Shown here in pieces: positions 1 through 64,000 of a DNA stretch of 64,000 nucleotides. The notes beneath the pieces were generated by a model that worked only from the letters and a program-made list of their open reading frames with translations, was not told the origin of the DNA and made no database searches. This DNA comes from Pseudanabaena sp. PCC 6802 (lineage in GTDB: Bacteria > Cyanobacteriota > Cyanobacteriia > Pseudanabaenales > Pseudanabaenaceae). Location: assembly GCF_000332175.1 (NCBI RefSeq), contig NZ_KB235914.1, positions 813,966 to 877,965 of the forward strand, in the 5' to 3' direction. The translations under genes and the position numbers were made by a program. Each line of letters opens with the position of its first letter. The stretch's first letter is position 1.

Positions 1-2
1 AT

Positions 3-293
3 CTAGAAGGTCTCGATCTGTCCTGGATCGATTTGCACGAGATCGACCTCCAGGGGGTTAATTTGCGTAATGTTAATTTAGAGGGCGCAGATTTATTTAA
101 CGCTAATCTGGCAAATGCAAACTTAGCAGGTGCCAATCTCTATGGCGCGTATCTATTTGGCGCTAATTTGCAAAATGCCGATCTCAGCCACGCCAATCTA
201 ACACGGGCAGATCTAGAGCAAGCTAACCTAGCGGGAGCCAATTTAACAGGAACGGTCACGATCGGCGCTAACTTGCAAGGAGCCAGTCTTTGA
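3..293 (+). CDS. Pentapeptide-repeat protein, 3' part only
   Basis: The frame is open from the window edge, so the gene starts outside. A TTG at 33 is inside the repeat and is not a credible start. The product is a run of A(D/N)LXX pentapeptides (NLANANLAGANLYGAYLFGA and similar), which fold as a right-handed quadrilateral beta-helix. There is no other domain and no visible signal or membrane segment in the part present. Such proteins are abundant in cyanobacteria and mostly of unknown role. It ends at TGA 291-293, followed by a terminator-like hairpin, and converges on dnaK. Family call is secure; function is unknown. Confidence 0.85.
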   Translation, partial: LEGLDLSWIDLHEIDLQGVNLRNVNLEGADLFNANLANANLAGANLYGAYLFGANLQNADLSHANLTRADLEQANLAGANLTGTVTIGANLQGASL

Positions 294-394
294 CAGGTTT
301 ATGTCATTTCATACCATCGGGTAACCCAATTGGGGGATGGTACGGAGCATTTACAGCATGTAACCTGAAGTCATTGAAGCCTTAAACTGACTGC

Positions 395-424
395 ACCCAG
401 CAAAATCACTGCTGGGTCTTTTCA
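395..424 (+). terminator. Rho-independent terminator-like hairpin after the pentapeptide gene
   Basis: An 8-bp stem (ACCCAGCA at 395-402 with TGCTGGGT at 410-417) encloses a 7-nt loop and is followed by CTTTTC on the + strand. The position, about 100 bp after the stop codon and before the convergent dnaK, fits a terminator. The T-tract is short, so efficiency is uncertain. Confidence 0.55.
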
Positions 425-440
425 TGGGAATTTACCAATA

Positions 441-483
441 ATTTGCAGGGGCGAACGACCTACGGTCGTTCGCCCCTGCAAAT
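441..483. repeat. Perfect 20-bp palindrome at the 3' end of dnaK
   Basis: The arms 441-460 and 464-483 are perfect inverted complements around a TAC loop; the core is GGGGCGAACGACC. It begins one base past the dnaK stop codon. It could end dnaK transcription, although no strong T-tract follows in the dnaK direction. From general knowledge, GGGGCGAACG-type palindromes are dispersed in many cyanobacterial genomes, so this may be a member of such a family that serves as a terminator. Confidence 0.7.
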
Positions 484-484
484 A

Positions 485-2455
485 CTAAATCCATTCATCA
501 TCGTCATCGTCGTAGGTAACGCGGGTGTTAGGACGACGAGGTGATGCGTCTTTAGAGCGGCGGCTGTTTTTGTTGGCGATGCTGCCGATACTGTCTAAAA
601 GTCCGCCAAACAAGTCTTCATCGTCCTCATCTTCGTACTCCGGTTTGTCATAGAGTTCGCGGGACAGAGCATAGACAGCTTCCTGCAGTTCTGACTGCGA
701 GCGATCTATGCGATAGTCATCTTCTTTAGCGATCGCATCTTTCAGATTTCGTATTAACGTCTCAATCTCTTTACGCCGCTCGTAGCTGAGTTGATAGCCA
801 AAGTTCAACGCTAATTCCTTGAGTTGGCGTTCGGAATTGATGACCAGGTTATCGGCACGGTTCATCTTTTCGATGCGTTCGCGGCGGGCGCGATCGCGTT
901 CGGCATATTGCTCGGCATCGTCAATCATGCGTTCTACTTCCCTTTGGTTGAGCGTAGAAGCTCCCTTAATCGTGATGCGTCGTTCCACACCTGTACGGCG
1001 ATCGGATGCTGTTACTGCGAGCATCCCATCGGCATTTAGATCGAATACCACATCCACCTGAGTCATCCCGCGCGGTTGCGGGGCTAAGCCGCTGAGTTTA
1101 AACCTACCGAGCGATTTATTGTGTTCCGCTAAGTCTCGTTCGCCTTGCACGATGTGAATCTCAACCGACGTTTGATTATCCTCTGCTGTGGTAAATAAAT
1201 CGGTTTTGCGAGTGGGGATTGTCGTATTGCGGGGAATTAACTTGTTCACGATACCGCCAAAGGTTTCCACTCCTAGCGACAGCGGCGTGACATCGAGTAA
1301 TAATACGTCCTTGATTTCACCGGAGAGAATACCCGCTTGCACAGCAGCGCCTACCGCAACTACTTCATCTGGATTCACTCCCTGATTGGGTTTCTTGCCG
1401 ATTAGATCCTCAACCAACTGCTGTACGGCAGGAATGCGAGTGGAACCGCCTACAAGTACCACTTCATCAATTTGACGCGGACTCAATTTGGCATCGCGCA
1501 GCACGCGCTCTAGTGGTTCGTTCAGACGCAGGAATAGATCTTCGCACAGACGTTCAAACTGCGATCGCTTTAAGTTTGTATCGATGTGCAAAGGCCCATC
1601 GGCAGTAGCAGTGATGAAAGGCAGATTGATATCTGTTACTCCCACAGTGGATAGTTCGATCTTGGCTTTCTCTGCCGCTTCGGTCAATCTTTGTAGGGCT
1701 TGACGCTCTTTGCGCAAGTCTACACCTTCATCCTGCAAGAATTGATCGGCGAGCCAGTTCATAATGGCGCGATCGAAGTCATCTCCCCCCAACTGCGTAT
1801 CTCCGCTGGTAGCTTTGACCTCGAATAAGCCATCTCCAACTTCCAGAATTGAGACATCAAATGTGCCGCCACCGAGGTCGAAGACTAGAATTCTCTCGCT
1901 GTCTTTCTTATCCAGTCCGTAGGCAAGCGAGGCAGCAGTTGGCTCGTTAATAATACGTTTGACTTCAATACCAGCAATCCGTCCCGCATCCTTGGTGGCT
2001 TGTCTTTGGGAGTCATTAAAGTAGGCAGGTACGGTAATTACTGCTCCGGTTACGGGTTCGCCCAGATAGCGAGAGGCTTCGTCCACCAGTTTGCGGATCA
2101 CCATAGCCGATATTTCTTCAGGGGCAAAGTCCTTATCCAGACGCGGGCATTTCAGCTTAATGTTGCCAACCTCATCCCGCCGCACCGTATAGGGCACGCG
2201 CTTAAGCTCTGTAGTTAGCTCGCTGTGCTTGCGCCCCATAAACCGCTTGACTGAGTAAAATGTGTTGTCGGGATTGAGTACCGCTTGCCGCCGTGCCATC
2301 TGACCCACCAGACGTTCGCCATCTTTGCTAAAGCTGACTACAGACGGCGTAGTTCTGCTGCCCTCAGAATTGGCAATTACTACAGGCTTACCTGCTTCCA
2401 TAACGGCGACGACTGAGTTGGTTGTGCCTAAGTCAATGCCAACGATCTTACCCAT
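485..2455 (-). CDS. dnaK: Hsp70 chaperone DnaK (DnaK1-like)
   Basis: Full-length 656-residue Hsp70, an ATP-dependent cytosolic chaperone working with DnaJ and GrpE. The N-terminal GIDLGTTNS phosphate loop, [10 protein letters not shown] at about 195-205 and [11 protein letters not shown] at about 330-340 mark the ATPase domain. The interdomain linker [12 protein letters not shown] is near 385, followed by the beta-sandwich substrate domain and a helical lid. The tail is acidic (DDDDDEWI) and does not end in the EEVD-like motif of some paralogues. Cyanobacteria usually carry several dnaK genes; the wording [20 protein letters not shown] and the absence of neighbouring grpE/dnaJ suggest the DnaK1 type (inference). 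The start is preceded by AAAGAGGT about 10 nt upstream. A TnpB gene lies immediately upstream in the same orientation. Confidence 0.97.
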
Positions 2456-2492
2456 TGATGAATAAACCTCTTTAACTGCCCAATTAGCAACT

Positions 2493-2520
2493 ACTATAAT
2501 GTAAGCTTACCCCACTCTAA
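2493..2520 (-). promoter_or_regulatory. Candidate dnaK promoter
   Basis: On the minus strand TTAGAG, a 16-nt spacer and TATAGT lie 38-65 bp before the dnaK ATG. The -10 is close to consensus and the -35 is weak. The site sits in the 83 bp between the tnpB stop and dnaK, so dnaK need not depend on readthrough from tnpB. Prediction only. Confidence 0.35.
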
Positions 2521-2538
2521 CGAGATAGGGCTTTCGCC

Positions 2539-3690
2539 TCAGATTTGAAAGATAGTCAGAAGAGGTATTTGCCCTTCCAACTGACAATTCATCCCCGGAC
2601 GTTCGGGTTGGCTTACAAAACTCAACCCCAAAGCAGCAATATTCATCGCCGCGTTCACATCAGCATCATGTTCAAACCCACAATACCCACACTTGAATTT
2701 CTTGACACTGCGATAACTTTTTCCCTTGATGGGGTGAATGTGACCGCATCGGTTGCAAGTTTGAGACGTGTAGCCAGGTGGGACAAAAACAACAGACACA
2801 CCTGCAATAGCAGCTTTGTATTGCACAAAAATTCTGAGCTGATGAAACGCCCAATTGTTTGTACGTCTACGTTCCGTCTTATTGCGAGGTTTTTCGTTGA
2901 GACTTTGACGAATATTTGTCAAATCCTCAAAAACCAACGCTGCGCCAGATTGTTTTGCTACTTGAACTAATTCTTTGCTGATGTTGTGATTCAACCACTT
3001 TTGATAGCGTTGTTCTCTCCCAGAGAGCCTTCTCAACAATCTTCTAGAATTGCGAGTGCGTTTGGATTGAACTCCCGCTCTGACTCGACTAAATCGGTCG
3101 CGAACTGTTTGAATCTGCTCGCCACTCCAGCTTTTATTGGTACTGGTAGTTGCGATATCTCTGCGTCCGAGATCGACTCCAATCACTTTTGGGGTTTTCC
3201 CCGTAGGTGGCGTGTCAATCTCGACTACAAAGTTGATGTAGTAATCACCCTGTCTGGTTTTGTTCAGTGTTGCGCTTGTGATTTTCTGTCCTCGCAGCAA
3301 CGCAATTTGATAGCCACCTATTGCGAGTTTAAAACGATGGCGTTTCGTCAAAGTGATACCGACTTCTTGGGTTTCTTCCCAATAGCGAAAGGTTCGTTCG
3401 TTAAGGCTAATCGAAGTAGGACGGAATTTGTGAATCTGTTTTACGGCTTTCACGTTCCCGACAACACGACGAATTGCCATGCAAACATGGTTAGAACCCA
3501 AACCAGTAGACGCTCTGACTGTTTTGTAGGCCAGATGGTGCAATTTGGTTGTATTCCATTGTTTGAATCCCTGCCCAATTTTCAATATCTGATTACACGC
3601 ATCCGCGAATCCTTGAAGTGTTGCGTCAATTTCAGTCCGCAACTCTTTAGAGACTATAAGCCTGCATTTAACTGATAGTAACTGAGTCAT
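2539..3690 (-). CDS. tnpB: TnpB RNA-guided nuclease of an IS200/IS605-type element
   Basis: The product of 383 residues from the MTQLLSVKCRLI start (an in-frame ATG six codons upstream at 3708 is also possible) has the TnpB layout: a helical N-terminus, then a split RuvC domain. The acidic triad looks intact: D173 in GVDLGRRD, E255 in VFEDL and D344 in HDADVNAA. A C4 zinc finger (CNRCG, CGYCG) lies between the last two. TnpB proteins are guided by an omega-RNA transcribed from the element's 3' end and cut DNA at sites next to a short target motif. No tnpA is present here. The gene lies directly upstream of dnaK and ends 83 bp before it. Nothing suggests decay. Confidence 0.93.
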   Translation of the reverse strand: MTQLLSVKCRLIVSKELRTEIDATLQGFADACNQILKIGQGFKQWNTTKLHHLAYKTVRASTGLGSNHVCMAIRRVVGNVKAVKQIHKFRPTSISLNERTFRYWEETQEVGITLTKRHRFKLAIGGYQIALLRGQKITSATLNKTRQGDYYINFVVEIDTPPTGKTPKVIGVDLGRRDIATTSTNKSWSGEQIQTVRDRFSRVRAGVQSKRTRNSRRLLRRLSGREQRYQKWLNHNISKELVQVAKQSGAALVFEDLTNIRQSLNEKPRNKTERRRTNNWAFHQLRIFVQYKAAIAGVSVVFVPPGYTSQTCNRCGHIHPIKGKSYRSVKKFKCGYCGFEHDADVNAAMNIAALGLSFVSQPERPGMNCQLEGQIPLLTIFQI

Positions 3691-3728
3691 AGATACATAA
3701 TAGTGCATCCAGAAAAGAATATCAATAG

Positions 3729-3780
3729 GCGACTAAAGTCGCTCGCGTCGCTTTTCCACCCTGGACTAAAGTCACAGGGT
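3729..3780. repeat. Two hairpins sharing the GACTAAAGTC core upstream of tnpB
   Basis: GCGACTAAAGTCGC (3729-3742) is a near-perfect palindrome. ACCCTG (3758-3763) and CAGGGT (3775-3780) enclose a second GACTAAAGTC with one bulged base. They lie 40-90 bp before tnpB. IS200/IS605 elements carry subterminal hairpins recognised by TnpA, so these are candidates for the left end of the element. The exact element boundary cannot be fixed from one copy. Confidence 0.5.
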
Positions 3781-3906
3781 CGCCAAGCTCTCGGAGGTTT
3801 CTGATGCTGTCTAAGATTCTAGCTTTGGTTGGCTAGCTCGGTATAGCAGTCAACGGTCAGCTTTCAGCGATGGGCTGTTAAAAGGCCGATCGTGCCAGCG
3901 TTTGAT

Positions 3907-4352
3907 TAGACCTCTTGCACATTAGGCTTAGAGTGCTTGACTAGCAAGCGTTTCTAGCAGTAATGGTTGCCAACAGGTATGAAATCAGGAAACATCAGGA
4001 CAGCAAAATTAAACAACAAAAATGTCCTGACGATGAACTCTAAGATAGCGCAAAACCTCTCAACCGCAAAGTTCAAACGACGCTTTGGGGTGCAACACAG
4101 CACGTTTAAACAAATGCTGAAAGCCCTAAAACCATATTGGCAACCAGAGCTAAGCCAGGTGCTAGCCCGAAATTGCAGCTAGAAGAACGAATTTTGGTGG
4201 CCTTGGAGTATTGGCGAGAATATCGTAATTCTCTCTGGCCGTTATCGCAATCGCCGTCGTCGCTATGGCTTGCGCTGCAATTTAATTGCCGCTTTGTACA
4301 ACTATGAACTGTCTCTGGCTGCTTGATTTAAAATTAATGTGCAAGAGGTCTA
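3907..4352. mobile_element. Internally deleted IS5-like element with perfect terminal repeats
   Basis: The ends are 18-bp perfect inverted repeats, TAGACCTCTTGCACATTA (3907-3924) and its complement (4335-4352). The outermost TA may be a target duplication, as IS5-group elements often duplicate short TA-containing sites. Inside are the beginning and end of a DDE transposase gene; the catalytic middle is gone. At 446 bp it is too short to be autonomous, but with intact ends it could be moved by a full-length relative, in the manner of a MITE. Confidence 0.85.
3967..4325 (+). pseudogene. IS5-family transposase remnant (middle deleted)
   Basis: The first frame gives an N-terminal helix-turn-helix-type start (KFKRRFGVQHSTFKQMLKAL). 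A shift near 4140 moves to the frame reading KLQLEERILVALEYWREYRN, typical of IS5-group transposases. A junction near 4229-4236 then jumps to the C-terminal end, RYRNRRRRYGLRCNLIAALY, closing at TGA about 4325. The DDE catalytic region that should lie between is absent. It is therefore a double-damaged remnant and not an expressed enzyme. Confidence 0.8.
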
Positions 4353-4388
4353 TTTATTGAATACGATCGCCCTTCTCTATTTTCCTTC

Positions 4389-5129
4389 TCAACGATCGCC
4401 CATTGCAGATGCGGTGATATCGATGCCAATATCGCCAACAAACGAAAAAGTTCTCACAAAATCGAAAATCTGACGTATCTCCTTGAGTTTGATGTCGTAG
4501 GGCGCGATCAATTTTCCAACGTCATGCTGGAGTTTTTGGATATCTTGAGCGAGATATATGTCTGGATTGCGCTTTTCACGATCTAGATAGCGATTGAAGA
4601 CGTTACTGAGGGTTTCATTATCTTTTTCTGTTTGATGTCGGCTTTCTTCGTAGTAAGAGCCGATTTCTTGTAGGATGCCGCGCATGAGGTCGGGGTAGCG
4701 GCTGGAAAAAACGAGAAGGGATAGGATCGCTTGCTGTTCTTTTGGTGTGGGTCGATGTCCACGGGTGCGACTGAGGACTTTGTAGAGTTTATAGACGTTG
4801 GTGAGGCGTTTGAGGCTGCGGGGTGAGAGTTCGGCTTCTTGGCAGCAGGCGACGAGGCGGTTGAATTCTTGGGGGGAGAATTCGTTGAATTTAGTGCCGC
4901 TGGTTCCGCCGTCTTGGACGACGGTTTGGGCGCGGAGGTAGGTGCGGAGGGCATCTTCGGCGATCGGGCGGACGCGGTAGGGGATTTGGATGATTTTCTC
5001 GAGGTAGTCGGCGGCGGAGGGGCTACCTTGGAGGGAAAGAACGCCTTTGTAGTGTTGGGCTAAGGCGCGGTTGATGTAGCGCTCGTCGATGGCGAGGACG
5101 GCGATGAAGAGGGGGTTTTTGACCAGGAG
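4389..5129 (-). pseudogene. C-terminal remainder of the KAP NTPase after the in-frame stop
   Basis: This stretch continues the frame of the large KAP gene (5130-10898) without any further stop until 4389. It reads LLVKNPLFIAVLAIDERYIN just after the TAA, the expected continuation of the helix and strand after Walker B in KAP NTPases (a sensor-like VLAID strand). Further on are ELSPRSLKRLTNVYKLYKVL and a helical C-terminus. The first in-frame ATG is at 4685, so only a 98-residue piece could be re-initiated. With the TAA read as an amino acid the whole gene would have 2169 codons. Confidence 0.8.
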
Positions 5130-8100
5130 TTAGACGGCTTCGAGGACTTCGACGACGGTATTGGGGGGACAGCGATCGAGGTCGTCGATGTAGACGACAA
5201 CACGGGCTGGCCCTCTGGGAAATATCTGCTTCAGCTTGTCTAACTTTGTCTTAAACTCAGTGGCATTTGTTGGTGGTAAAAGACTGCTGCTCAACTTCCA
5301 GAGGTCGTCTTTGAACTGGTGCATTAACCCCAGGTGTTTGCTGTAGTCGCCGTCTTTCAGTCGAGAGTTGACAAAGTCAATTAGGGAGGAGTAATCGGCT
5401 GTCAATCCAACCTCTCGTCGCTGTTCTTCAACTAGGAGCTTAAGGGATGCTACTTCTTGGATGAGTCCCGCAACTTTATTCTGTTCCTGTTTAAGTAAGA
5501 CTTCACGCTTACTCTGAATCTCTGCTTGTTCTTTCTGAACTGAGGTGATGTAATTGGCCAGAGATTTGAGGATGGGGAGCAGAGCTGTGACGCTTGCAGT
5601 TATAGCAGCTAGAATCTGAATTGCCGATGGAACTTCTTTGGGGATTTCTTTAATCCACTGCGGTAAACTTTCAAACCAAATTAGAATATTTTGAATCAGT
5701 TGATTGAACCAATCTGCTATTCCAAACTTTCCTAGGAGTGCCTGAGTTGCTGGATCCAGCGTCAGTACTATCAACAGGGTCATTGTGAATAGAGCCAGTA
5801 GTCCTTGCCAACTCGTAATCGCCTGACGCAGCATCGTGTAAGTTTTACCTGCTTCCGTAAACTCTTTAATTTTTTCATCGGAAAAGTGTAGCTTGGCTAC
5901 GGCATTAATAATAGGCTTCCAGAATGCCGTAACAGATCGTTGAGCAAGTCGCTGATTTACATCTTCTTCAGCTTTTTTTCGCTGGCGCTGAAGCTCTTTT
6001 TCTTTTGTTTCTAAAATTTGCTCTTTTTGCTTAAAAATCTGCTTTTCTTCTCGTTTTACTCGATCGAGTAAATCCCAAAGAGAATTAGAGATTTCAGTCT
6101 TTGAAGCTGATTCTTTCCAGTCTTTGAATTGGCTGGGTTTCAGGTTGGACTGAAGGAAAGCAGTTCGCTCTTCTTCATCCATTAGGTAAAGTGCTTGCCA
6201 TAATTTGCCGCCCTCTCGCAAGGCTTTGCTAAAGGCTTTTGAGCTTATGTTAGAGCTAGAATCAGGAGATATTAAATCTTCAGTAGTTACTGGCTTATAA
6301 TCAGATTCCATGCTAATTGTATTCCAATATCTCTGTCTATCACTTAAGCGTTTTTGGAATCCAACAAACATTAGAAAAACAATTCTGTTTAAAATGTTTT
6401 CTATTACTGAATTATAGGGAGCATTACTTCCTGAGTGATTGAGAGAGTAATCTTGAAAGTAGTAATTTTTGATTTGACTCGAAAATAGTGCTTCAAATAG
6501 TAATTCCCCATCTTTTAATTTGCATAGAAAAGAAGCAAAAAGATTGAGGGAAAGACGTATTATTTTCCTGTTTTTTAATCTATATAAAAGAGAATCAAAA
6601 AGATTGAGAGCAGGGCGTATTATTTTATGATAAAAGTAATCGTTGTTTTTTTCAATCATCCAGAAAAGAACAATCCTCTTTGCCAAAATAATCAGTGCAA
6701 TGATAACCTTAATTAAAAATTCCAGGGAAAACAAAGCGAATACAATAATATGCAGAATAAACTGGACTATGACGAGATTCAAAAAATTTTGGAAAAAATC
6801 AGTAAATTTTTTATTGATTTTTTCGCAATACTTATAGAAATCTTGTCGGTTTTTCCGGATTTTTTTTCTTATAGTTAGAAGGGGGTTGTAGATAAATTGA
6901 TCGAGATAGCGATCAGATCGCTGTTTCGATGAAGCATTATCTGGCACTGTTTCCCGATCTGATGACCGATCGAAGTTGCTGAGGATATGTCCTAGTTTTT
7001 GTTCTAAACTGATTTGACGATTCAACTCATAGAATATTTCCTGCATGAGGCTTGCCCAGAGGTTAGCTTTGGCATAAGTCCAGGCATCAAATTTGATTTG
7101 GTAAATGTGACCGACAAATCGACCTACCCGATCGCCGTCAGGACTTTTACTGTCAGCATCTTTAAGCCCCCAGGCTTCGATCGCTTCCATACCTTGACTG
7201 CGGATCTCGACCATGTGGCTCTGCATCAGGTGCATGATGTAGGATTTGCCACCGCCCCACCCGCCCAGAATGCCGACAGCAACGGGAGGTTCAAGGTCTC
7301 GCATCAGGAGCATTTCGGTGAGAGCGTTGATTTCGTCTTTGAGGTTGAGCAGGTCTTCGTCTTGGGTGGCATCGTTGCGGAGGCTACCCGTTTTGAGGGC
7401 TTGGCGATATTCGTTTCGCAGGACAAAAAGAGAACGCTCCCAAAGGTCTTGAGGGGCTTTACCGATGCTGGCTTCGCGATCGATTTCTCGAACGAGGCGA
7501 ATGGGGAGATTAGGTTTGAGGGCGATCAGGATACGACGGCGTTTGTAGGTATTGGGATCGGGTTCTTTGGGGTCTTCTTTGAACTGATTTTGGTCTGCCC
7601 ATTCTTTAACGGCTTTGAGGAGAGTGGGAATTTGTTCGGGAACAATGGTGGCAAATTGGCTTAGGAGTTCAATGTATGGTACTAAATATTGTTCTAGATT
7701 AGGTTGAGGAATAATAAATGGATCATCCGGTTGAAAGAGTCGATATTCATCCATCTGATAGGGTGAATATATCTTAACTTTTTCAATCTGGCGTTGGACT
7801 TCTAAACGGATTTCGGGAAAGTAGATGGCGATGGCTAGGAGCGCCCGGACTTGATGGTAGCGATCTTGCAGTTCTAGGGCAATACTTTGGGCTTCGAGGA
7901 TATGTTGCGGGAGTAAATGCGGTGCAAGTTTAACTAAGGAGTTGGCTTTTTTAGCTTCATGAGTCTGTGACATTTCACGAATTAGCTGCAAAGCTCTAAA
8001 TTGGTCGGTCACAAGTTGGTCATTGTCTACAGGGCTTAATTCCTTGGGTTGGGGACGGGTAGCTAGAATTATGGCTATATCTGTTTTTTGGATTGAATTA

Positions 8101-10898
8101 GTTTGGTCTTTGAACTGTGCGATGATGCTGTCATGTACATGCAGTTCTGGATAGAGAGGGATGAAGGCACTGAGAGCAGTAGCTTTGGGACGGGGACGAT
8201 CCTGACAGAGGGCTTTAGCCTGTTGGTAAAAAGGGGACAATTGCTCCGGGGTAAGGTGGGGTGAGGTGGCAAGGGCAGCGAGAACTTGGGACAGGTAAAA
8301 TTCTGACTTCAGTTTTGGTAGTAGATTATCTTTGATGAACTTGAGGCGATCGTCACTGTCTAGGCTAGGAACTAGGACAGTGAGTACGTTAGTTATAGTT
8401 CTTTCAGCAGAAAGGTGCTGGTCAGTTTGATCGAGAATATGATCGATAAGTTCATCTTTCAGATTGGAGTCACTTGGTTCAGTCTCTATAAATGTAGGAA
8501 TACTGACTCGAATTGCCACCTGATGAAGTATTTGGGCGAGAAGTTCAGGGTAGGGGCAGCGTATTTCGGCAATTTCTAACGCTTTTTTGAGCTGCTCCGG
8601 AGATAGGTAGGGAATAAGATTACAAAGAGCTGTTGCGGGGTAGGAGTAGCCAGGAAGGTAGTTCTGAACTATATCGAGTGCTTCTGATAATCTTTCTGCG
8701 GGGAGATAAGGGGCTAGGTTACCAAGGACTTCCGCTTGGTAAGCAGGATGGGTGATTTTAGTTTGAATCAGTTGCAATACTCTGGGAAATAGTCCTGCCG
8801 AAAGACGGGGGGCTAAGGCACTCAGCAGTTTGGCTCTATCGGCAGAGCTTTCGCCCCTAGGAACAATTTCCAGGACTGAGGAGAGTAGTGTTGGAGGGCA
8901 ACAGAGAATCAGGAACTCGGTGGATTGAAAGGCGATTGTAGTCAATACATTAATCCGATTTTCTACACTTTTCAACTCTAAAGCAATCTGTATTATTTTT
9001 TGTTGTATTTGAGTTGAGAAATTGCAGCTTTTGTCACATACTACTTTTAATATTTTTACCTTTCTGGACTCATTATTAATGAACAACATAGAATTCAGGA
9101 ATTCTTGCAATAATTGAGTTTCGAAAATAGGAATTTTAGCACCAATTTCTTCAAGAATTTCACTTCGATCATTTTCATCTTGAATACTGGAAGTAATCCT
9201 TAGAGCTTGCTTTAAAATCTGAGTTTCAGAACAGGGGATTTCGGCGATGGCACTTTGCAAGAGATATACCGGGTTATCCATCGATGAAGAGGCTCTTAAC
9301 TTTATTTCCTTGTACACAAAAAATGCCAACTCTAATCCCTGTTGAAATACGAATTGGGATTGAGGAGAAGGTAGTTGAGCAGCAACTGATACCAGAGCAA
9401 AGGTCTTGTAAATTGGATTCTTAATAGTTGAAGCCAGCTTTAGTGCTTGTTTGAGTACTCGTTGACGTTTGGATGGAGGAAGTTTGGCGGCAATTGCACC
9501 TAGCGCAATGGCTTTATGGTGATTAAAATCATAAGGCGCGGCTGCTTTCAGAGCTTTTTTTAGCAATTTAGGTTTGGTGGGAGGGATGTAGCTGACAACT
9601 AAAGCTAGTAATCTTAATCTATCGGAGAATCTATCGGAGGAAGACTCAATAGATAAAACGACTTCAAGAGCTTTTTCTAGTAGTTCTTCAGACTCTAGCA
9701 GAGAAATTTTTTTCGTAATTGCCGCTATTATTTCTACTTGATTATTTTTGTATGACTTTCTGTGATTGACTATGTATTTTTTGGCGGCATTTAGCGCTCT
9801 TATTAACCATTCAGTCTTAGGCGAAAGGTGGGCAAGGATGACTGCTATAAAAAGAGAATCATCACACCGAATCAACAAGTCTTCAAATATTTCTAGTTCG
9901 AGTTCAAAGGGTGGAATTACTGACAGAAAATCCTTAAAATACAAGCCTTCACCATAAGGATTTTGAGAAGGATATATTTCTATGATTTCTATTATCTGCT
10001 TTAGAATATCTCCGCATTGCGAGGGATGATATTTTTGGGCAATATATGACAAAAATTCCAATTTTCTTCTCGTATCAGAAGAGCAAGCACTTAACTCTTT
10101 ATCAATTACTTTCTGTCGTAGGTTAGATTTGGAGGAATGAATATTGTCTAGGAGAATTCTGGAAAACCAACTGTTAGTAAACTCCCATGAGATCATTTTT
10201 TGAAACAGGGAGTCACGTCCCGAGTAAGGTAATTTGGCAGCCACCGCAGCAAATACTTCACTGCGCATTTCCTCATACGGAATAACTTGCGTGGACTCTA
10301 GTACTTGTTGGAGCAGTTGGGGTTCCGAAGCAGAAAACTGGGCTATTACCTTAGTAAGTGCTGTACTTCGACTCCCCTCCAAAATGATTTGCGCTGTATC
10401 CAGTGCTTGTTGGAGTATAGGTTTGCGTTCCTCTGAGGGAAATTGGGCAGCCACAGCAGTCAATGCTAGACTTCGGCAATACTCATGCTGAAGCATTTGC
10501 GCAGTATTCAATGCTTGTTGGAGTAGTTGAGGTTCTGAAGCGGTCAGTCGAGCAACCACGGCGAAGAACGCTCTTGGTCTGTCCAATTGGGCTTCTGCGG
10601 CGTCCATTTCTTGCTGAATCCTAACCCTATCCTCATCACTAAGCGGTGACAGTTCTACCCTCACCTCTTCTTGAACAGATTTTTCCCCCTCACTACTAAC
10701 CTCTTCCTTCGACCAGAACTCCTCTGGTAGCCCCTGCCCTGGCAACTCCGCCAGCACCTCCCGCACTACCCACTCACTACCCGTCAGGTTTAGCCCCTTA
10801 ATCTTCTCCAGCCATGCGATCAAATCTTGCACCCAAATGGGCTGATCTTCTGAATTTGCTGTCACCGTCTCTCTATCTGCCACAAACAACCTCACCAC
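5130..10898 (-). CDS. Giant HEAT-like-repeat/KAP P-loop NTPase, truncated by an in-frame TAA
   Basis: The product has 1922 residues from a GTG start (10898; no ATG occurs until about residue 95). Residues ~100-1150 are repeated helical pairs such as LLQQALNTAQ...ALTAVAAQFP, resembling HEAT-type solenoids. The KAP domain follows: Walker A GGWGGGKS at ~1211-1219, hydrophobic segments near ~1385-1435, coiled coil (EKELQRQRKKAEED), more membrane segments near ~1690-1790, and Walker B VVVYIDDLDR at ~1901-1912. Membrane helices between Walker A and B are a KAP family hallmark, so it should be an inner-membrane ATPase. Translation stops at TAA 5130-5132, ten codons past Walker B, while homologous sequence continues in the same frame. 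KAP proteins include PifA, which excludes phage T7, so a defence role is possible but unproven. VapBC lies divergently 146 bp away. Confidence 0.85.
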   Translation of the reverse strand: MVRLFVADRETVTANSEDQPIWVQDLIAWLEKIKGLNLTGSEWVVREVLAELPGQGLPEEFWSKEEVSSEGEKSVQEEVRVELSPLSDEDRVRIQQEMDAAEAQLDRPRAFFAVVARLTASEPQLLQQALNTAQMLQHEYCRSLALTAVAAQFPSEERKPILQQALDTAQIILEGSRSTALTKVIAQFSASEPQLLQQVLESTQVIPYEEMRSEVFAAVAAKLPYSGRDSLFQKMISWEFTNSWFSRILLDNIHSSKSNLRQKVIDKELSACSSDTRRKLEFLSYIAQKYHPSQCGDILKQIIEIIEIYPSQNPYGEGLYFKDFLSVIPPFELELEIFEDLLIRCDDSLFIAVILAHLSPKTEWLIRALNAAKKYIVNHRKSYKNNQVEIIAAITKKISLLESEELLEKALEVVLSIESSSDRFSDRLRLLALVVSYIPPTKPKLLKKALKAAAPYDFNHHKAIALGAIAAKLPPSKRQRVLKQALKLASTIKNPIYKTFALVSVAAQLPSPQSQFVFQQGLELAFFVYKEIKLRASSSMDNPVYLLQSAIAEIPCSETQILKQALRITSSIQDENDRSEILEEIGAKIPIFETQLLQEFLNSMLFINNESRKVKILKVVCDKSCNFSTQIQQKIIQIALELKSVENRINVLTTIAFQSTEFLILCCPPTLLSSVLEIVPRGESSADRAKLLSALAPRLSAGLFPRVLQLIQTKITHPAYQAEVLGNLAPYLPAERLSEALDIVQNYLPGYSYPATALCNLIPYLSPEQLKKALEIAEIRCPYPELLAQILHQVAIRVSIPTFIETEPSDSNLKDELIDHILDQTDQHLSAERTITNVLTVLVPSLDSDDRLKFIKDNLLPKLKSEFYLSQVLAALATSPHLTPEQLSPFYQQAKALCQDRPRPKATALSAFIPLYPELHVHDSIIAQFKDQTNSIQKTDIAIILATRPQPKELSPVDNDQLVTDQFRALQLIREMSQTHEAKKANSLVKLAPHLLPQHILEAQSIALELQDRYHQVRALLAIAIYFPEIRLEVQRQIEKVKIYSPYQMDEYRLFQPDDPFIIPQPNLEQYLVPYIELLSQFATIVPEQIPTLLKAVKEWADQNQFKEDPKEPDPNTYKRRRILIALKPNLPIRLVREIDREASIGKAPQDLWERSLFVLRNEYRQALKTGSLRNDATQDEDLLNLKDEINALTEMLLMRDLEPPVAVGILGGWGGGKSYIMHLMQSHMVEIRSQGMEAIEAWGLKDADSKSPDGDRVGRFVGHIYQIKFDAWTYAKANLWASLMQEIFYELNRQISLEQKLGHILSNFDRSSDRETVPDNASSKQRSDRYLDQFIYNPLLTIRKKIRKNRQDFYKYCEKINKKFTDFFQNFLNLVIVQFILHIIVFALFSLEFLIKVIIALIILAKRIVLFWMIEKNNDYFYHKIIRPALNLFDSLLYRLKNRKIIRLSLNLFASFLCKLKDGELLFEALFSSQIKNYYFQDYSLNHSGSNAPYNSVIENILNRIVFLMFVGFQKRLSDRQRYWNTISMESDYKPVTTEDLISPDSSSNISSKAFSKALREGGKLWQALYLMDEEERTAFLQSNLKPSQFKDWKESASKTEISNSLWDLLDRVKREEKQIFKQKEQILETKEKELQRQRKKAEEDVNQRLAQRSVTAFWKPIINAVAKLHFSDEKIKEFTEAGKTYTMLRQAITSWQGLLALFTMTLLIVLTLDPATQALLGKFGIADWFNQLIQNILIWFESLPQWIKEIPKEVPSAIQILAAITASVTALLPILKSLANYITSVQKEQAEIQSKREVLLKQEQNKVAGLIQEVASLKLLVEEQRREVGLTADYSSLIDFVNSRLKDGDYSKHLGLMHQFKDDLWKLSSSLLPPTNATEFKTKLDKLKQIFPRGPARVVVYIDDLDRCPPNTVVEVLEAV

Positions 10899-10979
10899 CT
10901 AAAGTCAATCTGAACCGATCGCAAACCAATTCCAGAAATTCACGGCTTGCAAAGCCAAAGACAAACCCCTCACACCCGG

Positions 10980-11000
10980 AATGATATCAATGCTATCATT
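10980..11000. promoter_or_regulatory. Candidate operator for the vapBC pair
   Basis: AATGATA (10980-10986) and TATCATT (10994-11000) form a perfect 7-bp inverted repeat with a 7-nt spacer, 44 bp before the antitoxin start. VapB/FitA antitoxins are DNA-binding dimers that repress their own operon through such repeats. The divergent KAP gene begins about 80 bp to the left and could also be influenced. Confidence 0.5.
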
Positions 11001-11044
11001 AAAGCAATCGAGAATACAACACCACCTCGAAACGGAGGCAGTCT

Positions 11045-11278
11045 ATGGCAAATTTAATCGTCCGAAACATCGATGAAACCATTGTCAAAGCGCTCAAAAA
11101 GCGGGCAAGTCAGCATGGGGTCAGCGCCGAAGCCGAACACCGCAAAATTTTAGAACAGGCACTGCTGCAACCGCAAAGAAAATCGTTTGCAGAGGTGCTC
11201 AGCCAAATCCCCAACGTTGGCAATGACTTAGACTACGAGCGGGTACAGGATGACACAGCCAGCCAAGTATTTGATTGA
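11045..11278 (+). CDS. vapB: VapB/FitA-like antitoxin
   Basis: The 77-residue protein has a ribbon-helix-helix style N-terminus (MANLIVRNIDETIVKALKKR) and the AEAEHRKILEQAL segment typical of FitA-like antitoxins. The C-terminus should thread into the partner toxin's active site. A good ribosome site (GGAGG) lies 8-9 nt before the ATG. The gene overlaps vapC by 29 nt, which couples translation and supports a toxin-antitoxin module. Autoregulation through the upstream inverted repeat is likely. Confidence 0.9.
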   Translation: MANLIVRNIDETIVKALKKRASQHGVSAEAEHRKILEQALLQPQRKSFAEVLSQIPNVGNDLDYERVQDDTASQVFD

Positions 11279-11696
11279 TACCAACGTCATTAGCGAACTC
11301 CGAAAAAAAAGCAATGCGAACCTCGGTGTTCTGCAATTTTTCCAGCAAGCCGCCGAGCAAGCTGCACCTCTCTATCTCAGTGTCATAACCATTGGCGAAC
11401 TGCGGCGAGGGGTTGAACTCATCCGACATCGCGGCGATCGCAGCCAAGCAGACCTGCTAGAAAACTGGTTGCAGACCGTTTTAGAAGACTACGCCGACCA
11501 TATTCTAGATTTCACTGCCCTGGATGCCCAGGTTTGGGGCAAATTGCGCGTTCCCCATCCTCAAAATGCCTTAGATAAACAGATCGCCGCCACTGCACTC
11601 ACCTGCGGCTTAACCCTGGTCACCCGGAATGCGAGCGACTTTGCAGGGACAGGAGTTCTCCTGCTAGACCCTTTTGAAACCATTGAGAGTTTCTGA
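11250..11696 (+). CDS. vapC: PIN-domain ribonuclease toxin, VapC/FitB-like
   Basis: The 148-residue PIN domain carries the expected metal-binding acids: D10 in LIDTNVISEL, E50 in TIGELRRG and D109 in ALDKQIAATA, with the usual polar residue in TRNASD (N127/D130). VapC toxins cleave specific structured RNAs, commonly tRNA or rRNA, when freed from VapB. The ORF starts inside the antitoxin gene and is full-length, so the pair looks functional. Confidence 0.93.
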   Translation: MTQPAKYLIDTNVISELRKKSNANLGVLQFFQQAAEQAAPLYLSVITIGELRRGVELIRHRGDRSQADLLENWLQTVLEDYADHILDFTALDAQVWGKLRVPHPQNALDKQIAATALTCGLTLVTRNASDFAGTGVLLLDPFETIESF

Positions 11697-11791
11697 GGCA
11701 ATCTCCATCCAGCAATACCCTCTCTATACACGCGTACCTGATGATTTGCTTCCGCAGGCAGGCTTGCCGCAATACTCGTAAAGAGATTGGA

Positions 11792-12424
11792 TTAGGCGGG
11801 TGCAGATTTCAGCTCGATGCTCCAGCTGCGCAATTTGCCAACATCAATTCTGGCGCGATCCGCAACATTCAAAGTCCAAATACCCATCATGGGTTGTCCC
11901 ACCATACCGCCAAGAACACCCGACACCGCTGAATCGTAAGTCGCGACTAGATTGTCAGTGGAGCCACCAAGTTGTGGATGAAGAACAGTGCTCCGACCCG
12001 CAGGCGAAGTCAGTGTGACCCGCAGGTCGCCGATGTAGGTATGCTGAATATCGACATTCACCTTGATCTGGGCCACCGTGCCGGATTGCGCGATGACGAT
12101 TGTGCTCGAAATGCCTGCTGTCGTATTATCGGGAATGGAAGCCATCGGGTTGGCCTGACCGGAAGCGACCAGAGCGGCTGGCGCGGAACCTATCTTGAAC
12201 GCCATAGTGTCACCCGGTGCTGCAATATCGGATATCACAAGCCCCGAATCGCGGCCATCCCATTCCCTCGAATTGGGCGAAGACGCAGCAGATAGGGCAA
12301 CGCCCTGGATTGTGGCGTAAAGGTCGTCACCGTCACCACGGTTCGCGTCCAGTTCCAGATCGCGGCGGCCGTCCGCTTGGAGCAAAGCGCATTGGTAGTG
12401 TTTTGCGGAGGTGCCCTGCTGCAA
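11792..12424 (-). pseudogene. C-terminal half of the M6 metalloprotease (P-domain), out of frame
   Basis: This 210-residue frame continues the protease gene at 12537-13751. It begins in the C-terminal part of the catalytic region (QQGTSAKHYQCALLQADGRR) and ends with a P/Homo B-like domain (DIQHTYIGDLRVTLTSPAG, GIWTLNVADRARIDVGKL), which assists folding or export in secreted proteases. The reading frame upstream of 12424 reaches LPASGLAVYHCDILGSNEL, which should follow MGLDRGL in the N-terminal piece. Removing 97 bp at 12475-12578 joins the two into one 620-residue ORF. It has no start of its own and is probably not made. Confidence 0.85.
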
Positions 12425-12474
12425 TTCGTTCGAACCCAGAATGTCGCAATGATAAACAGCAAGACCACTGGCTG

Positions 12475-12578
12475 GTAGTCCGAGAGTGTTCAGATTTTTG
12501 TGTAAATTGAGTCCTGAAGTACGTATTTACGCTGTTTCAGAGGCTCGATACACAAAATTCCGATCGCACCCGTAGTCC
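12475..12578. mobile_element. Short MITE-like insertion in the M6 protease gene
   Basis: GTAGTCC occurs at 12475-12481 and again at 12572-12578 and looks like a 7-bp target duplication. The 90 bp between have imperfect terminal inverted repeats, about 17 of 23 positions matching, including a perfect TTTTGTGTA (12496-12504) / TACACAAAA (12549-12557). Excision of 97 bp restores the protease frame exactly. No coding capacity. I found no second copy in this window. Confidence 0.75.
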
Positions 12579-13751
12579 ACGGTCAAGCCCCATCCTGGAA
12601 CGATTTTCAACCAAGAAGTATTCGTTCGGCTTAGACGTGCGGTATTTCAACACTGTGTTGTAGTCGCCCTGACGTGCCTGGTGGTTGGCAGCCGTTTTCA
12701 AATCAATTTCATTGTCGCACCATCCAGCAAGATCGCGCAGATAGGCGCAGACCGGCGAGGGGCTAAGTCCGTTGTCGTTGTGGTTCCCAGATCCCATGAG
12801 GCAATAGCTGCCGATGCCGGCGCTCTTGACACTGTCACCATCACGTTCGCCGTAGTCGTACATGTCTGGGAAACGGCAAAGGAGATGGCCATTCTCGTGG
12901 CAGAATGTGCCGATGCTGAGATCGGCAGGCGTGCGTCCGAGGCTTGTCAGGAGATAGAGATCGGTTCTCATAGTGCCAAAGCGCAGATCGATATGCCAGT
13001 TGTGCGGCCACAACTCGCCACGATACTGTGTTTGGCCGGCATACATGATGTTGAGGGCATCGATGATATTCTCATTGCGCGAATCGAATTGCTTGAGATT
13101 GAGACCGTCTGCGACGGCGAGTCGAAGCGCCTCTTCGACCAGCAAATTGTTGACATAGAATTCGCGGTTCCTACTGAGAGTGTACGGGCCAGCAACGAAA
13201 TTCGTGTATTTGAGTTTTCCGCTCGATACGCGATCGAAATATTCACGAGCCGAACAAATGTTGCCGTTGCGGTTGTAGTTCGCGCCGTTAAGCATCTCTT
13301 CTACGTCGGGGCGCGTAACGGTACTTGCGAGGTCTTGGAAATTCACCAGGATCGTTAAACCCTTGACCGTACCAATCGAGAGAACGCGACCCTCAAGCAG
13401 TCCCTGGTTTGGGCCTACGGTTCGCACTACTTCCGCCTCGCGTTGGCCTCCGGCCATCGCGGCGCGGCGCAACTTGCGAGCCCCGGCCCGTGCAACGATT
13501 GTTTCCTGCGATTCCTGTAGATGGCGCACCAATCCTTCGGGAACAGGTTCTGAAAGCGGTGTACCGGTCGAGCGGAAACTTCCGGCTGAGAGGCGGGCGT
13601 AGCAGAAAACGCCAAGCTCGTCGTCATAAATGGCCGAATACCCGTTCATATCCTCGTATCGTGCGTAATGCTCGTCGCCGAACACTTTGAGGGATATCTC
13701 TGGACCTTTCGACTGGCCGAATCTCAGGATTTCACCAAATATCGCGCTCAT
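12537..13751 (-). CDS. M6-family metalloprotease, N-terminal and catalytic part (gene disrupted)
   Basis: The 404-residue product has an N-terminal propeptide-like module (residues 1-80, EHYARYEDMNGYSAIYDDEL) and an M6/immune-inhibitor-A-type zinc protease domain. The zinc site is HENGH at residues 285-289, with the downstream FPDMYDYG and the SYCLMGSG turn typical of the family. The frame ends prematurely at 12537 inside an insertion, after LDRGLRVRSEF. The intact protein would have 620 residues and a C-terminal P-domain. No clear signal peptide is visible. The block 11.8-14.1 kb is visibly G+C-rich and I see no GCGATCGC in it, which suggests transfer from elsewhere. Confidence 0.85.
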   Translation of the reverse strand: MSAIFGEILRFGQSKGPEISLKVFGDEHYARYEDMNGYSAIYDDELGVFCYARLSAGSFRSTGTPLSEPVPEGLVRHLQESQETIVARAGARKLRRAAMAGGQREAEVVRTVGPNQGLLEGRVLSIGTVKGLTILVNFQDLASTVTRPDVEEMLNGANYNRNGNICSAREYFDRVSSGKLKYTNFVAGPYTLSRNREFYVNNLLVEEALRLAVADGLNLKQFDSRNENIIDALNIMYAGQTQYRGELWPHNWHIDLRFGTMRTDLYLLTSLGRTPADLSIGTFCHENGHLLCRFPDMYDYGERDGDSVKSAGIGSYCLMGSGNHNDNGLSPSPVCAYLRDLAGWCDNEIDLKTAANHQARQGDYNTVLKYRTSKPNEYFLVENRSRMGLDRGLRVRSEFCVSSL

Positions 13752-13767
13752 TTCATTACTCCTTATT

Positions 13768-14100
13768 TTATTTTGGCGTCGCCCCTGAACGCTGATCCAT
13801 TTGCTGCGTTCGTTCCTCGATTTTTCGTATTCTGACCTCGTCGGATTCAGTCGCGTGCCGCTCCACGCCAGGCGGTGGGGGCGATGTTACGGAAATGCCT
13901 GTTGTTTCAAATCTGCCTCCGACAACCCGGGCGTAGCAGAACAAACCCAGCGAGTCGTCGTAGATGGCTGGAAATCCCTCTGGCGTTTCATACGTTGCGT
14001 AAAATTCGGTGCCTCTGACGATCAGGTCGACATCTGAACCGTTAGCCTGTCCTAGAGAAGCCTTTTCGCCGAACACACCTACCATGCGACGGTCATTCAT
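13768..14100 (-). CDS. Stand-alone homologue of the M6 protease propeptide-like domain
   Basis: The 110-residue protein is clearly related to the first ~95 residues of the protease encoded just downstream. Matching segments are GEKASLGQANGSDVDLIVRG with GEILRFGQSKGPEISLKVFG, and FPAIYDDSLGLFCYARVVGG with YSAIYDDELGVFCYARLSAG. It ends in a charged helix (EVRIRKIEERTQQMDQR). It ends 16 bp before the protease start, in the same orientation, so the two were probably co-transcribed. It has no catalytic domain. A chaperone or inhibitor of the protease is an attractive inference; a truncated paralogue is the plain alternative. Confidence 0.7.
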   Translation of the reverse strand: MNDRRMVGVFGEKASLGQANGSDVDLIVRGTEFYATYETPEGFPAIYDDSLGLFCYARVVGGRFETTGISVTSPPPPGVERHATESDEVRIRKIEERTQQMDQRSGATPK

Positions 14101-14343
14101 ACTTCTATTACGCCTCCTATGGGAGATCCAAATTAATTAATGGCACGTGATGTCCAACTAAATGTTTCGCAATATTAAAAATCGCAAAAGCATTTTAAGA
14201 ATTATTAGAGCACAGCAGGCAAGTATTTGGTAGAAAAGCGAGAAAAAATTAACGTAACTCGTTCCCGCAGCGGTTCTATCAAGTCTATATCATTACAAGA
14301 TGTCCATTAACATAGTTGGTTGATGTGGCGATCGCCTGACGAA

Positions 14344-14667
14344 TCATGCTTTGGATTGCAGTTTTACCTCCAGAGCCTGACCGATCTCAATCACTCGTGC
14401 CATGTTAGCCGAAGCATATTCCGTCGCTTCATAGCGCTGGATTTGCTGCTCTTTAAGCCCCAATCGCTCCGCCAACTCCTTTTGACTTAGTTTAGCTGCA
14501 ATACGAGCTTTAATTAGAGCAAGGGGTAACGCCTCTATAGAATCAAGACTAAAGACGAGTGGCTCGTCAGCAGGACGGTTAGTCAGCGCTTCGTACTCCA
14601 CAATTTCTGCTTTCAGATCCTCGCACTGACTTTCCAGAGCCGTCATCTGGGCTTGCCACAGCAGCAA
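14344..14667 (-). CDS. XRE-family helix-turn-helix protein, start unclear
   Basis: The protein of up to 107 residues ends in a Cro/XRE domain (LIKARIAAKLSQKELAERLG, QQIQRYEATEYASANMARV). The marked start is a TTG inside what looks like coding sequence. The same frame continues upstream as ARYRITKAQVQKFEQALAEL, which I recognise as the usual N-terminus of HigA-like cyanobacterial antitoxins. That extension reaches a stop at about 14779 with no ATG, GTG or TTG near its beginning. Either the start was lost or the protein begins at TTG 14667 or ATG 14646. No partner toxin lies next to it. It starts close to, and divergent from, the BTAD gene. Confidence 0.65.
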   Translation of the reverse strand: MLLWQAQMTALESQCEDLKAEIVEYEALTNRPADEPLVFSLDSIEALPLALIKARIAAKLSQKELAERLGLKEQQIQRYEATEYASANMARVIEIGQALEVKLQSKA

Positions 14668-14780
14668 ATTTTCCTGCTTTTTGTCTTCAGGATATCTAGC
14701 TAGCTCTGCTAATGCCTGCTCGAATTTCTGTACCTGCGCCTTGGTGATGCGGTATCGAGCGCTTTCCGAATCGTATACTT

Positions 14781-15884
14781 ATGGACATGATGCAATCTAA
14801 GCTGGACATCAAGCTATTGGGATGTTTTGCCCTGACCTATGGAGATACCCCCATAGCGGAACTTTCCAGTGGGCGATCGCAAGCCTTATTGGCATATCTG
14901 GTCTTGCATCGCCAAACTGCCCAACCCCGCCAGCGCATCGCTTTTTCCCTGTGGCCGGAATCAACAGACGAGCAAGCCAGGGCGAATCTCCGCAAGGAGT
15001 TAAGTCGGTTGCGCCATGCTTTGCCAAACCCAGACGAATTCCTGCACGTAGATGCAAAAATGCTGCAATGGTTGCCCCATGGTAACTTTACGCTGGATGT
15101 GGCGGGGTTTGAAGCAACTGTGCGGGCGGCAGAGCAAGCCCCCGATCGCAATACCGCCCGCGATCGCTTAGAACAGGCGATCGCGCTATACCAGGGAGAC
15201 GTATTACCCGATCTCACAGATGAGTGGGTATTACCAGAGCGCGCGCGCTTGCAGCAAATGTACATGCAGGCACTAGAGCGACTGGTAAACCTGACGGAAG
15301 CACAACGCGACTACCGGGTGGCACTAACCCATGCCCAACAGATGTTACGAGTCGATCCGCTCAATGAAGCCGCCTATGTCAACTTAATGCGATTGTATGA
15401 GTTGCAGGGCGATCGCGCCAAAGCTTTGCAGGTCTACCATCAGTGCATGACCGTGTTGCGCGAAGAGCTGGGAGTCGATCCCAGCGTTGCCACGCGCAAG
15501 CTGTACGAACAGATCCTGATAGAAGAAGATGCACCCAAGCAGGTGGGCGTGACATCCCGCAGCAGCTTGTCCGTCCCTTCACCTTTACTGCCTTCGCGAT
15601 CGCTAGCATTATCCCCATTAATAGGACGCGAGTCAGAGTGGGCGTATATGCAGGAGTGGGCAGGCGCGATCCTGTCTGGGAAGAGCGGTGCGAATAGTGG
15701 CAGTACGTTTGCGGGTGCAGTATCCCAAGTACTATTGCTATTGGGAGAACCGGGAATTGGCAAAACGCGCTTGCTAGAGGAATTGCAAATACTAGCGCAG
15801 CAAGAGAGCGCTCTAGTAGTTTGGGGGCAAAGCTTTGCGGCGGAGATAATGCGCCCCTATGGCATCTGGATTGATGCATTTTAA
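14781..15884 (+). pseudogene. BTAD (SARP-like) transcriptional regulator, N-terminal part
   Basis: The 367 residues have a winged-helix OmpR-like DNA-binding domain (~10-105: SGRSQALLAYLVLHRQTAQP, LWPESTDEQARANLRKELSR), the bacterial transcriptional activation domain (~110-255) and the first part of an AAA/STAND ATPase with Walker A GEPGIGKT near 325. The frame then reads RPYGIWIDAF and stops, where homologues continue through several hundred more residues. The C-terminal TPR part follows in another frame (15859-16671). The gene therefore has a central deletion of the ATPase. The N-terminal piece alone could still bind DNA, but activity is doubtful. Confidence 0.8.
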
Positions 15885-16671
15885 CAGCCCGGTTACGTCA
15901 GCACAGATGCTGTCATACAGCGGCTCGCGTTTGGCGGAAATCGGGCGAGACATGGCACGGGCAGAAGCTTTGTTCCTGGAGGCACAGGCACAGGCAACGA
16001 GAGTAGGGTTGGAGCTTTGCGATATTTACAGCGGGTTGGGAATCGTACACCGTCACTACGGTCGCTATTCCGAAGCGCGATCGCTACTCCAGCAATCATT
16101 GCGACTAGTACGAGCAGAGCAAGACCATTGGCGCGAGTGTACGTACCTCAGCTATCTGGCGATGACGGAATTGGAAGGCGGCGATCCATTGGCAGCTTTG
16201 CCTTACTGCGATCGGATCTTGCTAGTTGCCGATAAAATCAAAGGTGAAGGGAGCGAGGCAGCGATTGCCAATGCACTGGCGGCGTTAGTTCGCTATCGGT
16301 TGCAGTATCCCAATGCGGCGGCGGAGTTAGCGCAGGCGATCGCCACTTTGCAACAAGTCGATGCCAAGCGCATTCTAGCTTATGCTCTGATTGGAGCAGC
16401 GGCAGTCGATCTGCAATGCGATCGCTTGGAATTGGCGGTACGTCGAGCTGAATCTGCCTTGGAGAACGCGCAAATCATCAATCATCCTGGTGAGATTGCC
16501 CTCGCATGGGCAATTCTGGTACAGGGATTGTTAGGATTAGGAGAAATAGAACGAGCGAAAGTACAATTTGCAGCAGGTTATCCAACTCTCGATCGCCAAA
16601 ATTTGAGCTTGCTTGCCCAAACCGCAGTCGATCGAGTACTAAACCAAATTCAAGATAGCAATACAGGATGA
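15859..16671 (+). pseudogene. TPR C-terminal part of the deleted BTAD regulator
   Basis: The 270-residue frame overlaps the previous one by 26 nt and encodes tetratricopeptide-like repeats (RAEALFLEAQAQATRVGLEL, GLGIVHRHYGRYSEARSLLQ, GEIALAWAILVQGLLGLGEI). These are typical of the C-terminal third of BTAD-ATPase-TPR regulators. The first ~15 residues derive from the other frame at the deletion junction near 15870-15890. It could be translated by termination-reinitiation at the overlap, but as a regulator it lacks both DNA-binding and ATPase parts. Best treated as the second half of a broken gene. Confidence 0.75.
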
Positions 16672-16703
16672 CGCGCTACAGTTAGCGCCTAAAGGAGGTC
16701 AAT

Positions 16704-17231
16704 ATGTCGCTGGTAATTGTAGAAACCCTGGCAGATTCGCCGCTCGTCCCCGAAGAACCAACTGAAACCGATTTGCGGGTTTTGGGCTGTTTGACAGAAC
16801 GTCAGTCAACATGGCGTTATTCGTTACTATCTCACGATCGCCTGCGTATGATTTGCACGTTTGATGCGCCCGATGTGGAATCCGTGCGAGAGTCTTACCG
16901 CAAAGGTGGTGGAGTATTTACGCGCATGTGGGCAGGCGAACCGATCGAACCAGAAGGGGTGCAACCACAAAGGAATACCAGCACTCTGAAAGTAGCTGAG
17001 GCTACCTTCCCAAATGGCTTTACGCAAGCAGAGTGGGATGCAGGAACTCGACGTGCGCTACCCTGCTACGCCGAACGTGGGTCAGAGTTCATCCAATCCT
17101 ACTTGTCCCTCGATCGCACCCGCCTTATTTGCGAGTTCAATCCCCCCGATGCGGAGGTGATTCGCCAAACTCGCTACAAGCTAGGCATTCCCTGCGATCG
17201 CGTCTGGTCGGCAATGGTAATCTCACCTTAG
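16704..17231 (+). CDS. Tandem DUF4242 protein
   Basis: The 175 residues hold two similar ~75-residue modules: LLSHDRLRMICTFDAPDVES and LSLDRTRLICEFNPPDAEVI mark equivalent strands, followed by RMW and RVW. This is the ferredoxin-fold DUF4242 family (SCO4226-like); a relative has been reported to bind nickel. No metal site is obvious here beyond conserved acids. A strong ribosome site (AAAGGAGG) lies just upstream. In this window it directly follows the broken BTAD regulator and precedes a methyltransferase by 10 bp, so these form one transcription unit. Confidence 0.75.
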   Translation: MSLVIVETLADSPLVPEEPTETDLRVLGCLTERQSTWRYSLLSHDRLRMICTFDAPDVESVRESYRKGGGVFTRMWAGEPIEPEGVQPQRNTSTLKVAEATFPNGFTQAEWDAGTRRALPCYAERGSEFIQSYLSLDRTRLICEFNPPDAEVIRQTRYKLGIPCDRVWSAMVISP

Positions 17232-17241
17232 GAGCAAGCTC

Positions 17242-17982
17242 ATGACAGATTGGTATAACGAGGATCTTGCCTATATCCATGATGTTGGCTATAGAGATTA
17301 CGCGCTGAAGTCTATGCCGGGGATTCTAGAAATCTTGCAACACGACAACATCTCAACTGGGTTAATTATAGATTTGGGGTGTGGTAGCGGACTCTCCACC
17401 GAAATCCTAGATCGGAATGGCTATCAGGTGCTAGGTATTGATATTTCCGGTGCAATGATTGAAATTGCCAAGACCAGAGTGTCAGCGGCTGAATTTCGCG
17501 TGGAATCGCTTTTTACCGCAGAAATCCCACCCTGTGCTGCGGTAATTTCCATTGGGGAATGTTTGAATTATCTATTCGATGCTAATTCCGATGCAATCCT
17601 GGATGCGTTGTTTCACCGTATCTATAATGCCCTACCCATTGGTGGTACGTTTATCTTTGATGCCGTTATACCTGGGCAAGTGCGCCCAGGAGAAATCGTG
17701 AAAAGCTTTACAGAAGGTCAGGATTGGATTGTCCTCTTAGAGAAGCAAGAGGATTTAGAGCAACAAATTCTTACTCGTCGCATTATTACCCTGAGACAGG
17801 TCGGCGACCTCTATCGCCGCACCGATGAAGTGCATCGCCAGCGATTATTCAACGCACAGCTATTATCTGAAGCCTTGGGCAAAATCGGATTTCAAGTGGA
17901 AATGCGCGATCGCTACGGGCAGTTTAGCCTGCCACCTGCCCGCGTTGCCTTCATTGCCCGCAAACCAACAGGAATTATGTAA
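17242..17982 (+). CDS. Class I SAM-dependent methyltransferase
   Basis: The 246-residue Rossmann-fold methyltransferase has motif I LIIDLGCGSGLSTEIL (about 35-50), an acidic residue ending beta-2 (VLGIDISGAMIEIAKTR) and the motif IV region AVISIGECLNYLF. The C-terminal half carries the beta-strand hairpin typical of small-molecule methyltransferases. The substrate cannot be deduced. A ribosome site (AGGAG) sits before the ATG. It follows the DUF4242 gene by 10 bp and is probably co-transcribed. Confidence 0.88.
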   Translation: MTDWYNEDLAYIHDVGYRDYALKSMPGILEILQHDNISTGLIIDLGCGSGLSTEILDRNGYQVLGIDISGAMIEIAKTRVSAAEFRVESLFTAEIPPCAAVISIGECLNYLFDANSDAILDALFHRIYNALPIGGTFIFDAVIPGQVRPGEIVKSFTEGQDWIVLLEKQEDLEQQILTRRIITLRQVGDLYRRTDEVHRQRLFNAQLLSEALGKIGFQVEMRDRYGQFSLPPARVAFIARKPTGIM

Positions 17983-18161
17983 AGCGATCGCGCGGTGCAA
18001 CTATTGCAAGAGCAACTAAGGGCGACAACCAGACAAAGCTGAAAAGTGGAAAGGGGCGATCGCCCAATCCCACCACTTGCATTCTGACTACTGCCATGTG
18101 GCAGTGACAAACTTGAAAGTATCCCTGATAATGGTAATACCTATATTCTGGAGGAGAATCT

Positions 18162-18725
18162 ATGGCTCCAGTTATTTCCGAAAAAGTCCGTTGGACGATC
18201 GCCGATTTAGAAGGTTTTCCCGATAACGGCAATTGTTACGAGATTATTAATGGAGAACTGTTTGTGACCCGCGCTCCACACTTAGACCATCAGGATATTA
18301 TCGGTTTAATTTATGCAGCATTACTACAATGGTCACTTTCAAGCGGGTTGGGTAAACCTTTTATCGCACCAGGCATTATATTTTCTGAATCTGACGCGGT
18401 GATTCCCGATCTAATTTGGATTAGCCATGAACGGCGATCGCAATTAACTGATAGTTCGGGTCATCTGACAGATGCTCCAGAACTGATTGTTGAAGTTTTG
18501 TCTGATACTGAAAAAGATAAAAAACGCGATCGCGAAACTAAATTAAAACTATATTCTGTTGAAGGAGTATTTGAGTATTGGATTGTCGATCGCCAACAAC
18601 AAGCGATCGAAGTTTATCGACGAGAGAATGGCATTCTCAAGAAAGCTATGACTTGGTTTAAGGCAGATCGGATCGTGAGTCCACTATTGCCGGGATTTAG
18701 TTGCGAAGTAGCATCTCTATTTTAA
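18162..18725 (+). CDS. Uma2-family (DUF820) nuclease-fold protein
   Basis: The 187-residue protein has the Uma2 signature: an N-terminal WTIADLEGFPDNGNCYEIIN, then IPDLIWIS and APELIVEVLS, with a downstream lysine in KKRDRETKLKLYSVEGV, and FEYWIVDRQQQAIEVYR. These match the PD-(D/E)XK fold core, with the D, E and K at expected places. Despite the endonuclease label, the function of these abundant cyanobacterial proteins is not established. A GGAGGAG ribosome site precedes the start. One of three Uma2 genes in this window. Confidence 0.9.
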   Translation: MAPVISEKVRWTIADLEGFPDNGNCYEIINGELFVTRAPHLDHQDIIGLIYAALLQWSLSSGLGKPFIAPGIIFSESDAVIPDLIWISHERRSQLTDSSGHLTDAPELIVEVLSDTEKDKKRDRETKLKLYSVEGVFEYWIVDRQQQAIEVYRRENGILKKAMTWFKADRIVSPLLPGFSCEVASLF

Positions 18726-18875
18726 AAGAACGGATAAAGTTAGCAACCAGTCAAAGCAGTAAAAGAGATATTTTAATTTATAAAAATAGCCCGTAAACCG
18801 ATTTTAAGTTAGGGATCGGTAAAGGATCGCTTTGGGGACGGTTTCGGATCGGTGCGATCGATATTCTGACAAGTA

Positions 18876-20369
18876 CACGACTTGGAAGGTTATTCAAGCC
18901 GAGGACAGAATGTCAGATGAGTCTAAGCAGGCATAAGCACCTCCAATACCTGAGCTATAGAACGTCCGTTGGCAAACAAGCCATGAGCCAACTCCAGTAG
19001 TTGAGCAAGCGCTTCACGCGAGAGGGAATGGAGCTTCTGCCCGATGGTTTGCGTTCCCTTAGCAAACGAAAAACTTTCCGATTTTCCGCCCGAGCCCGTT
19101 ACGCGTTGGAGCAAAGACTGCGCTAGACAACATAAACGCAAGTGGCGTTTGACCGCTTGCTGGTTGCGTACCTGAGCCGCTTCCAATCCTGTAACTTGCT
19201 TGCAGAACTCATGAAAGACTTCACAAGACCAGCGATAGTTCCAAGTTTCCATGATGCGCGTGCTTTCCCAATGTTGGGCATCCGTGAGTAAAAAGCGCGG
19301 GGCATCACCCAAGTCCGACTGCTCGTGTACAATGACCAAACGCTTGCGTCCATAGCGTTTCAGCCGTATCACTTTCGTAAATGCCCACATGGTCTTACTT
19401 TGACCATTACGACAGGCGATCGTCACAGCCCGAAAGCTCTGAGGATGCTGAGACCGTAACAGGGTGGCGACAGCATCAACTCGTTGCCACTGGTTATCCC
19501 AAAGGATATGTCGCGATGATTCAATTTCGCTGACCCAGTGCTTGCCCTTACTTTCAATCAAACGCGTCAACTCCAGGGTCAATACGCCGTTGTCAAAAGC
19601 ATAGTGGGCGTTGGGGAACTGTCCCTCTGTTTCCAGTTGTTCCACGAGGTCTCGCACGATTTCCGTGCGTTTACGATACTCCAGCCGATTGCTCTGGTAG
19701 CTGATTAACTCGCTCAGACGCGCCATTACCTGCCCCATCTCCGTGTAACTCTGTTGTGCGCTCATCTGCAAATATGCTTTCTCTGCCTCCTGCCAATTCG
19801 GTGGTTGCACTACCACGTCTAACCCATCGATATACTCCCGATTGGAGATTACTGCAGTCACCACTGTTTGGTAGTTGCTCATGCGATGCTCTACATAATC
19901 GTAACTGCGTTTGACTCCAAAGATTTCTTTGCCCCGTTCGTGATGTGCCAACGTCCAATCCAGGCTGATTACCTCTTTCCCCTTGCCTTGATGCTCCGAT
20001 GATAATGTCTCCCGATGCTTTTGCATTAACTCTTCGCTATCCCACCCTGCCTCAAACACTGCCTCGTGCATTGCCCGTCGGCTCACGGCTTCTCCCTCTG
20101 GCCACACTATTTGGCTGTGGATCCCTTGTAATGTCTTGTTGGGACTTAGAATCAAACCATTGACATATCGACTGACGTGGTTAAATCCCTCTTCGCGACA
20201 AAACACGCTGCGATATGCCTGCATCCCTTTAGCTATGGTTGGTGCTACTCCTACCAGGCTGAAAAAAGGTAATAACATTGGCAAAACAAGGCTTTTTCGT
20301 CGTTTATTCCTTCATCTTAGCCTTTTGTTGCCCTTTTTAGACCTTACCTGCTTAACCTTCCAAGTCGTG
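18876..20369. mobile_element. Complete insertion sequence, 1494 bp
   Basis: Perfect 17-bp terminal inverted repeats, CACGACTTGGAAGGTTA (18876-18892) and its complement (20353-20369), are flanked by a 6-bp direct repeat CAAGTA (18870-18875 and 20370-20375). It carries one full-length transposase gene. Intact ends and an undamaged target duplication indicate a fairly recent insertion. Size and architecture fit IS4-superfamily elements; I cannot assign the exact family without a database. Confidence 0.93.
18923..20284 (-). CDS. DDE transposase of the 1494-bp IS
   Basis: The 453-residue transposase looks like an IS4/IS701-type DDE enzyme. Candidate acidic residues are ISLDWTLAHH (about 103), HYAFDNGVLTLEL (about 230) and the WNYRWSCEVFHEFCKQVTGL C-terminal segment (the YREK-like region carrying the glutamate). 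The gene fills the element, leaving about 50 bp at the 3' end and 70 bp at the 5' end before the inverted repeats. No frameshift or stop is seen, so the element may be active. Confidence 0.88.
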   Translation of the reverse strand: MPMLLPFFSLVGVAPTIAKGMQAYRSVFCREEGFNHVSRYVNGLILSPNKTLQGIHSQIVWPEGEAVSRRAMHEAVFEAGWDSEELMQKHRETLSSEHQGKGKEVISLDWTLAHHERGKEIFGVKRSYDYVEHRMSNYQTVVTAVISNREYIDGLDVVVQPPNWQEAEKAYLQMSAQQSYTEMGQVMARLSELISYQSNRLEYRKRTEIVRDLVEQLETEGQFPNAHYAFDNGVLTLELTRLIESKGKHWVSEIESSRHILWDNQWQRVDAVATLLRSQHPQSFRAVTIACRNGQSKTMWAFTKVIRLKRYGRKRLVIVHEQSDLGDAPRFLLTDAQHWESTRIMETWNYRWSCEVFHEFCKQVTGLEAAQVRNQQAVKRHLRLCCLAQSLLQRVTGSGGKSESFSFAKGTQTIGQKLHSLSREALAQLLELAHGLFANGRSIAQVLEVLMPA

Positions 20370-20456
20370 CAAGTAGATGCTGCCACCAATGGAACACCAG
20401 TCTACTACGCGATCGATTGTGCCCACGCCACCCATTTTGCTGGGGTACTGACCCCT
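20370..20456 (+). pseudogene. Fragment of a homocysteine S-methyltransferase gene
   Basis: Directly after the IS the + strand reads QVDAATNGTPVYYAIDCAHA, then THFAGVL. This matches the segment around the first zinc-ligand cysteine of homocysteine S-methyltransferases (usual form CAHPTHF). About 29 codons are present; there is no start and no remaining catalytic domain. The sequence left of the IS does not encode the missing N-terminal part, so the gene was already broken. It runs straight into a TPR gene fragment. Confidence 0.6.
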
Positions 20457-20457
20457 G

Positions 20458-21384
20458 GTGAATCCTGGGATGACGTTGTTTCCCAATGCGGGACATCTCG
20501 TACATATGGCCTCCCATATCTATATCCGCACCGGGCGCTATCACGATGCCGTCTTGTCCAATCAACGGGGCATCAAGGCAGACAATGCCTACCTGGCTCA
20601 AACCCCAGCGCAGGGGATTTATCCGCTCGCCTATAAGCCCCACAATCACCACTTCCTCTGGTTTGCAGCGCTGATGACCGGCCAAAGTAAGATTGCTTTA
20701 GAAGCCGCCGAACAAACCGCCAACGTCGATCCTAAACTGATGGTAGAAGGGGAGCTAGCCGGAGCCTTGCAGCACTATTCACTGATTCCCCTGTTTACCC
20801 GACTGCGGTTCGGCCAGTGGGATGAAATTTTAGCAGCATCGGCACCAAAACTTCCCTATCCCAAAGGCATCTGGCACTATGCGCGGGGCAAGGCATTTCT
20901 GAGCAAGGGACAAACAACTCAAGCAGTTTGGGAGCTTAAACAGTTGCAGGCGATCGCTGCCAACCCCACCCTTAAAGATCTCAAAATCTGGGGCTTTAAC
21001 AGCACCGCCAGTGTCCTGGACATTGCCGCAACCGTGCTATCTGGCGAACTAGAGGCTCAAGCGGGGCAATATGAGAAGGCGATCTCCCATCTACAAACTG
21101 CCGTTAAACTTGAAGATGCGTTGGTTTACACGGAACCAGCAGACTGGTATCAATCCACCCGTCAGGTACTGGCACGAGTATTGCTCAAGGCAGGAAAGGC
21201 AAGGGAAGCGGAACAAGTCTATCGAGCCGATCTGAAAATCTATCCTGAAAATGGGTGGTCTTTGTACGGTTTGTCGCAAAGCCTGAAAACTCAAGGCAAA
21301 ATAACAGAGGCGCGATCGCTCCAAACTCGATTCCAAGCAGCTTGGAAGTACGCCGATATTCCGTTAACGGTCGCACGGTTTTAA
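20458..21384 (+). CDS. TPR protein, 5'-truncated
   Basis: The 308-residue frame begins within a conserved region (NAGHLVHMASHIYIRTGRYH) that normally lies mid-way in a ~550-residue tetratricopeptide protein, so the first half is missing. The remainder has regular TPR helices (YEKAISHLQTAVKL, RVLLKAGKAREAEQVYRADL) and the usual C-terminal ARSLQTRFQAAWKYADIPL. The first few residues come from the junction with the methyltransferase fragment. The protein may not be made. Confidence 0.75.
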   Translation: MNPGMTLFPNAGHLVHMASHIYIRTGRYHDAVLSNQRGIKADNAYLAQTPAQGIYPLAYKPHNHHFLWFAALMTGQSKIALEAAEQTANVDPKLMVEGELAGALQHYSLIPLFTRLRFGQWDEILAASAPKLPYPKGIWHYARGKAFLSKGQTTQAVWELKQLQAIAANPTLKDLKIWGFNSTASVLDIAATVLSGELEAQAGQYEKAISHLQTAVKLEDALVYTEPADWYQSTRQVLARVLLKAGKAREAEQVYRADLKIYPENGWSLYGLSQSLKTQGKITEARSLQTRFQAAWKYADIPLTVARF

Positions 21385-21439
21385 TCCACAAACAGGTTAG
21401 GGAATTACGGTTAAATAATGTCCAAGTTGGTATAACGCT

Positions 21440-21919
21440 TTAGAGCTTCTTGAAATATCTGGCAACCGGCCACAGTCCAAAGCCTGCCTTTTCATAGGTG
21501 CGGCGTGCTGGGGCATGGCCGGGATCGCTTCCAGTTTCAACCATTGCAATAGACATGCCAGCGTCTTTCATCCAAGCAAGCGCAAATTCTATCAAAGCGC
21601 TTCCAGTGCCTTGACCTTGAAAGTCCGGATCGACAGCAACCATGTAGATTTCACCCATACTGTCCTCTAAGTGTAGTTTCACGACTACAAAGCCCGCAAT
21701 AGAATTTGCATCGATCGCAACCCACACATTAGTATCTTCCGCAGTGCAGACATCCTCAACCGCTTTTTGCTGGCTCGCATGCCAACCATCGGGATAGAAT
21801 GCGCGGTACACGTCTGCATCCATCGAGTTCTGAATCGATTTAAACACCGGAGTCCATGCTCGAAGTGAAAGACGAACAACGGCATCAAGGTGCTGAGGTT
21901 TGTACGATTCAATTTGCAT
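21440..21919 (-). CDS. GNAT-family N-acetyltransferase
   Basis: The 159-residue GNAT fold has motif A DPDFQGQGTGSALIEFALAW (Q/RxxGxG/A acetyl-CoA loop) near 95-115 and the C-terminal ARRTYEKAGF motif B. The N-terminal start MQIESYKPQHLDAVVRLSLR is typical. The substrate is unknown. It stands alone and converges with the truncated TPR gene. Confidence 0.9.
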   Translation of the reverse strand: MQIESYKPQHLDAVVRLSLRAWTPVFKSIQNSMDADVYRAFYPDGWHASQQKAVEDVCTAEDTNVWVAIDANSIAGFVVVKLHLEDSMGEIYMVAVDPDFQGQGTGSALIEFALAWMKDAGMSIAMVETGSDPGHAPARRTYEKAGFGLWPVARYFKKL

Positions 21920-22002
21920 TTCAGTATGAACCCCAGAATAAATCAGAATTATAGCTGATGAAGTCTAACAACTTTTATCTCCAAGGAGCATCTACTATGC
22001 CT

Positions 22003-22839
22003 CTAAAAATCGCAATTCCACTGCTTAATCGCATCTAAGTAAAGCTTCATGTCGTGGTCTTCTATTGCATCTAACCGACCTCCACCGTTTTTCTCAACCA
22101 TTTCACGAAAAGATGTGAATGTGCCATCAACCGAATCAAGAAAACGGAACCACAGCCCAGGATCGTTATACAGTTTCTTCTCTTCTGAAATATATAGAAA
22201 CGAACCAACATGACTGTAGCTCATAATGCGAGATGGTAATCGGGTAACTATATCATTATTGTTTTGAAAACGAAAAAAACGATATTTCGCCTCTACATTG
22301 AAGATTCGAGATGTTTCAAGAGTCATGGCGCGTGGCTGCCCAAAAGTATACGTCGATATGAAAGGCAAATCCATATGGATGAGTCTTGCCGCAGCAATAG
22401 TCGCCATAGCGCCTCCCAAGCTGTGACCTGTTAAAAAGAGAGGTCGTTTTTTTCGATCTTTCAAAGTTTTGTACTTCTCAAATAATTCTTGCCAAACATC
22501 GCTGACCGAATTCCAGAAACCACGATGAAACTCCCCAAATATGGCTCTTTCAGGAAACATATTCAAGTTGTCTAACCAATCAGTAATTTCATCAGTACCT
22601 CGGAAAGCAAAGCAAAGATAGTTTTCATGTTCTATTAATGCTGCTTGGGCACTGTTTTTAGAAACACCGAAAATCTCAATAAAATTTTCATCTTCTTCCT
22701 TTAAATTTTTAAGGATTTTAACTTCGTCTGGAGCAGGATTGTTGTCTGACTCCCTGGTGTAAATTTGTCCAGCAATTCTTGCCATCCAATAAGCATTAGG
22801 TTTACTCAGAGCCGTTGTGTATTGTTCTACATTATTCAT
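22003..22839 (-). CDS. Class 3 (fungal-type) lipase family protein
   Basis: The 278-residue alpha/beta-hydrolase has the nucleophile elbow LTGHSLGGAMATIAAARL (Ser about 140) and the oxyanion segment CFAFRGTDEITDW. Likely catalytic partners are the Asp in NNDIVTRLP (about 210) and the C-terminal His of EDHDMKLY. No signal peptide is visible, so it may act in the cytosol or at the membrane on acylglycerols or phospholipids. It is monocistronic. The A+T content looks higher than in the neighbours, hinting at transfer. Confidence 0.88.
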   Translation of the reverse strand: MNNVEQYTTALSKPNAYWMARIAGQIYTRESDNNPAPDEVKILKNLKEEDENFIEIFGVSKNSAQAALIEHENYLCFAFRGTDEITDWLDNLNMFPERAIFGEFHRGFWNSVSDVWQELFEKYKTLKDRKKRPLFLTGHSLGGAMATIAAARLIHMDLPFISTYTFGQPRAMTLETSRIFNVEAKYRFFRFQNNNDIVTRLPSRIMSYSHVGSFLYISEEKKLYNDPGLWFRFLDSVDGTFTSFREMVEKNGGGRLDAIEDHDMKLYLDAIKQWNCDF

Positions 22840-23159
22840 GAATTTTTCCTGGAATTAAAAAAGCCATTGAGGCAGAAAGCTCATATCCTTCATTTAAGGT
22901 TATACGCAGTCCGCTCTAAAAATAGTCATTATGCAGAAGATTTCTATTCAATCTCCTCATTTTAAGGAAATATACAGGTAGTTTTTCGATCGCTGCTTCG
23001 ATTACAGAAACGATTACAGAAAGTCGTTCCTCTAAAAAAGTGTTGTTTGTTATTCGTGCCTGAAAAAGTAAAAAGTTTTGTTTATTTCTCACAAAAGTGC
23101 CTCTTACCGCTCTAGCATTTATCTTTGTTAGGATTTGTCTAGTAATTGTTAAGGTGCAT
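22840..23159. other. Intergenic region between the lipase gene and cimA
   Basis: These 320 bp lie between divergent genes and should carry both promoters. The DNA is A+T-rich. I see no convincing gene or RNA structure. AAGG about 8 nt before the cimA ATG serves as its ribosome site. Confidence 0.4.
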
Positions 23160-24803
23160 ATGAACTCTGCCACCGATTTAGCTGACCTGCGTATCTACGA
23201 CACCACGCTGCGCGATGGCGCACAGTGCGAAGGGCTGTCCCTCTCTGTCGAAGATAAGGTGAATATTGCCCACAAGCTAGATCGACTCGGTATTCCCTTT
23301 ATTGAAGGGGGCTGGCCGGGGGCAAATCCCAAAGATGGTGAATTTTTTCGCCGCATCCAGGAGCAGCCACTGATGCAGGCGGAGGTTGTAGCATTCTGCT
23401 CCACGCGGCGACCCGGGATCGTAGCTAATGAAGATCCCATGCTAGTGCCAATTGTGGCGGCTTCTACGCGCTGGATTACGGTATTTGGGAAATCCTGGGA
23501 CTTGCACGTCACGGAAGGGCTGCGTACCACCCTGACGGAAAATCTGGAGATGATCGCAGATACGATCGCCTACCTCAAACAACGCGATCGCCGCATCGTC
23601 TACGATGCCGAACACTGGTTCGATGGCTACAAGCACAATCGCGAATATGCCATCTCTACGCTCAAAGCTGCCGTCGATGCGGGCGCAGAATGGCTGGTGC
23701 TGTGCGATACCAACGGCGGCACGCTGCCGGACGAAGTGGGAGCGATTACCAGGGCGGTGAAAACCTGGGCAGAGGCATATGGCGATCGCGTCCAAATAGG
23801 CATTCACACCCATAACGATTCTGGTGTGGCCATCGCTAATGCGCTTGCCGCCGTACAAAATGGGGCAACGATGGTGCAGGGGACGATCAACGGCTATGGC
23901 GAACGCTGCGGTAATGCCAATCTCTGTACGTTAATTCCCAACCTGCAATTAAAAATGGGGCGATCGTGCATTGCCCCCAGCCAACTGCAACTATTGACAG
24001 AAGTGTCGCGCCAGATTAGCGAGATCGTGAATTTGGCACCGGACGATCGCGCGCCCTTTGTAGGACTCTCCGCCTTTGCCCATAAGGGAGGCATTCATGT
24101 CAGTGCCGTGCAGCGCAATCCCATCACCTACGAGCATATATCGCCCGAAAGCATCGGCAATCGGCGGCGCATTGTCATTTCCGAGCAAGCGGGCTTGAGT
24201 AACGTGCTATCCAAGGCTGAGTCGTGCGGCATTAAGCTGCAAAAGGACGATCCCGCCTGCCGTCAGATTCTGCAACGCATGAAGGACTTAGAGCAAGTGG
24301 GTTACCAATTTGAAGCGGCGGAAGCCAGTTTCGAGCTACTGATGCGCGATGCCATCGGCGATCGCCCTTGTTTCTTTAAGCTGAATGGATTTCAAGTCCA
24401 CTGCGATACCTATTGCGATGAATACTCCTGCGGTGCCGTCAGCGCCCTAGCTACAGTCAAGATTACGGTCAAGGGCGAGCAAAAACTGACGGCTTCGGAG
24501 GGCAACGGGCCGGTCTCGGCGCTGGATTCGGCTCTGCGCAAGGCGTTAGTGGATTTTTATCCCGCGATCGCTACCTTCTATCTCACTGACTACAAAGTGC
24601 GGATTCTCAACAGCAATGCCGCCACCTCTGCCAAGACTCGCGTTTTGATCGAATCGAGCAACGGTTCGCAGCGCTGGACGACCGTTGGCGTGTCGGGCAA
24701 TATTATCGATGCGTCTTACCAGGCTTTAGTAGAAGGATTGGAATACGGTCTGATGTTAGCGGGTTTGCATAATCCTGTGAGTGCGGTAAAATGCCCTGAT
24801 TAA
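23160..24803 (+). CDS. cimA: (R)-citramalate synthase
   Basis: The product has 547 residues from ATG 23160 (the frame is open 63 nt further upstream, but the homologous start is MNSATDLADLRIYDTTLRDG). It condenses pyruvate and acetyl-CoA to citramalate, the threonine-independent entry into isoleucine synthesis. The TIM-barrel domain has YDTTLRDGAQ with metal and substrate residues, WLVLCDTNGG, and the metal-binding GIHTHNDSG. The C-terminal ~150 residues form the LeuA-type allosteric domain (FELLMRDAIGD, CGAVSALATVKI), the site of isoleucine feedback. LeuA-type synthases are close relatives, but the spacing and PFIEGGWPGANPKD favour CimA. Confidence 0.93.
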   Translation: MNSATDLADLRIYDTTLRDGAQCEGLSLSVEDKVNIAHKLDRLGIPFIEGGWPGANPKDGEFFRRIQEQPLMQAEVVAFCSTRRPGIVANEDPMLVPIVAASTRWITVFGKSWDLHVTEGLRTTLTENLEMIADTIAYLKQRDRRIVYDAEHWFDGYKHNREYAISTLKAAVDAGAEWLVLCDTNGGTLPDEVGAITRAVKTWAEAYGDRVQIGIHTHNDSGVAIANALAAVQNGATMVQGTINGYGERCGNANLCTLIPNLQLKMGRSCIAPSQLQLLTEVSRQISEIVNLAPDDRAPFVGLSAFAHKGGIHVSAVQRNPITYEHISPESIGNRRRIVISEQAGLSNVLSKAESCGIKLQKDDPACRQILQRMKDLEQVGYQFEAAEASFELLMRDAIGDRPCFFKLNGFQVHCDTYCDEYSCGAVSALATVKITVKGEQKLTASEGNGPVSALDSALRKALVDFYPAIATFYLTDYKVRILNSNAATSAKTRVLIESSNGSQRWTTVGVSGNIIDASYQALVEGLEYGLMLAGLHNPVSAVKCPD

Positions 24804-24830
24804 GGAAATTTCCAGAAAACAAAATCTCTG

Positions 24831-24894
24831 TAGGGGCAGGTTTAGCCCAAATCCAATGGTTATAGTCTGGAATTTACTCCAAAACCTGCCCCTA
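24831..24894. terminator. Inverted repeat downstream of cimA
   Basis: TAGGGGCAGGTTT (24831-24843) pairs perfectly with AAACCTGCCCCTA (24882-24894) around a 38-nt loop. It lies just after the cimA stop and before the transporter gene. No T-tract follows, so it may be a dispersed palindromic repeat and not a classical terminator. Confidence 0.45.
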
Positions 24895-24974
24895 AACTAG
24901 GGGTATGTTTTCTCTCAGAAATCTCCTATGCCTAAATTCAACATGCGCCAGTTTTCGAGGCGATCTCTCAATAC

Positions 24975-26642
24975 ATGGACGATCCTAATAGCCAGCCCAA
25001 TTCCTACGAGAAAGCCCTAACCGACATTACAGAAGATTTAGCGAATCTCCGTGCCAATTTGCTGGGTAAGCTGGGGCGCGAGATTATCAGTCTGCAAACT
25101 CAGAAAAGCGAGCTGACCGAAGACATTCAAAAGCTGCAAGCACAGAGAAAAGAAGTTGAGGTGCAACTGATCGCCGAGCAGGGTTTAAGCGCACAGGACA
25201 TACAACGGCAGCAGTGGATCGAACAACTGGCTCAGTCCATTGCGGTACATCTGAGAGCCGAAGTAGATGCCAGCAATGCCCAGTCGATGCAGCGACACTC
25301 GGATACGATCGAACGTTTGACTGTAGATCTAGACAATACGTTGCAAGTGGTGTTTCAGTCCTTGCAGCGAGATATCGAAACCTATCAAAATGACTGGGAG
25401 CGCCAGATGCAGCGCATGCACGGTCAGCGGCAACAGGCCGAGCTATTACTCGCTGCCCTGATCGAACGCATAGACCAGCAGTTGGAACGCGCTAAAGCCC
25501 TGGAGCAAGACGCAAGCGATCGCAGCCATATGGCTCTCCCCGCCGAAGTACAGGGGGGACAACAGACACAACCTATTATCTATGTCTCAGCATCTCCTCC
25601 TCCTAGCGCGGCTAGATCTGCTTTTGGGATTAGATCTATTTCTCACAACTGGTGGAAGGGTTTTCTACTGCTACTAGGAGCAGCGATCGCCCTATCCCTG
25701 CAAAATATCTTACTGCGGATTATTTTCGTCCCCGTTCGCATTTTCGGTAGCGTTCAGTTCGGCGGACTGGTTGGCGGCATAACCGCGAGCTTGTCAAATC
25801 CCAGTGCTGCGCACGCGATCGTCGTCCTGCTGTTGCGGATGGTCTTTGCCGTGCCTTTGATGTGGTTGGTAGCAAGCCAGGTGTTCCGTGTCAACGTGGC
25901 TAAGGATCTCAAGGGATTGCTCAAGCCAGAGCGTCGCCTGCTGCTAGCTAGAGTAGGTTTGAGTTCCCTGGTGCAATTTATCTCCTTCGTGCTGTTGTAT
26001 ATGGCGATCGCCTCAATGAAACCAGCGATCGCCACAGGATTGTTCTTTACTTTCCCAGCGGCTAGCATTCTACTAAACTGGATATTTTTCAGCGATCGCC
26101 CCCATGCTGGTAAATGGCAGGTATTTGCCACGATCGCTCTGGGGGGGATGCTGATCTACAATCTCTTCGGGTTATTCGGTACTGCTGCGGACAAGCTCAA
26201 CCTGTGGGGTGGAGTGGCTGCCATATCGTCGGGTATTACTTTTGCCATCTATTTACTTACGTCGCAGGCCTGCTTTCGGCAAATCAATCCTGTTTCCTTC
26301 ACGACAATTAACTTTGCCATGCTCCTGGGTTTCAGTATTCCCTTCACTCCTTTCTTCTGGTCGTCATTCTCGCCCAGTCCTGGTTTGTGGGGGATGGGAG
26401 CGGCGATCGCCTTGACTACGGTATCGGGGTACATCCTGACCCACTTTGGCACGAAGTTGATGGGGGCGGCACAAGCCTTGATTGTCAGTGCCAGCAGCCC
26501 AGTCCTTACAGCGGTGCTGGCGCTCGCGATCTTATCGGATAGTTTGTCTTTATCGCAGGCAATCGGCATCTGCTTGGTTTCGGTTGGCATGGGATGGCTG
26601 AGTTGGCAGAGCATCGGTCGCAAACAGCCCGGATCGGCTTAG
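24975..26642 (+). CDS. EamA/DMT-family transporter with an N-terminal coiled coil
   Basis: The 555-residue protein is in two parts. Residues ~1-215 are hydrophilic and strongly helical with coiled-coil character (LGREIISLQTQKSELTEDIQ, GQRQQAELLLAALIERIDQQ). Residues ~230-550 are about ten hydrophobic helices of the drug/metabolite transporter type, with two EamA-like halves (the second ends ALAILSDSLSLSQAIGICLV). Typical EamA proteins have about 300 residues and no such extension. The substrate is unknown. The coiled coil probably faces the cytosol and could mediate oligomerisation or partner binding (inference). No sign of a fusion artefact: the frame is continuous. Confidence 0.88.
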   Translation: MDDPNSQPNSYEKALTDITEDLANLRANLLGKLGREIISLQTQKSELTEDIQKLQAQRKEVEVQLIAEQGLSAQDIQRQQWIEQLAQSIAVHLRAEVDASNAQSMQRHSDTIERLTVDLDNTLQVVFQSLQRDIETYQNDWERQMQRMHGQRQQAELLLAALIERIDQQLERAKALEQDASDRSHMALPAEVQGGQQTQPIIYVSASPPPSAARSAFGIRSISHNWWKGFLLLLGAAIALSLQNILLRIIFVPVRIFGSVQFGGLVGGITASLSNPSAAHAIVVLLLRMVFAVPLMWLVASQVFRVNVAKDLKGLLKPERRLLLARVGLSSLVQFISFVLLYMAIASMKPAIATGLFFTFPAASILLNWIFFSDRPHAGKWQVFATIALGGMLIYNLFGLFGTAADKLNLWGGVAAISSGITFAIYLLTSQACFRQINPVSFTTINFAMLLGFSIPFTPFFWSSFSPSPGLWGMGAAIALTTVSGYILTHFGTKLMGAAQALIVSASSPVLTAVLALAILSDSLSLSQAIGICLVSVGMGWLSWQSIGRKQPGSA

Positions 26643-26651
26643 ATCCTGTTT

Positions 26652-26873
26652 TTAGGCTTTAGTTTTGATATAAGCGATCGCGTGCTGCCAGATCACCATG
26701 CTGTGGGTAGCCCCACCATCACTGGTGTGAATGCAAAGACAATGCTCGTCGATCCACTTCACTTGTCCCTGGATTAGATCGCCCGTGAGGAGCTTTAGCT
26801 CTGCGGCTTGATTTTCTTTAATCAGGTTGTGGACGCGACGAATGCTGGGTAGGGTAATATTCAGGTCTGACAT
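26652..26873 (-). CDS. hfq: Cyanobacterial-type Hfq
   Basis: The 73 residues run from ATG 26873; a longer frame to 26990 would run through a palindromic repeat and is rejected. The Sm1 region (LIKENQAAELKLLTGDLIQG, VKWID) and the short Sm2 segment (HAIAYIKTKA) match the shortened Hfq of cyanobacteria. These form hexamers, bind enterobacterial-type RNA sites poorly, and in Synechocystis are needed for type IV pilus-based motility through the pilus base. The role here is by family analogy. Confidence 0.85.
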   Translation of the reverse strand: MSDLNITLPSIRRVHNLIKENQAAELKLLTGDLIQGQVKWIDEHCLCIHTSDGGATHSMVIWQHAIAYIKTKA

Positions 26874-26920
26874 CGATTGATTAACTCGTTGATTTGATAG
26901 CCATAGACAGATCGTTGATG

Positions 26921-27024
26921 TATAGCTATAGCCAATAGGCTTAGGACGGGGTGCAGGGGTTTCACCCCTGCGTGGGGGCGCAGCCCCCACACCCCCTGTT
27001 CTAACAGATCTGTCTACGGCTATA
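26921..27024. repeat. TATAG-ended palindromic repeat, family A, copy 1
   Basis: It runs from TATAGCTATAGCCAATAGGC to the complement-like AGATCTGTCTACGGCTATA. Inside are GCAGGGGTTTCACCCCTGC and GTGGGGGCGCAGCCCCCAC, each self-complementary. Copies at 30140-30207 and 40940-41017 share the ends and lie in the opposite orientation. A partial end (GATAGCCATAGACAGATCGTT) sits just to the left at 26896-26916. Its MITE-like structure suggests a dispersed non-coding element. Confidence 0.8.
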
Positions 27025-27032
27025 TTAGCTAT

Positions 27033-27989
27033 CTAAGCCAAGCCTAATTCTAACTTAAGTAGTTCGATTGACTCGCTGGCAATGTAATTATCGCAGTAGA
27101 TGACCTCAAGAGGGCGGATGCGTTCTGGTCGGATGATGGCGATCGCTTCGTCTAATTCCTGCCGACCTGAGTGCCCGGCGATCGCCAGATCGGCGCTGCG
27201 AGCCACCGTTTGCAAGCGATAGGTATCCTGCGGCAATACCGAAACCACCAAAATATCATCGCCGCGAATGCTATGAATCAGGCTCTCTGCCAGCCGTAGC
27301 GCCCCCGTACTGATCGATACTAAGCCAACATAACTACCTGCGGGCAAGTCGCGAATGCGCTGAATTTCTTTGCTGTAGTTGTAGATGTCGATCGCGATTA
27401 CTCGCACGTTATGGCTGCCTGCGGCTTTACGGGCGGCATCCAGGTAAAACCGATTGGTAACTACAGTGCCAGCGCTAGTATGCTCTAAGACCTGTGGCAA
27501 ATCCTCAAGCGGCACGATCTGGATGGGGATATCGAGGGCTTGCCCTAGTTCCATTGCCATTATTTTCGCAATGCCAGGATCTTCATGCCCAGAAACAACC
27601 AACAGTTGCGCGTTAAAACTCAGCCGCCAATCCACCTCTCGCGACATTAATTCCTTAGCTTTAGCGAGCGAACACCCAGCCGCTAACATCTTATCGAGGC
27701 ATTCGCGCAATAGCTTTAAGGGTAACTCAGAAGCAGAAGTATTACTATTGCGATCGCTGACATAAATACCAGAACCGCCTCTGGCTTCGACCATACCTGT
27801 CTGTTTTAGTTGCTGATAAACTTTATTGATCGTGTTGCGATGCAGCCCCGTCCACTGAGCCAACTGTCGCGTGCTGGGGAGTTGCTGACCGGGTTGATAT
27901 TGGCGCGTGGTAATGGCAAAGCTAAGCTGATCGTACAGTTGGGTAGAAGCAGAAATTTCGCTATCGGCCTTAATGAAGAACTGCACCAT
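27033..27989 (-). CDS. GntR-family transcriptional regulator
   Basis: The 318-residue regulator has an N-terminal GntR winged helix (QYQPGQQLPSTRQLAQWTGL, HRNTINKVYQQLKQTGMVEA, residues ~30-75). The ~230-residue C-terminus is not an aminotransferase fold. It contains a pattern like a periplasmic-binding or receiver sandwich (GTVVTNRFYLDAARKAAG, SYVGLVSISTGALRLAESLI). The Synechocystis regulator Sll1961, linked to photosystem stoichiometry, has a similar start as I remember it; this is a weak hint only. It stops 8 bp past repeat A copy 1. Confidence 0.85.
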   Translation of the reverse strand: MVQFFIKADSEISASTQLYDQLSFAITTRQYQPGQQLPSTRQLAQWTGLHRNTINKVYQQLKQTGMVEARGGSGIYVSDRNSNTSASELPLKLLRECLDKMLAAGCSLAKAKELMSREVDWRLSFNAQLLVVSGHEDPGIAKIMAMELGQALDIPIQIVPLEDLPQVLEHTSAGTVVTNRFYLDAARKAAGSHNVRVIAIDIYNYSKEIQRIRDLPAGSYVGLVSISTGALRLAESLIHSIRGDDILVVSVLPQDTYRLQTVARSADLAIAGHSGRQELDEAIAIIRPERIRPLEVIYCDNYIASESIELLKLELGLA

Positions 27990-28007
27990 AGTTGTCTTGC
28001 CCAGAGC

Positions 28008-29120
28008 CTACAGGTTGCACTTAAAGATCGTACCGCTGTAGATTTGAAAGCAATTATCCCACAGACTCTCTTTCACTCGAAATAGATCGATTTTAGGATC
28101 TATTTCTTTGAGAAAGTCGGGATACGCTAAAAACATTTCCGCAAAATCGTTAAAGTCATCTTTACCTTCGACTTGAGGCATGGAGGTTGACAACCAGGCG
28201 CTCAAACTTTGCCAGCGCTCCTCTACAGTGGGAGCAATATGTTCGAACGATCGCTTGACCTCAAACTGGATGCCTTCGGCAAACTGGTAGCAATTATCGT
28301 GAAATCTTAAAATGCAATTTTGCGCTGGCAGGTGCAGATCGCAAATCCGCACCAGATCTAAAATCTCTTCTTTGCGCGCAAGCTGATGTTTGGCATCTAC
28401 CGTGACAACCTCTCCATAAGTTGGCAAGAGACCGTATACCCGCTGGCTGACATCGCTCCAGTTGAACTTAATTGGATGCGCAGTGCTATCCTTACCAGGT
28501 TCGGGATTGCATACAGCATAAATTCCACTTTTATCCGGTGCTGGTTCAAAGTAGGCGACCGTATGCACGTTAATTGAGGAAATTGCGCTTAAGCTCGTCC
28601 ACAGTGCTGGGATCCCGGCTTCAATTAGCTTTTGTCCGTAGAATTGCATTTCCCCCAAGCGCCCGATCCGCAAAACCTTGAGGTTGCGGCTGGGGATCTG
28701 GGTTTTGGCCGTGTACGGATCGATGCGAAAAATTTTAGCTAGCTTTGTTGCCGCCTCTTGCTTGCGATCGCTAGGGACGGGATGGATAGACAGAAAACCC
28801 AAATTTTGTCCGCCTACAGCGGCGATCGCCTGGGCGATGCCATCTTTGTGCTCTTTCAGATCGGCATCTTCAATCTCTTGCAAGCCCTTACGCGCCTGCG
28901 CTAGAAGCTTAGTCTGGGAGCAAGATTTTAAAACATCCCGATAGATTGCCTCTGCCCGATCGGATTTACCCTCAATTTTGTAGAGATCGGCGGTGGCGAT
29001 CTGTACCTGTGGATCGTTGGGGTTAACTTTGAGGAGTTGCTGCAGTGTTTGAGTCGCTGCGGGCAGATCTTTGCGCCCCAATTGCTGCTCGAACACAGAC
29101 ATCAGATTTTCCAAGCCCAT
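28008..29120 (-). CDS. TPR-containing conserved cyanobacterial protein
   Basis: The 370-residue protein starts with two TPR units (QLGRKDLPAATQTLQQLLKV, PQVQIATADLYKIEGKSDRA). A ~250-residue region of unknown fold follows (NLGFLSIHPVPSDRKQEAAT, PSRNLKVLRIGRLGEMQFYG). The first part of that unknown region resembles the ribosomal-protein-like or LysM-like 'regulation' segments seen in other cyanobacterial TPR proteins, but I cannot name it. No signal or membrane segments. It lies 18 bp upstream of the GntR gene in the same direction, so the two may be co-transcribed. Confidence 0.75.
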   Translation of the reverse strand: MGLENLMSVFEQQLGRKDLPAATQTLQQLLKVNPNDPQVQIATADLYKIEGKSDRAEAIYRDVLKSCSQTKLLAQARKGLQEIEDADLKEHKDGIAQAIAAVGGQNLGFLSIHPVPSDRKQEAATKLAKIFRIDPYTAKTQIPSRNLKVLRIGRLGEMQFYGQKLIEAGIPALWTSLSAISSINVHTVAYFEPAPDKSGIYAVCNPEPGKDSTAHPIKFNWSDVSQRVYGLLPTYGEVVTVDAKHQLARKEEILDLVRICDLHLPAQNCILRFHDNCYQFAEGIQFEVKRSFEHIAPTVEERWQSLSAWLSTSMPQVEGKDDFNDFAEMFLAYPDFLKEIDPKIDLFRVKESLWDNCFQIYSGTIFKCNL

Positions 29121-29524
29121 ATTTTGCCAACTAATTGCGATTTTTATTAGTTCGTACCAAATCCCGATCTATTAGCCCTTTTCTTGGAGTCTGCACAGGC
29201 AGACTGTGTTTGTGTAGCCGCGACTTCTAGTCGCCAGGCAATGTAGGGGGTAATTGATGCAGATTTGGTATCAAAGCCAGTGTCGCAATTATACCCAACT
29301 CCACGAAATCGAACCACAGAGACGAGGTGCAATTTGCATACGACCAGAATCTCTGTGGTTAATTAAGCGGAGAAAATTGTATATACCGAAAAACTTCTAA
29401 CTGCAAATTTGCTGTCGATCCCCTGTCCTTAGAGGACAGGTTTGGCTAGAAGTTATTGGATTTTACCACTGGCGATCGGGCAAAAACTGCCTCTACACCA
29501 ATGAATTTTCCAGCAACAAAAAAT
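29121..29524. other. 404-bp gap with two inverted repeats, no gene
   Basis: AACCACAGAGA (29312-29322) and TCTCTGTGGTT (29350-29360) are a perfect 11-bp pair with a 27-nt loop. A second nested hairpin is listed separately (29392-29454). The short frames here have no recognisable similarity. The gap separates two minus-strand genes and must hold the promoter of the TPR gene. Confidence 0.5.
29392..29454. repeat. Nested hairpin 3' of the outer-membrane protein gene
   Basis: The outer stem AACTTCTA (29392-29399)/TAGAAGTT (29447-29454) encloses an inner stem CCTGTCCT (29422-29429)/AGGACAGG (29433-29440) with a TAG loop. It could be a terminator, a repeat or a small structured RNA. There is no second copy in this window to compare. 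Confidence 0.45.
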
Positions 29525-30031
29525 CTAGAAGCGGAAGCCAACACCTGTTTGTACGGAAGTAGCGGTGCCACCTGTGGTGCGATAAGCGTCAAATGCAAAA
29601 ATTGCATTGGCAAAAACGACCATATTGCTATTAGGTACGGTGTAGTCAACTCCAGGTTGCAGGACAAAACTAGATTTGTTGCCAACTGGGGTATTGGAGT
29701 TAGCTATTGCTGCTCCTACACCTAAGTAGACGTCGGTATCGAAGTTAATTGGTAGATCGTAGGAAATAGTTGGCACGACAGCCGTGTTAGTACCAATTAA
29801 TACCTGGGTTCTTAAAGAAACTGGCATTTCTAGAAACTTATAGCGCAGGGCAATCACCCCGGCTGCGGTTTTGCCTTCACCGGCTCCTGGAGTGCCTTCA
29901 CTCAGCCCAAAGCTGCCACCGACACCAATATAGCTACCGTAGGCGGGTTGCGCTTGGCTCGGTGCAGCCGCGATCGCTGAAATACAACCCAGTAGCCCAA
30001 CTCCAAGTAGAACCTTGAACAAATTTTTCAC
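29525..30031 (-). CDS. Outer-membrane beta-barrel-like exported protein
   Basis: The product has 168 residues from GTG 30031, chosen because GAGGA lies 9 nt upstream and the signal peptide then starts correctly (VKNLFKVLLGVGLLGCISAI, cleavage after ...APSQA). The mature part alternates hydrophobic and polar residues in strands with aromatic ends (PAYGSYIGVGGSFGLSEG, DTDVYLGVGAAIANSN) and ends TSVQTGVGFRF, a C-terminal phenylalanine usual for outer-membrane barrels. A small 8-strand barrel is likely. An ATG further upstream (30121) would give an N-terminal extension that hides the signal. Confidence 0.75.
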   Translation of the reverse strand: MKNLFKVLLGVGLLGCISAIAAAPSQAQPAYGSYIGVGGSFGLSEGTPGAGEGKTAAGVIALRYKFLEMPVSLRTQVLIGTNTAVVPTISYDLPINFDTDVYLGVGAAIANSNTPVGNKSSFVLQPGVDYTVPNSNMVVFANAIFAFDAYRTTGGTATSVQTGVGFRF

Positions 30032-30139
30032 AGACTTGTTCCTCGTATACGAAACTTTTGATTTAAAAGCAGTCAGCTTTGTTGCGTTGGATTCTAACAG
30101 AAGATTTTCCAAATAACACACTTACTCGCGGCAGATTTT

Positions 30140-30207
30140 TATAGCCGCAGTACAGATCGGTTAGTGCAGGGGCGGAACCCCGTCATAAGCTTGTTGGCTA
30201 TAGCTAT
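30140..30207. repeat. TATAG-ended palindromic repeat, family A, short copy
   Basis: It starts TATAGCCGCAGTACAGATCG and ends GCTTGTTGGCTATAGCTAT, matching the ends of copies at 26921 and 40940. The interior is reduced to GCAGGGGCGGAACCCCGTC. It lies in the gap between the outer-membrane protein and FHA-LuxR genes. Confidence 0.7.
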
Positions 30208-30309
30208 TAGATCGCGAGATTTGGTGTTTTTAACTAAAGCTCGAGCCACCCTAGTAGGATCGACGATTTTCACCCAAATTTGTTGCCTACCAGTTACAAA
30301 TTCCTTAAG

Positions 30310-31113
30310 CTAGGTCGACTCTGTGGCATCTAAGGGGTAGTAGCCGCGCTCAAAAGCAAAGCGCACGATTTGCGAGCGATTGTCCAAATTCAGCTTAGTC
30401 ATGATGCTGCTTAGATGAGTCTGCACCGTACGCGGACTTATCTGCAAGCGTTTGCCAATCTCTTTGTTGGTTAGCCCTTGTACCACCTGGCGAAATACTT
30501 TCTCCTCTGATGGAGTAAGGCCAAAGTTCGCGTTTGGTGCGGTGGGAGTATCGAATCGATCGGGGGAGATAATCGGCGGTACGATCTGCTGGTTGGGATT
30601 GTAAAAAACCATCTCTGTTTTGCCGAGGATGAGGCGATCGCTATGCTTAATCGCAACTGGGGCGATCAGGCGGTGTCCGTTGACAAAAGAACCATTACGA
30701 CTGCCCAAATCTACCAGATAGAAATTACCAGCGCTTTCTTGCTCGCTGTCGGGCAAGTTGTTGGTATGAGATTTTGGCTCGGCCAAGCTAGATGTTTGCT
30801 CCAGGTTCGGATTAGCATAGCTGTCATTGTTTTCTGCAATAGGTTGGATGTGGCGATCGATAGGAGGCTCGATCGCTTTACCAACGAGTTGGATAGTGGC
30901 ATGATTGCGAGATGCCCACTTATCATTCAGTACAATTGAATTGTTATACCCCCGCCCAATTGTCCAAAACTCAGCTTTTGTGAGGGCAACGAATTTCTCC
31001 CCATCTACAGTGTCAATTACTAGATGGGGAAAAGGGTATGTTGCATCTTTGTGAAGTTCAAACAAGAGTTTTATTCGCAACGCGACTATGGTGTAAGCAT
31101 ACCCAGGTTGCAA
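30310..31113 (-). CDS. FHA-domain/LuxR-type response regulator
   Basis: In 267 residues a forkhead-associated domain (about 30-165; TIGRGYNNSIVLNDKWASRN, LVDLGSRNGSFVNGHRLIAP) is followed by a LuxR helix-turn-helix at the C-terminus (LTPSEEKVFRQVVQGLTNKE, RTVQTHLSSIMTKLNLDNRS). FHA modules bind phosphothreonine, so this regulator may be steered by Ser/Thr kinases and not by a receiver domain. A ~50-residue insert with low complexity splits the FHA core between ATIQLV and NFYLVD. No kinase is adjacent. It is monocistronic. Confidence 0.88.
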   Translation of the reverse strand: MQPGYAYTIVALRIKLLFELHKDATYPFPHLVIDTVDGEKFVALTKAEFWTIGRGYNNSIVLNDKWASRNHATIQLVGKAIEPPIDRHIQPIAENNDSYANPNLEQTSSLAEPKSHTNNLPDSEQESAGNFYLVDLGSRNGSFVNGHRLIAPVAIKHSDRLILGKTEMVFYNPNQQIVPPIISPDRFDTPTAPNANFGLTPSEEKVFRQVVQGLTNKEIGKRLQISPRTVQTHLSSIMTKLNLDNRSQIVRFAFERGYYPLDATEST

Positions 31114-31183
31114 CTTTTATCTGACAGGCTACAAATATTTGTATATTTGGGATTATAGCTATACGCGATGTGCATCTTTCCCC

Positions 31184-31277
31184 CATTCCCTAAATTCCTC
31201 TCCCAGAGCAGGAGAGGGACTTTGACCGATTCTGGCTCCCCTTCACCTGTCTTGGGAGAAGGGGCTGGGGGATGAGG
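31184..31277. repeat. Dispersed repeat of the CCTCTCCC/GGAGAGGG type
   Basis: CTCTCCCAGAGCAGGAGAG is a small hairpin, followed by CTCCCCTTCACCTGTCTTGGG and the complementary GAGAAGGGGCTGGGGGATGAGGG. Similar 'aggagagggg ... gggtgaggg' stretches are widespread short repeats in cyanobacterial and other genomes (general knowledge). It sits in the promoter region between divergent genes. Confidence 0.5.
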
Positions 31278-31355
31278 GAGTACGTTAGTTGCACATTGCG
31301 TCATCTAGGAATTTGTAACCAGGGTGTTAATTTTGGCAAGAGCTACCGGAAAGTT

Positions 31356-31724
31356 ATGGTTTGGATTGTTATTACTATAAATTTGCTGTTAAGCCTGGGC
31401 TTAATATGGGCTGCTTGGCAAGTTTGGCAACTGCGAGTTGCTTTGGCAGCAGCGGCTGATAGTGTAGATAGCTGGGCAGCCGCTTCGCAGAGGGGGTTAT
31501 CGGTATCTCCTCCTGCTATTTTAATCGCGCAGAAAGGATCGGCTGCTTTAAAACAAAAGTATTGGGCATTCTTACCTCAGATCCAAAAAATTCAGCTAGT
31601 TTTATTTACTCTGGGGCAACTGCAATCTTTAATAAGATGTATGAGTTTATCCCCAAGGCATCGGCACAAAGCCCGACCTGAAAATTTAAAAAGGAGGGAT
31701 CTCCATGTCAAACGGCGCGGGTAA
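31356..31724 (+). CDS. Small single-pass membrane protein
   Basis: The product has 122 residues from ATG 31356 (MVWIVITINLLLSLGLIWAA gives a membrane helix at the very N-terminus). A soluble helical part follows (RVALAAAADSVDSWAAASQR). The last ~35 residues are basic and overlap the start of the next gene by 20 nt. It heads a three-gene run with a YtxH protein and a DUF948 protein, all small membrane-anchored helical proteins. Function unknown; an envelope or stress role would be a guess. Confidence 0.7.
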   Translation: MVWIVITINLLLSLGLIWAAWQVWQLRVALAAAADSVDSWAAASQRGLSVSPPAILIAQKGSAALKQKYWAFLPQIQKIQLVLFTLGQLQSLIRCMSLSPRHRHKARPENLKRRDLHVKRRG

Positions 31725-32046
31725 ATTTTTAGGTGGTTTTTTAGTTGGCAGCGCGATCGGCACTCTAGTAGGCTTATGGATCGCACCAAAATCTAGTAAG
31801 CGTACCAAGCGCTTGCTGCGTAAGTCTGCAAACGCCTTACCAGAAATTGCAGAGGAATTAACTGCTAACGTGCAGCACCAGGCCGATCGCCTGACAGAGT
31901 CCGCTCAGAAAACCTTAGTAGAAGCCCTGGAAAGATTGCAGACAGCGATCGCAGTAGGGCAAGCAGCTAGCCAGAAACTGCGTCAAGAGCTCAGCGTGTC
32001 GTTAACAGACTCCGAGCGCAATCCACCGGACAATGACTCTCTATGA
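31705..32046 (+). CDS. YtxH-domain protein
   Basis: The 113 residues start FLGGFLVGSAIGTLVGLWIA followed by PKSSKRTKRLLRKSA, the YtxH pattern of a glycine-rich membrane helix then a basic stretch. The rest is amphipathic helix (HQADRLTESAQKTLVEALER). AAGGAGGGATCTCC before the ATG is a strong ribosome site. Overlap with the gene before and 10 bp to the next suggest an operon. Confidence 0.85.
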   Translation: MSNGAGKFLGGFLVGSAIGTLVGLWIAPKSSKRTKRLLRKSANALPEIAEELTANVQHQADRLTESAQKTLVEALERLQTAIAVGQAASQKLRQELSVSLTDSERNPPDNDSL

Positions 32047-32056
32047 ATAATTCTCT

Positions 32057-32521
32057 ATGAAAGAACCTATATTCTGGTTGGCATTGTCTTTTCTGCTAGT
32101 AGCAATTAGCCTGACGATCCTGCTTGCTAGCGCTATCCCAGCTTTTCGAGAATTGGCAAGAGCTGGTCGCAGCGTGCAAAAGCTCGCCGATGTCATCTCG
32201 CGCGAACTGCCGCCCACATTAGAAGCTATTCGCCTCACGGGTTTGGAAATCAGCGAACTGAGCGACGAGCTAAACCAGGGTGCCAAAAATGCTGGCGAGG
32301 CAGTCAAACAGGTGAATGAAGGAATTAAGGGTGCCAAAAACCAGGCGCAAAAAGCTTCGATCGCGACTCGCAGCGCGATCGCTGGCATCAAAGCTGGTTG
32401 GAATGCCTTCAGCCAACCCCGACGCTCCAGACGGCCATCCAGTCTCGCAAACGATTCTTCCCCCCCCAAACAACTACCACCCTTTGACGATAATTCGAGG
32501 TTCGATATAGAGCCAAAATAG
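32057..32521 (+). CDS. DUF948 membrane-anchored helical protein
   Basis: The 154 residues start with a membrane helix at 5-27 (FWLALSFLLVAISLTILLAS) and continue with a heptad-like region (AGRSVQKLADVISRELPPTL, GLEISELSDELNQGAKNAGE) of the DUF948 family. The C-terminus is basic and disordered. It is the last gene of the small membrane operon and converges on hepT. Confidence 0.85.
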   Translation: MKEPIFWLALSFLLVAISLTILLASAIPAFRELARAGRSVQKLADVISRELPPTLEAIRLTGLEISELSDELNQGAKNAGEAVKQVNEGIKGAKNQAQKASIATRSAIAGIKAGWNAFSQPRRSRRPSSLANDSSPPKQLPPFDDNSRFDIEPK

Positions 32522-32545
32522 TCGGGGAATGATGGGTTATAGAGG

Positions 32546-32875
32546 TTAGTCTTTTAAAGCATCAAGAAGTCTTATCAAATTAGGTAAGTCATTCTGCACT
32601 ACATCCCAGATTGTCTCAACATCTACCCGATTATAGTCATGAACGAGGATGTCTCTCATTCCAGCAATATCACGCCAGGGAACTTCTGGATAATTTTGCC
32701 TAAACTCAGGCGATAATCGTTTTGTTGCCTCACCAATAACAAGAATGCGCCTGAGTACGGCATCCTGCTTTTCATTGTTAGACAGGAACTCATCCAAAGT
32801 AACACCTGCTGTATAGGCAAAGATTTTTCTAATCGCCTCAATAATATCTAGAATCGACTCTTTATCCCTCGGCAT
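32546..32875 (-). CDS. hepT: HepT-like HEPN toxin
   Basis: The 109-residue helical HEPN protein has the catalytic Rx4-6H motif in [12 protein letters not shown] (RX4HXY form). Such toxins cut RNA unless silenced by a MntA nucleotidyltransferase, which AMPylates the tyrosine of this motif. Its start overlaps the end of mntA by 14 nt, the standard arrangement. The full-length motif suggests a working toxin. Confidence 0.9.
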
Positions 32876-33197
32876 AAATAATCTTAGCGGAACCTAATAT
32901 GTTTTGACGGCGGATGTAATTCGGATCGACTAAGATGGCAGACTTGCTAACAAGATCGACTTTCCGAGCGAACAAATCCTCAAGCTCATGTTTCATTCGG
33001 GCTTGTAAAATCAGATTCTTTCGAGCATTCTCGTCATAGGTAAACAGCACATCAACATCACTTGGGTGCTCTCCATTGACTCGAAAGTCATCCCTCAGAA
33101 CTGAACCAAACAAAGCGATCTCAGCGATTTGCCATTTTTTGCAAAAGCTAGCAATATTATCCAGGGTCGCGTTCAGACGTTGAAAAACTAATTGCAT
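32862..33197 (-). CDS. mntA: MntA-like nucleotidyltransferase antitoxin
   Basis: The product has 111 residues from ATG 33197. The frame stays open to an ATG at 33332, with an AGGA-like site before it, but those 45 extra residues do not resemble the family. The minimal nucleotidyltransferase motif is [20 protein letters not shown] (GSX10DXD), with [10 protein letters not shown] carrying the third acid. It pairs with HepT, transferring AMP from ATP to the toxin. A nearby genomic repeat could have been appended to the frame. Confidence 0.85.
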
Positions 33198-33417
33198 CGG
33201 TACGGCACTAACAGCAATATCTACCTTAGGGTGCTGTTCTTGTTCGTCGTACTTACCTTCCCAGGCAAACGCGGTTCGCGTTTGCGATCGCGGATAAGAT
33301 GTATTGGGGTCATGCATGGATTGCGGAGGCATGGGCTAGTCCTGAAGGGTAACGCTCTGCAAAAATTATAGCAATTGTGAGAGAATTCAAGCATCTCCTA
33401 GTTAGAGACTGGTGAAT

Positions 33418-35778
33418 ATGGCTAGTAATTGGCAATTAATTCCACCTGTAGAACCGCCAACCTGGTTAGTCGATCGCGCGGGTATCTATGCCGCCCAGTT
33501 ACTTTGGCAGCGGGGATGGCGCGATCGCGATCGCGTCGAAGCATTTCTCGATTGTGCAGCCTATACGCCCACAAGCGCGGTTGCCTTTGGTGCCGAGATG
33601 CAACAGGCAGTTAAGCGCATTAAACAAGCTTTCGAGCGCGATGAGAAGGTGTTGATTTGGGGTGACTTTGATGCGGATGGGATTACAGCTACATCCGTCT
33701 TGTGGGAAGGTTTGGGACAATTCTTTCCTCAGGAGCGCAGATTGTTTTATTACATCCCCGATCGCCTGGTGGCATCTCATGGATTATCGCAAGCGAGTAT
33801 CGAGCGACTGCACTCCGAACATAATTGCCAGTTAATTATTACCTGCGATACGGGCAGCACTAACCTGGATGAGATTATTTACGCGCGATCGCTTGGCATC
33901 GATCTCATCGTTACCGATCATCACACTTTGCCTGCCGAGCGCCCGCCTGTGGTAGCGATCGTCAATCCGCGCTATCTAGAACCTACTCACCCACTCTATC
34001 ATTTATCAGGCGTGGCAGTTGCTTTCAAACTAGTGGAAGCTTTGTATGAGGGGATGCCGATCGATCGCACCGCAGTGGAGCCTTTAGAGAATTTACTCGA
34101 TCTCGTCGCGATCGGTTTAGTGGCCGATCTGGTGCAGTTGGTGGGAGACTGCCGTTACCTGGCACAGAGGGGCATCGAGATTCTCCGCCAAAAACGCCGT
34201 CCCGGCATCAAGTCTCTATTAGAGCAGTGTAAAAAGGCTGGCGATCGCGCCATTGATATCAGTTTTGGTATCGCTCCCCGCATCAACTCCATCAGTCGCA
34301 TCTGGGGCGATGTCCGTAAGTGCGTAGAGTTACTCACCAGTCAGGATCCTGAGATTTGCCAGGAATTAGCAGAGCTAGCAGAGCTGGCCAATACCGAACG
34401 CAAAGCACTGCAAAGGCGCATATTAAGTCAGGTAGAGCAAAAGATCGATCGGGTCGATTTATCTACTACAGGGATTCTCGTCCTAGACGATCCCCAATGG
34501 CCGGTTGGGATTTTAGGATTAGTGGCGGGGCAGGTTGCCAGTACCTACAATCGTCCCACTATCCTCTGTAATAGCGAAGCTGAATTAGCTCGCGGTAGCG
34601 CCCGTTCTATCGCGGGCATCGATCTGTACGAACTGATTAAGGGGCAGGAACATCTGCTCGCAAGTTTTGGGGGACATCCACTTGCTGCTGGGTTTAGCCT
34701 GCCCACAGTCAATCTCTCGCTTCTGCGCGAAGCTCTCAACCATCGCTTTTGGCAACATAACGGTCAAATGCAAATCCACCCTCTAGAGATCGATTTGAAA
34801 CTGACAATTTCCGAACTCGGACAAAATCTATTTCGGCAGATCAAGCTACTCGAACCCTATGGCATGGGCAATCCCGCCCCTCGTTTTCTGATTTCCAACT
34901 GCCGCTTTGAGAATATCTTTAATGCCAATATCAAAACTTTTAAAGGGAAGAAGGTAGAATACATTCGCACAGAATTCGATCTAGTCGATCGCACGGGTAG
35001 AATCAAGGGCGACTGGTGGGGGCATTACAGCTACGAGTTACCCGCAGGTGAATGTAATGCAATCGTGGAATTAGTAGATAATCCCTCTAAACGAACTTAT
35101 ACAGTTCGTTTGATTGACTTTGTGGAATTAGCTGGCGATCGCGATAATTTAGAGAATAGTTTCAATCTCCCAGCTTATGCCAAGACGATTGCTACCCATC
35201 TCAGCATTCGCGAAGCAATTACCCACCAAGTCAAAATACTGGACTGGCGCGGTAAGTCGCAAACCGATTCCATCGATTCTATTGATATGAGTATTGATAT
35301 GAGTGAAGTCGTTATTTGCGATCGCTGTCCCACCAGTTGGCGCGAGATCGAGTACTGGCTCGGTCGAGCTTCGAGCCACCACAAGCCCTTAGTCCTGACA
35401 TACTCCCCACCCGAGCAAAGCAATGGTACGAAAGCCTGGCGTTTGCTCGTCGGGATTGCCAAATATCTCAGCCGCACGGGTAAGGCGATCTCCAGATCGC
35501 AACTGCGATCGCAACTCCATCTAGAAGATGCCGCATTGCAACTAGGACTGGACGCGATCGCCGCCTATGGTTGGCAAATCGCGCCAGATCGGCAAACTAA
35601 CCCATCGTTGCAAATGCAGTTTGTAGATACGGCAGCAACGTCTCAAGAAACGGCAATTTGTGCCACCCAAAAATTCATCAATGCCGTCAACGAACTATCA
35701 TTTCAACAGCGATACTTCGATCGACAATTATTAAGCCTTATAGCGGTTTATGCTATCACAGGCGAACAGTGCCATTAA
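33418..35778 (+). CDS. recJ: Single-stranded-DNA-specific exonuclease RecJ
   Basis: The 786-residue DHH-family 5'-3' exonuclease acts in recombination and repair. The DHH motifs are present: DFDADGITATSVL (I), ITCDTGS (II), LIVTDHHTLP (III) and the PRYL... region (IV), with DHHA1 GGHPLAAGFSL near 420. The C-terminal ~200 residues form an additional domain found in cyanobacterial RecJ (RTYTVRLIDFVELAG and beyond). ATG 33418 is preferred to the GTG at 33412. It ends 2 bp before the convergent next gene. Confidence 0.95.
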   Translation: MASNWQLIPPVEPPTWLVDRAGIYAAQLLWQRGWRDRDRVEAFLDCAAYTPTSAVAFGAEMQQAVKRIKQAFERDEKVLIWGDFDADGITATSVLWEGLGQFFPQERRLFYYIPDRLVASHGLSQASIERLHSEHNCQLIITCDTGSTNLDEIIYARSLGIDLIVTDHHTLPAERPPVVAIVNPRYLEPTHPLYHLSGVAVAFKLVEALYEGMPIDRTAVEPLENLLDLVAIGLVADLVQLVGDCRYLAQRGIEILRQKRRPGIKSLLEQCKKAGDRAIDISFGIAPRINSISRIWGDVRKCVELLTSQDPEICQELAELAELANTERKALQRRILSQVEQKIDRVDLSTTGILVLDDPQWPVGILGLVAGQVASTYNRPTILCNSEAELARGSARSIAGIDLYELIKGQEHLLASFGGHPLAAGFSLPTVNLSLLREALNHRFWQHNGQMQIHPLEIDLKLTISELGQNLFRQIKLLEPYGMGNPAPRFLISNCRFENIFNANIKTFKGKKVEYIRTEFDLVDRTGRIKGDWWGHYSYELPAGECNAIVELVDNPSKRTYTVRLIDFVELAGDRDNLENSFNLPAYAKTIATHLSIREAITHQVKILDWRGKSQTDSIDSIDMSIDMSEVVICDRCPTSWREIEYWLGRASSHHKPLVLTYSPPEQSNGTKAWRLLVGIAKYLSRTGKAISRSQLRSQLHLEDAALQLGLDAIAAYGWQIAPDRQTNPSLQMQFVDTAATSQETAICATQKFINAVNELSFQQRYFDRQLLSLIAVYAITGEQCH

Positions 35779-35780
35779 AA

Positions 35781-36203
35781 TTACCTAAAACGTCCCATGA
35801 TTAAGGCTCTCACATTTTGCTGCATCTGTTTTCGTTGCGTTGGTGTCAGTTCGTTTGCAATTTGTTGATATGTCGATCGCAAGATCGGCCCGATCTGACT
35901 TTTCTGGTCGCTGGAAAGATTGAGTTCGCCGATCGCAGTTCGTAAGTCCTCGTTATTACCGATCGCATTTAATACAGTTGTTTTCTGGTCTGGTGTGAGA
36001 ATATTACTCAGTTGAACGATCGCGTTTTGACGAATCTGCTGTATTTTTTCCTGCTGTGCGGAAGTGAGTTGGATACCTTTGAGAGCTGGATATGTCTGGG
36101 CAATCCTATTGGAATTGGCTTGTACTACTGGTACAGGATGAATAGCGACAGTAACAGCAGTAGCGGCAGTGGCGATTGCTAGGAGCATCAGGTTCAGGTT
36201 CAT
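35781..36203 (-). CDS. Exported Spy/CpxP-like helical protein
   Basis: The 140 residues start with a signal peptide (MNLNLMLLAIATAATAVTVA, cleavage near VVQANS). The mature part repeats LTSAQQEKIQQIRQNAIVQL, LSSDQKSQIGPILRSTYQQI and LTPTQRKQMQQNVRALI, an LTxxQ-type helical pattern like the periplasmic Spy/CpxP chaperones. Family membership is by pattern only. Periplasmic location is likely. Confidence 0.7.
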   Translation of the reverse strand: MNLNLMLLAIATAATAVTVAIHPVPVVQANSNRIAQTYPALKGIQLTSAQQEKIQQIRQNAIVQLSNILTPDQKTTVLNAIGNNEDLRTAIGELNLSSDQKSQIGPILRSTYQQIANELTPTQRKQMQQNVRALIMGRFR

Positions 36204-36333
36204 AAGGTCTACAGATGATGAGTAATTGATAGCCTTATGGTAGAAGTTGTGCAGAGCGATCGCATGAGTCGAAGGTCACGAAATTAACCATGACGTTTGT
36301 CATATCGCGCTCCTATAGGGCATTATCTATTAT

Positions 36334-36804
36334 CTAATATGGACGACCGTCTTTGTGTGTCATCTTCCATACGCCATTTGTTAGTTGGGTGGCTTTGAGG
36401 TCGTCGTTGGGATATTCAACTTCATCTCCTTCCGCGCGATCGCCGATTTCAAGATATGTCACTTCTTCATTAGATCGATTAACAAGGTGATGAGCCACGC
36501 CCGTACCTGCTTTAAAGCCATAACAGTCGCCAGGATTCAAAACGAATTCCTCTTCTCCTAGAATCAACGTTGGAGTTCCTTCGAGAACGAAGATGAATTC
36601 ATCTTGCTTTGAGTGACTGTGAGCCAGAGCGGACATTGCACCTGGAGAAAGATGAGTCAAATTGACTCCAAAATTAGTCAGACCGAAGACATCACCCAGT
36701 TTGCGTTTCAGTCGTCCTTTGACTGATGAAGCATACGGCTCTGGATATATCGTCTTGCCCATTGGCGCTGCAATAGATGTTGCTGAAATTGGCGATCGCT
36801 TCAT
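36334..36804 (-). CDS. Cupin-domain protein
   Basis: The 156-residue single cupin has motif 1 HSHSKQDEFIFVLEGTPTLI and motif 2 PGDCYGFKAGTGVAHHLVNR, supplying two or three histidines and a glutamate for a metal. The start MKRSPISATSIAAPMGKTIY is plausible. Substrate unknown; similar proteins are annotated as transcriptional-regulator-like cupins without DNA-binding domain. Confidence 0.88.
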   Translation of the reverse strand: MKRSPISATSIAAPMGKTIYPEPYASSVKGRLKRKLGDVFGLTNFGVNLTHLSPGAMSALAHSHSKQDEFIFVLEGTPTLILGEEEFVLNPGDCYGFKAGTGVAHHLVNRSNEEVTYLEIGDRAEGDEVEYPNDDLKATQLTNGVWKMTHKDGRPY

Positions 36805-36914
36805 AATATCCTCTCAATTCGCCGCTCAAAGGACGGATTTGGTGGGCGCAAACCATTGTAGCTTAACTAAGAAGACCGAGCCGTTTTGCTGCAACGCGAT
36901 CCTGAGCGCGATCG

Positions 36915-37424
36915 CTATTCGCATTCCTTGAACTCTGGCCTATACTTTACCGTTCCACTATATCCTTCCAGCGCGCCATTTTCCAACTCCAGTAGCATGA
37001 ACACCTCATCCGGTACTGCGTACTCGCATCCAAACCCTTTCTTTTTGGCTGGTACGAATCCAAACCGGGGATAGTACTCCGGATGTCCCAGCACGACAAC
37101 AGCTTTGCTACCCAACTTAGCGCACTCGTTTAAGCCATGTCGAACCAGCAACGACCCAACTCCTTGCCGCTGGCGCTCGGGAACCACTGCCAGTGGCGCT
37201 AACCCCAAAACGAGTAAATCGTCTGGGCAATTTCCTGCGATCGTGACTGGACTAAAGAAAATGTGTCCGATAATTTGTTCGGATTCCACAGCAACAAATG
37301 AAAGCGTAGATACAGAACCTCGCAAGCGATCGACTAAGTTCGCTTCGCTTTCTCGCCCAAACGCGGCAATATTAACTTTGCGAACGGCATCTACATCTTC
37401 TGGTTTCTCAACTCGAACTTCCAT
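36915..37424 (-). CDS. GNAT-family N-acetyltransferase
   Basis: The product has 169 residues from ATG 37424 (MEVRVEKPEDVDAVRKVNIA). The frame is open to 37487, but the first 21 residues lack family similarity. The acetyl-CoA motif is VVPERQRQGVGSLLVRHGLN and the C-terminal ALEGYSGTVKYRPEFKE is usual in the COG3153-type putative acetyltransferases (YhbS-like). Substrate unknown. Confidence 0.88.
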   Translation of the reverse strand: MEVRVEKPEDVDAVRKVNIAAFGRESEANLVDRLRGSVSTLSFVAVESEQIIGHIFFSPVTIAGNCPDDLLVLGLAPLAVVPERQRQGVGSLLVRHGLNECAKLGSKAVVVLGHPEYYPRFGFVPAKKKGFGCEYAVPDEVFMLLELENGALEGYSGTVKYRPEFKECE

Positions 37425-37798
37425 ACTTACTATTTCCCCAGACTTGAAAAATTTACCGACTTTTGAGAGGCGATCGGCAAAAGTCAACGAATTCCAATTA
37501 ACATCATTTAAGAAGCTGGTTAAGTTAACCTCTTAGTCTTGTCTGCATCTTCAAAACGTATATGACAGGTTAATAAATTGCCATAGTTGTTGCGGAAATT
37601 TAACATTTGGTAAAGATTTTCTTAAGAGAAACCATGATTTTCTGACATAGGGATCGCGATCGCGCTATGGTCTCGATATAAAACTTGAGCCTATTGAGCT
37701 GATGGCATATTGGTGTGTATGGGGTGCTTTCAGCAGGAATTAAGGTCAGTCAGCCTGCGATGGGCTCAACCTATTTTTCCCAAGGAGGGATCGATATT
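37425..37798. other. Intergenic region upstream of the EF-G-like gene
   Basis: The 374 bp between divergent genes hold no convincing gene. GGTTAAGTTAACC near 37516 is a 13-nt palindrome and could be an operator. CATAGGGATCGCGATCGCGCTATG near 37646 is a HIP1-centred inverted repeat. AAGGAGG lies 12 nt before the ATG at 37799. A frame open from 37715 has no homologous sequence before 37799. Confidence 0.45.
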
Positions 37799-39847
37799 AT
37801 GAACCAAAAAGGTATCTCGGGTTCGCGAAACGTGGCAATCGTCGGACCCTACTTAAGTGGGAAAACCACACTTTTGGAGAGTTTGTTATCTGTTACAGGT
37901 ACGATTTCTCGCAAGGGGCGCATTTCAGATCGCAATACCGTTGGCGATAGTTCCCCCGAAGCCCGCGATCGCTCCATGACGGTTGAAATCAACACTGCGG
38001 TTCTGGAATATGAGGGTATTAACTTTACATTTCTAGACTGCCCTGGCTCCGTTGAGTTTGCTCAGGAAACCTACAATGCCCTGGTAGGAGTAGATGCCGC
38101 CATCGTCGTCTGCGAACCAGATAGCGATCGCGTTCTCACCTTAGCACCTCTATTCAAGTTTTTAGATGATTGGGAGATCCCCCATCTAGTTTTTATCAAC
38201 AAGATGGATCGTGCCAATGCTGCCTTTATGGACGTGCTAAACGCCCTGAAAACGGTTTCTTCTCGTCCTTTAGTTCCGCATCAATATCCCATTAGCCAGT
38301 CAGGTCAGGTAACTGGCTTTATCGATTTGGTAACCGAGCAGGCGTATCAATATCACTCTGGCGCTCCAGCCGATCCCATTCCCTTCCCTGAAGCTTTAAA
38401 AGAGCAGGAGCAAGCTGCTCGAACTGAAATGCTAGAAGCTCTCGCTGATTTTGACGACCACCTGCTGGAAGAGCTACTAGAAGAAATTACCCCTCCCGAA
38501 GAAGAAATTATCCAGGATCTGAAGATGGAATTGGGAGCCGATCTAATCGTCCCAGTCTTCATTGGTATGGCCGAGCAGGACTATGGCGCTCGTCCCTTAC
38601 TGGCAGCCCTACTGCGCGAAGCTCCCGAACCTGAAGTTACGGCTGAACGACGCAAGCTTGGCAGTAAGAGCCAAACCCCAATCGCCCAAGTGCTTAAAAC
38701 CTATTCCAATCCTCAGGGTGGCAAGCTCTCGTTGGTAAGGGTCTGGCAAGGGACTCTATCGGATGGAGCGACGATTAATGGCAGTCGGATCAGCGGCATG
38801 TATCGGCTGTTAGGCGCTCAGACCATACCCACACCGCAAGCATCCGCTGGGGACATTGTTGCCCTGGGTCGTCTGGAAGGCGTTAAAACTGGCGATACGC
38901 TCGGTCTTGAGCCTAGTAGCCCCGAGCTGCTTAGAGCGGACAAAATCGCCCCGGTGTTTGCCCTTGCCATTACTCCAGTCAATCGCAACGATGAAGTCAA
39001 GCTGAGCGGTGCTATGAGTAAGCTGCTGGAAGAAGACCCCTCACTCTATTGGGAACAACATGGCGACACCCGCGAGATTATTCTCTGGGGCCAGGGAGAA
39101 ATTCACCTTCAGGTTGCCTTAGATCGACTGCATCGCAAGTACAACCTTCACATGTCCACCCACTTGCCACAGGTTCCCTATAAAGAAACCATTCGTAAAT
39201 CTTCCTCATCTCACGGTCGCTATAAGCACCAATCCGGTGGGCACGGGCAATTTGGCGATGTCTATCTCGATATCAAACCCATGCCGCGCGGCGAAGGCAT
39301 CAGCTTCCAAGAAACAATTGTGGGCGGCGTAGTTCCCAGGCAATACATTCCTGGAGTAGAAACAGGGGTGCGCGAGTACTTGACACATGGGCCGTTGGGA
39401 TTCCCCGTAGTGGATGTCTCTGTGACATTAACCAATGGGTCTTATCACTCGGTGGACAGCTCAGAGCAGGCATTTAAGCAGGCAGCACGGCTAGCTATGC
39501 AAGAGGGTATGAGTAAGTGCGAACCGACCTTACTAGAACCGATCGCTCAGATCGAGATTTCCATTCCCAGCGACTATACTCCCAAGGCTTTGCGCCTGAT
39601 TAGCGGTCGTCGCGGTCAGGTACTGGGCTACGATGCCAAACAGGATTGGCATGGTTGGGATCGGGTTTTAGCCTATCTGCCGCAGGCAGAAATGCACGAT
39701 CTAATTGTGGAGTTGCGATCGCTAACTATGGGAGTGGGATTTTTCCATTGGGAATTCCATCATCTCCAGGAGGTGCCTGAAAAGCTCGCAGAGCGGGTGC
39801 TAACAACTAGCAACGCACCTACAAGTAACGGCAAGAACCACAAATAG
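37799..39847 (+). CDS. Elongation factor G-like GTPase (diverged paralogue)
   Basis: The 682-residue five-domain translational GTPase has P-loop GPYLSGKT, DCPG and INKMD. Domain II has GTLSDGATINGSRI, and domain IV/V has GHGQFGDVYLDIKP, EPIAQIEISIPSDY, RRGQVLGYD. It is about 15 residues shorter than canonical FusA, and the switch I signature usually RGITI reads RSMTVE. Together with the absence of rpsL/rpsG/tufA neighbours, this marks it as the EF-G-like paralogue of cyanobacteria, not the essential FusA. It may act in ribosome recycling or stress translation (inference). Confidence 0.85.
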   Translation: MNQKGISGSRNVAIVGPYLSGKTTLLESLLSVTGTISRKGRISDRNTVGDSSPEARDRSMTVEINTAVLEYEGINFTFLDCPGSVEFAQETYNALVGVDAAIVVCEPDSDRVLTLAPLFKFLDDWEIPHLVFINKMDRANAAFMDVLNALKTVSSRPLVPHQYPISQSGQVTGFIDLVTEQAYQYHSGAPADPIPFPEALKEQEQAARTEMLEALADFDDHLLEELLEEITPPEEEIIQDLKMELGADLIVPVFIGMAEQDYGARPLLAALLREAPEPEVTAERRKLGSKSQTPIAQVLKTYSNPQGGKLSLVRVWQGTLSDGATINGSRISGMYRLLGAQTIPTPQASAGDIVALGRLEGVKTGDTLGLEPSSPELLRADKIAPVFALAITPVNRNDEVKLSGAMSKLLEEDPSLYWEQHGDTREIILWGQGEIHLQVALDRLHRKYNLHMSTHLPQVPYKETIRKSSSSHGRYKHQSGGHGQFGDVYLDIKPMPRGEGISFQETIVGGVVPRQYIPGVETGVREYLTHGPLGFPVVDVSVTLTNGSYHSVDSSEQAFKQAARLAMQEGMSKCEPTLLEPIAQIEISIPSDYTPKALRLISGRRGQVLGYDAKQDWHGWDRVLAYLPQAEMHDLIVELRSLTMGVGFFHWEFHHLQEVPEKLAERVLTTSNAPTSNGKNHK

Positions 39848-39936
39848 GTAGATTTCTTCTCGCAAGCGCCATATCTGCCATCCTAGGAGCAGTGCCCCGT
39901 GCCTGCCCTGAATCTATCGGGGTTATATCCTAAAAG

Positions 39937-39963
39937 GTCGCGATCGCGTTTTGCGATCGCGAC
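39937..39963. repeat. HIP1-based hairpin upstream of fabD
   Basis: GTCGCGATCGC (39937-39947) and GCGATCGCGAC (39953-39963) form an 11-bp stem with a GTTTT loop. Each arm contains a GCGATCGC octamer. It may terminate the EF-G-like gene or simply be two adjacent HIP1 sites. Confidence 0.6.
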
Positions 39964-40032
39964 ACCATTCTGCGGTAACGTGAGATCCGTGCGTTTATGT
40001 TTTTACGATCGGAATCGTTTGACAGTCACTTT

Positions 40033-40917
40033 ATGAAAACAGCGTGGGTATTTCCAGGACAAGGTTCGCAAGCCGTAGGTATGGGCATGGACTTGCTAGA
40101 GGTAGGGCAGGATAAGTTTGCCAAAGCCGCAGAAATTTTAGGGTGGTCGATCGCCGAAAAGTGTCAGGGCGACATTGCCGAATTATCGCAGACAGAATAC
40201 ACGCAGCCTTGTCTTTATACGATCTCCGCCATTCTGAGCGATCTGCTCAAAGCCAAAGGCTATACACCTGATGTGGTGGCTGGACATAGCCTGGGCGAAT
40301 ATTCTGCCCTCTACAGTGCTGGCGTATTTGACTTTGCTACTGGTTTAGAGTTAGTCAAGCAGCGATCGCTGCTGATGTCAGGCGCGAGCGGTGGTGCCAT
40401 GACTGCCCTGATCGGGTTCGATCGCGCTGCTTTAGAAGACCTGATTGCCAATACGCCGGATGTGGTACTTGCCAATGACAACAGCGACGGACAGGTAGTA
40501 ATTTCTGGAACAGTTGAGGCAGTGCAAAGCGTCTGCGGGCAAATTAAAGTCAAAAAGGCAATGCCCCTAGCAGTGAGTGGCGCATTTCACTCGCCATTGA
40601 TGGCAGAGGCTGCCGCGAAATTTGCCGATATCCTCGCCCAAATTCAGTTTCGGGATGCCCAGATCCCGGTATTATCCAACGTCGAACCAACTGATGCCAC
40701 GACTTCAGCACAAACCCTGCGCGATCGCCTCAGCGTCCAAATTACCTCTCCCGTGCGTTGGCGCGAAATAAGCTTGTATCTAGGTGAATCTGGTTGCGAA
40801 CGAGCGATCGAGGTCGGCGCTGGCAAAGTGCTTACGGGATTGCTAAAGCGGACTGCACCAAATTTGCAATTGGCGAATATCAGCAATCTAGAGCAACTCA
40901 ATGAGTTAGTTCGCTAA
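40033..40917 (+). CDS. fabD: Malonyl-CoA:ACP transacylase
   Basis: The product has 294 residues from ATG 40033 (MKTAWVFPGQGSQAVGMG). The upstream ATG at 39997 adds 12 residues without similarity. The active-site serine is in GHSLGEYSAL (about 91), the partner histidine in GAFHSPLM (about 200), with GQGSQ forming the oxyanion region. It loads malonate onto ACP for fatty acid synthesis. Other fab genes are not adjacent. Full length. Confidence 0.95.
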   Translation: MKTAWVFPGQGSQAVGMGMDLLEVGQDKFAKAAEILGWSIAEKCQGDIAELSQTEYTQPCLYTISAILSDLLKAKGYTPDVVAGHSLGEYSALYSAGVFDFATGLELVKQRSLLMSGASGGAMTALIGFDRAALEDLIANTPDVVLANDNSDGQVVISGTVEAVQSVCGQIKVKKAMPLAVSGAFHSPLMAEAAAKFADILAQIQFRDAQIPVLSNVEPTDATTSAQTLRDRLSVQITSPVRWREISLYLGESGCERAIEVGAGKVLTGLLKRTAPNLQLANISNLEQLNELVR

Positions 40918-40939
40918 ACCTAATCTCAATAAATCCAGT

Positions 40940-41017
40940 TATAGCCGTAGACAGATCTGTTAGGACAGGGGGTGTGGGGGCTGCGCCCCAATCCTAAGCC
41001 TGTTGGCTATAGCTATA
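40940..41017. repeat. TATAG-ended palindromic repeat, family A, copy 2
   Basis: It reads TATAGCCGTAGACAGATCTG at one end and CTAAGCCTGTTGGCTATAGC at the other, the reverse orientation of the copy at 26921-27024, with a shortened interior (ACAGGGGGTGTGGGGGCTGC). It lies between fabD and the convergent next gene. Confidence 0.8.
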
Positions 41018-41018
41018 T

Positions 41019-41624
41019 TTAAGCTTTTTGTAGAGCCATTTCTACCAGGATGCCAGTTATTTTGGAAACCTCATTTATGTAGTACGAATCGAGATCGATA
41101 TAAGCTTTATTCTCTGCTAACTTCATAAATTTCCATTCGTCCCCAGTGGTAACAGCACCATAAATTGACGATATATTCGCGGTTTCTTTCTCATTATAAA
41201 TTTGGGCTGCATACATTTCAGCTATGCACTGACCAATTCCAGAAATGATATTTTCATTTTTTGCCTCAACAATCGTAATGACGGGTGTTTCCAAATATAG
41301 TTGTTCCGGCGAACTACTGATAATGTAATCGCAAAATCCTGTGAGTCCTTTTTCTTTATCGACATTGAAGTCAATGCCCGAGAACAAACTTACTTCGTCG
41401 GATAATTTATCTTTGACTTCAAGCAAAATATTAATAATAATTAATTCCGAGCGGGCTTTTTCTGTATTAATGGCAAGGGCTAAAGGGACGTTGCGCTTTA
41501 ATGTTTGACTGAGGCGATCGCTTATTTCCAGAGCTTTAATCGCCGAAAAAAGAGACAAATTTTCAACGGTCTGCAAACCAAAATCTGACTTGATTCTTTT
41601 AAGAGTGAAATCACTGTAAGCCAT
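41019..41624 (-). CDS. Conserved protein with a PD-(D/E)XK-like motif
   Basis: The 201 residues have no named domain that I recognise. TGFCDYIISSS followed 17-20 residues later by ITIVEAKNENI has the D...(E/V)EAK arrangement of PD-(D/E)XK nucleases, after a helix that could supply the first acid (KARSELIIINILLEV). The latter half is helical (IGQCIAEMYAAQIYNEKETA). Similar stand-alone proteins are common in cyanobacteria. Nuclease activity is an inference from the motif alone. Confidence 0.65.
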   Translation of the reverse strand: MAYSDFTLKRIKSDFGLQTVENLSLFSAIKALEISDRLSQTLKRNVPLALAINTEKARSELIIINILLEVKDKLSDEVSLFSGIDFNVDKEKGLTGFCDYIISSSPEQLYLETPVITIVEAKNENIISGIGQCIAEMYAAQIYNEKETANISSIYGAVTTGDEWKFMKLAENKAYIDLDSYYINEVSKITGILVEMALQKA

Positions 41625-41635
41625 AGATTTGCAGG

Positions 41636-42016
41636 TTAAAACTCAACTTGCTTTAGATCCGGTCTGAGGTGTTTGGCTCCATTTAGATAAACGTGCTGAA
41701 TGGCTTCTTGCTCTAGGGGGGTATTGATGTGCAAAATTACCCGGATGCAATGGGGTAGGTCGCCCTCAACGTGCATGTGCTGGACATCAAGCAAGGGTAC
41801 GTGCTCCCAATGGGGACGCGATCGCGCAACTTTGGCAGGGAAGATCGCGTCGATATCCGGCGTGACCGAGAAAGTAGCGCTCGCAATATCCTTGGGGTCA
41901 ATTTGATTGCTAGCTTCCAGTGCTGCCATCAGTTCCAGCACTGCTTCCTCAACAGCCGCCACTGAATTTTCCGCTACTGTTGTCGCTCCACGAACGCCAC
42001 GAATACGCCATCCCAC
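41636..42016 (-). CDS. aroH: AroH-type monofunctional chorismate mutase
   Basis: The 126-residue trimeric-type chorismate mutase converts chorismate to prephenate for phenylalanine and tyrosine. It has the N-terminal RGVRGATTV with its arginine, PDIDAIFPAKVAR, and the active-site segment MHVEGDLPHCIRV (glutamate and arginine). Length matches the Bacillus AroH class. It stops 11 bp before the conserved protein, possibly co-transcribed. Confidence 0.93.
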   Translation of the reverse strand: MGWRIRGVRGATTVAENSVAAVEEAVLELMAALEASNQIDPKDIASATFSVTPDIDAIFPAKVARSRPHWEHVPLLDVQHMHVEGDLPHCIRVILHINTPLEQEAIQHVYLNGAKHLRPDLKQVEF

Positions 42017-42166
42017 GCTACATCACCATTGACTCAAGTTAACCTGACTCCAACGATCATAATATTTAGTTACACCGTTAGGATCGGTTTTTGCGATCGC
42101 TTTATAGTAAGTTTGTATGGGTACTTAGTACTACAAGCTATTCACACTGCGCAATTGACACTAACT

Positions 42167-43189
42167 ATGACTACCAGCACCATACAAACTCCCCTGCCTC
42201 AAGTGCCAACTGATTCTAGATCTCAGGTCAGTCAGTTCATGCAACAACTGCAAGATAGTATTTGTGCCGGACTGGAAGAACTCGACGGCAAGGCAAAATT
42301 TCGCCAGGATGAGTGGGAGCGTCCCGAAGGTGGCGGCGGGCGATCGCGCGTGATGGCTGAGGGCAACGTTTTCGAGAAAGGTGGCGTGAATTTCTCCGAG
42401 GTGTTTGGCTCGCATCTACCTCCCAGCATTGTCAAGCAACGTCCCGATGCCACCGGTCATGACTTCTATGCCACGGGCACTTCGATGGTGCTGCATCCCC
42501 GCAACCCCTATGTCCCGACCGTCCACCTCAATTACCGCTATTTTGAGGCAGGCCCCGTTTGGTGGTTTGGTGGTGGTTTGGATTTAACTCCTTACTACGG
42601 TTTCGCGGAAGACGCACATCACCTGCATTCTACGCTCAAGACAGCTTGCGATCGCCACAACCCCGACTACTACCCTGTATTTAAGCTATGGTGCGATGAA
42701 TATTTCTACCTCAACCACCGTCAAGAGATGCGCGGTGTAGGCGGTATTTTCTTTGACTATCAAGATGGCAGAGGCAAACTCTATAAAGGCGATAAGCAGC
42801 AAGCGGCGCTCGAACTCAGCGATCGCATCGGGGAAGTACCCGAGCGCTCCTGGCAGGAGTTATTTAGTTTCATCCAGGACTGTGCGGGATCGTTTTTGCC
42901 TGCCTACGTGCCAATCGCACAGAAACGTAGGGATACTCCTTGGGGCGATCGCGAGCGTGATTTTCAGCTATATCGACGCGGTCGTTATGTGGAATTTAAC
43001 CTGGTTTACGACCGGGGCACCATTTTTGGCCTGCAAACAAATGGACGGACGGAATCGATTTTAATGTCATTGCCACCAGTGGTGCGTTGGGAATACGACT
43101 ACCATCCCCAACCCAACACCCCGGAAGCCCAGCTTTACGATCTGTTCCTCAAGCCGCAAGACTGGGCTAACTGGGTCGAAGGGAGCTAA
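42167..43189 (+). CDS. hemF: Aerobic coproporphyrinogen III oxidase
   Basis: The product has 340 residues from ATG 42167 (MTTSTIQTPLPQ). The frame is open from 42029, but the longer N-terminus is hydrophobic and unlike the family. It oxidatively decarboxylates coproporphyrinogen III to protoporphyrinogen IX using oxygen, for haem and chlorophyll. HPRNPYVPTVHLNYRYFE, WWFGGGLDLTPYYGFAEDA and GTIFGLQTNGRTESILMSLP are family signatures. Its last 4 nt overlap the end of the convergent ferredoxin gene. Confidence 0.96.
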   Translation: MTTSTIQTPLPQVPTDSRSQVSQFMQQLQDSICAGLEELDGKAKFRQDEWERPEGGGGRSRVMAEGNVFEKGGVNFSEVFGSHLPPSIVKQRPDATGHDFYATGTSMVLHPRNPYVPTVHLNYRYFEAGPVWWFGGGLDLTPYYGFAEDAHHLHSTLKTACDRHNPDYYPVFKLWCDEYFYLNHRQEMRGVGGIFFDYQDGRGKLYKGDKQQAALELSDRIGEVPERSWQELFSFIQDCAGSFLPAYVPIAQKRRDTPWGDRERDFQLYRRGRYVEFNLVYDRGTIFGLQTNGRTESILMSLPPVVRWEYDYHPQPNTPEAQLYDLFLKPQDWANWVEGS

Positions 43190-43500
43190 AACTGCGAGAT
43201 GTTGGGTTCTTGATTAGTTAAAATCGTGCAGTCAGACGTAGGGTAGCTTATGCATAAAAGTCGGAAGCCGGCTGCCCTTTGCCCGGAGTTAAAGAACATG
43301 TCAGGGTTGCCGCCCGATTCTTTGACATCGCCCTCTATGACTCTGCCAGCGCAGGTAGAGCAGGTGCCTGCACGACAGCTAAAGGGTAAGTTAATCCCTT
43401 CCGCTTCCGCCACATCAAGCACGAACTCGTCTTCATCTACTTCGATAGTTTCATCAAGCCCTTCAGCTTCGTTGATTAGTCGAACATTGTAAACTGCCAT
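43186..43500 (-). CDS. Plant-type [2Fe-2S] ferredoxin, divergent
   Basis: The 104 residues carry the cluster ligands CRAGTCSTC and LLC near residue 85. The spacing from third to fourth cysteine is 32 residues, three more than in the photosynthetic PetF type (29). The C-terminus continues with YPTSDCTILTNQEPNISQF. This points to a specialised ferredoxin and not the main photosystem I acceptor. It is monocistronic, tail-to-tail with hemF. Confidence 0.88.
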   Translation of the reverse strand: MAVYNVRLINEAEGLDETIEVDEDEFVLDVAEAEGINLPFSCRAGTCSTCAGRVIEGDVKESGGNPDMFFNSGQRAAGFRLLCISYPTSDCTILTNQEPNISQF

Positions 43501-43539
43501 ACGATCTGCATCCTCTCAGTCGCTAGTTGTAAATATAGC

Positions 43540-43647
43540 TATAGCGGTTTTCAGATCGGAGGTGAGTAGCGGGGTGGGGGCGTTGCCCCAAGAAGGGGTG
43601 GAACCCCTTCACCCCAAAAATACTGTTCTCAAGTGAAAATCGCTATA
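43540..43647. repeat. Palindromic repeat, family B, copy 1
   Basis: It starts TATAGCGGTTTTCAGATCGG and ends TTCTCAAGTGAAAATCGCTATA. The interior contains GGGGTGGGGGCGTTGCCCC and AAGGGGTGGAACCCCTTCACCC. A longer copy is at 62258-62414 with the same ends. It lies between ferredoxin and ureA. Confidence 0.8.
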
Positions 43648-43725
43648 TAGCCAACAAACTAATAATGCCAACCATTGTGAAGCAGTTTTGGCCAAGAGTG
43701 AGTTTAGTTAAACTTTTTTAACTTC

Positions 43726-44028
43726 TCACGTAATGGGATGATGAACGGTTACTAGTTTGGTACCGTCTGGGAACGTTGCTTCTACCTGTACTTCATGGAT
43801 CATCTCCGGTACGCCTTCCATGACATCGTCGCGCCCTAGCAATGTCGTGCCATAACTCATGAGGTCGGCTACAGTGCGTCCATCCCTTGCTCCTTCCAAG
43901 ATTGCTGCTGTTAGGTAGGCAACCGCTTCGGGGTAGTTGAGTTTTAAGCCGCGCTGCTTGCGGCGTTCTGCTACCAGTGCCGCAGTAAAGATCAGTAACT
44001 TATCTTTTTCTTGAGGCGTTAACTCCAT
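43726..44028 (-). CDS. ureA: Urease gamma subunit
   Basis: The 100-residue UreA ([56 protein letters not shown]) is full length. It is part of the nickel urease UreABC, which splits urea to ammonia and carbamate. ureB and ureC are not adjacent; the next genes are ferredoxin and hemF. ureD lies 750 bp upstream in the same direction with a Uma2 gene between. Confidence 0.96.
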
Positions 44029-44099
44029 AAGTGTTTTTGCTTTTGAGGGTATTCTAAGTTAGTTAATCATATAGCAGGTATAGCAGGCGATCGCCTACC

Positions 44100-44750
44100 T
44101 TACTCCGCCACCTGAACAATTTGCGACACGGTGAGGTTCAGATTTGGGAAAGCTGGCGAAACCAACCGTTCCTCAGCTTGAAACTGTTGCAACTGATATT
44201 CTTCATTTACCAACTGACAAATAGTAATTGTAGGTTGTTTGGGATTGCCAATGAGGCGGCGACCGCCTAAACCCAGGTAGTCTACAATCCAGTATTCGGG
44301 AATGCCCAATTTTTCGTATTCGCCCAGTTTGGTCAGGTAGTCATCGCGCCAGTTGGTACTGACTACTTCAATAGCGAGACAAACGGAAGTACCTTTGGTA
44401 ATTGTAGAGCGCTTTTTCCAGAGTGGTTCTTCGGAAAGTGCATTGGCGTGCAGGACAGCGACATCGGGACTGAATCCAGATTTGTCATCGTCCCACCCCT
44501 TAAGAATGCACTGACGGGGAATGATAAGCGGTAGAGAATATTGCTTAATTTGAAACCCAACTTCGAGGGTAAGAAATCCGCCTACTTGTTCGTGGGGGCC
44601 TGTGGGTTGCACTTCAACGATGACTCCATTTCTAAGTTCGTAACGTCCGCCGCGATCGGGATACCATTCGAAGAATTCTTCCAGCGTTATTCGCTTCGGT
44701 TCAAATTCTTCATCTTCCTGGTCGGATGGCTTTGGTTGTACTTGGATCAT
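44100..44750 (-). CDS. Uma2-family nuclease-fold protein within the ure cluster
   Basis: The 216-residue Uma2 protein has RITLEEFFEWYPDRGGRYEL, the core acids in GFSPDVAVLHA and VCLAIEVVSTNWRDDYLTKL (E and K) and GIPEYWIVDYLGL. It starts 26 bp after ureD and ends 71 bp before ureA, all in one direction, so it is probably co-transcribed with them. There is no known link between Uma2 proteins and urease, so this may be an insertion into an ancestral ureD-ureA pair. Confidence 0.88.
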   Translation of the reverse strand: MIQVQPKPSDQEDEEFEPKRITLEEFFEWYPDRGGRYELRNGVIVEVQPTGPHEQVGGFLTLEVGFQIKQYSLPLIIPRQCILKGWDDDKSGFSPDVAVLHANALSEEPLWKKRSTITKGTSVCLAIEVVSTNWRDDYLTKLGEYEKLGIPEYWIVDYLGLGGRRLIGNPKQPTITICQLVNEEYQLQQFQAEERLVSPAFPNLNLTVSQIVQVAE

Positions 44751-44776
44751 AGGAACCTCGGGTGGTTAACTTTCGG

Positions 44777-45664
44777 CTAGTTAACATTATGCTGCCAAAT
44801 TCTTGGTATGCAAGTAGACGATCCCATGAATGACACTCGCAACATTTGCCATACTGCGATTAACCAGGTGCGCGCTTCCAGACTGGATGCACCGCGATAG
44901 CGACATATTATCCCCTGTTCGAGCCGTGTCACGCCAAATTCGCCTTGCATTTCACCTTTTATCGCAGTCTTTACCAAAGTTCGCGCCTGTTCTACTATTT
45001 CTGTTGGTATAACCTGTCCGATAAATGCCAAATTGGCAACCACTGGTTGTCCGGCCAAGGCATGAGGGCTGTGGATTGTATCAGCACCACCGCTCAGTCG
45101 TTGTCGATCGATCCAGAGCGGTCGCCCTTGCTGCCATACTTCTGTATGCGATCGCACTTGTCCTGACAAAAAGCTTTCCCCTCTAGCCGTCCGTCCATAG
45201 CGACAGACTTCCCAACCGCACCAGGTTGCTTGTGGTGCTAATTCGACATGCAGGTGTTGATTGTAGATAGCGCCGTCAAAAATAATACTGTCCTGGGGCA
45301 ACCACTCCAAATACGCACCAGCGGCAATTTGAATCCTGGTTGATTGCTGGGCGATAAGTCCGTTACTGCGATAGATTTTGGCGGCTGCCGCCGTGGTAAT
45401 TAGGGCATGGGTATTTTCCGCCAGGTTAATCTCCGCACTGAGGCGATCGCCCCCCACCATACCTCCCGCTGTATGCAACAAGACGCTATGGCAAATGCGA
45501 TCGCCCTCGGGATAAAAAGGTCTTTGCAGTTTCCAAGGAGCCTGACTGTAGCTGTGTTTGACGTGTGTCGCGCCATCTCGGTTTGCAAAATCCAATTCGA
45601 GCTTGCCATGCCAAACATTGCGATCGGTTGGCGGTTTGGCGATAGAACTTTCCTGTCCAATCAT
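44777..45664 (-). CDS. ureD: Urease accessory protein UreD
   Basis: The 295-residue UreD/UreH, the scaffold that with UreF and UreG delivers nickel to apo-urease, has HSYSQAPWKLQRPFYPEGDR, HTAGGMVGGDRLSAEINLAE, AKIYRS and GAYLEWLPQDSIIFDGA. Length is typical. It is the first gene of ureD-Uma2-ureA. Confidence 0.95.
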   Translation of the reverse strand: MIGQESSIAKPPTDRNVWHGKLELDFANRDGATHVKHSYSQAPWKLQRPFYPEGDRICHSVLLHTAGGMVGGDRLSAEINLAENTHALITTAAAAKIYRSNGLIAQQSTRIQIAAGAYLEWLPQDSIIFDGAIYNQHLHVELAPQATWCGWEVCRYGRTARGESFLSGQVRSHTEVWQQGRPLWIDRQRLSGGADTIHSPHALAGQPVVANLAFIGQVIPTEIVEQARTLVKTAIKGEMQGEFGVTRLEQGIICRYRGASSLEARTWLIAVWQMLRVSFMGSSTCIPRIWQHNVN

Positions 45665-45750
45665 TTGGCACTACCTTCAAACATAAGTTGCGAACGGTGA
45701 TGACAACGAGATCGTACAACCTGCATGCGATCTCGTTTAGCGATCGAAAA

Positions 45751-47160
45751 CTAACTACTACGGGCTTGCCATGCTTGCTGAAATTCTTTGACTACCAGAT
45801 CCATGCCGATGGAGCGGGATGCTTTGAATAGGAGGCGATCGCCAGGTTCTACTAATTTAAGCAGGATTTCGGTAAGTTCGGCATGGGTGGAACCGCTGCT
45901 GGCACCAGGAAAATCTCGGCCTGCACCCAGCAGAATTGCATCTGATTCTCCATCGGTTAGAACTAAGAGACGATCTATCCCTAAGTTGCGAACGGTTTCG
46001 CCCACCTTGACATGCAGCGATTTAGACATCTCACCTAACTCCTTCATAGTGCCTAAAACTGCCCAGCGGCGGCGGGCGGGAGTGCTTGCCAATAGATGTA
46101 AAGCGGCAATAGTTGCCTCTGGAGAGGCGTTATAGGTCTCATCTAGAATTGTGATGTCTCGATCGAGGTGATATACCTGCGATCGCCCCGCTGGCATGCT
46201 GAGATTCTCTATGCGGTCTGAACTTGACGCAGTCACCGACCAGTCCAGATCCAATGCTTGTAAAACCCCCAGCGCGGCTAAAAAATTCAGTGCATTATGG
46301 CGACCGGGGATGGGCATCTGCCACGCCATTTGTCCCACTCGCCCCACTCGCCGCACGCACAAAATATCTCCCTGCAATTCGCCATTGATATCGCCTGCAT
46401 CTAATCCATAGGTGAGAGTACGTCCGTGCCAAACCTGTCCAGCGGTTTTCATGAGTAGGTCATCTTCCCCATTGAGAACTGCAATTCCGTCTGGGGGAGT
46501 TTGCTCTAACAACTCGCATTTAGCGGTCGCGATCGCTGCTTGAGAACCGAGTCTGCCAATATGCGCCGTACCGATATTCGTAATTACGCTCACATCAGGT
46601 TGGGCAACGCGGGCTAGTCGGGCAATTTCCCCCAGCCCTCGCATCCCCATTTCCACCACCACAAAGCTGTGCTGACTGGGATCGATCGCTAAAAGAGTTT
46701 GGGCAACACCGATGTCGTTGTTGTAGTTGGCAGCGCTTTTGTGGACTGACTTGCCTGGCTCGGTGTAATAACCGAGTAGCGCTGCAATTAATTCCTTGGT
46801 AGTGGTTTTGCCAGCGGAACCAGTTACCGCCACTACTGGTAAATTGCATTTTTGTCGCCACCAACTCGCGATCGCTTGATAGGCGGTGAGGGTATCGTCC
46901 ACCATTAGCAATGGTAAGTCTGAGGCGTTATTTGTGAAGCGATCGGCTTGCACGACAGCAGCGATCGCGCCCTGGCCGATCGCGCTGGCAACAAACTCAT
47001 GCCCGTCAAAATTTTCACCCACGAGTGCGACGAATAGCTGCCCAGATTGGAGCTTTCGACTGTCAGTGCAAATTCCTGTTAGCAGGGCTTGGGGATTAAC
47101 ATTCGCGAATTTGGCTGACATTGCGGCGATCGCATCGCCTACAGTACATTTACAGGTCAT
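45751..47160 (-). CDS. murF: UDP-N-acetylmuramoyl-tripeptide-D-alanyl-D-alanine ligase MurF
   Basis: The 469-residue Mur ligase adds D-Ala-D-Ala to UDP-MurNAc-tripeptide in the cytosol. The ATP-binding loop is VTGSAGKTTTKELIAALL near 115-130; VVVEMGMRGLGEIARLA and NIGTAHIGRLGS follow, and the C-terminal domain has LDETYNASPEATIAAL. It ends FKASRSIGMDLVVKEFQQAW. A copy of its last ~19 codons is found at 54059-54115. Complete. Confidence 0.96.
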   Translation of the reverse strand: MTCKCTVGDAIAAMSAKFANVNPQALLTGICTDSRKLQSGQLFVALVGENFDGHEFVASAIGQGAIAAVVQADRFTNNASDLPLLMVDDTLTAYQAIASWWRQKCNLPVVAVTGSAGKTTTKELIAALLGYYTEPGKSVHKSAANYNNDIGVAQTLLAIDPSQHSFVVVEMGMRGLGEIARLARVAQPDVSVITNIGTAHIGRLGSQAAIATAKCELLEQTPPDGIAVLNGEDDLLMKTAGQVWHGRTLTYGLDAGDINGELQGDILCVRRVGRVGQMAWQMPIPGRHNALNFLAALGVLQALDLDWSVTASSSDRIENLSMPAGRSQVYHLDRDITILDETYNASPEATIAALHLLASTPARRRWAVLGTMKELGEMSKSLHVKVGETVRNLGIDRLLVLTDGESDAILLGAGRDFPGASSGSTHAELTEILLKLVEPGDRLLFKASRSIGMDLVVKEFQQAWQARSS

Positions 47161-47179
47161 TTTTCTCTATCATCAAACT

Positions 47180-47350
47180 TTAGCTGTTGGAAATATGCCG
47201 AATAGCTTGGCAGCACCACCAATCAAAGCGACCGACAAATTGCCTGTCCATCTTCTGGTTAATGTCGGAGAATTGCTTGTCCATCTTTTGCTCGAAGCGG
47301 GTCAAGACTTCTTCCAGGGTATAGGTGAGGATAGGCGGGTTGGTAGTCAT
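47180..47350 (-). CDS. Short coiled-coil protein, probably truncated
   Basis: The 56-residue frame (MTTNPPILTYTLEEVLTRFE, QKMDKQFSDINQKMDRQF) resembles the start of cyanobacterial coiled-coil proteins that normally continue with repeated heptads. Here it diverges into GRFDWWCCQAIRHISNS and stops. It lies 19 bp upstream of murF in the same direction. A frameshifted remnant or small leader ORF; weakly supported. Confidence 0.35.
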   Translation of the reverse strand: MTTNPPILTYTLEEVLTRFEQKMDKQFSDINQKMDRQFVGRFDWWCCQAIRHISNS

Positions 47351-48070
47351 GGCGAAACTGCCGAGTTAGGGTATATAAGGGATTCGGATTGCTAAGCTGG
47401 CTAAATTACAAAGTAGTCAAGCAGGGTGTTATTCCATCTTTTGTAACAGTATAACCGCGATCGCTAATTAGCAATGAGAAGGCGATCGCTGCTTTTCTTA
47501 ATCTATGGAGGACGCCATGATAACTTCTTCCTAGATGTGGGTAAATTACTCTTAATCCATAAAACTAGAGACTTAATGAGAAATATATAGCGATCGCAAG
47601 TTATCTGCTTATGGGGGACGCAGCCCCAAGGCTCAAGTTTCTACCCATATTTAGGACTACCGTAGTCTGTTCAAATTCTAAAAAGCCTACTTAAAAAGAC
47701 TCTCGATAGATACGGAATTCAGCGTTCGTCTAGCGGTGTTATGGCGGCAGATGAGACTAATTTTTTGCTGCCTACAGTTACGTGCCCACCCATGTAGATT
47801 TCGTGAAGGATAGATCGCCTGAAATATCGCAGTTATCCTTTCCTAACCTAATCGCTCATTATAAGAGATTTCTCACTGAGAAATTACCGAAATCCCCCTA
47901 GGTAAGCCCCCGCAAACGCCGATTTGGAGGGCTATCTATTGCTGGTAGTTTTTTGCTGAAAATCTTTATTTCTTCGCAACCCGTATGCAATTCATACCCA
48001 ATATTGTTGCTTGCAAGTTTTTCTATCCCATTTTTTGTCCACACTTTAACCCAATCAAGGTGAAAAAAAT
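47351..48070. other. 720-bp region without a recognised gene
   Basis: It lies between the murF side and the giant repeat gene. It contains two isolated GCGATCGC-like sites, a small hairpin ATTTCTC-ACT-GAGAAAT (47868-47884) and no frame with similarity that I recognise. GGGGGACGCAGCCCC near 47613 recalls the interior of the palindromic repeats but lacks their ends. AAGGTGAAAAAAATATG precedes the giant gene. Confidence 0.4.
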
Positions 48071-51000
48071 ATGGCCGCAATTGATGTATCTAGCAACTCT
48101 CTACTCTTGTCAACAGATTTAAGCCTCAACTTGTCAATTCTCGGCACTAAAGATGACTCGCGAACGTTGGACGCTAAGGAAATCGTCCTGATCGATTCGG
48201 GCGTGGCGGACTATCCGAGTCTGGTTGCTGGGGTGCGATCTGGCGTTGAGGTAGTAGTGCTGGATGGGATGCGCGATGGCGTTAAGCAAATTACGGAAAT
48301 CCTATCCACACGGCAAGACGTCGCCAGTCTGCACGTTGTCTCGCATGGTTCGTCTGGCGGCATGCAACTGGGAAATAGCTGGCTGAGTGTGGAAACGCTG
48401 GATCGCTATGCTCTGGACTTACAAGCCTGGTCGGAAGCGTTGGCGGCTGGTGCTGAACTGCTGATTTACGGTTGCGAGGTGGCAAAAGGAGAGCGAGGTT
48501 TGGCTCTGGTGGCTCGCCTAAGCGAACTGACTGGAGCGAGCGTAGCGGCATCGACTACAAAGACTGGTTGTGCTTTGTTGGGAGGGGATTGGGCTTTACA
48601 GGTAGCTCCCATGCCATACCAGTTGGCATTTCTGCCCGCCGCGATGGATGAGTATGTTGGGATATTTGCCGACACAAACGCACCAATACCAATCAATCTG
48701 AGTTTGCGCAATAACAGCGTGGATCTCAGTTCCGGCGAAGGCAGCATCGGACTCAACTTGCAAGTCACGGACGACAGTGCTGGCTTTAACTATGGATACG
48801 TCTATTTCCGCAGTCCCAGCGGTCAATCTATCGGTGTGTCCCTCAGAGACCCCAACAACCTGATCGGCGGCACCGAACTGGCTGGAACCTATACCGGGGC
48901 GAGCAATTTATATTCCAATTCCGAGGTAGGAACCTGGACGTTTGAATCCCTCCAGCTATCCGACGATCGCGGTAACCAGCGCACCTACACCAGCAGCGAT
49001 CTGACCGCACTCGGCATCAATCCCAGCTCGCTTGCCTTCACGGTTACTAACTCGAATTACGATAGCCAGGCACCAACGCTAACCAATCTGAGCTTGACCA
49101 ATAACAGCATGGATCTCAGCTCCAACGAAGGTAGTATTGGGCTCAATCTACAAGTCACTGACAACATTTCTGGCTTTTCCGATGGCTATGCCATGTTCCA
49201 CAATTCCAGTGGTGAATATTTATATATGAACCTCTACGACTCTAACAATCTGGTTAACGGTACAGAACTGGCGGGCACCTATTCCGTCGAGGTGTTTGAT
49301 AATAATTATTATGGCAACAAGTTGGGAGTCTGGACGTTTGACTTCCTCCGGCTAACTGACGATAACGGTAACTCTCGCACCTACAACAGCACCGACCTGA
49401 CCGCCCTCGGCATCGATCCCAGCACGCTTAACTTCACGGTTACCAATTCCGTTGATACACAGGCACCAACACTAACCAATCTCAGCTTGCGCAATAACAC
49501 TGTGGATGTCAGTTCCGGCGACGGCAGCATTGGGGTCAATCTGCAAGTTACCGACAACAGTTCTGGTTTTAACTTTGGCTCCGTCACTTTTCGCAGTCCC
49601 AGCGGTCAAATATACGATTTCAGCGTGTACCTCAGCGACCCCAACAACCTGACCAGTGGCACTGAGCTGGCAGGAACCTATACCGGAGCCAATAATTTAT
49701 CTAATTCTGCCGAGACGGGCATCTGGACGTTTGAATCCCTCCAGCTATTCGACGATAGATTTTACTCTCGCACCTACAACAGCAGCGATCTGACCGCCCT
49801 CGGCATCGATCCCAGTACGCTTGCCTTCACAGTTAGCCGTGGATCTACGCCGACCCCAGACCCCGACACAACCGCACCAACACTAACCAATCTGAGCTTG
49901 CGCAATAACAGCGTGGATCTCAGTTCTGGTGAAGGCAGCATCGGGCTGAACCTACAAGTTGCCGACAACATCTCTGGCTTTCAGTCTGGCTCCGTCTATT
50001 TCCGCAATTCCAGCGGTCAATCTTTCCAGGTGAACCTCAGCGACCCCAACAACCTGGCCAGTGGCACAGAACTGGCAGGAACCTATACTGGGGCAGGGCA
50101 ATTATCTGCAAACTCCCAGCCGGGAGTCTGGACGTTTGACTACCTCCAGCTAACTGACGATAACGGTAACTCTCGGACCTATAACAGCAGAAACCTGACA
50201 GCACTCGGCATCGATTCCAGCACCCTTTCTTTCACGGTTACCAACTCTGATAGCCAGGCACCAACGCCAGTCAGCCTGAGCTTGAACCATACCAGCGTGG
50301 ATGTCAGTTCCCCCGACCCAAGCATTAGGCTAAATCTGCAAGTCACTGACGACAGTTCTGGCTTTAACCAGGGCTACGTCACTTTCCGCACTCCCAGCGG
50401 CCAATCTCTCCAGGTGAACCTCAAAGACCCCTACAATCTGGTCAGTGGTACAGAACTGGCAGGAACTTATACCGGGGCGAGTAATTTAAATTACTATTCC
50501 GAGTTGGGAACTTGGACGTTTAGCTCCCTCCAGCTATACGACGATCGCGGTAACTCTCACACTTACAACAGCAGCGATCTGACCGCACTCGGCATCAATT
50601 CCAGCACGCTTAACTTCACGGTTACCAATTCCGCCGATCGCCAGGCACCAACGCCAGTCAGTCTGAGCTTAATCGGTAATACCAGCGTAGATCTCAGTTC
50701 CGGCGAAGCAAGCATCAGGCTCAGTCTACAAGTCACCGATGACAGTTCCGGCTTTCAGTCTGGCTCCGTCATTTTCCGCAGTCCCAGCGGTCAAATATAC
50801 GATTTCTATGTGGATCTCAGCGACCCCAACAACCTGACCAGCGGCACCGAACTGGCGGGCACCTATACCGGAGCACGTAATTTAGCCACCAATTCCCAGC
50901 CGGGAGTCTGGACGTTTGACTCCCTCCGGCTATATGACGATCGCGGTAACAATCGCACCTACAACAGCAGCGACCTGACCGCACTCGGTATCGATACCAG

Positions 51001-53995
51001 CAAGCTTGCCTTCACGGTTACTCAAGGGACGAACAGTGCGCTAGTTCTGGATGCAAATCAATCACCTACCCTAACTGCCATTCCCGAAGATTCAACCAAT
51101 CCTGTAGGGAACACCGTCGCCCAAATTATCATTGATGGATCGATTACCGACCCCGATGTGCCTTCAGGGGCAGCCGCCGAGGCTATTGCCGTGACGAGCG
51201 TTGATAATACGAACGGACACTGGCAGTACAAAGCTGGCAGTGGAAGCTGGGCAAATATCGACTTCAGTGGTGCAAATGCTGACAAGGTGCTTTTGTTGGA
51301 TGGCACCGACTCGATCCGATTTATCCCCAATGCCAACTACAATGGCACGCCAACCTTTACCTTTAAAGCCTGGGATAAATACGTAGGCACAGCAGGAACT
51401 TATACTTATTTCAGCCCAACCAGTCCAGTGTTGTCTGCGGCTTCTGACACTGCTTCTATCGCAGTTACCCCCATCAACGATGCGCCCGTGGTCGCAACTG
51501 CGATCGCCGACCAAACTGCCAAAAAAGATGCAGCCTTCAACTTTACCATTCCCGCCAACACGTTCAGCGATGTGGATAATGCCACGCTCACCTACACCGC
51601 CACCCTGGAAAATGGAGACCCACTGCCCACCTGGTTGAGTTTTAATGCCAACACCAGCACGTTCAGCGGCACACCCCTCGAAGGCAATGGCAATATCAAT
51701 GTCAAAGTCACCGCATCAGATGGCACCTTTTCCGTCAGCGATGTCTTTGCGCTAACCGTCATCCCCAACATCAGTCTCGCCATCTCTGGGGTCAATACCG
51801 CACAACTGGAAGGGAACAGCGGCACCACCAACCTCACCTTTACTGTCACCCGCTCCGGTGACACTACAGGCGCGACGGATGTTAGTTACGCCGTAACCGG
51901 AAGCGGCACCAACGCTGCCAACGCTGCCGACTTTGGCGGCACCCTACCCACCGACACGGTGAGTTTTGCCGCCAACGAAACCACCAGAACCATCGTGGTG
52001 CCCGTCAGCGGCGATATCGTTCTGGAACCCAACGAAACCTTCGACGTGACGCTCAGCAATGCCACCGGCGGCGCTTCTATTTCCACTACCGTCGCTACAG
52101 GCACGATCCAGAACGACGACAGCGCTACCAGCCTTGCTATCTCTAGTGCCAATCCCGAACAAATAGAGGGCAATAGCGGTACTACTGCTTTCTCCTTTCT
52201 TGTGATGCGCACCGGCGATATTACAGGCACCACGGATGTCAGCTATGCCGTCACCGGTAGCGGCACCAACGCCGCCACCGCTTCCGATTTCGTTGGTAAT
52301 GCGCTTCCCATCGGTACCATCAGCTTTGCCCCAGGCCAGAGCTTTAAGACGATTGTGGTACCTGTCAGTGGAGATGTAGGGTTTGAAACAAACGAGGACT
52401 TCACCGTCACGCTCAGCAATCCTACAGGTGGGGCGGCTATTACCACTGCTACAGCTACAAGCACAATTCAAAATGATGATGGAGCTTCCAGCCTAGCGAT
52501 CTCTGCTGTCAATGCCGTACAACTAGAGAGCAATAGCGGCACAAAAGCCTTCACGTTCTCAGTCACCCGCAGTGGCAATATCAACGGTAATACCACCTTT
52601 GACTATTCGGTAGCAGGAAGCGGTACTAATGCTGCTAATGCTGCCGACTTCGGCGGTGTGCTACCTTCGGGCACGGTTAGTTTTGCGGCGGGCGAATCTA
52701 TCAAGACAGTAACGGTGAATGTCAGCGGCGACACCGTTGGCGAGCTAGACGAAGACTTTACCGTCAACATATCCAATCCCAGCAGTGGAGCCACTATAAC
52801 CACAGCAAGTGCTACTGGCACAATTCAAAATGATGATAAAACCCTGGCCATTTCTGCCACCAATGCCGTACAAGCAGAAGGAAACACAGGCACAAAAGCA
52901 TTCACATTCACTGTGACTCGCGGCGGCGATACCACTGGCAGCACCTCTGTTAACTATTCAGTTACGGGTAGCGGTACTAACCCTGCCAATGCTGCCGACT
53001 TTGGTACAGTTCTTCCCACAGGTACGGTGAGTTTTACTGCAGGTCAGACCAGCAAAGTCGTCACGGTCAACGTCAAAGGAGACATCGCTCGGGAGTCAGA
53101 CGAAGACTTCACCGTTACCATCTCCAATCCCACGGCGGGCACCACCATCACCACGCCAACTGCCAAAGGTACGATTCGCAATGACGATAATGCTCCTACC
53201 TTTGCGATCGCCGCGACTAATGCCAACCAAGCTGAGGGCAATTCAGGCAATAAAGCCTTTACGTTCACGGTAACGCGCACGGGCGACACCACTGCTGCAA
53301 ACAACGTCAACTGGGCAGTGACGGGTAGCGGAACTAACCCATCTGATGCAACTGACTTTGGCGGCACGCTGCCTACAGGTACGCTCAGCTTTGCCGCAGG
53401 TCAAACCAGCAAAGTCGTCACGGTCAATGTCAAAGGAGACACAACCGCAGAACTAGATGAGAACTTTACAGTTACGCTGTCAAATCCTACAAATGGAGCT
53501 ATTGTTGCTACCGGCGATGCTGCTGGCACGATTAAAAATGACGATCTTATTCTCGGTACTGCTGGCGGCGATACGCTCTCAGGTACGATTGGCAACGACA
53601 CTATTTCTGGTTTAGGAGGGGACGATCTGTTAACGGGATTAACAGGCAATGATTCTCTCAATGGTGGAGTAGGCAATGACACGCTGGTTGGTGTCGATGC
53701 CATCATTGGGTTCGGAGCAAATGAAATCGATAAGCTGACAGGGGGAACGGGGAGCGATCGCTTTATCCTGGGCGACTCAACCAGAACGTATTATTTGGGA
53801 GGAGGAACGACAGACTACGCACTCATAACGGACTTTGGTGTGGGTGATGTCATCCAAACCCATAACGGCGATGTCTTAACAATTGGTGGCACCTTGCCTA
53901 CGGGTGTCACGGGCAAGGCACTGTATCTAGGCTCTGACCTGGTAGCAGTGGTGCAGGGTGCTGTTCCGACTCTTGCCTCCTTTGTGGCAGTATAA
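48071..53995 (+). CDS. 1974-residue DUF4347/Calx-beta/RTX surface or secreted protein
   Basis: Domains in order are a DUF4347 module (~35-185; VVSHGSSGGMQLGNSWLSVE, ELLIYGCEVAKGERG), then six repeats of ~125-134 residues (~212-990, each starting LSLRNNSVDLSSGEGSIGLN-like and ending RTYNSSDLTALGIDPS). A cadherin-like region (~996-1125), a putative-Ig/cadherin domain (~1135-1230; FSDVDNATLTYTATLENGDP), five Calx-beta repeats (~1235-1825; ITxxxxxQxEGNSGT, ending TIQNDD) and RTX-type calcium repeats (~1830-1880; GNDTISGLGGDDLLTG) follow. There is no classical signal peptide. Similar proteins use type I secretion through C-terminal signals. Adhesin or S-layer-type function is inferred. Confidence 0.9.
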   Translation: MAAIDVSSNSLLLSTDLSLNLSILGTKDDSRTLDAKEIVLIDSGVADYPSLVAGVRSGVEVVVLDGMRDGVKQITEILSTRQDVASLHVVSHGSSGGMQLGNSWLSVETLDRYALDLQAWSEALAAGAELLIYGCEVAKGERGLALVARLSELTGASVAASTTKTGCALLGGDWALQVAPMPYQLAFLPAAMDEYVGIFADTNAPIPINLSLRNNSVDLSSGEGSIGLNLQVTDDSAGFNYGYVYFRSPSGQSIGVSLRDPNNLIGGTELAGTYTGASNLYSNSEVGTWTFESLQLSDDRGNQRTYTSSDLTALGINPSSLAFTVTNSNYDSQAPTLTNLSLTNNSMDLSSNEGSIGLNLQVTDNISGFSDGYAMFHNSSGEYLYMNLYDSNNLVNGTELAGTYSVEVFDNNYYGNKLGVWTFDFLRLTDDNGNSRTYNSTDLTALGIDPSTLNFTVTNSVDTQAPTLTNLSLRNNTVDVSSGDGSIGVNLQVTDNSSGFNFGSVTFRSPSGQIYDFSVYLSDPNNLTSGTELAGTYTGANNLSNSAETGIWTFESLQLFDDRFYSRTYNSSDLTALGIDPSTLAFTVSRGSTPTPDPDTTAPTLTNLSLRNNSVDLSSGEGSIGLNLQVADNISGFQSGSVYFRNSSGQSFQVNLSDPNNLASGTELAGTYTGAGQLSANSQPGVWTFDYLQLTDDNGNSRTYNSRNLTALGIDSSTLSFTVTNSDSQAPTPVSLSLNHTSVDVSSPDPSIRLNLQVTDDSSGFNQGYVTFRTPSGQSLQVNLKDPYNLVSGTELAGTYTGASNLNYYSELGTWTFSSLQLYDDRGNSHTYNSSDLTALGINSSTLNFTVTNSADRQAPTPVSLSLIGNTSVDLSSGEASIRLSLQVTDDSSGFQSGSVIFRSPSGQIYDFYVDLSDPNNLTSGTELAGTYTGARNLATNSQPGVWTFDSLRLYDDRGNNRTYNSSDLTALGIDTSKLAFTVTQGTNSALVLDANQSPTLTAIPEDSTNPVGNTVAQIIIDGSITDPDVPSGAAAEAIAVTSVDNTNGHWQYKAGSGSWANIDFSGANADKVLLLDGTDSIRFIPNANYNGTPTFTFKAWDKYVGTAGTYTYFSPTSPVLSAASDTASIAVTPINDAPVVATAIADQTAKKDAAFNFTIPANTFSDVDNATLTYTATLENGDPLPTWLSFNANTSTFSGTPLEGNGNINVKVTASDGTFSVSDVFALTVIPNISLAISGVNTAQLEGNSGTTNLTFTVTRSGDTTGATDVSYAVTGSGTNAANAADFGGTLPTDTVSFAANETTRTIVVPVSGDIVLEPNETFDVTLSNATGGASISTTVATGTIQNDDSATSLAISSANPEQIEGNSGTTAFSFLVMRTGDITGTTDVSYAVTGSGTNAATASDFVGNALPIGTISFAPGQSFKTIVVPVSGDVGFETNEDFTVTLSNPTGGAAITTATATSTIQNDDGASSLAISAVNAVQLESNSGTKAFTFSVTRSGNINGNTTFDYSVAGSGTNAANAADFGGVLPSGTVSFAAGESIKTVTVNVSGDTVGELDEDFTVNISNPSSGATITTASATGTIQNDDKTLAISATNAVQAEGNTGTKAFTFTVTRGGDTTGSTSVNYSVTGSGTNPANAADFGTVLPTGTVSFTAGQTSKVVTVNVKGDIARESDEDFTVTISNPTAGTTITTPTAKGTIRNDDNAPTFAIAATNANQAEGNSGNKAFTFTVTRTGDTTAANNVNWAVTGSGTNPSDATDFGGTLPTGTLSFAAGQTSKVVTVNVKGDTTAELDENFTVTLSNPTNGAIVATGDAAGTIKNDDLILGTAGGDTLSGTIGNDTISGLGGDDLLTGLTGNDSLNGGVGNDTLVGVDAIIGFGANEIDKLTGGTGSDRFILGDSTRTYYLGGGTTDYALITDFGVGDVIQTHNGDVLTIGGTLPTGVTGKALYLGSDLVAVVQGAVPTLASFVAV

Positions 53996-54058
53996 CTCCT
54001 GGATAATATATGGTTGGGGTGTTGAATATCTTTATGTTCAGCACCCCTTCCTTCTGTT

Positions 54059-54115
54059 TTGCCATGCTTGCTGAAGTTCTTTCACTACCAGATCCATACT
54101 GATGGAGCGCGATGC
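54059..54115 (-). pseudogene. Fragment of a second murF 3' end
   Basis: These 57 bp match the murF 3' segment 45766-45822 with five mismatches (about 91% identity). On the minus strand they encode ASRSISMDLVVKELQQAWQ, compared with ASRSIGMDLVVKEFQQAWQ in MurF. The similarity ends abruptly on both sides. It sits 64 bp after the stop of the giant repeat gene, in the same orientation as murF. The remaining ~230 bp up to 54344 hold no gene. Confidence 0.75.
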
Positions 54116-54344
54116 GATGGCATTACGTGCAGTTGTATATCAATTGCTAGCTAAGTCGCTGAAACATATTTGTAGTGTTAAAAGTCTGTTTGGAGGTTCG
54201 GATCGGATGCAGTCGCTCTTGGCAGGGGGATCGGCGATCGCTGGAGCCTAGCAACAGATCTAAAACACTACCGAAATTATGCGATTGTGGGGTTAAAATT
54301 TAAGCTTTAAAATTCCCCTCGCTAACTCACGCAATTAATTCACT

Positions 54345-56102
54345 ATGACTAAGTCCGATCGACCTACTTCTAAACCTACTGCCATCAAAAAGAAAAAAAC
54401 TCCGAGAAAGAAGAAGACTCCAGTTTTGCTAATTGGGGGGATAAGCGCAGCAGCAATGGCTGCGGGTAGCGTAGCGGGATATTTCTTCCTGACGCGATCG
54501 CAAAACACCGACAGCATCACGGGCATCGCTACAGTTATTCCGCAGGACGCTCAGGTTGCGATCGCCTTCAACACGAAACGGGAACCCTGGCAAAAACTCA
54601 ATCAATTTGGTACGCCAGAATCGCAAAAGTTGCTGAAAGACTCAATGCAGCAGTCTCCACTTGGTGTTTTGCTCAGCCAGAGTCAAACTGACTTTAGCAA
54701 AGACGTGCAGCCCTGGCTGGGCGGAGAAGCAGTCATGGCACTAGTAAGCGATCCGCAAAAGCCGAATAGCCCGCCTGGGACTCTGGTAATTGCCAGTACC
54801 AATGACAGCAGCCAATCGGAGGCATTTTTGGCCAAGTACCGCAATGCATTAACTAAGCAAGGGGCAAAGTTCAGTCCCAAAGAATATAAGGATCTGCGCT
54901 ACTTTGAGTCGCCCACGCGGGAGCGGGGGCGTACTGTAGTTACGGCTGATATTGGCGGTCGGTATATCGCGATCGCCACCAGCCCCGAATTAATCAAAAA
55001 AACCTTTGACACGTACAAAGGCGAGAAGCCATCTCTTGCCAAAAAGACTAACTTTACCAATGTATTTGGAGCCGAGCGTCGCAGTAACATTAACGATCCA
55101 CTGGTGCAAATGTATTTAGATGGCTCCATTGCCCTGGAGTTTATTGGCTCTAACGCTAAAGTTAGCCTCAGCCAACCAGTGGTGGAAGCGTCGCGCAAGC
55201 AGATCGATGCTATTACCCTGGCGGTTGGAACCCAAAAAGAAGGTATACGGATGGAGCTGAGCATCTATCCCAAAAACGATTCTAATTTGAATCAACAAGC
55301 CAACGATAGTCAGAATGGCACCAGTAGCGTTACGAGCAAATTGCCCCAGGAAACATTTCTGCTGATTTCCGGCAATAATTTGCAGCGATCGTGGCAAGAG
55401 ATTACCGCACAGGCAAAAAGCAATCCCTCATCCGCACAGGCAACTCAACAAATACGCAAAGCTGTCAAAGATGCCACCCAACTCGATCTCGAAAAAGATA
55501 TCTTGAAGTGGATGACGGGAGAATTTGCGATCGCGGCAATTCCTGCCGATCGAGGGTTATTGGCAAATCCTGGCTTTGGTTTAGTCGTGCTGATGCAAAC
55601 TAGCGATCGCAATGCCACTACGAAAATGCTGACTAAGCTCGATCGACTAGCTGAATCATCGGTAAGTGGCGCGATCCCCCAAGGGGTTGAAGTTAAGAGC
55701 AAACAGCTAGCCAGCAAGCAGATTGTCACTTGGAATATTGGTACTTCCACGGTTGCCTCTCACGGTTTTATCGACGACACGCATGCATTTTGGGCAATGG
55801 GCGATCTTTCGGAAACTTTAATTCCATCACCAAGCAAGAAACTACCTGATAGCAGTGACTTTCAGGTTTTGACTGCCGGGTTGCCCAAGAATAACGGCGG
55901 CTACTTCTATCTGAATATGGAAAATGCCCTCACAATTGCAGAGAAACTGCTGCCATCCGATGCAAAAACCAGCGAGGGATATGCGCAGACCAAAGCTCTA
56001 CTTAATGCTATTCGTGGCATTGCCGTAACAAACACTACAATTGACAATCGCATTACGCGCTTAGATTTCTTATTTACGCTCAAGCCAGTTCCTGGTAATT
56101 AG
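54345..56102 (+). CDS. DUF3352 membrane-anchored protein
   Basis: The 585 residues start with a basic stretch (AIKKKKTPRKKKT), then a membrane helix at about 26-50 (VLLIGGISAAAMAAGSVAGY) and a large, probably periplasmic or lumenal, domain of the DUF3352 type (VIPQDAQVAIAFNTKREPWQ, GEAVMALVSD, QLDLEKDILKWMTGEFAIAA). Cyanobacteria commonly encode one or more of these; function unknown. Monocistronic, full length. Confidence 0.9.
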   Translation: MTKSDRPTSKPTAIKKKKTPRKKKTPVLLIGGISAAAMAAGSVAGYFFLTRSQNTDSITGIATVIPQDAQVAIAFNTKREPWQKLNQFGTPESQKLLKDSMQQSPLGVLLSQSQTDFSKDVQPWLGGEAVMALVSDPQKPNSPPGTLVIASTNDSSQSEAFLAKYRNALTKQGAKFSPKEYKDLRYFESPTRERGRTVVTADIGGRYIAIATSPELIKKTFDTYKGEKPSLAKKTNFTNVFGAERRSNINDPLVQMYLDGSIALEFIGSNAKVSLSQPVVEASRKQIDAITLAVGTQKEGIRMELSIYPKNDSNLNQQANDSQNGTSSVTSKLPQETFLLISGNNLQRSWQEITAQAKSNPSSAQATQQIRKAVKDATQLDLEKDILKWMTGEFAIAAIPADRGLLANPGFGLVVLMQTSDRNATTKMLTKLDRLAESSVSGAIPQGVEVKSKQLASKQIVTWNIGTSTVASHGFIDDTHAFWAMGDLSETLIPSPSKKLPDSSDFQVLTAGLPKNNGGYFYLNMENALTIAEKLLPSDAKTSEGYAQTKALLNAIRGIAVTNTTIDNRITRLDFLFTLKPVPGN

Positions 56103-56238
56103 ACCAATTGCATGTTGACATTTCAGCTCAAATCTGAAGTGTGGCATAATGTTACGATTAGCATGGACATTTCCGGTCAAAGCGATCGCATAGGTGCTGT
56201 CTTAGGTACATGTAAGTAAGTAACTTCAACCAGCGTAC

Positions 56239-56781
56239 ATGGATATCGTATTCGCCCTCTTGCAATACTATGGGTTCGATCTCGGCGATTATTCAATTGC
56301 AGAGTTGACCGAGTTGTGGTGCAAATACGACCCTGCTTGGGTGCGATTGGCAATTATCGAAGCTCTATATCGAGGTAGGTACAAGGCTGTTTCAGTAGAT
56401 CAAATTCTGGCATCTTGGCAGCGTCGAGGTGAACCATATTGTCTGTTTACCCGCGAGTTTGAACGCCTGGTGTGTGGAGGTTTTACCCCATTGATGCCCA
56501 GTTTACCGCGTAAAGTAACCTACGCATCTAACCGAACCGCGACCCCCCAGGATCGGCGATCGCAGACTGAGTCAACCCAATCCACCCAAACTAAATCCCC
56601 AAAACTTTTCTCTCCTACTCATCAAACGGCGATGCAGCAGATGGGCTTGCTAGCAGACTCTTCCCTGTTTGTCGATAAACTTAAGGCCATGTGCCAAGAG
56701 AGCGTCTACGTGCTTGAATATCCAGACCTCGAGAGTCTAGAAACTCAGGATTCGCGTTCTGAGATAACAAATTTATTTTGA
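56239..56781 (+). CDS. Conserved cyanobacterial protein of unknown function
   Basis: The 180-residue protein has a conserved N-terminal helical module (MDIVFALLQYYGFDLGDYSI, LWCKYDPAWVRLAIIEALYR, VSVDQILASWQRRGEPYCLF), then a Ser/Thr/Gln-rich linker and a short C-terminal helix. It recalls other cyanobacterial proteins of unknown function; no catalytic motif is seen. Its 3' end overlaps the convergent Uma2 gene by 9 nt. Confidence 0.75.
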   Translation: MDIVFALLQYYGFDLGDYSIAELTELWCKYDPAWVRLAIIEALYRGRYKAVSVDQILASWQRRGEPYCLFTREFERLVCGGFTPLMPSLPRKVTYASNRTATPQDRRSQTESTQSTQTKSPKLFSPTHQTAMQQMGLLADSSLFVDKLKAMCQESVYVLEYPDLESLETQDSRSEITNLF

Positions 56782-57483
56782 TGGCTCGTGGCCGGACAAT
56801 TTCGCCTCCAACCATTGTCGCCAATCCTGATATTCTGGGGAAGCCAACCCCAGATTTAGCGCTGCCACCAGGTTTACCAAGTTTCCCCCCAATAAATCTT
56901 CTACTGCTAACCATAGTCCAGGAAACAGTCGGCTGCGGATCGTGCCATCGTCATCTACAGGCAGCTTGACGTACGTGCCCTCTTGCCAGATAAACCAGTC
57001 TAGGGCGCGATCCACTACCCGCCACACGAGATATTCCCGCACCCCACTGCGACGATACACCTGCATTTTGTCATGCAGATCGTAGGACACAGTGCTGGCA
57101 GCAATTTCCACAATCAACTCCGGTGCGCCCTCAATGTAATCGTCCTCTGTAATGCGCGATTGTCCACCTACCGCTTCTTCAAGCCGCAAACAGGCATCGG
57201 GCTGAGGCTCATTATCCTCATCCAGAATTACTGTAGGGTTGTCAAGCAACTCAATACCAGGCGTGACCTGACAGTAATTGAATAACCAACCAATGATTGT
57301 GGCGTGGGGTTTACTGTGTTTTTGTGCTCGAACAGGAGATGGCATGTAAACTCTTCCTTCAATTAATTCAGCTTTTTTGCAGTGGGGCATGGCGTTATAG
57401 CGGCGCTCAAATTCAGCGCGGGTGAGGCGATCGCCATTTTCCAGCAACGGCAGCGACGAGATTGGTGGTTTAGAAAGAGTCAT
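56773..57483 (-). CDS. Uma2-family nuclease-fold protein
   Basis: The product has 236 residues from ATG 57483 (an ATG nine bases upstream is also possible). Core motifs are NEPQPDACLRLEE, APELIVEIAASTVSYDLHDK (E and K positions) and GVREYLVWRVVDRALDWF. The N-terminus RLTRAEFERRYNAMPHCKKA is typical of the longer cyanobacterial subgroup. Nuclease activity is unproven for the family. Confidence 0.88.
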   Translation of the reverse strand: MTLSKPPISSLPLLENGDRLTRAEFERRYNAMPHCKKAELIEGRVYMPSPVRAQKHSKPHATIIGWLFNYCQVTPGIELLDNPTVILDEDNEPQPDACLRLEEAVGGQSRITEDDYIEGAPELIVEIAASTVSYDLHDKMQVYRRSGVREYLVWRVVDRALDWFIWQEGTYVKLPVDDDGTIRSRLFPGLWLAVEDLLGGNLVNLVAALNLGLASPEYQDWRQWLEAKLSGHEPSK

Positions 57484-57598
57484 GTATAGCAACTAAAACT
57501 AACTAAGTGGGTACACTAGCTAGGCGCATGGGAAGTAACCTCCCGACGCAGCATTAAGTAACGTATTGCCTAAATGCCGGTCAGACTCATAGACTAAC

Positions 57599-60427
57599 AT
57601 GAAATTATCTGAGCCGATTAAGCCCCCTAAACAACAAAACCTTACCAGAGCTGATAAATTTAGGGGACTGCCCCTACGCCTGGTCTTAGTTTTGCCTTTT
57701 GTCCTACAAGTTGTTGGTGCAGTAGGACTGGTGGGTTATTTGTCCTTTAGGAACGGGCAGCAGGTGGTTAACGACCTTGCTCACCAGTTAATGGATAAAA
57801 ATAGGGATTTAGTTAAACAACATCTCGATACTTATCTAACTATACCCAATCAAATCAATCAGAGTAATATCGATGCGATCGAGTTGGGAACGCTGAAATT
57901 GAATGACTTTAGACAGCTAGGTCGTTACTTTTGGAAGCAAATGCACGTGTTTAATGTTGACTACATTAATTACGCTAATGCACAAGGGGAGTTTATTGGA
58001 GTTGAGCGTAAAGATGACGATCGCCTGGTTATCAATGAAACCTTAAAGTCCGCTCTCAAAGAGATGGCAGTTTACACGACGGACGATCGGGGCAATCGCG
58101 TACAAAAGCCCAAAATCTTATCCGACCAGGCTCCGATTCAAGCAGAAGCTTGGTATGCAAATGCAGTCAAGGCAGGTCGTCCCATCTGGAGCGATATCTA
58201 TCAATGGGACGATCGCCCAGATATTATCTCTATTTCCTCAAGCTACCCAATTTATGATGATTCGCGCCAGTTAATTGGTGTAATAGGAAACGATCTGCGG
58301 CTTTCAGGCATCAGCAGCTTTCTCCAAAGTCTTAAGATAAGTCCTTCTGGCAAGATATTTATTATTGAGCGCAATGGATTTTTAGTCGCTACGTCCAGTC
58401 CAGAAAAACCTTTTGCTACGATTAATGGCGAAGCAAAGCGCCTTAAAGTTCAAAACAGTAAGGATCCTCTCACTCAGTCTACTGCTACTTATCTACTCCA
58501 AAAATACAACGACTTCCAAGCCATAAAAGACGAACAACAACTAGATTTTCAGTTGCAAGGCGATCGCCAGTTTGTGCGCGTAACTCCCTGGAAAGATAAA
58601 TTTGGATTAGATTGGCTAGTCGTTACTACCGTCCCCGAGTCAGACTTTATGGCACAGATAAATGCCAATACTTACACGACTATTCTGCTCTGCCTCTTAG
58701 CTCTTGCCGTAGCTATAGGCTTGGGACTAATTACCTCGCAGTGGATTGCACGACCAATTTTGCGTTTGGGTAAATCCGCTTCCGCGATCGCCAAAGGAGA
58801 TTTCGATCAACAAGTAGAAGTCAAGGGTATTAACGAACTGAGCGTATTATCGCGCTCCTTCAACGAAATGGCACGGCAACTACAAGCATCATTTGCCAAT
58901 TTAGCTTCTACTAATCAAAAACTAGACAAGGTCAACCAGGAGTTAGAACAAAGCAACCAAAAATTGGAAGCAAGAGTAGAACAGCGAACCGCTGAACTCC
59001 AACAAGCTAAAGAGCTAGCAGAGCAAGCTAACAAGGCTAAAAGCGAATTTTTAGCTAACATGAGTCACGAATTACGCACTCCCCTTAATGCTATCCTTGG
59101 ATTTTCCCAGCTAATGAATCGCGAAGCATCTCTAACCAAAGAGCAACTGGAAAACATCGGGATTATCAATCGTAGTGGCGAGCATTTACTATCACTAATT
59201 AATGACGTACTCGATTTAGCGAAAATCGAGTCAGGCAGGATGACTCTATATCCTACGGATTTTGACCTATACGCCTTGCTGGATCTAATCGAAGAGATGC
59301 TAGCACAAAGAGCAGAAGCTAAAGGGCTGCACTTTGCGATCGCCTATAGCCAGGATCTCCCTCAATACATCAATACCGATGAGAAGAAACTGCGTCAAGT
59401 TTTAATTAATCTAATTAGCAATGCCATCAAATTCACCGAAACTGGGAAGATAACCCTACGTGTTAGATCGTCCCAACCCCCAACCCCCAACCCCCATACT
59501 CTCTACTTTGAGGTTGAGGATACTGGCGCGGGCATTGCACCAGAAGAGATGGATAGTCTATTTGAAGCTTTTACTCAAACGGAAGCAGGCAAGCAATCTC
59601 AACAAGGAACAGGGCTAGGATTACCGATTACCAAAAAGTTTGTCGAACTAATGGGAGGAGCAATAACGGTTAGCTCTCAACTGGGGAAAGGAAGTATTTT
59701 TAAATTTAATATCCAGGTTCAATTAAGTGGAGCCGATAAAATTTCGAGGCAAAAACCAGATCGAAGAGTAGTTGGACTCGAATCCAACCAGCAACAATAT
59801 CGTATTTTAGTAGTAGACGATCGCATTGAAAATCGACAATTATTATTGAAATTGCTACAACCAATAGGATTTAGCATCCGAGAAGCTTGTAATGGCAAAG
59901 AAGCACTGGAAATATGGCAAACCTGGCAACCGCACCTGATTTGGATGGATATGCGCATGCCAGTGATGAATGGTTATGAAGTAACTCAACAGATTAAATC
60001 TCACCTACAGGGACAAGCGACGGTAATTATCGCACTAACTGCCAGTACGCTCGAAGAGGAAAAAGCAGTAGTTCTGGAGGCTGGCTGCGATGATTTTGTC
60101 CGCAAGCCTTTTCGCGAAGAAATAATTTTTGAAAAAATGGCACAGTACCTCGGCGTACGCTATCTCTACGAAGCGATTCCCTCAGAGGATAAACTTGAGT
60201 CGGAAAGCGTAGAGCGATTAACAGCTTCGGCTCTAGCGATTATGCCCGAGCAATGGCTCAGAAATCTGTCCGAAGCAGCTATTTTGACTGACGAGCAAAT
60301 GATAAATCGGTTGTTATTACAAATTCCGGAGTCGCATCGAACTTTAGCTACAGCTATTCAGAAAGAGGTTGACAATTTCGATTTCGATCGCTTGATGAGT
60401 CTCGCGCAAGAGGCGGCTAACCTATGA
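57599..60427 (+). CDS. Hybrid sensor histidine kinase with response regulator
   Basis: In 942 residues, a membrane helix at ~27-48 and a periplasmic Cache-like sensor (~50-355; [33 protein letters not shown]) are followed by a second helix (~356-378), HAMP, coiled coil and HisKA ([18 protein letters not shown], His ~489). HATPase ([22 protein letters not shown]) and a receiver ([12 protein letters not shown]; phospho-Asp in WMDMRMP ~781) complete it. An extra ~80-residue C-terminal region follows. The next gene, with its own receiver and c-di-GMP domains, overlaps the stop codon by 4 nt, so it is the likely partner. The ligand is unknown. Confidence 0.95.
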
Positions 60428-62256
60428 ATAATACGCAACCAAATTCTATGGGTGGAAGTATTTTAGTCGTAGATGATAATCCTGACAATTTACGAGTTTT
60501 GTCTGCATCGCTAACCGAGAGAGGCTATCAAGTGCGGTGTGTTAAAAATGGTGCGATGGCATTAATCACAGCCCAAAAATTACCTCCTAACCTGATTCTG
60601 CTAGATATTAGTATGCCAGGTATGGATGGCTATGAAGTCTGCCAGCAATTAAAATCTGACGATCGCACTCGCGATATTCCAGTAATTTTTCTCAGCGCTC
60701 TAGATGACGCACTTGACAAGGTAAAAGCTTTTCAGGTGGGTGGAACAGACTATATTACCAAGCCTTTCCAAATTGAAGAGATTATCGTTCGGATCCAACA
60801 TCAATTAGCTCTACAAGTTGCACGAGCAGAAATCGAGCAGCTAAATAGCCAACTGGAACAAAAAGTCAAACAAAGAACTGCTGAATTAGAAGAGGTCGTT
60901 CGCCAACTCAATCAAGAAGTTGCCCAGCACCAAAAGACTCAAAAAGCTCTGCTCGAACAGGCTTTACAGGATGCTTTGACTGGTTTGCCCAATCGCACCT
61001 TGCTGATGGAGCATTTGCAAAAAGCGCTTTATCGCTATCAAAGAAATAAAAGTTATTTATTTGCTGTTTTATTTATCGATCTAGATCGCTTCAAAGTTAT
61101 TAACGATAGTTTGGGACATGCTGTTGGCGATCGCCTTCTGGTTGCTGTTTCGCATATCCTTAAAGGCTGTACTCGCGAAACAGATACGGTAGCCCGTTTG
61201 AGTGGAGATGAATTTGCTATTCTGCTCGAAGATATCCAGGATCGTCAAACTGCGCTCGCGATCGCGGAGCGATTGCTAGAGCAACTTACCGCTCCAGTTT
61301 ACCTTGACGATCGCAAGATCTTTACTGGTGCTAGTATTGGTATTGTGTTTGGGGCAGCTAACTATCAAAACGGGACGGAATTGCTGCGCGATGCCGATAT
61401 TGCCATGTACCGTTCCAAGGCTTTAGGTAGGGGACGTTACGCGATCTTCGATCGTGAAATGTACGCGCAGACGCTCTATCTGTCACAAATCGAGACCGAT
61501 CTGCGCCATGCGATCGAGCGTCAAGAATTTTTGCTTCACTATCAACCCATTGTTTCGCTCTCTACAGATAAAGTGACGGGTTTTGAAGCATTGCTGCGCT
61601 GGCAACATCCAGAGAAAGGATTAGTTTATCCAGGAGACTTTATCACGATCGCCGAAGATACAGGTTTAATTGTCACAATTGGTGAATGGGTTTTACAAGA
61701 AGCCTGCCAACAGCTATGGAACTGGCAACAAACAATTCCCTCCGCTGCATCTGTACATGTTAGCGTCAATCTTTCCAGCCGCCAAATTAAACAATTAAAC
61801 TTTGTGGATAAGTTAACTCAAATCCTTAACGACACTGGCTTAAATGGTTCAAGTCTGAGGTTGGAGCTAACTGAAAGTATGCTGATGGATAAAGGAGAGC
61901 GAACAATTGAGCTTTTGTCTAAAATAAAAGCCCAAAACATCCAACTCAGTATTGACGACTTTGGCACGGGTTACTCATCCCTTAGTTATCTTCACCGCTT
62001 CCCAATTGATGCCCTAAAGATCGATCGTTCGTTTATCAATCTTATCGATCCCAATGGAGAGAATTGTGAAATTGTGAATACGATTATTATTCTGGCTCAT
62101 TCCTTAGGCATTAAAGCGATCGCCGAAGGAGTAGAAACAGCCGAGCAATTAGATCGGCTCAAAAAACTCGGCTGCGATGAAGCCCAAGGCTATTTCTTCT
62201 CCAAACCCGTCAGTCACGAGCGCGCCGAAGCGCTATTAAACCAACTCTCTAATTAG
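60424..62256 (+). CDS. REC-GGDEF-EAL c-di-GMP protein
   Basis: In 610 residues a receiver domain ([15 protein letters not shown]; phospho-Asp in [11 protein letters not shown] ~59) and a coiled-coil linker precede a diguanylate cyclase domain whose signature reads [10 protein letters not shown] (SGDEF for GGDEF, ~258). A full EAL phosphodiesterase domain follows ([38 protein letters not shown]). It is likely phosphorylated by the preceding kinase and changes c-di-GMP levels, which in cyanobacteria affects motility and biofilm. Phosphodiesterase activity looks intact; cyclase activity is uncertain with the altered signature. Confidence 0.95.
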
Positions 62257-62257
62257 C

Positions 62258-62414
62258 TATAGCGGTTTTCAGATCGGAAAGAGTAGGGGGTTTGGGGGCG
62301 TTGCCCCCAAGAAGGGGAGGCAGGGCGGTCTTGGGGGTTCCCCCCTAGAGCCACTGCCGTGTTCCACCCCTTCACCCCAAAAATAAAACCCGTTCTCAAG
62401 TGAAAACCGCTATA
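62258..62414. repeat. Palindromic repeat, family B, long copy
   Basis: It has the same ends as 43540-43647 (TATAGCGGTTTTCAGATCGG and CTCAAGTGAAAACCGCTATA) with an extra interior segment, GGCGGTCTTGGGGGTTCCCC. It follows the REC-GGDEF-EAL stop by 1 bp. A short minus-strand frame through it is a by-product of the repeat. Confidence 0.8.
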
Positions 62415-62464
62415 AGTCGGCGGGAAGACCCGCGCTGTATGCGTAGCATCAGCGTCGGGATTCG

Positions 62465-63271
62465 TCACGAAGAATGTTGCAGTAATGGATAACGCACTGG
62501 GATTTCCGTTACCCTGGTAATGCGATCGCTAAACGTCTTTAACACTTCGGTCGTGACTTGCTTTAGTTGCTTAGCAGGATAGGAGCAAGCTTGGGGAAGA
62601 TTATTTCCTCGCGCTTCCAATTCATGCGTGAGAGGGCGAGGTCGGGTTGGCGTGTTGAGTTGAATTTCGTCCGGCTGTAATGTTTGCATTTGCCGGATGT
62701 ACTCTTCCTGCTCTCGCTCGCTCCAGACCGCAAGCAGCATTGTCTGAACTGCCAGATGTCCTGTATAGATTTGGCGAAATTGCAGTAATCCCGCCCAAAT
62801 TTCCTGGAGGTTGATGGCTGGTACGGGATGGTTAATGCGACGGAATAGATCGCCAGAAGTGGCATCAACTTTGACAGCAACCCAATCGGCGATCGCCAGT
62901 TCTTCACGTACAACTGGATCGCTCAGCAAGCTACCGTTGGTCAGTACGCCGACGGGCTTCGCAGTCATCTCCTTTACTACTGTCAGAATTTCACCTAAAT
63001 TCTGAGCTAGAGTTGGCTCGCCGCTACCGCTGAGGGTAATCGCGTCCACATTGCCGAGAGGGAACAGTTGGAGATCCTGATGGATTTTCTTGGTGGATAT
63101 AAAAAACTGGCGATTGCTACTCTGGTGCTCGATCCTGCCCAACTGGCAGTATACACAGTTGAAAGAGCAGGCAGACATCGGTCCAATCGGATCGATTCCT
63201 AGCGATCGCCCGAACCGCCAGGATTGCACTGGACCGTAAACAGAGGTGAAGGGTGCAGTGACTGTAGACAT
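62465..63271 (-). CDS. Radical SAM protein (COG0731-like)
   Basis: The 268-residue radical SAM enzyme has the 4Fe-4S motif CSFNCVYC near residue 33-40, GSGEPTLAQNLGEIL (SAM-binding glycines) and GVLTNGSLL. The N-terminus SWRFGRSLGIDPIGPMSA and the C-terminal IQLNTPTRPRP are shared with uncharacterised archaeal and bacterial relatives of COG0731. Substrate unknown. Confidence 0.9.
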   Translation of the reverse strand: MSTVTAPFTSVYGPVQSWRFGRSLGIDPIGPMSACSFNCVYCQLGRIEHQSSNRQFFISTKKIHQDLQLFPLGNVDAITLSGSGEPTLAQNLGEILTVVKEMTAKPVGVLTNGSLLSDPVVREELAIADWVAVKVDATSGDLFRRINHPVPAINLQEIWAGLLQFRQIYTGHLAVQTMLLAVWSEREQEEYIRQMQTLQPDEIQLNTPTRPRPLTHELEARGNNLPQACSYPAKQLKQVTTEVLKTFSDRITRVTEIPVRYPLLQHSS

Positions 63272-63483
63272 CGCTTCAGATTAACCTCCAGGTATTGACG
63301 ATCGAGAATTCTGCATCACAATTTTAATTATAACTGAACTTACGTGGAAGATCCTGGAACCCTTACCCCTAAGACCAAATCCGCGTTAACTATCCCTCAT
63401 ATTGCCTGGCGACTGAAAGTTGCGCCTAGACAAGCAAAGTCCGCGAAGGCGGACTTCAAGTAAAAGGGGGTAACTAAACAGGA

Positions 63484-64000
63484 CTAAGTTGGCGGCATTA
63501 CCACTTTTTGGGCAACTCCCAGCTTCTTTAACAGCCAGATCGCCCACCAGGTTGGATCGTACTCCCACCAGCGCCAGCCTGCTTTGGCAACGTTAGGATA
63601 GGCGTGATGGTTATTGTGCCAGCCTTCACCATAGGTGAGAATAGCTGCCCACCAGAGATTGCGCGAGTTGTCATTTGTGGTAAAGGTACGGTATCCCCAC
63701 AGGTGCGTGACCGAGTTAATAAACCAGGTGCTATGCCAGAGCAAAACTGCGCGAACGAACATACCCCAAATGACGAACGACCATCCCCCCAACACGTACA
63801 GCAACAGTCCTAACGGGATTTGCAGCAACAAAAAGTAGCGATTTAGCCAGCAATAAAATCGATCGCGTGCGAGGTCAGGAGCAAACCGCTGGTACTTCTG
63901 ATAATCGAAGAATTCAGAGTTAGGATAGAAAATCCACAACATATGACTCCACCAGAATCCCCGTTTGGCCGAGTAGGGGTCTTGTTCGATATCTTCCGTG
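63484..64000 (-). CDS. desC: Fatty acid desaturase (delta-9 type), C-terminal part
   Basis: The frame continues past the window edge (DIEQDPYSAKRGFWWSHML upstream of the internal ATG at 63942), so this is the C-terminal ~170 residues. Two hydrophobic stretches (YFLLLQIPLGLLLYVLGGWS, FVIWGMFVRAVLLWHSTWFI) precede the third histidine box GEGWHNNHHAYP. It then ends WWEYDPTWWAIWLLKKLG. The membrane-bound di-iron enzyme introduces the first double bond at position 9. The gene symbol is by analogy with cyanobacterial DesC. Confidence 0.9.
   Translation of the reverse strand, partial: TEDIEQDPYSAKRGFWWSHMLWIFYPNSEFFDYQKYQRFAPDLARDRFYCWLNRYFLLLQIPLGLLLYVLGGWSFVIWGMFVRAVLLWHSTWFINSVTHLWGYRTFTTNDNSRNLWWAAILTYGEGWHNNHHAYPNVAKAGWRWWEYDPTWWAIWLLKKLGVAQKVVMPPT

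Follow-up and report, generated by a model that had tools for sequence, protein, structure and literature searches.

A long frame with one internal stop

The window, the whole 64,000-nucleotide stretch of Pseudanabaena sp. PCC 6802 DNA that was analysed, contains a minus-strand frame that runs from 10898 to 4389 and comprises 2169 codons with a single internal stop. An earlier note had described this frame and its one TAA at 5130-5132, and re-reading gave the same result. The gene and its parts, together with a neighbouring mobile element, are as follows.

4389..10898, minus strand: complete frame of the HEAT-like/KAP NTPase gene, now read as a pseudogene (2169 codons; GTG start assumed)
8289..10658, minus strand: modelled part of the N-terminal helical solenoid (HEAT-like), residues 81-870, from the predicted structure
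7242..7265, minus strand: Walker A, GGWGGGKS
5553..6797, minus strand: stretch of the Walker A-B interval with three strongly hydrophobic segments, 6797-6645, 5822-5730 and 5633-5553 (Kyte-Doolittle, above 1.8)
5172..5201, minus strand: Walker B, VVVYIDDLDR, residues 1900-1909
5130..5132, minus strand: in-frame TAA, codon 1923 of 2169, where relatives have glutamine (CAA/CAG)
5130..10898, minus strand: ORF translatable today, 1922 amino acids, with solenoid, Walker A, membrane segments and Walker B, and without the remaining NTPase domain
4389..5129, minus strand: remnant past the stop, 246 codons, with the remaining KAP domain and the C-terminal region
3907..4352, no strand assigned: IS element with an internal deletion, bounded by perfect 18-bp inverted ends and with a possible TA duplication, about 40 bp beyond the terminal stop of the gene

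The KAP family of P-loop NTPases is said to have been described by Aravind et al. in 2004. The window gene resembles its members (PF07693) in having a Walker A motif, a DDLDR Walker B motif and, between the two, hydrophobic membrane segments, the arrangement expected of KAP NTPases. The Pfam KAP_NTPase profile matches on both sides of the stop, covering profile positions 4-106 in the upstream 1922-residue part (E 3e-14) and 182-288 in the downstream 246-residue part (E 9e-13); the scores are 53.4 and 48.6 bits, where the cut-off is 20. Because of these matches on either side of the TAA, the sequence beyond it is a homologous continuation rather than a chance one, as the earlier note had proposed. 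That note placed the stop ten codons after Walker B; the count is 13.

Unlike usual KAP NTPases, the gene carries one nonsense codon and encodes an N-terminal stretch of about 1000 residues that is predicted to belong to the fold class of HEAT-like helical solenoids. The predicted structure of the N-terminal part (mean pLDDT 78, pTM 0.50) is a solenoid built of helices throughout. Its closest matches among solved structures are HEAT proteins such as CAND1, importin beta and PP2A PR65, with VIA Z about 16 over some 510 residues and Foldseek E down to 8e-8. Since helical repeats can reach VIA Z of about 13 through their common arrangement, a fold class is claimed here and no function. The predicted fold is shared with the HEAT solenoids at about 10% identity, and a Pfam HEAT match was absent from the three proteins searched, including the N-terminal part of the window protein. 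The designation HEAT thus holds for the predicted all-helical solenoid, with its resemblance to PP2A PR65 and importin beta, and lacks a Pfam match.

In NCBIfam and PADLOC the NTPase is nearest to QatA and PifA, and the KAP half has no sequence relatives in the PDB at E 0.1. QatA, the ATPase of the Qat anti-phage system, is the best relative in these collections, the likeness lying in the NTPase core. The score, however, is 37.4 bits against a cut-off of 600, and the window protein is much longer. Among the neighbours seen, which are PIN, TnpB and DnaK, no QatB, QatC or QatD is present, and a Qat system was rejected on both grounds.

Single-gene KAP-type phage exclusion or defence is found in Tmn and PifA, each of which is likewise a single KAP NTPase. 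Tmn, from E. coli, has been described as a KAP NTPase that carries two unusual transmembrane domains (PMC11846954). Tmn is not among the PADLOC matches listed for the window gene, and the match to PifA is weak. Neither protein is known to have a large N-terminal solenoid. From its likeness to other KAP ATPases, the intact window protein may plausibly have had an anti-phage or conflict role. No study of a HEAT-like/KAP subfamily in cyanobacteria was found in the literature.

The gene is an accessory one, patchily distributed and horizontally scattered among cyanobacteria, with KAP relatives at E 1e-20 in 31 of 388 cyanobacterial genomes. Gene neighbours differ from locus to locus among four relatives compared; with no neighbours shared, an operon partner or defence island was rejected. 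Only three plasmid records matched, weakly, and these were rhizobial or agrobacterial. The sole full relative elsewhere in the same genome is about 33% identical, which makes it an old paralogue and argues against a recent duplicate covering the loss.

Some 29 sites across the genome carry elements related to the IS at 3907-4352; these have nearly equal scores and are apparently near-uniform. Just beyond the pseudogene, at 2539-3708 on the minus strand, lies an intact-looking TnpB/OrfB of the IS605 kind with a Cas12f1-like TNB domain. Two nearby accessory genes look broken as well. An M6 peptidase-like gene at 11792-14100 (minus strand) appears to be interrupted near 12.5 kb (12.4-12.6 kb) by a short insertion or frameshift, and a truncated N-terminal paralogue of it occupies 13768-14100. 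At 14781-16671 on the plus strand, a BTAD/AAA regulator stops at 15884 within its AAA domain and is followed by a TPR ORF in another frame; this break looks like an internal deletion or frameshift.

The ancestral codon and the age of the lesion

Relatives were gathered from named genome contigs and from whole genomes, and the codon aligned to the TAA was read in each. It is CAA or CAG, both glutamine, in every relative spanning the site except the distant actinobacterial protein of Allorhizocola, which has AAC (asparagine). A change from CAA to TAA is a single transition, so the origin by one C-to-T change suggested in the earlier note agrees with the codons that relatives carry. None of the compared relatives has a stop at codon 1923, and the post-stop sequence is homologous throughout. 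Over this part Phormidium sp. FACHB-1136 is the nearest relative, at 75% identity, followed by Nostoc sp. FACHB-152 at 68%.

Evidence for the age of the lesion is provided by the rest of the frame. No second lesion was found anywhere in its 6.5 kb. A random substitution in the gene would yield a stop in about 4.6% of cases, and the lack of a second one therefore limits neutral divergence since the loss to less than about 0.012 substitutions per site (about 1.2%; 95% confidence).

The post-stop part is also conserved. Compared with Phormidium FACHB-1136 it has dN 0.17 and dS 1.33 (dN/dS about 0.13), similar to the KAP part before the membrane segments (dN 0.13, dS 1.02), although a dS near 1.3 approaches saturation and pairwise dN/dS alone cannot date the loss. 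Private amino-acid changes in the post-stop part number 11 in the window gene and 15 in Phormidium. Both measures cover the whole branch, so all they can show is that the gene still worked until recently.

Several relatives are interrupted as well. Phormidium sp. FACHB-1136, the closest relative, has a single in-frame TAG of its own (L020:9524), within SH*KW. In this strain a single 38-kb contig (G250:C208; L109, L110) bears two long HEAT-KAP genes, one intact with 2264 codons and the other with the single TAG. Another genome (G166) has one TAA (L071:2131) at a position where the window gene and Nostoc have glutamine, and Leptolyngbya sp. FACHB-321 has one TAG (L060:9665) where the window gene has glutamine. 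The fifth stop is found in a Xenococcus MAG (L052). Intact genes also exist: that of Nostoc sp. FACHB-152 (L021) is open for 2440 codons, and L104, L105 and L107-L109 are unbroken. Because the placed stops in relatives lie at different positions, they do not mark a conserved recoding site.

The best reading, and one held with high confidence, is that a genuine and very recent single-base change from CAA to TAA inactivated a KAP-family NTPase gene. Recent inactivation was one of three explanations offered in the earlier note, and the single lesion and conserved post-stop sequence support it well. The other two, bypass and sequencing error, fared worse: the former was contradicted on every point tested and the latter is unlikely.

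Error, bypass and split-gene readings

A sequencing or assembly error would mean that the strain really has CAA at this position and an intact gene. This would suit a lesion of one base in a frame that is otherwise perfect and conserved, and the comparison covers one genome of the genus. The assembly, however, comprises 5.62 Mb in 6 contigs and is 99.7% complete, and other KAP relatives are broken too. A measure of error can be taken from rpoC2, in which no in-frame stop occurs among the matches listed (the best approximately 150 of 1230 positions in 388 cyanobacterial genomes), a sample of best-scoring matches that leans towards intact genes. It puts error-made stops below about 2e-5 per codon, so that fewer than 0.04 would be expected in the KAP gene. 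An error is accordingly improbable.

Far less likely still is a stop that is bypassed, by recoding, a suppressor tRNA or a change of code, so that the full-length protein is made. The imprint of selection on the post-stop sequence would fit such a mechanism, but codon 1923 is not a stop in any compared relative, and the stops of relatives lie elsewhere. TAA is an ordinary stop here, ending 5 of 18 window genes checked, and no change of genetic code was found. RNA folding past the stop is no stronger than in shuffled sequences (z -0.7), with no notable stimulatory element. The tRNAs were located with the Rfam tRNA model, and about 70 were typed, including an array of 32 genes; none of these has an anticodon for TAA, TAG or TGA. 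For one gene of the array the anticodon call covers 2 bases only, and this gene is probably a pseudo-tRNA. Readthrough and a suppressor tRNA were rejected, since no typed tRNA reads a stop and the stop position is not conserved.

Long tRNA arrays are known in some cyanobacteria. The one found here, with 32 tRNAs (ARAGORN), lies on one strand within less than 6 kb (G000:C5:3842779-3848326; L144:1052-6827), in addition to some 40 scattered tRNAs. Pseudanabaena sp. PCC 6802 has been assigned 75 tRNAs (PMC5733544). Two tRNAs lie next to each other at G000:C1:199892-200158 (L146:393-521, 532-659), their anticodon loops being CTCATAA and CTCTTAA when read by eye. In each, about 50 additional bases follow the D-arm before the anticodon stem, and ARAGORN detects the pair only when it may assume introns.

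As hard to credit as a bypass is a gene split into two working subunits, or a truncated protein in a new role. The upstream ORF does retain everything from the solenoid through Walker A and the membrane segments to Walker B. Intact relatives, however, encode both halves as one protein, and the first in-frame ATG, GTG or TTG past the stop lies at 4685, leaving just 98 codons. The missing part of the NTPase thus cannot be made as a second protein, and a restart of the second half was rejected for this reason; the only early candidate start is a CTG at codon 2 past the stop. Because the rest of the NTPase domain is missing, the truncated product is most likely inactive, judging from its sequence.

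Nonsense losses in large defence genes

The recent inactivation can be compared with losses in other large defence genes, for example HsdR. In a set of 65 distinct KAP genes with 66,118 codons, 5 stops were counted. Among the HsdR matches listed for the same 388 cyanobacterial genomes, 6 of 150 genes carry one in-frame stop each; the combined length of the 150 was estimated from a mean of about 660 codons per gene. The HsdR rate predicts 4.0 stops in the KAP set against the 5 counted (P=0.37). Nonsense pseudogenes of the HsdR type show single in-frame stops in otherwise open frames at an equal rate per codon, and there is no essential difference between them and the gene described here.

An excess of stops in the KAP family was rejected as a sign of selection, the rate per codon not being above that of HsdR. 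The earlier note had suggested that a gene lost in this way was either costly or dispensable. Cost is possible, but as the rate per codon equals that of HsdR, no special selective cost is needed. The loss is ordinary for a large dispensable gene.

There is a slim chance that genes of the long HEAT-like/KAP subfamily are lost more often than their length alone would account for. Under this view the intact protein would be a defence protein that harms its own cell, and selection would act against it when phages no longer threaten, for instance over decades in culture. The nine full-length long genes contain three stops, in three different genes, against about 1.2 expected, which is not significant per codon (P=0.12); counted per gene, the long HEAT-like/KAP genes differ significantly from HsdR (Fisher P=0.009). 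Pseudanabaena sp. PCC 6802 has been in culture since 1968 (PMC12961181), and long culture would fit relaxed selection.

Under the favoured reading of a recent inactivation, the intact gene encoded a large single-protein KAP-family NTPase, with a HEAT-like solenoid (about residues 90-1150) followed by a P-loop NTPase in which membrane segments are inserted between Walker A and Walker B. One transition from CAA to TAA at glutamine 1923 would then have truncated the protein inside the NTPase fold, just past Walker B, so recently that the rest of the frame shows no decay. In relatives, such nonsense losses recur at differing sites, as often as would be expected of large defence genes that are dispensable.

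The protein is of a kind already known, and its relatives and other large defence genes suffer such losses too. What looked like a single-base anomaly is most probably a clean recent loss and not recoding. Large KAP ATPases, plausible defence proteins, gain independent nonsense lesions at the rate of restriction genes, and this rate is useful to annotators or defence-system surveys that meet split KAP genes. If loss in culture were true, caution would be due when defence repertoires are inferred from long-kept strains.

Follow-up and report, generated by a model that had tools for sequence, protein, structure and literature searches.

A free-standing prodomain-like protein encoded beside M6 metalloprotease genes in Pseudanabaena sp. 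PCC 6802 and six other bacteria, a candidate inhibitor in trans

Introduction

Free propeptides are known for subtilisins, and free propeptide-like inhibitors have been described for cathepsins. The cathepsin inhibitor crammer, like the protein reported here, is a separate propeptide-like protein, but it serves animal cysteine proteases; CTLA-2 is another such inhibitor. For M6 metalloproteases, a search of the open-access literature found no report of a free propeptide, and no separately encoded prodomain is known to us for the InhA/PrtV-type enzymes, the latency of which Arolas in 2016 reportedly attributed to the N terminus of the pro-peptide at the zinc.

Stand-alone propeptide-like inhibitors are established for subtilases, and SUB1-ProM is described as the product of a separate gene that lies beside subtilase genes and as an inhibitor of SUB1 (PMC6993865). 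The stand-alone inhibitors of MEROPS family I9 (Pleurotus peptidase A inhibitor 1, yeast peptidase B inhibitor, Arabidopsis subtilisin propeptide-like inhibitor 1; also Plasmodium SUB1-ProM) are small propeptide-like proteins with their own genes, and they target S8 serine proteases. A two-gene arrangement of another kind occurs in Aeromonas sobria, where ORF2 is an external chaperone and temporary inhibitor serving ASP, a propeptide-deficient protease (PMC5638518). Among M6 enzymes, purified PrtV is described as beginning at precursor residue 106, so that an N-terminal part has been removed (PMC2613228).

The gene described here lies in a 64,000-nucleotide stretch of the Pseudanabaena sp. PCC 6802 genome (the window) and encodes a protein, called the orphan below, that is homologous to the N-terminal domain of the M6 protease encoded next to it. 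The orphan shares with the I9 inhibitors its small size, its own gene, and its propeptide-like character, and with SUB1-ProM a position adjoining a protease gene (PMC6993865). It differs in that its partner is a metalloprotease, in that it is directly homologous to the neighboring protease's own domain, and in its predicted order of six strands followed by one helix, compared with the I9 topology given in that source. Pfam I9 was matched neither by the orphan (E ≤ 1) nor among 36 relatives, and by sequence and predicted strand order the orphan is not an I9 member. Like ASP-ORF2, the orphan-M6 pair consists of two genes, and the M6 model and profile both match ASP through their P-domain part, but ORF2 is encoded downstream of a serine protease without a propeptide, whereas the orphan is encoded upstream of an M6 protease with its own N-terminal domain; judged from these sequences, the pair does not have the propeptide-deficient partner that defines ASP-ORF2. 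The InhA/PrtV-type proteases are M6 enzymes like the partner, and the InhA2 zymogen was the best structural match of a modeled relative of it. Those enzymes are secreted, whereas the pair family has no clear signal peptide and carries P-domains.

Results

The orphan gene and its M6 partner

The orphan open reading frame has an ATG start and a stop codon within its bounds (Table 1). An earlier note on this DNA had described its product as a homolog of the protease N terminus encoded 16 bp from the protease gene, and both statements were confirmed. By BLASTP, orphan residues 6 to 97 pair without gaps with residues 1 to 92 of the M6 ORF at 41 of 92 identities (45%; E = 9e-26), a similarity far above chance. 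The homologous unit opens at orphan residue 6 (MVGVFGEK), a position that holds the first methionine of the frame in five of six other orphans and a GTG codon in the sixth (L008, described below). Across the 5.6-Mb genome (6 contigs), the orphan and the M6 ORF were the only copies of the domain at E ≤ 1. The earlier note knew of no named family for the domain, and in the database searches the orphan matched no Pfam family (0 at E ≤ 1) and none in NCBIfam; among the 36 domain relatives, weak hits to four families in Pfam and one in NCBIfam came from a single member apiece, with best E values of 0.1 and 0.0088.

Assignment of the partner ORF to the M6 peptidases is based on an M6 domain above curated cutoffs (TIGR03296, 163.2 bits against 110.8; Pfam M6, 23.5 against 22) and on an HExxH motif. 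Residues H285, E286, and H289 were invariant in 32 aligned rows, comprising Pseudanabaena and 31 of 35 M6 loci found in other genomes (L009, a near copy of L010, and the partial L037, L038, and L040 were excluded).

Table 1. Coordinates of the orphan-M6 locus within the window
Feature	Position	Strand	Remark
Orphan: free-standing prodomain-like M6 N-terminal protein, 110 aa	13768..14100	-	Homologous unit starts at residue 6
Intergenic gap, 16 bp, with Shine-Dalgarno-like AAGGAG ahead of the M6 ATG	13752..13767	-	Sequence
M6 metalloprotease ORF, 404 aa	12537..13751	-	Residues 1-92 orphan-like; TIGR03296 at 133-393; early frame end
Zinc-binding HENGH motif in the M6 ORF (residues 285-289)	12885..12899	-	Sequence
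MITE-like repeat insert of ~91 bp in the M6 gene, with 7-bp target-site repeat	12482..12572	.	Bounds approximate
Severed M6 3' part in a different frame, with the P-domain at ~11813-12073	11792..12424	-	PF01483, 69.2 bits

Interruption of the protease gene in Pseudanabaena

Compared with the proteases of loci L006 and L007 (see below), homology runs to residue 393 of the Pseudanabaena M6 ORF, stops for 91 bases without a match, and picks up again in a different frame, and the severed 3' part is 78 to 79% identical to the C-terminal parts of those two proteins. The unmatched bases correspond to a repeat, the bounds of which are approximate because the two homology matches around the insert overlap by two residues. 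The repeat has 32 matches in its own genome, 15 of them long (68 to 116 aligned bases) and 17 of 24 to 29 bases at one end, with its own place counted in the total and among the long matches. Direct repeats of 7 to 8 bp, differing from site to site, flank it in the four copies listed out of eight. We take the element to be MITE-like, place-specific flanking direct repeats being presumably what such elements leave.

Relatives with intact frames are 615 to 767 aa long counted from the domain methionine, and each of six M6 relatives scanned has one or two P-domain stretches. Because the ~91-bp repeat interrupts the gene, the P-domain is severed from the Pseudanabaena M6 ORF. The Pseudanabaena pair is thus probably damaged or decaying or yields a truncated protease, and because the protease is broken there, the Pseudanabaena orphan is probably either a remnant or a protein that acts on a truncated enzyme.

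Recurrence of the pair in other bacteria

A scan of genome contigs with the M6 ORF as query returned 35 loci. With a profile built from the two Pseudanabaena copies, a free-standing domain ORF was found just upstream of the M6 gene at five of them, in Candidatus Accumulibacter contiguus (L006), Mesorhizobium albiziae DSM 21822 (L007), a Hyphomicrobiales MAG (L008), a Pyrinomonadaceae MAG (L011), and a Phycisphaerales MAG (L016). A seventh pair, in the distant cyanobacterium G095 (locus L003), came from a survey of 386 genomes of the cyanobacterial phylum, where only Pseudanabaena, G095, and G262 matched, the last with a fused copy only. The region upstream was fully testable at 29 of the 35 loci, since the sequences of L032, L035, L037, L038, and L040 start no earlier than the M6 match itself and that of L025 extends only 339 bp upstream. 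No orphan was present at 24 of these 29, and the orphan is therefore dispensable within the M6 family.

At E ≤ 0.001 the domain was detected in 31 of the 35 genomes behind the M6 loci, and each of the five pair genomes found through the M6 scan had just two matches, the orphan and its partner. A second, distant copy, within a frame of 768 aa, occurs in one further genome (G409). Surveys of the surrounding taxa found the domain in 5 of 246 genomes from the phylum of the Phycisphaerales MAG, 3 of 297 from the order of Mesorhizobium, 3 of 199 from the phylum of the Pyrinomonadaceae MAG, 3 of 300 from the order of Accumulibacter, and 1 of 38 from the family of Pseudanabaena, this one being Pseudanabaena itself; such counts include the seed genomes, are not frequencies, and come from single-sequence or seven-row queries that miss distant copies. 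No free-standing domain away from an M6 gene turned up in these surveys: all short copies adjoined an M6 gene, and all other matches were in frames of at least 449 aa. Plasmids held no relative of the orphan, and the L006 M6 protein as query matched 16 plasmid records, none with 80% coverage. Viral contigs gave no match to the orphan as query and one to the domain profile (L105; IMGVR_UViG_2608642274_000002), in which a 495-aa M6 frame at 2968 to 4452 opens with the domain and has no separate orphan within 6.2 kb.

Gene order and strand were identical in all seven pairs, with the orphan gene first, and the distance from orphan stop to M6 start was 4 bp in L006, 4 in L007, −4 in L008, 80 in L011, 46 in L016, and 71 in G095, compared with 16 in Pseudanabaena. 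These short gaps and the constant order and strand suggest that the orphan and M6 genes are cotranscribed. All seven free-standing copies terminate no more than about 20 residues from a shared domain boundary, and the M6 partner retains its own copy of the domain in every pair. Stand-alone copies beside M6 genes, which the earlier note had proposed to look for, thus exist in six other genomes. The possibility it had raised against itself, that the orphan is the truncated start of a second protease, is rejected on the recurrence of about the same boundaries in those genomes, each copy preceding an M6 protease with its own domain.

One role for such a protein would be mainly as a chaperone-like helper for folding of the partner, as ORF2 is for ASP of Aeromonas sobria. 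ASP-ORF2 is a two-gene precedent that combines external chaperone and temporary inhibitor (PMC5638518), and a free domain that is encoded first could be ready as the protease is made. ASP, however, has no propeptide, whereas the orphan's partner keeps its own N-terminal domain in seven of seven pairs and M6 genes occur without an orphan at 24 of 29 fully testable loci. Both observations argue against a strictly required chaperone, and we judge a primary role in folding to be unlikely.

Position and predicted fold of the domain

In nine remote relatives (L004, L071 to L074, L078, L082, L083, and L087), the domain directly precedes an M6-like region in every case, as judged by eye; HExxH is present in all except L074. 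A hydrophobic signal-like stretch lies ahead of the domain in six of them (L071, L072, L073, L074, L082, and L083; also by eye), and in the other three the domain starts near the likely N terminus. The domain sits in the prodomain position, and the free-standing product is homologous to what this position marks as a protease prodomain. The description "propeptide-like" in the earlier note therefore stands as far as position before the M6-like region and, in six proteins, after a signal-like stretch is concerned. The superposition of a relative's whole M6 model on the InhA2 zymogen, which begins at model residue 2 (see below), also fits it, but no solved structure matches the orphan model by itself. 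The orphan model had no PDB or BFVD match at E ≤ 0.001, the InhA2 zymogen included, which is no proof of a new fold, and its best VIA match was flagellin (Z = 2.8).

Within the pair family, inspection of upstream stretches and their hydrophobicity revealed no clear signal peptide. Fewer than 15 residues lie upstream of the domain methionine in 16 of 41 ORFs (orphans and M6), in L032 only because the contig starts there. Orphan upstream stretches long enough for scoring were not hydrophobic, and a few M6 frames had mildly hydrophobic ones (12-residue means of 1.89 in L039, 1.75 in L017, and 1.37 in L011); a signal from an earlier start is possible in these three.

An AlphaFold2 model of the orphan (pLDDT 88.8) has six strands and a C-terminal helix, and the model of the L006 M6 protein (pLDDT 81.4; pTM 0.70) has the same elements followed by the catalytic domain. 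Behind the cis domain of the latter, a linker at residues 98 to 114 has pLDDT values below 50. Because the orphan ends about where this flexible linker begins, it is predicted to be a complete domain without the activation segment. Against the InhA2 zymogen, the L006 M6 model gave a Foldseek E value of 1.1e-14 (TM 0.33 by query length) and, in VIA-align with 4yu5, a Z score of 25.4 over 383 residues (rmsd 3.7; range 2 to 493). If the low-confidence stretches are dropped, residues 98 to 493 supply about 356 residues compared with the 383 superposed, and some of the N-terminal domain must then lie within the modeled superposition; equivalence of the domain to the InhA pro-peptide is plausible from these models. 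In searches of PDB sequences, the single M6 ORF and the domain profile each gave one chance match, and the M6 profile matched only the P-domain of ASP. A cysteine switch was considered as a general mechanism and rejected, since the cysteine is not conserved: 2 of the 7 orphans lack it, as do 3 of the 34 cis domains.

Retention of the domain, the cleavage of which is hypothetical, by the proteases would also suit a structural or targeting subunit, one that docks or oligomerizes with the protease's own N-terminal domain as a homo- or heterodimer and leaves the active site unblocked. The confident model of the isolated domain (pLDDT as above) predicts that it is well ordered alone, as such a subunit would be. 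However, its place after a signal-like stretch in six remote relatives suits a prodomain better. Moreover, the ORFs flanking 38 loci (L003 to L040) held, beyond M6 and frame shadows, no family in more than four loci among the first 25 clusters listed, small overlapping-frame clusters being read as shadows. A subunit of this kind has, in our estimate, little probability.

Selection and origin of the orphan

All seven orphans are open frames, with mutual identities of 35 to 78%. For the orphan, dN/dS was 0.15 between Pseudanabaena and L006, 0.09 between Pseudanabaena and L007, and 0.16 between L006 and L007, rough values since dS exceeded 1. Of the 21 orphan pairs in all, 9 were saturated and 12 gave values, from 0.09 up to 0.60, with the upper end of this range coming from distant copies. 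Close orphans thus change mainly at silent sites. The catalytic domain of the partner was more constrained than the orphan (0.05 and 0.05 for Pseudanabaena with L006 and L007). Within the set of four close pairs, orphans resembled each other less than the cis domains did in five of six comparisons (72% versus 87% for Pseudanabaena and L006), the exception being Pseudanabaena and L007 (78% versus 74%). Identities of orphans and of catalytic domains were correlated across the seven pairs (r = 0.86; 2 of 5,040 permutations as high, the identity permutation included), which can be explained by shared ancestry alone.

A tree of 41 domains was calculated after omission, from tree and domain alignment, of a chance ORF (L039, 4135 to 4485; E = 0.29) and of same-place duplicates; L035, L037, L038, and L040 do not contain the whole domain. 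The orphans of Pseudanabaena, L006, L007, and L008 formed one clade (99/95), separate from a clade of the cis domains of their four partners (99/96). The L016 orphan joined the four orphans weakly (91/56), the G095 orphan grouped with the domain of its own partner (81/78), and the L011 orphan grouped with the cis domain of L018 (94/90). A single clade of all seven orphans was not rejected (p-AU = 0.304), and the starred branches require two label changes or more, so one old event or several would be compatible with the tree. The closest pairs are proteobacterial and the other 37 genomes of its family have no match, which points to horizontal acquisition of the pair by Pseudanabaena.

The grouping of the G095 orphan with its own partner and the label changes are also what a duplication relic would leave, that is, a functionless short copy that arose by tandem duplication of the 5' end and hitchhikes with the protease. 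The interrupted protease of Pseudanabaena and the high or saturated dN/dS of distant orphans fit such an origin. Open frames in seven of seven cases at such low mutual identities, the excess of silent changes among the close orphans, and their well-supported clade apart from the partners' domains speak against it, and we give a relic only a small chance.

Neighboring genes

Downstream of the Pseudanabaena pair is a KAP NTPase ORF (5130 to 10898, minus strand; 1,922 aa), with a FitA-like/PIN gene pair between, and the G095 pair is followed, after about 160 bp, by the gene for a 1,006-aa caspase-like/KAP protein (L099, 3806 to 6826). The two KAP proteins are 39% identical over 280 alignment columns. 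KAP genes number three in Pseudanabaena and one in G095; for the five other pair genomes, the search at E ≤ 1e-5 was negative in four and placed a KAP gene on another contig in the fifth. Linkage to KAP in two cyanobacteria is suggestive only. Pfam scans of neighbors (the first 25 of 42 families, the first 25 of 96, and ten proteins) showed, among the matches listed, that genes of KAP, caspase-like, TIR, and trypsin-like type occur next to individual pairs and that 2 of 70 neighbors of orphan-free M6 genes carry TIR; these genes were too scattered to be informative.

Several other features of the window were recorded. Homology of the KAP ORF to the G095 protein continues past the stop codon to about position 4425, and the gene looks interrupted. 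The pair between the M6 and KAP genes comprises a FitA-like antitoxin and a PIN-domain toxin (11045 to 11696, plus strand). A BTAD-type activator gene at 14781 to 16671 is apparently split into overlapping ORFs (14781 to 15884, with a Pfam BTAD match, and 15859 to 16671, assigned by eye), and a TnpB-like gene (OrfB_IS605/Cas12f1-like TNB) lies at 2539 to 3708.

The arrangement of the pairs calls to mind a toxin-antidote module, in which a cytoplasmic killer protease and the prodomain gene as its antidote would have moved between phyla. Antidote-first order, the 4-bp overlap in one pair, patchy spread that includes absence from the 37 other genomes of Pseudanabaena's family, and the lack of a clear signal peptide are in keeping with this, as are the KAP NTPase genes downstream in both cyanobacteria and the caspase-like domain in one. 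However, 30 of the 35 M6 loci have no adjoining orphan (6 of these were not or only partly testable), so the antidote is not obligate, KAP lies beside only two of seven pairs, and PADLOC scans of three proteins yielded nothing at E ≤ 0.01; we consider such a module extremely improbable. A mobile module in which a cytoplasmic M6 protease has the free prodomain as its antidote and the cyanobacterial KAP/caspase-type NTPase would sense an invader and free the protease to kill or reprogram the cell has a very slim chance.

Discussion

The explanation we favor, with about an even chance of being right, is that the orphan is a trans-acting prodomain that inhibits its partner M6 protease and perhaps also aids its folding. 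Homology to the protease's own domain, adjacency, recurrence in distant bacteria, the excess of silent changes, and the prodomain-like position speak for it, and SUB1-ProM offers a precedent by analogy. Against it, the partner keeps its own domain, so that a second copy is not obviously needed, and the orphan is less constrained than the partner's catalytic domain.

In such a two-gene unit, the upstream gene would supply the free prodomain and the downstream gene an M6 protease that keeps its own, with one mRNA giving both proteins at the same time in the cytoplasm. Latency of the newly made protease would be maintained by its cis prodomain until cleavage of the flexible linker that follows this domain. 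Protease that was activated early or misplaced could then be recapped by the free prodomain, which would act as a dedicated intracellular inhibitor and may also help the partner fold. We infer the steps of cotranscription, binding, inhibition, cytoplasmic location, and activation by linker cleavage.

Were a free prodomain conserved as a partner of M6 metalloproteases, the regulatory design known from subtilases and cathepsins would reach a further protease class. The pair would offer a ready test of M6 prodomain inhibition in trans, and the orphan would provide a natural, sequence-specific inhibitor scaffold for the M6 family. The arrangement also prompts one to ask for what reason M6 proteases that lack a clear signal peptide should have to be switched off.
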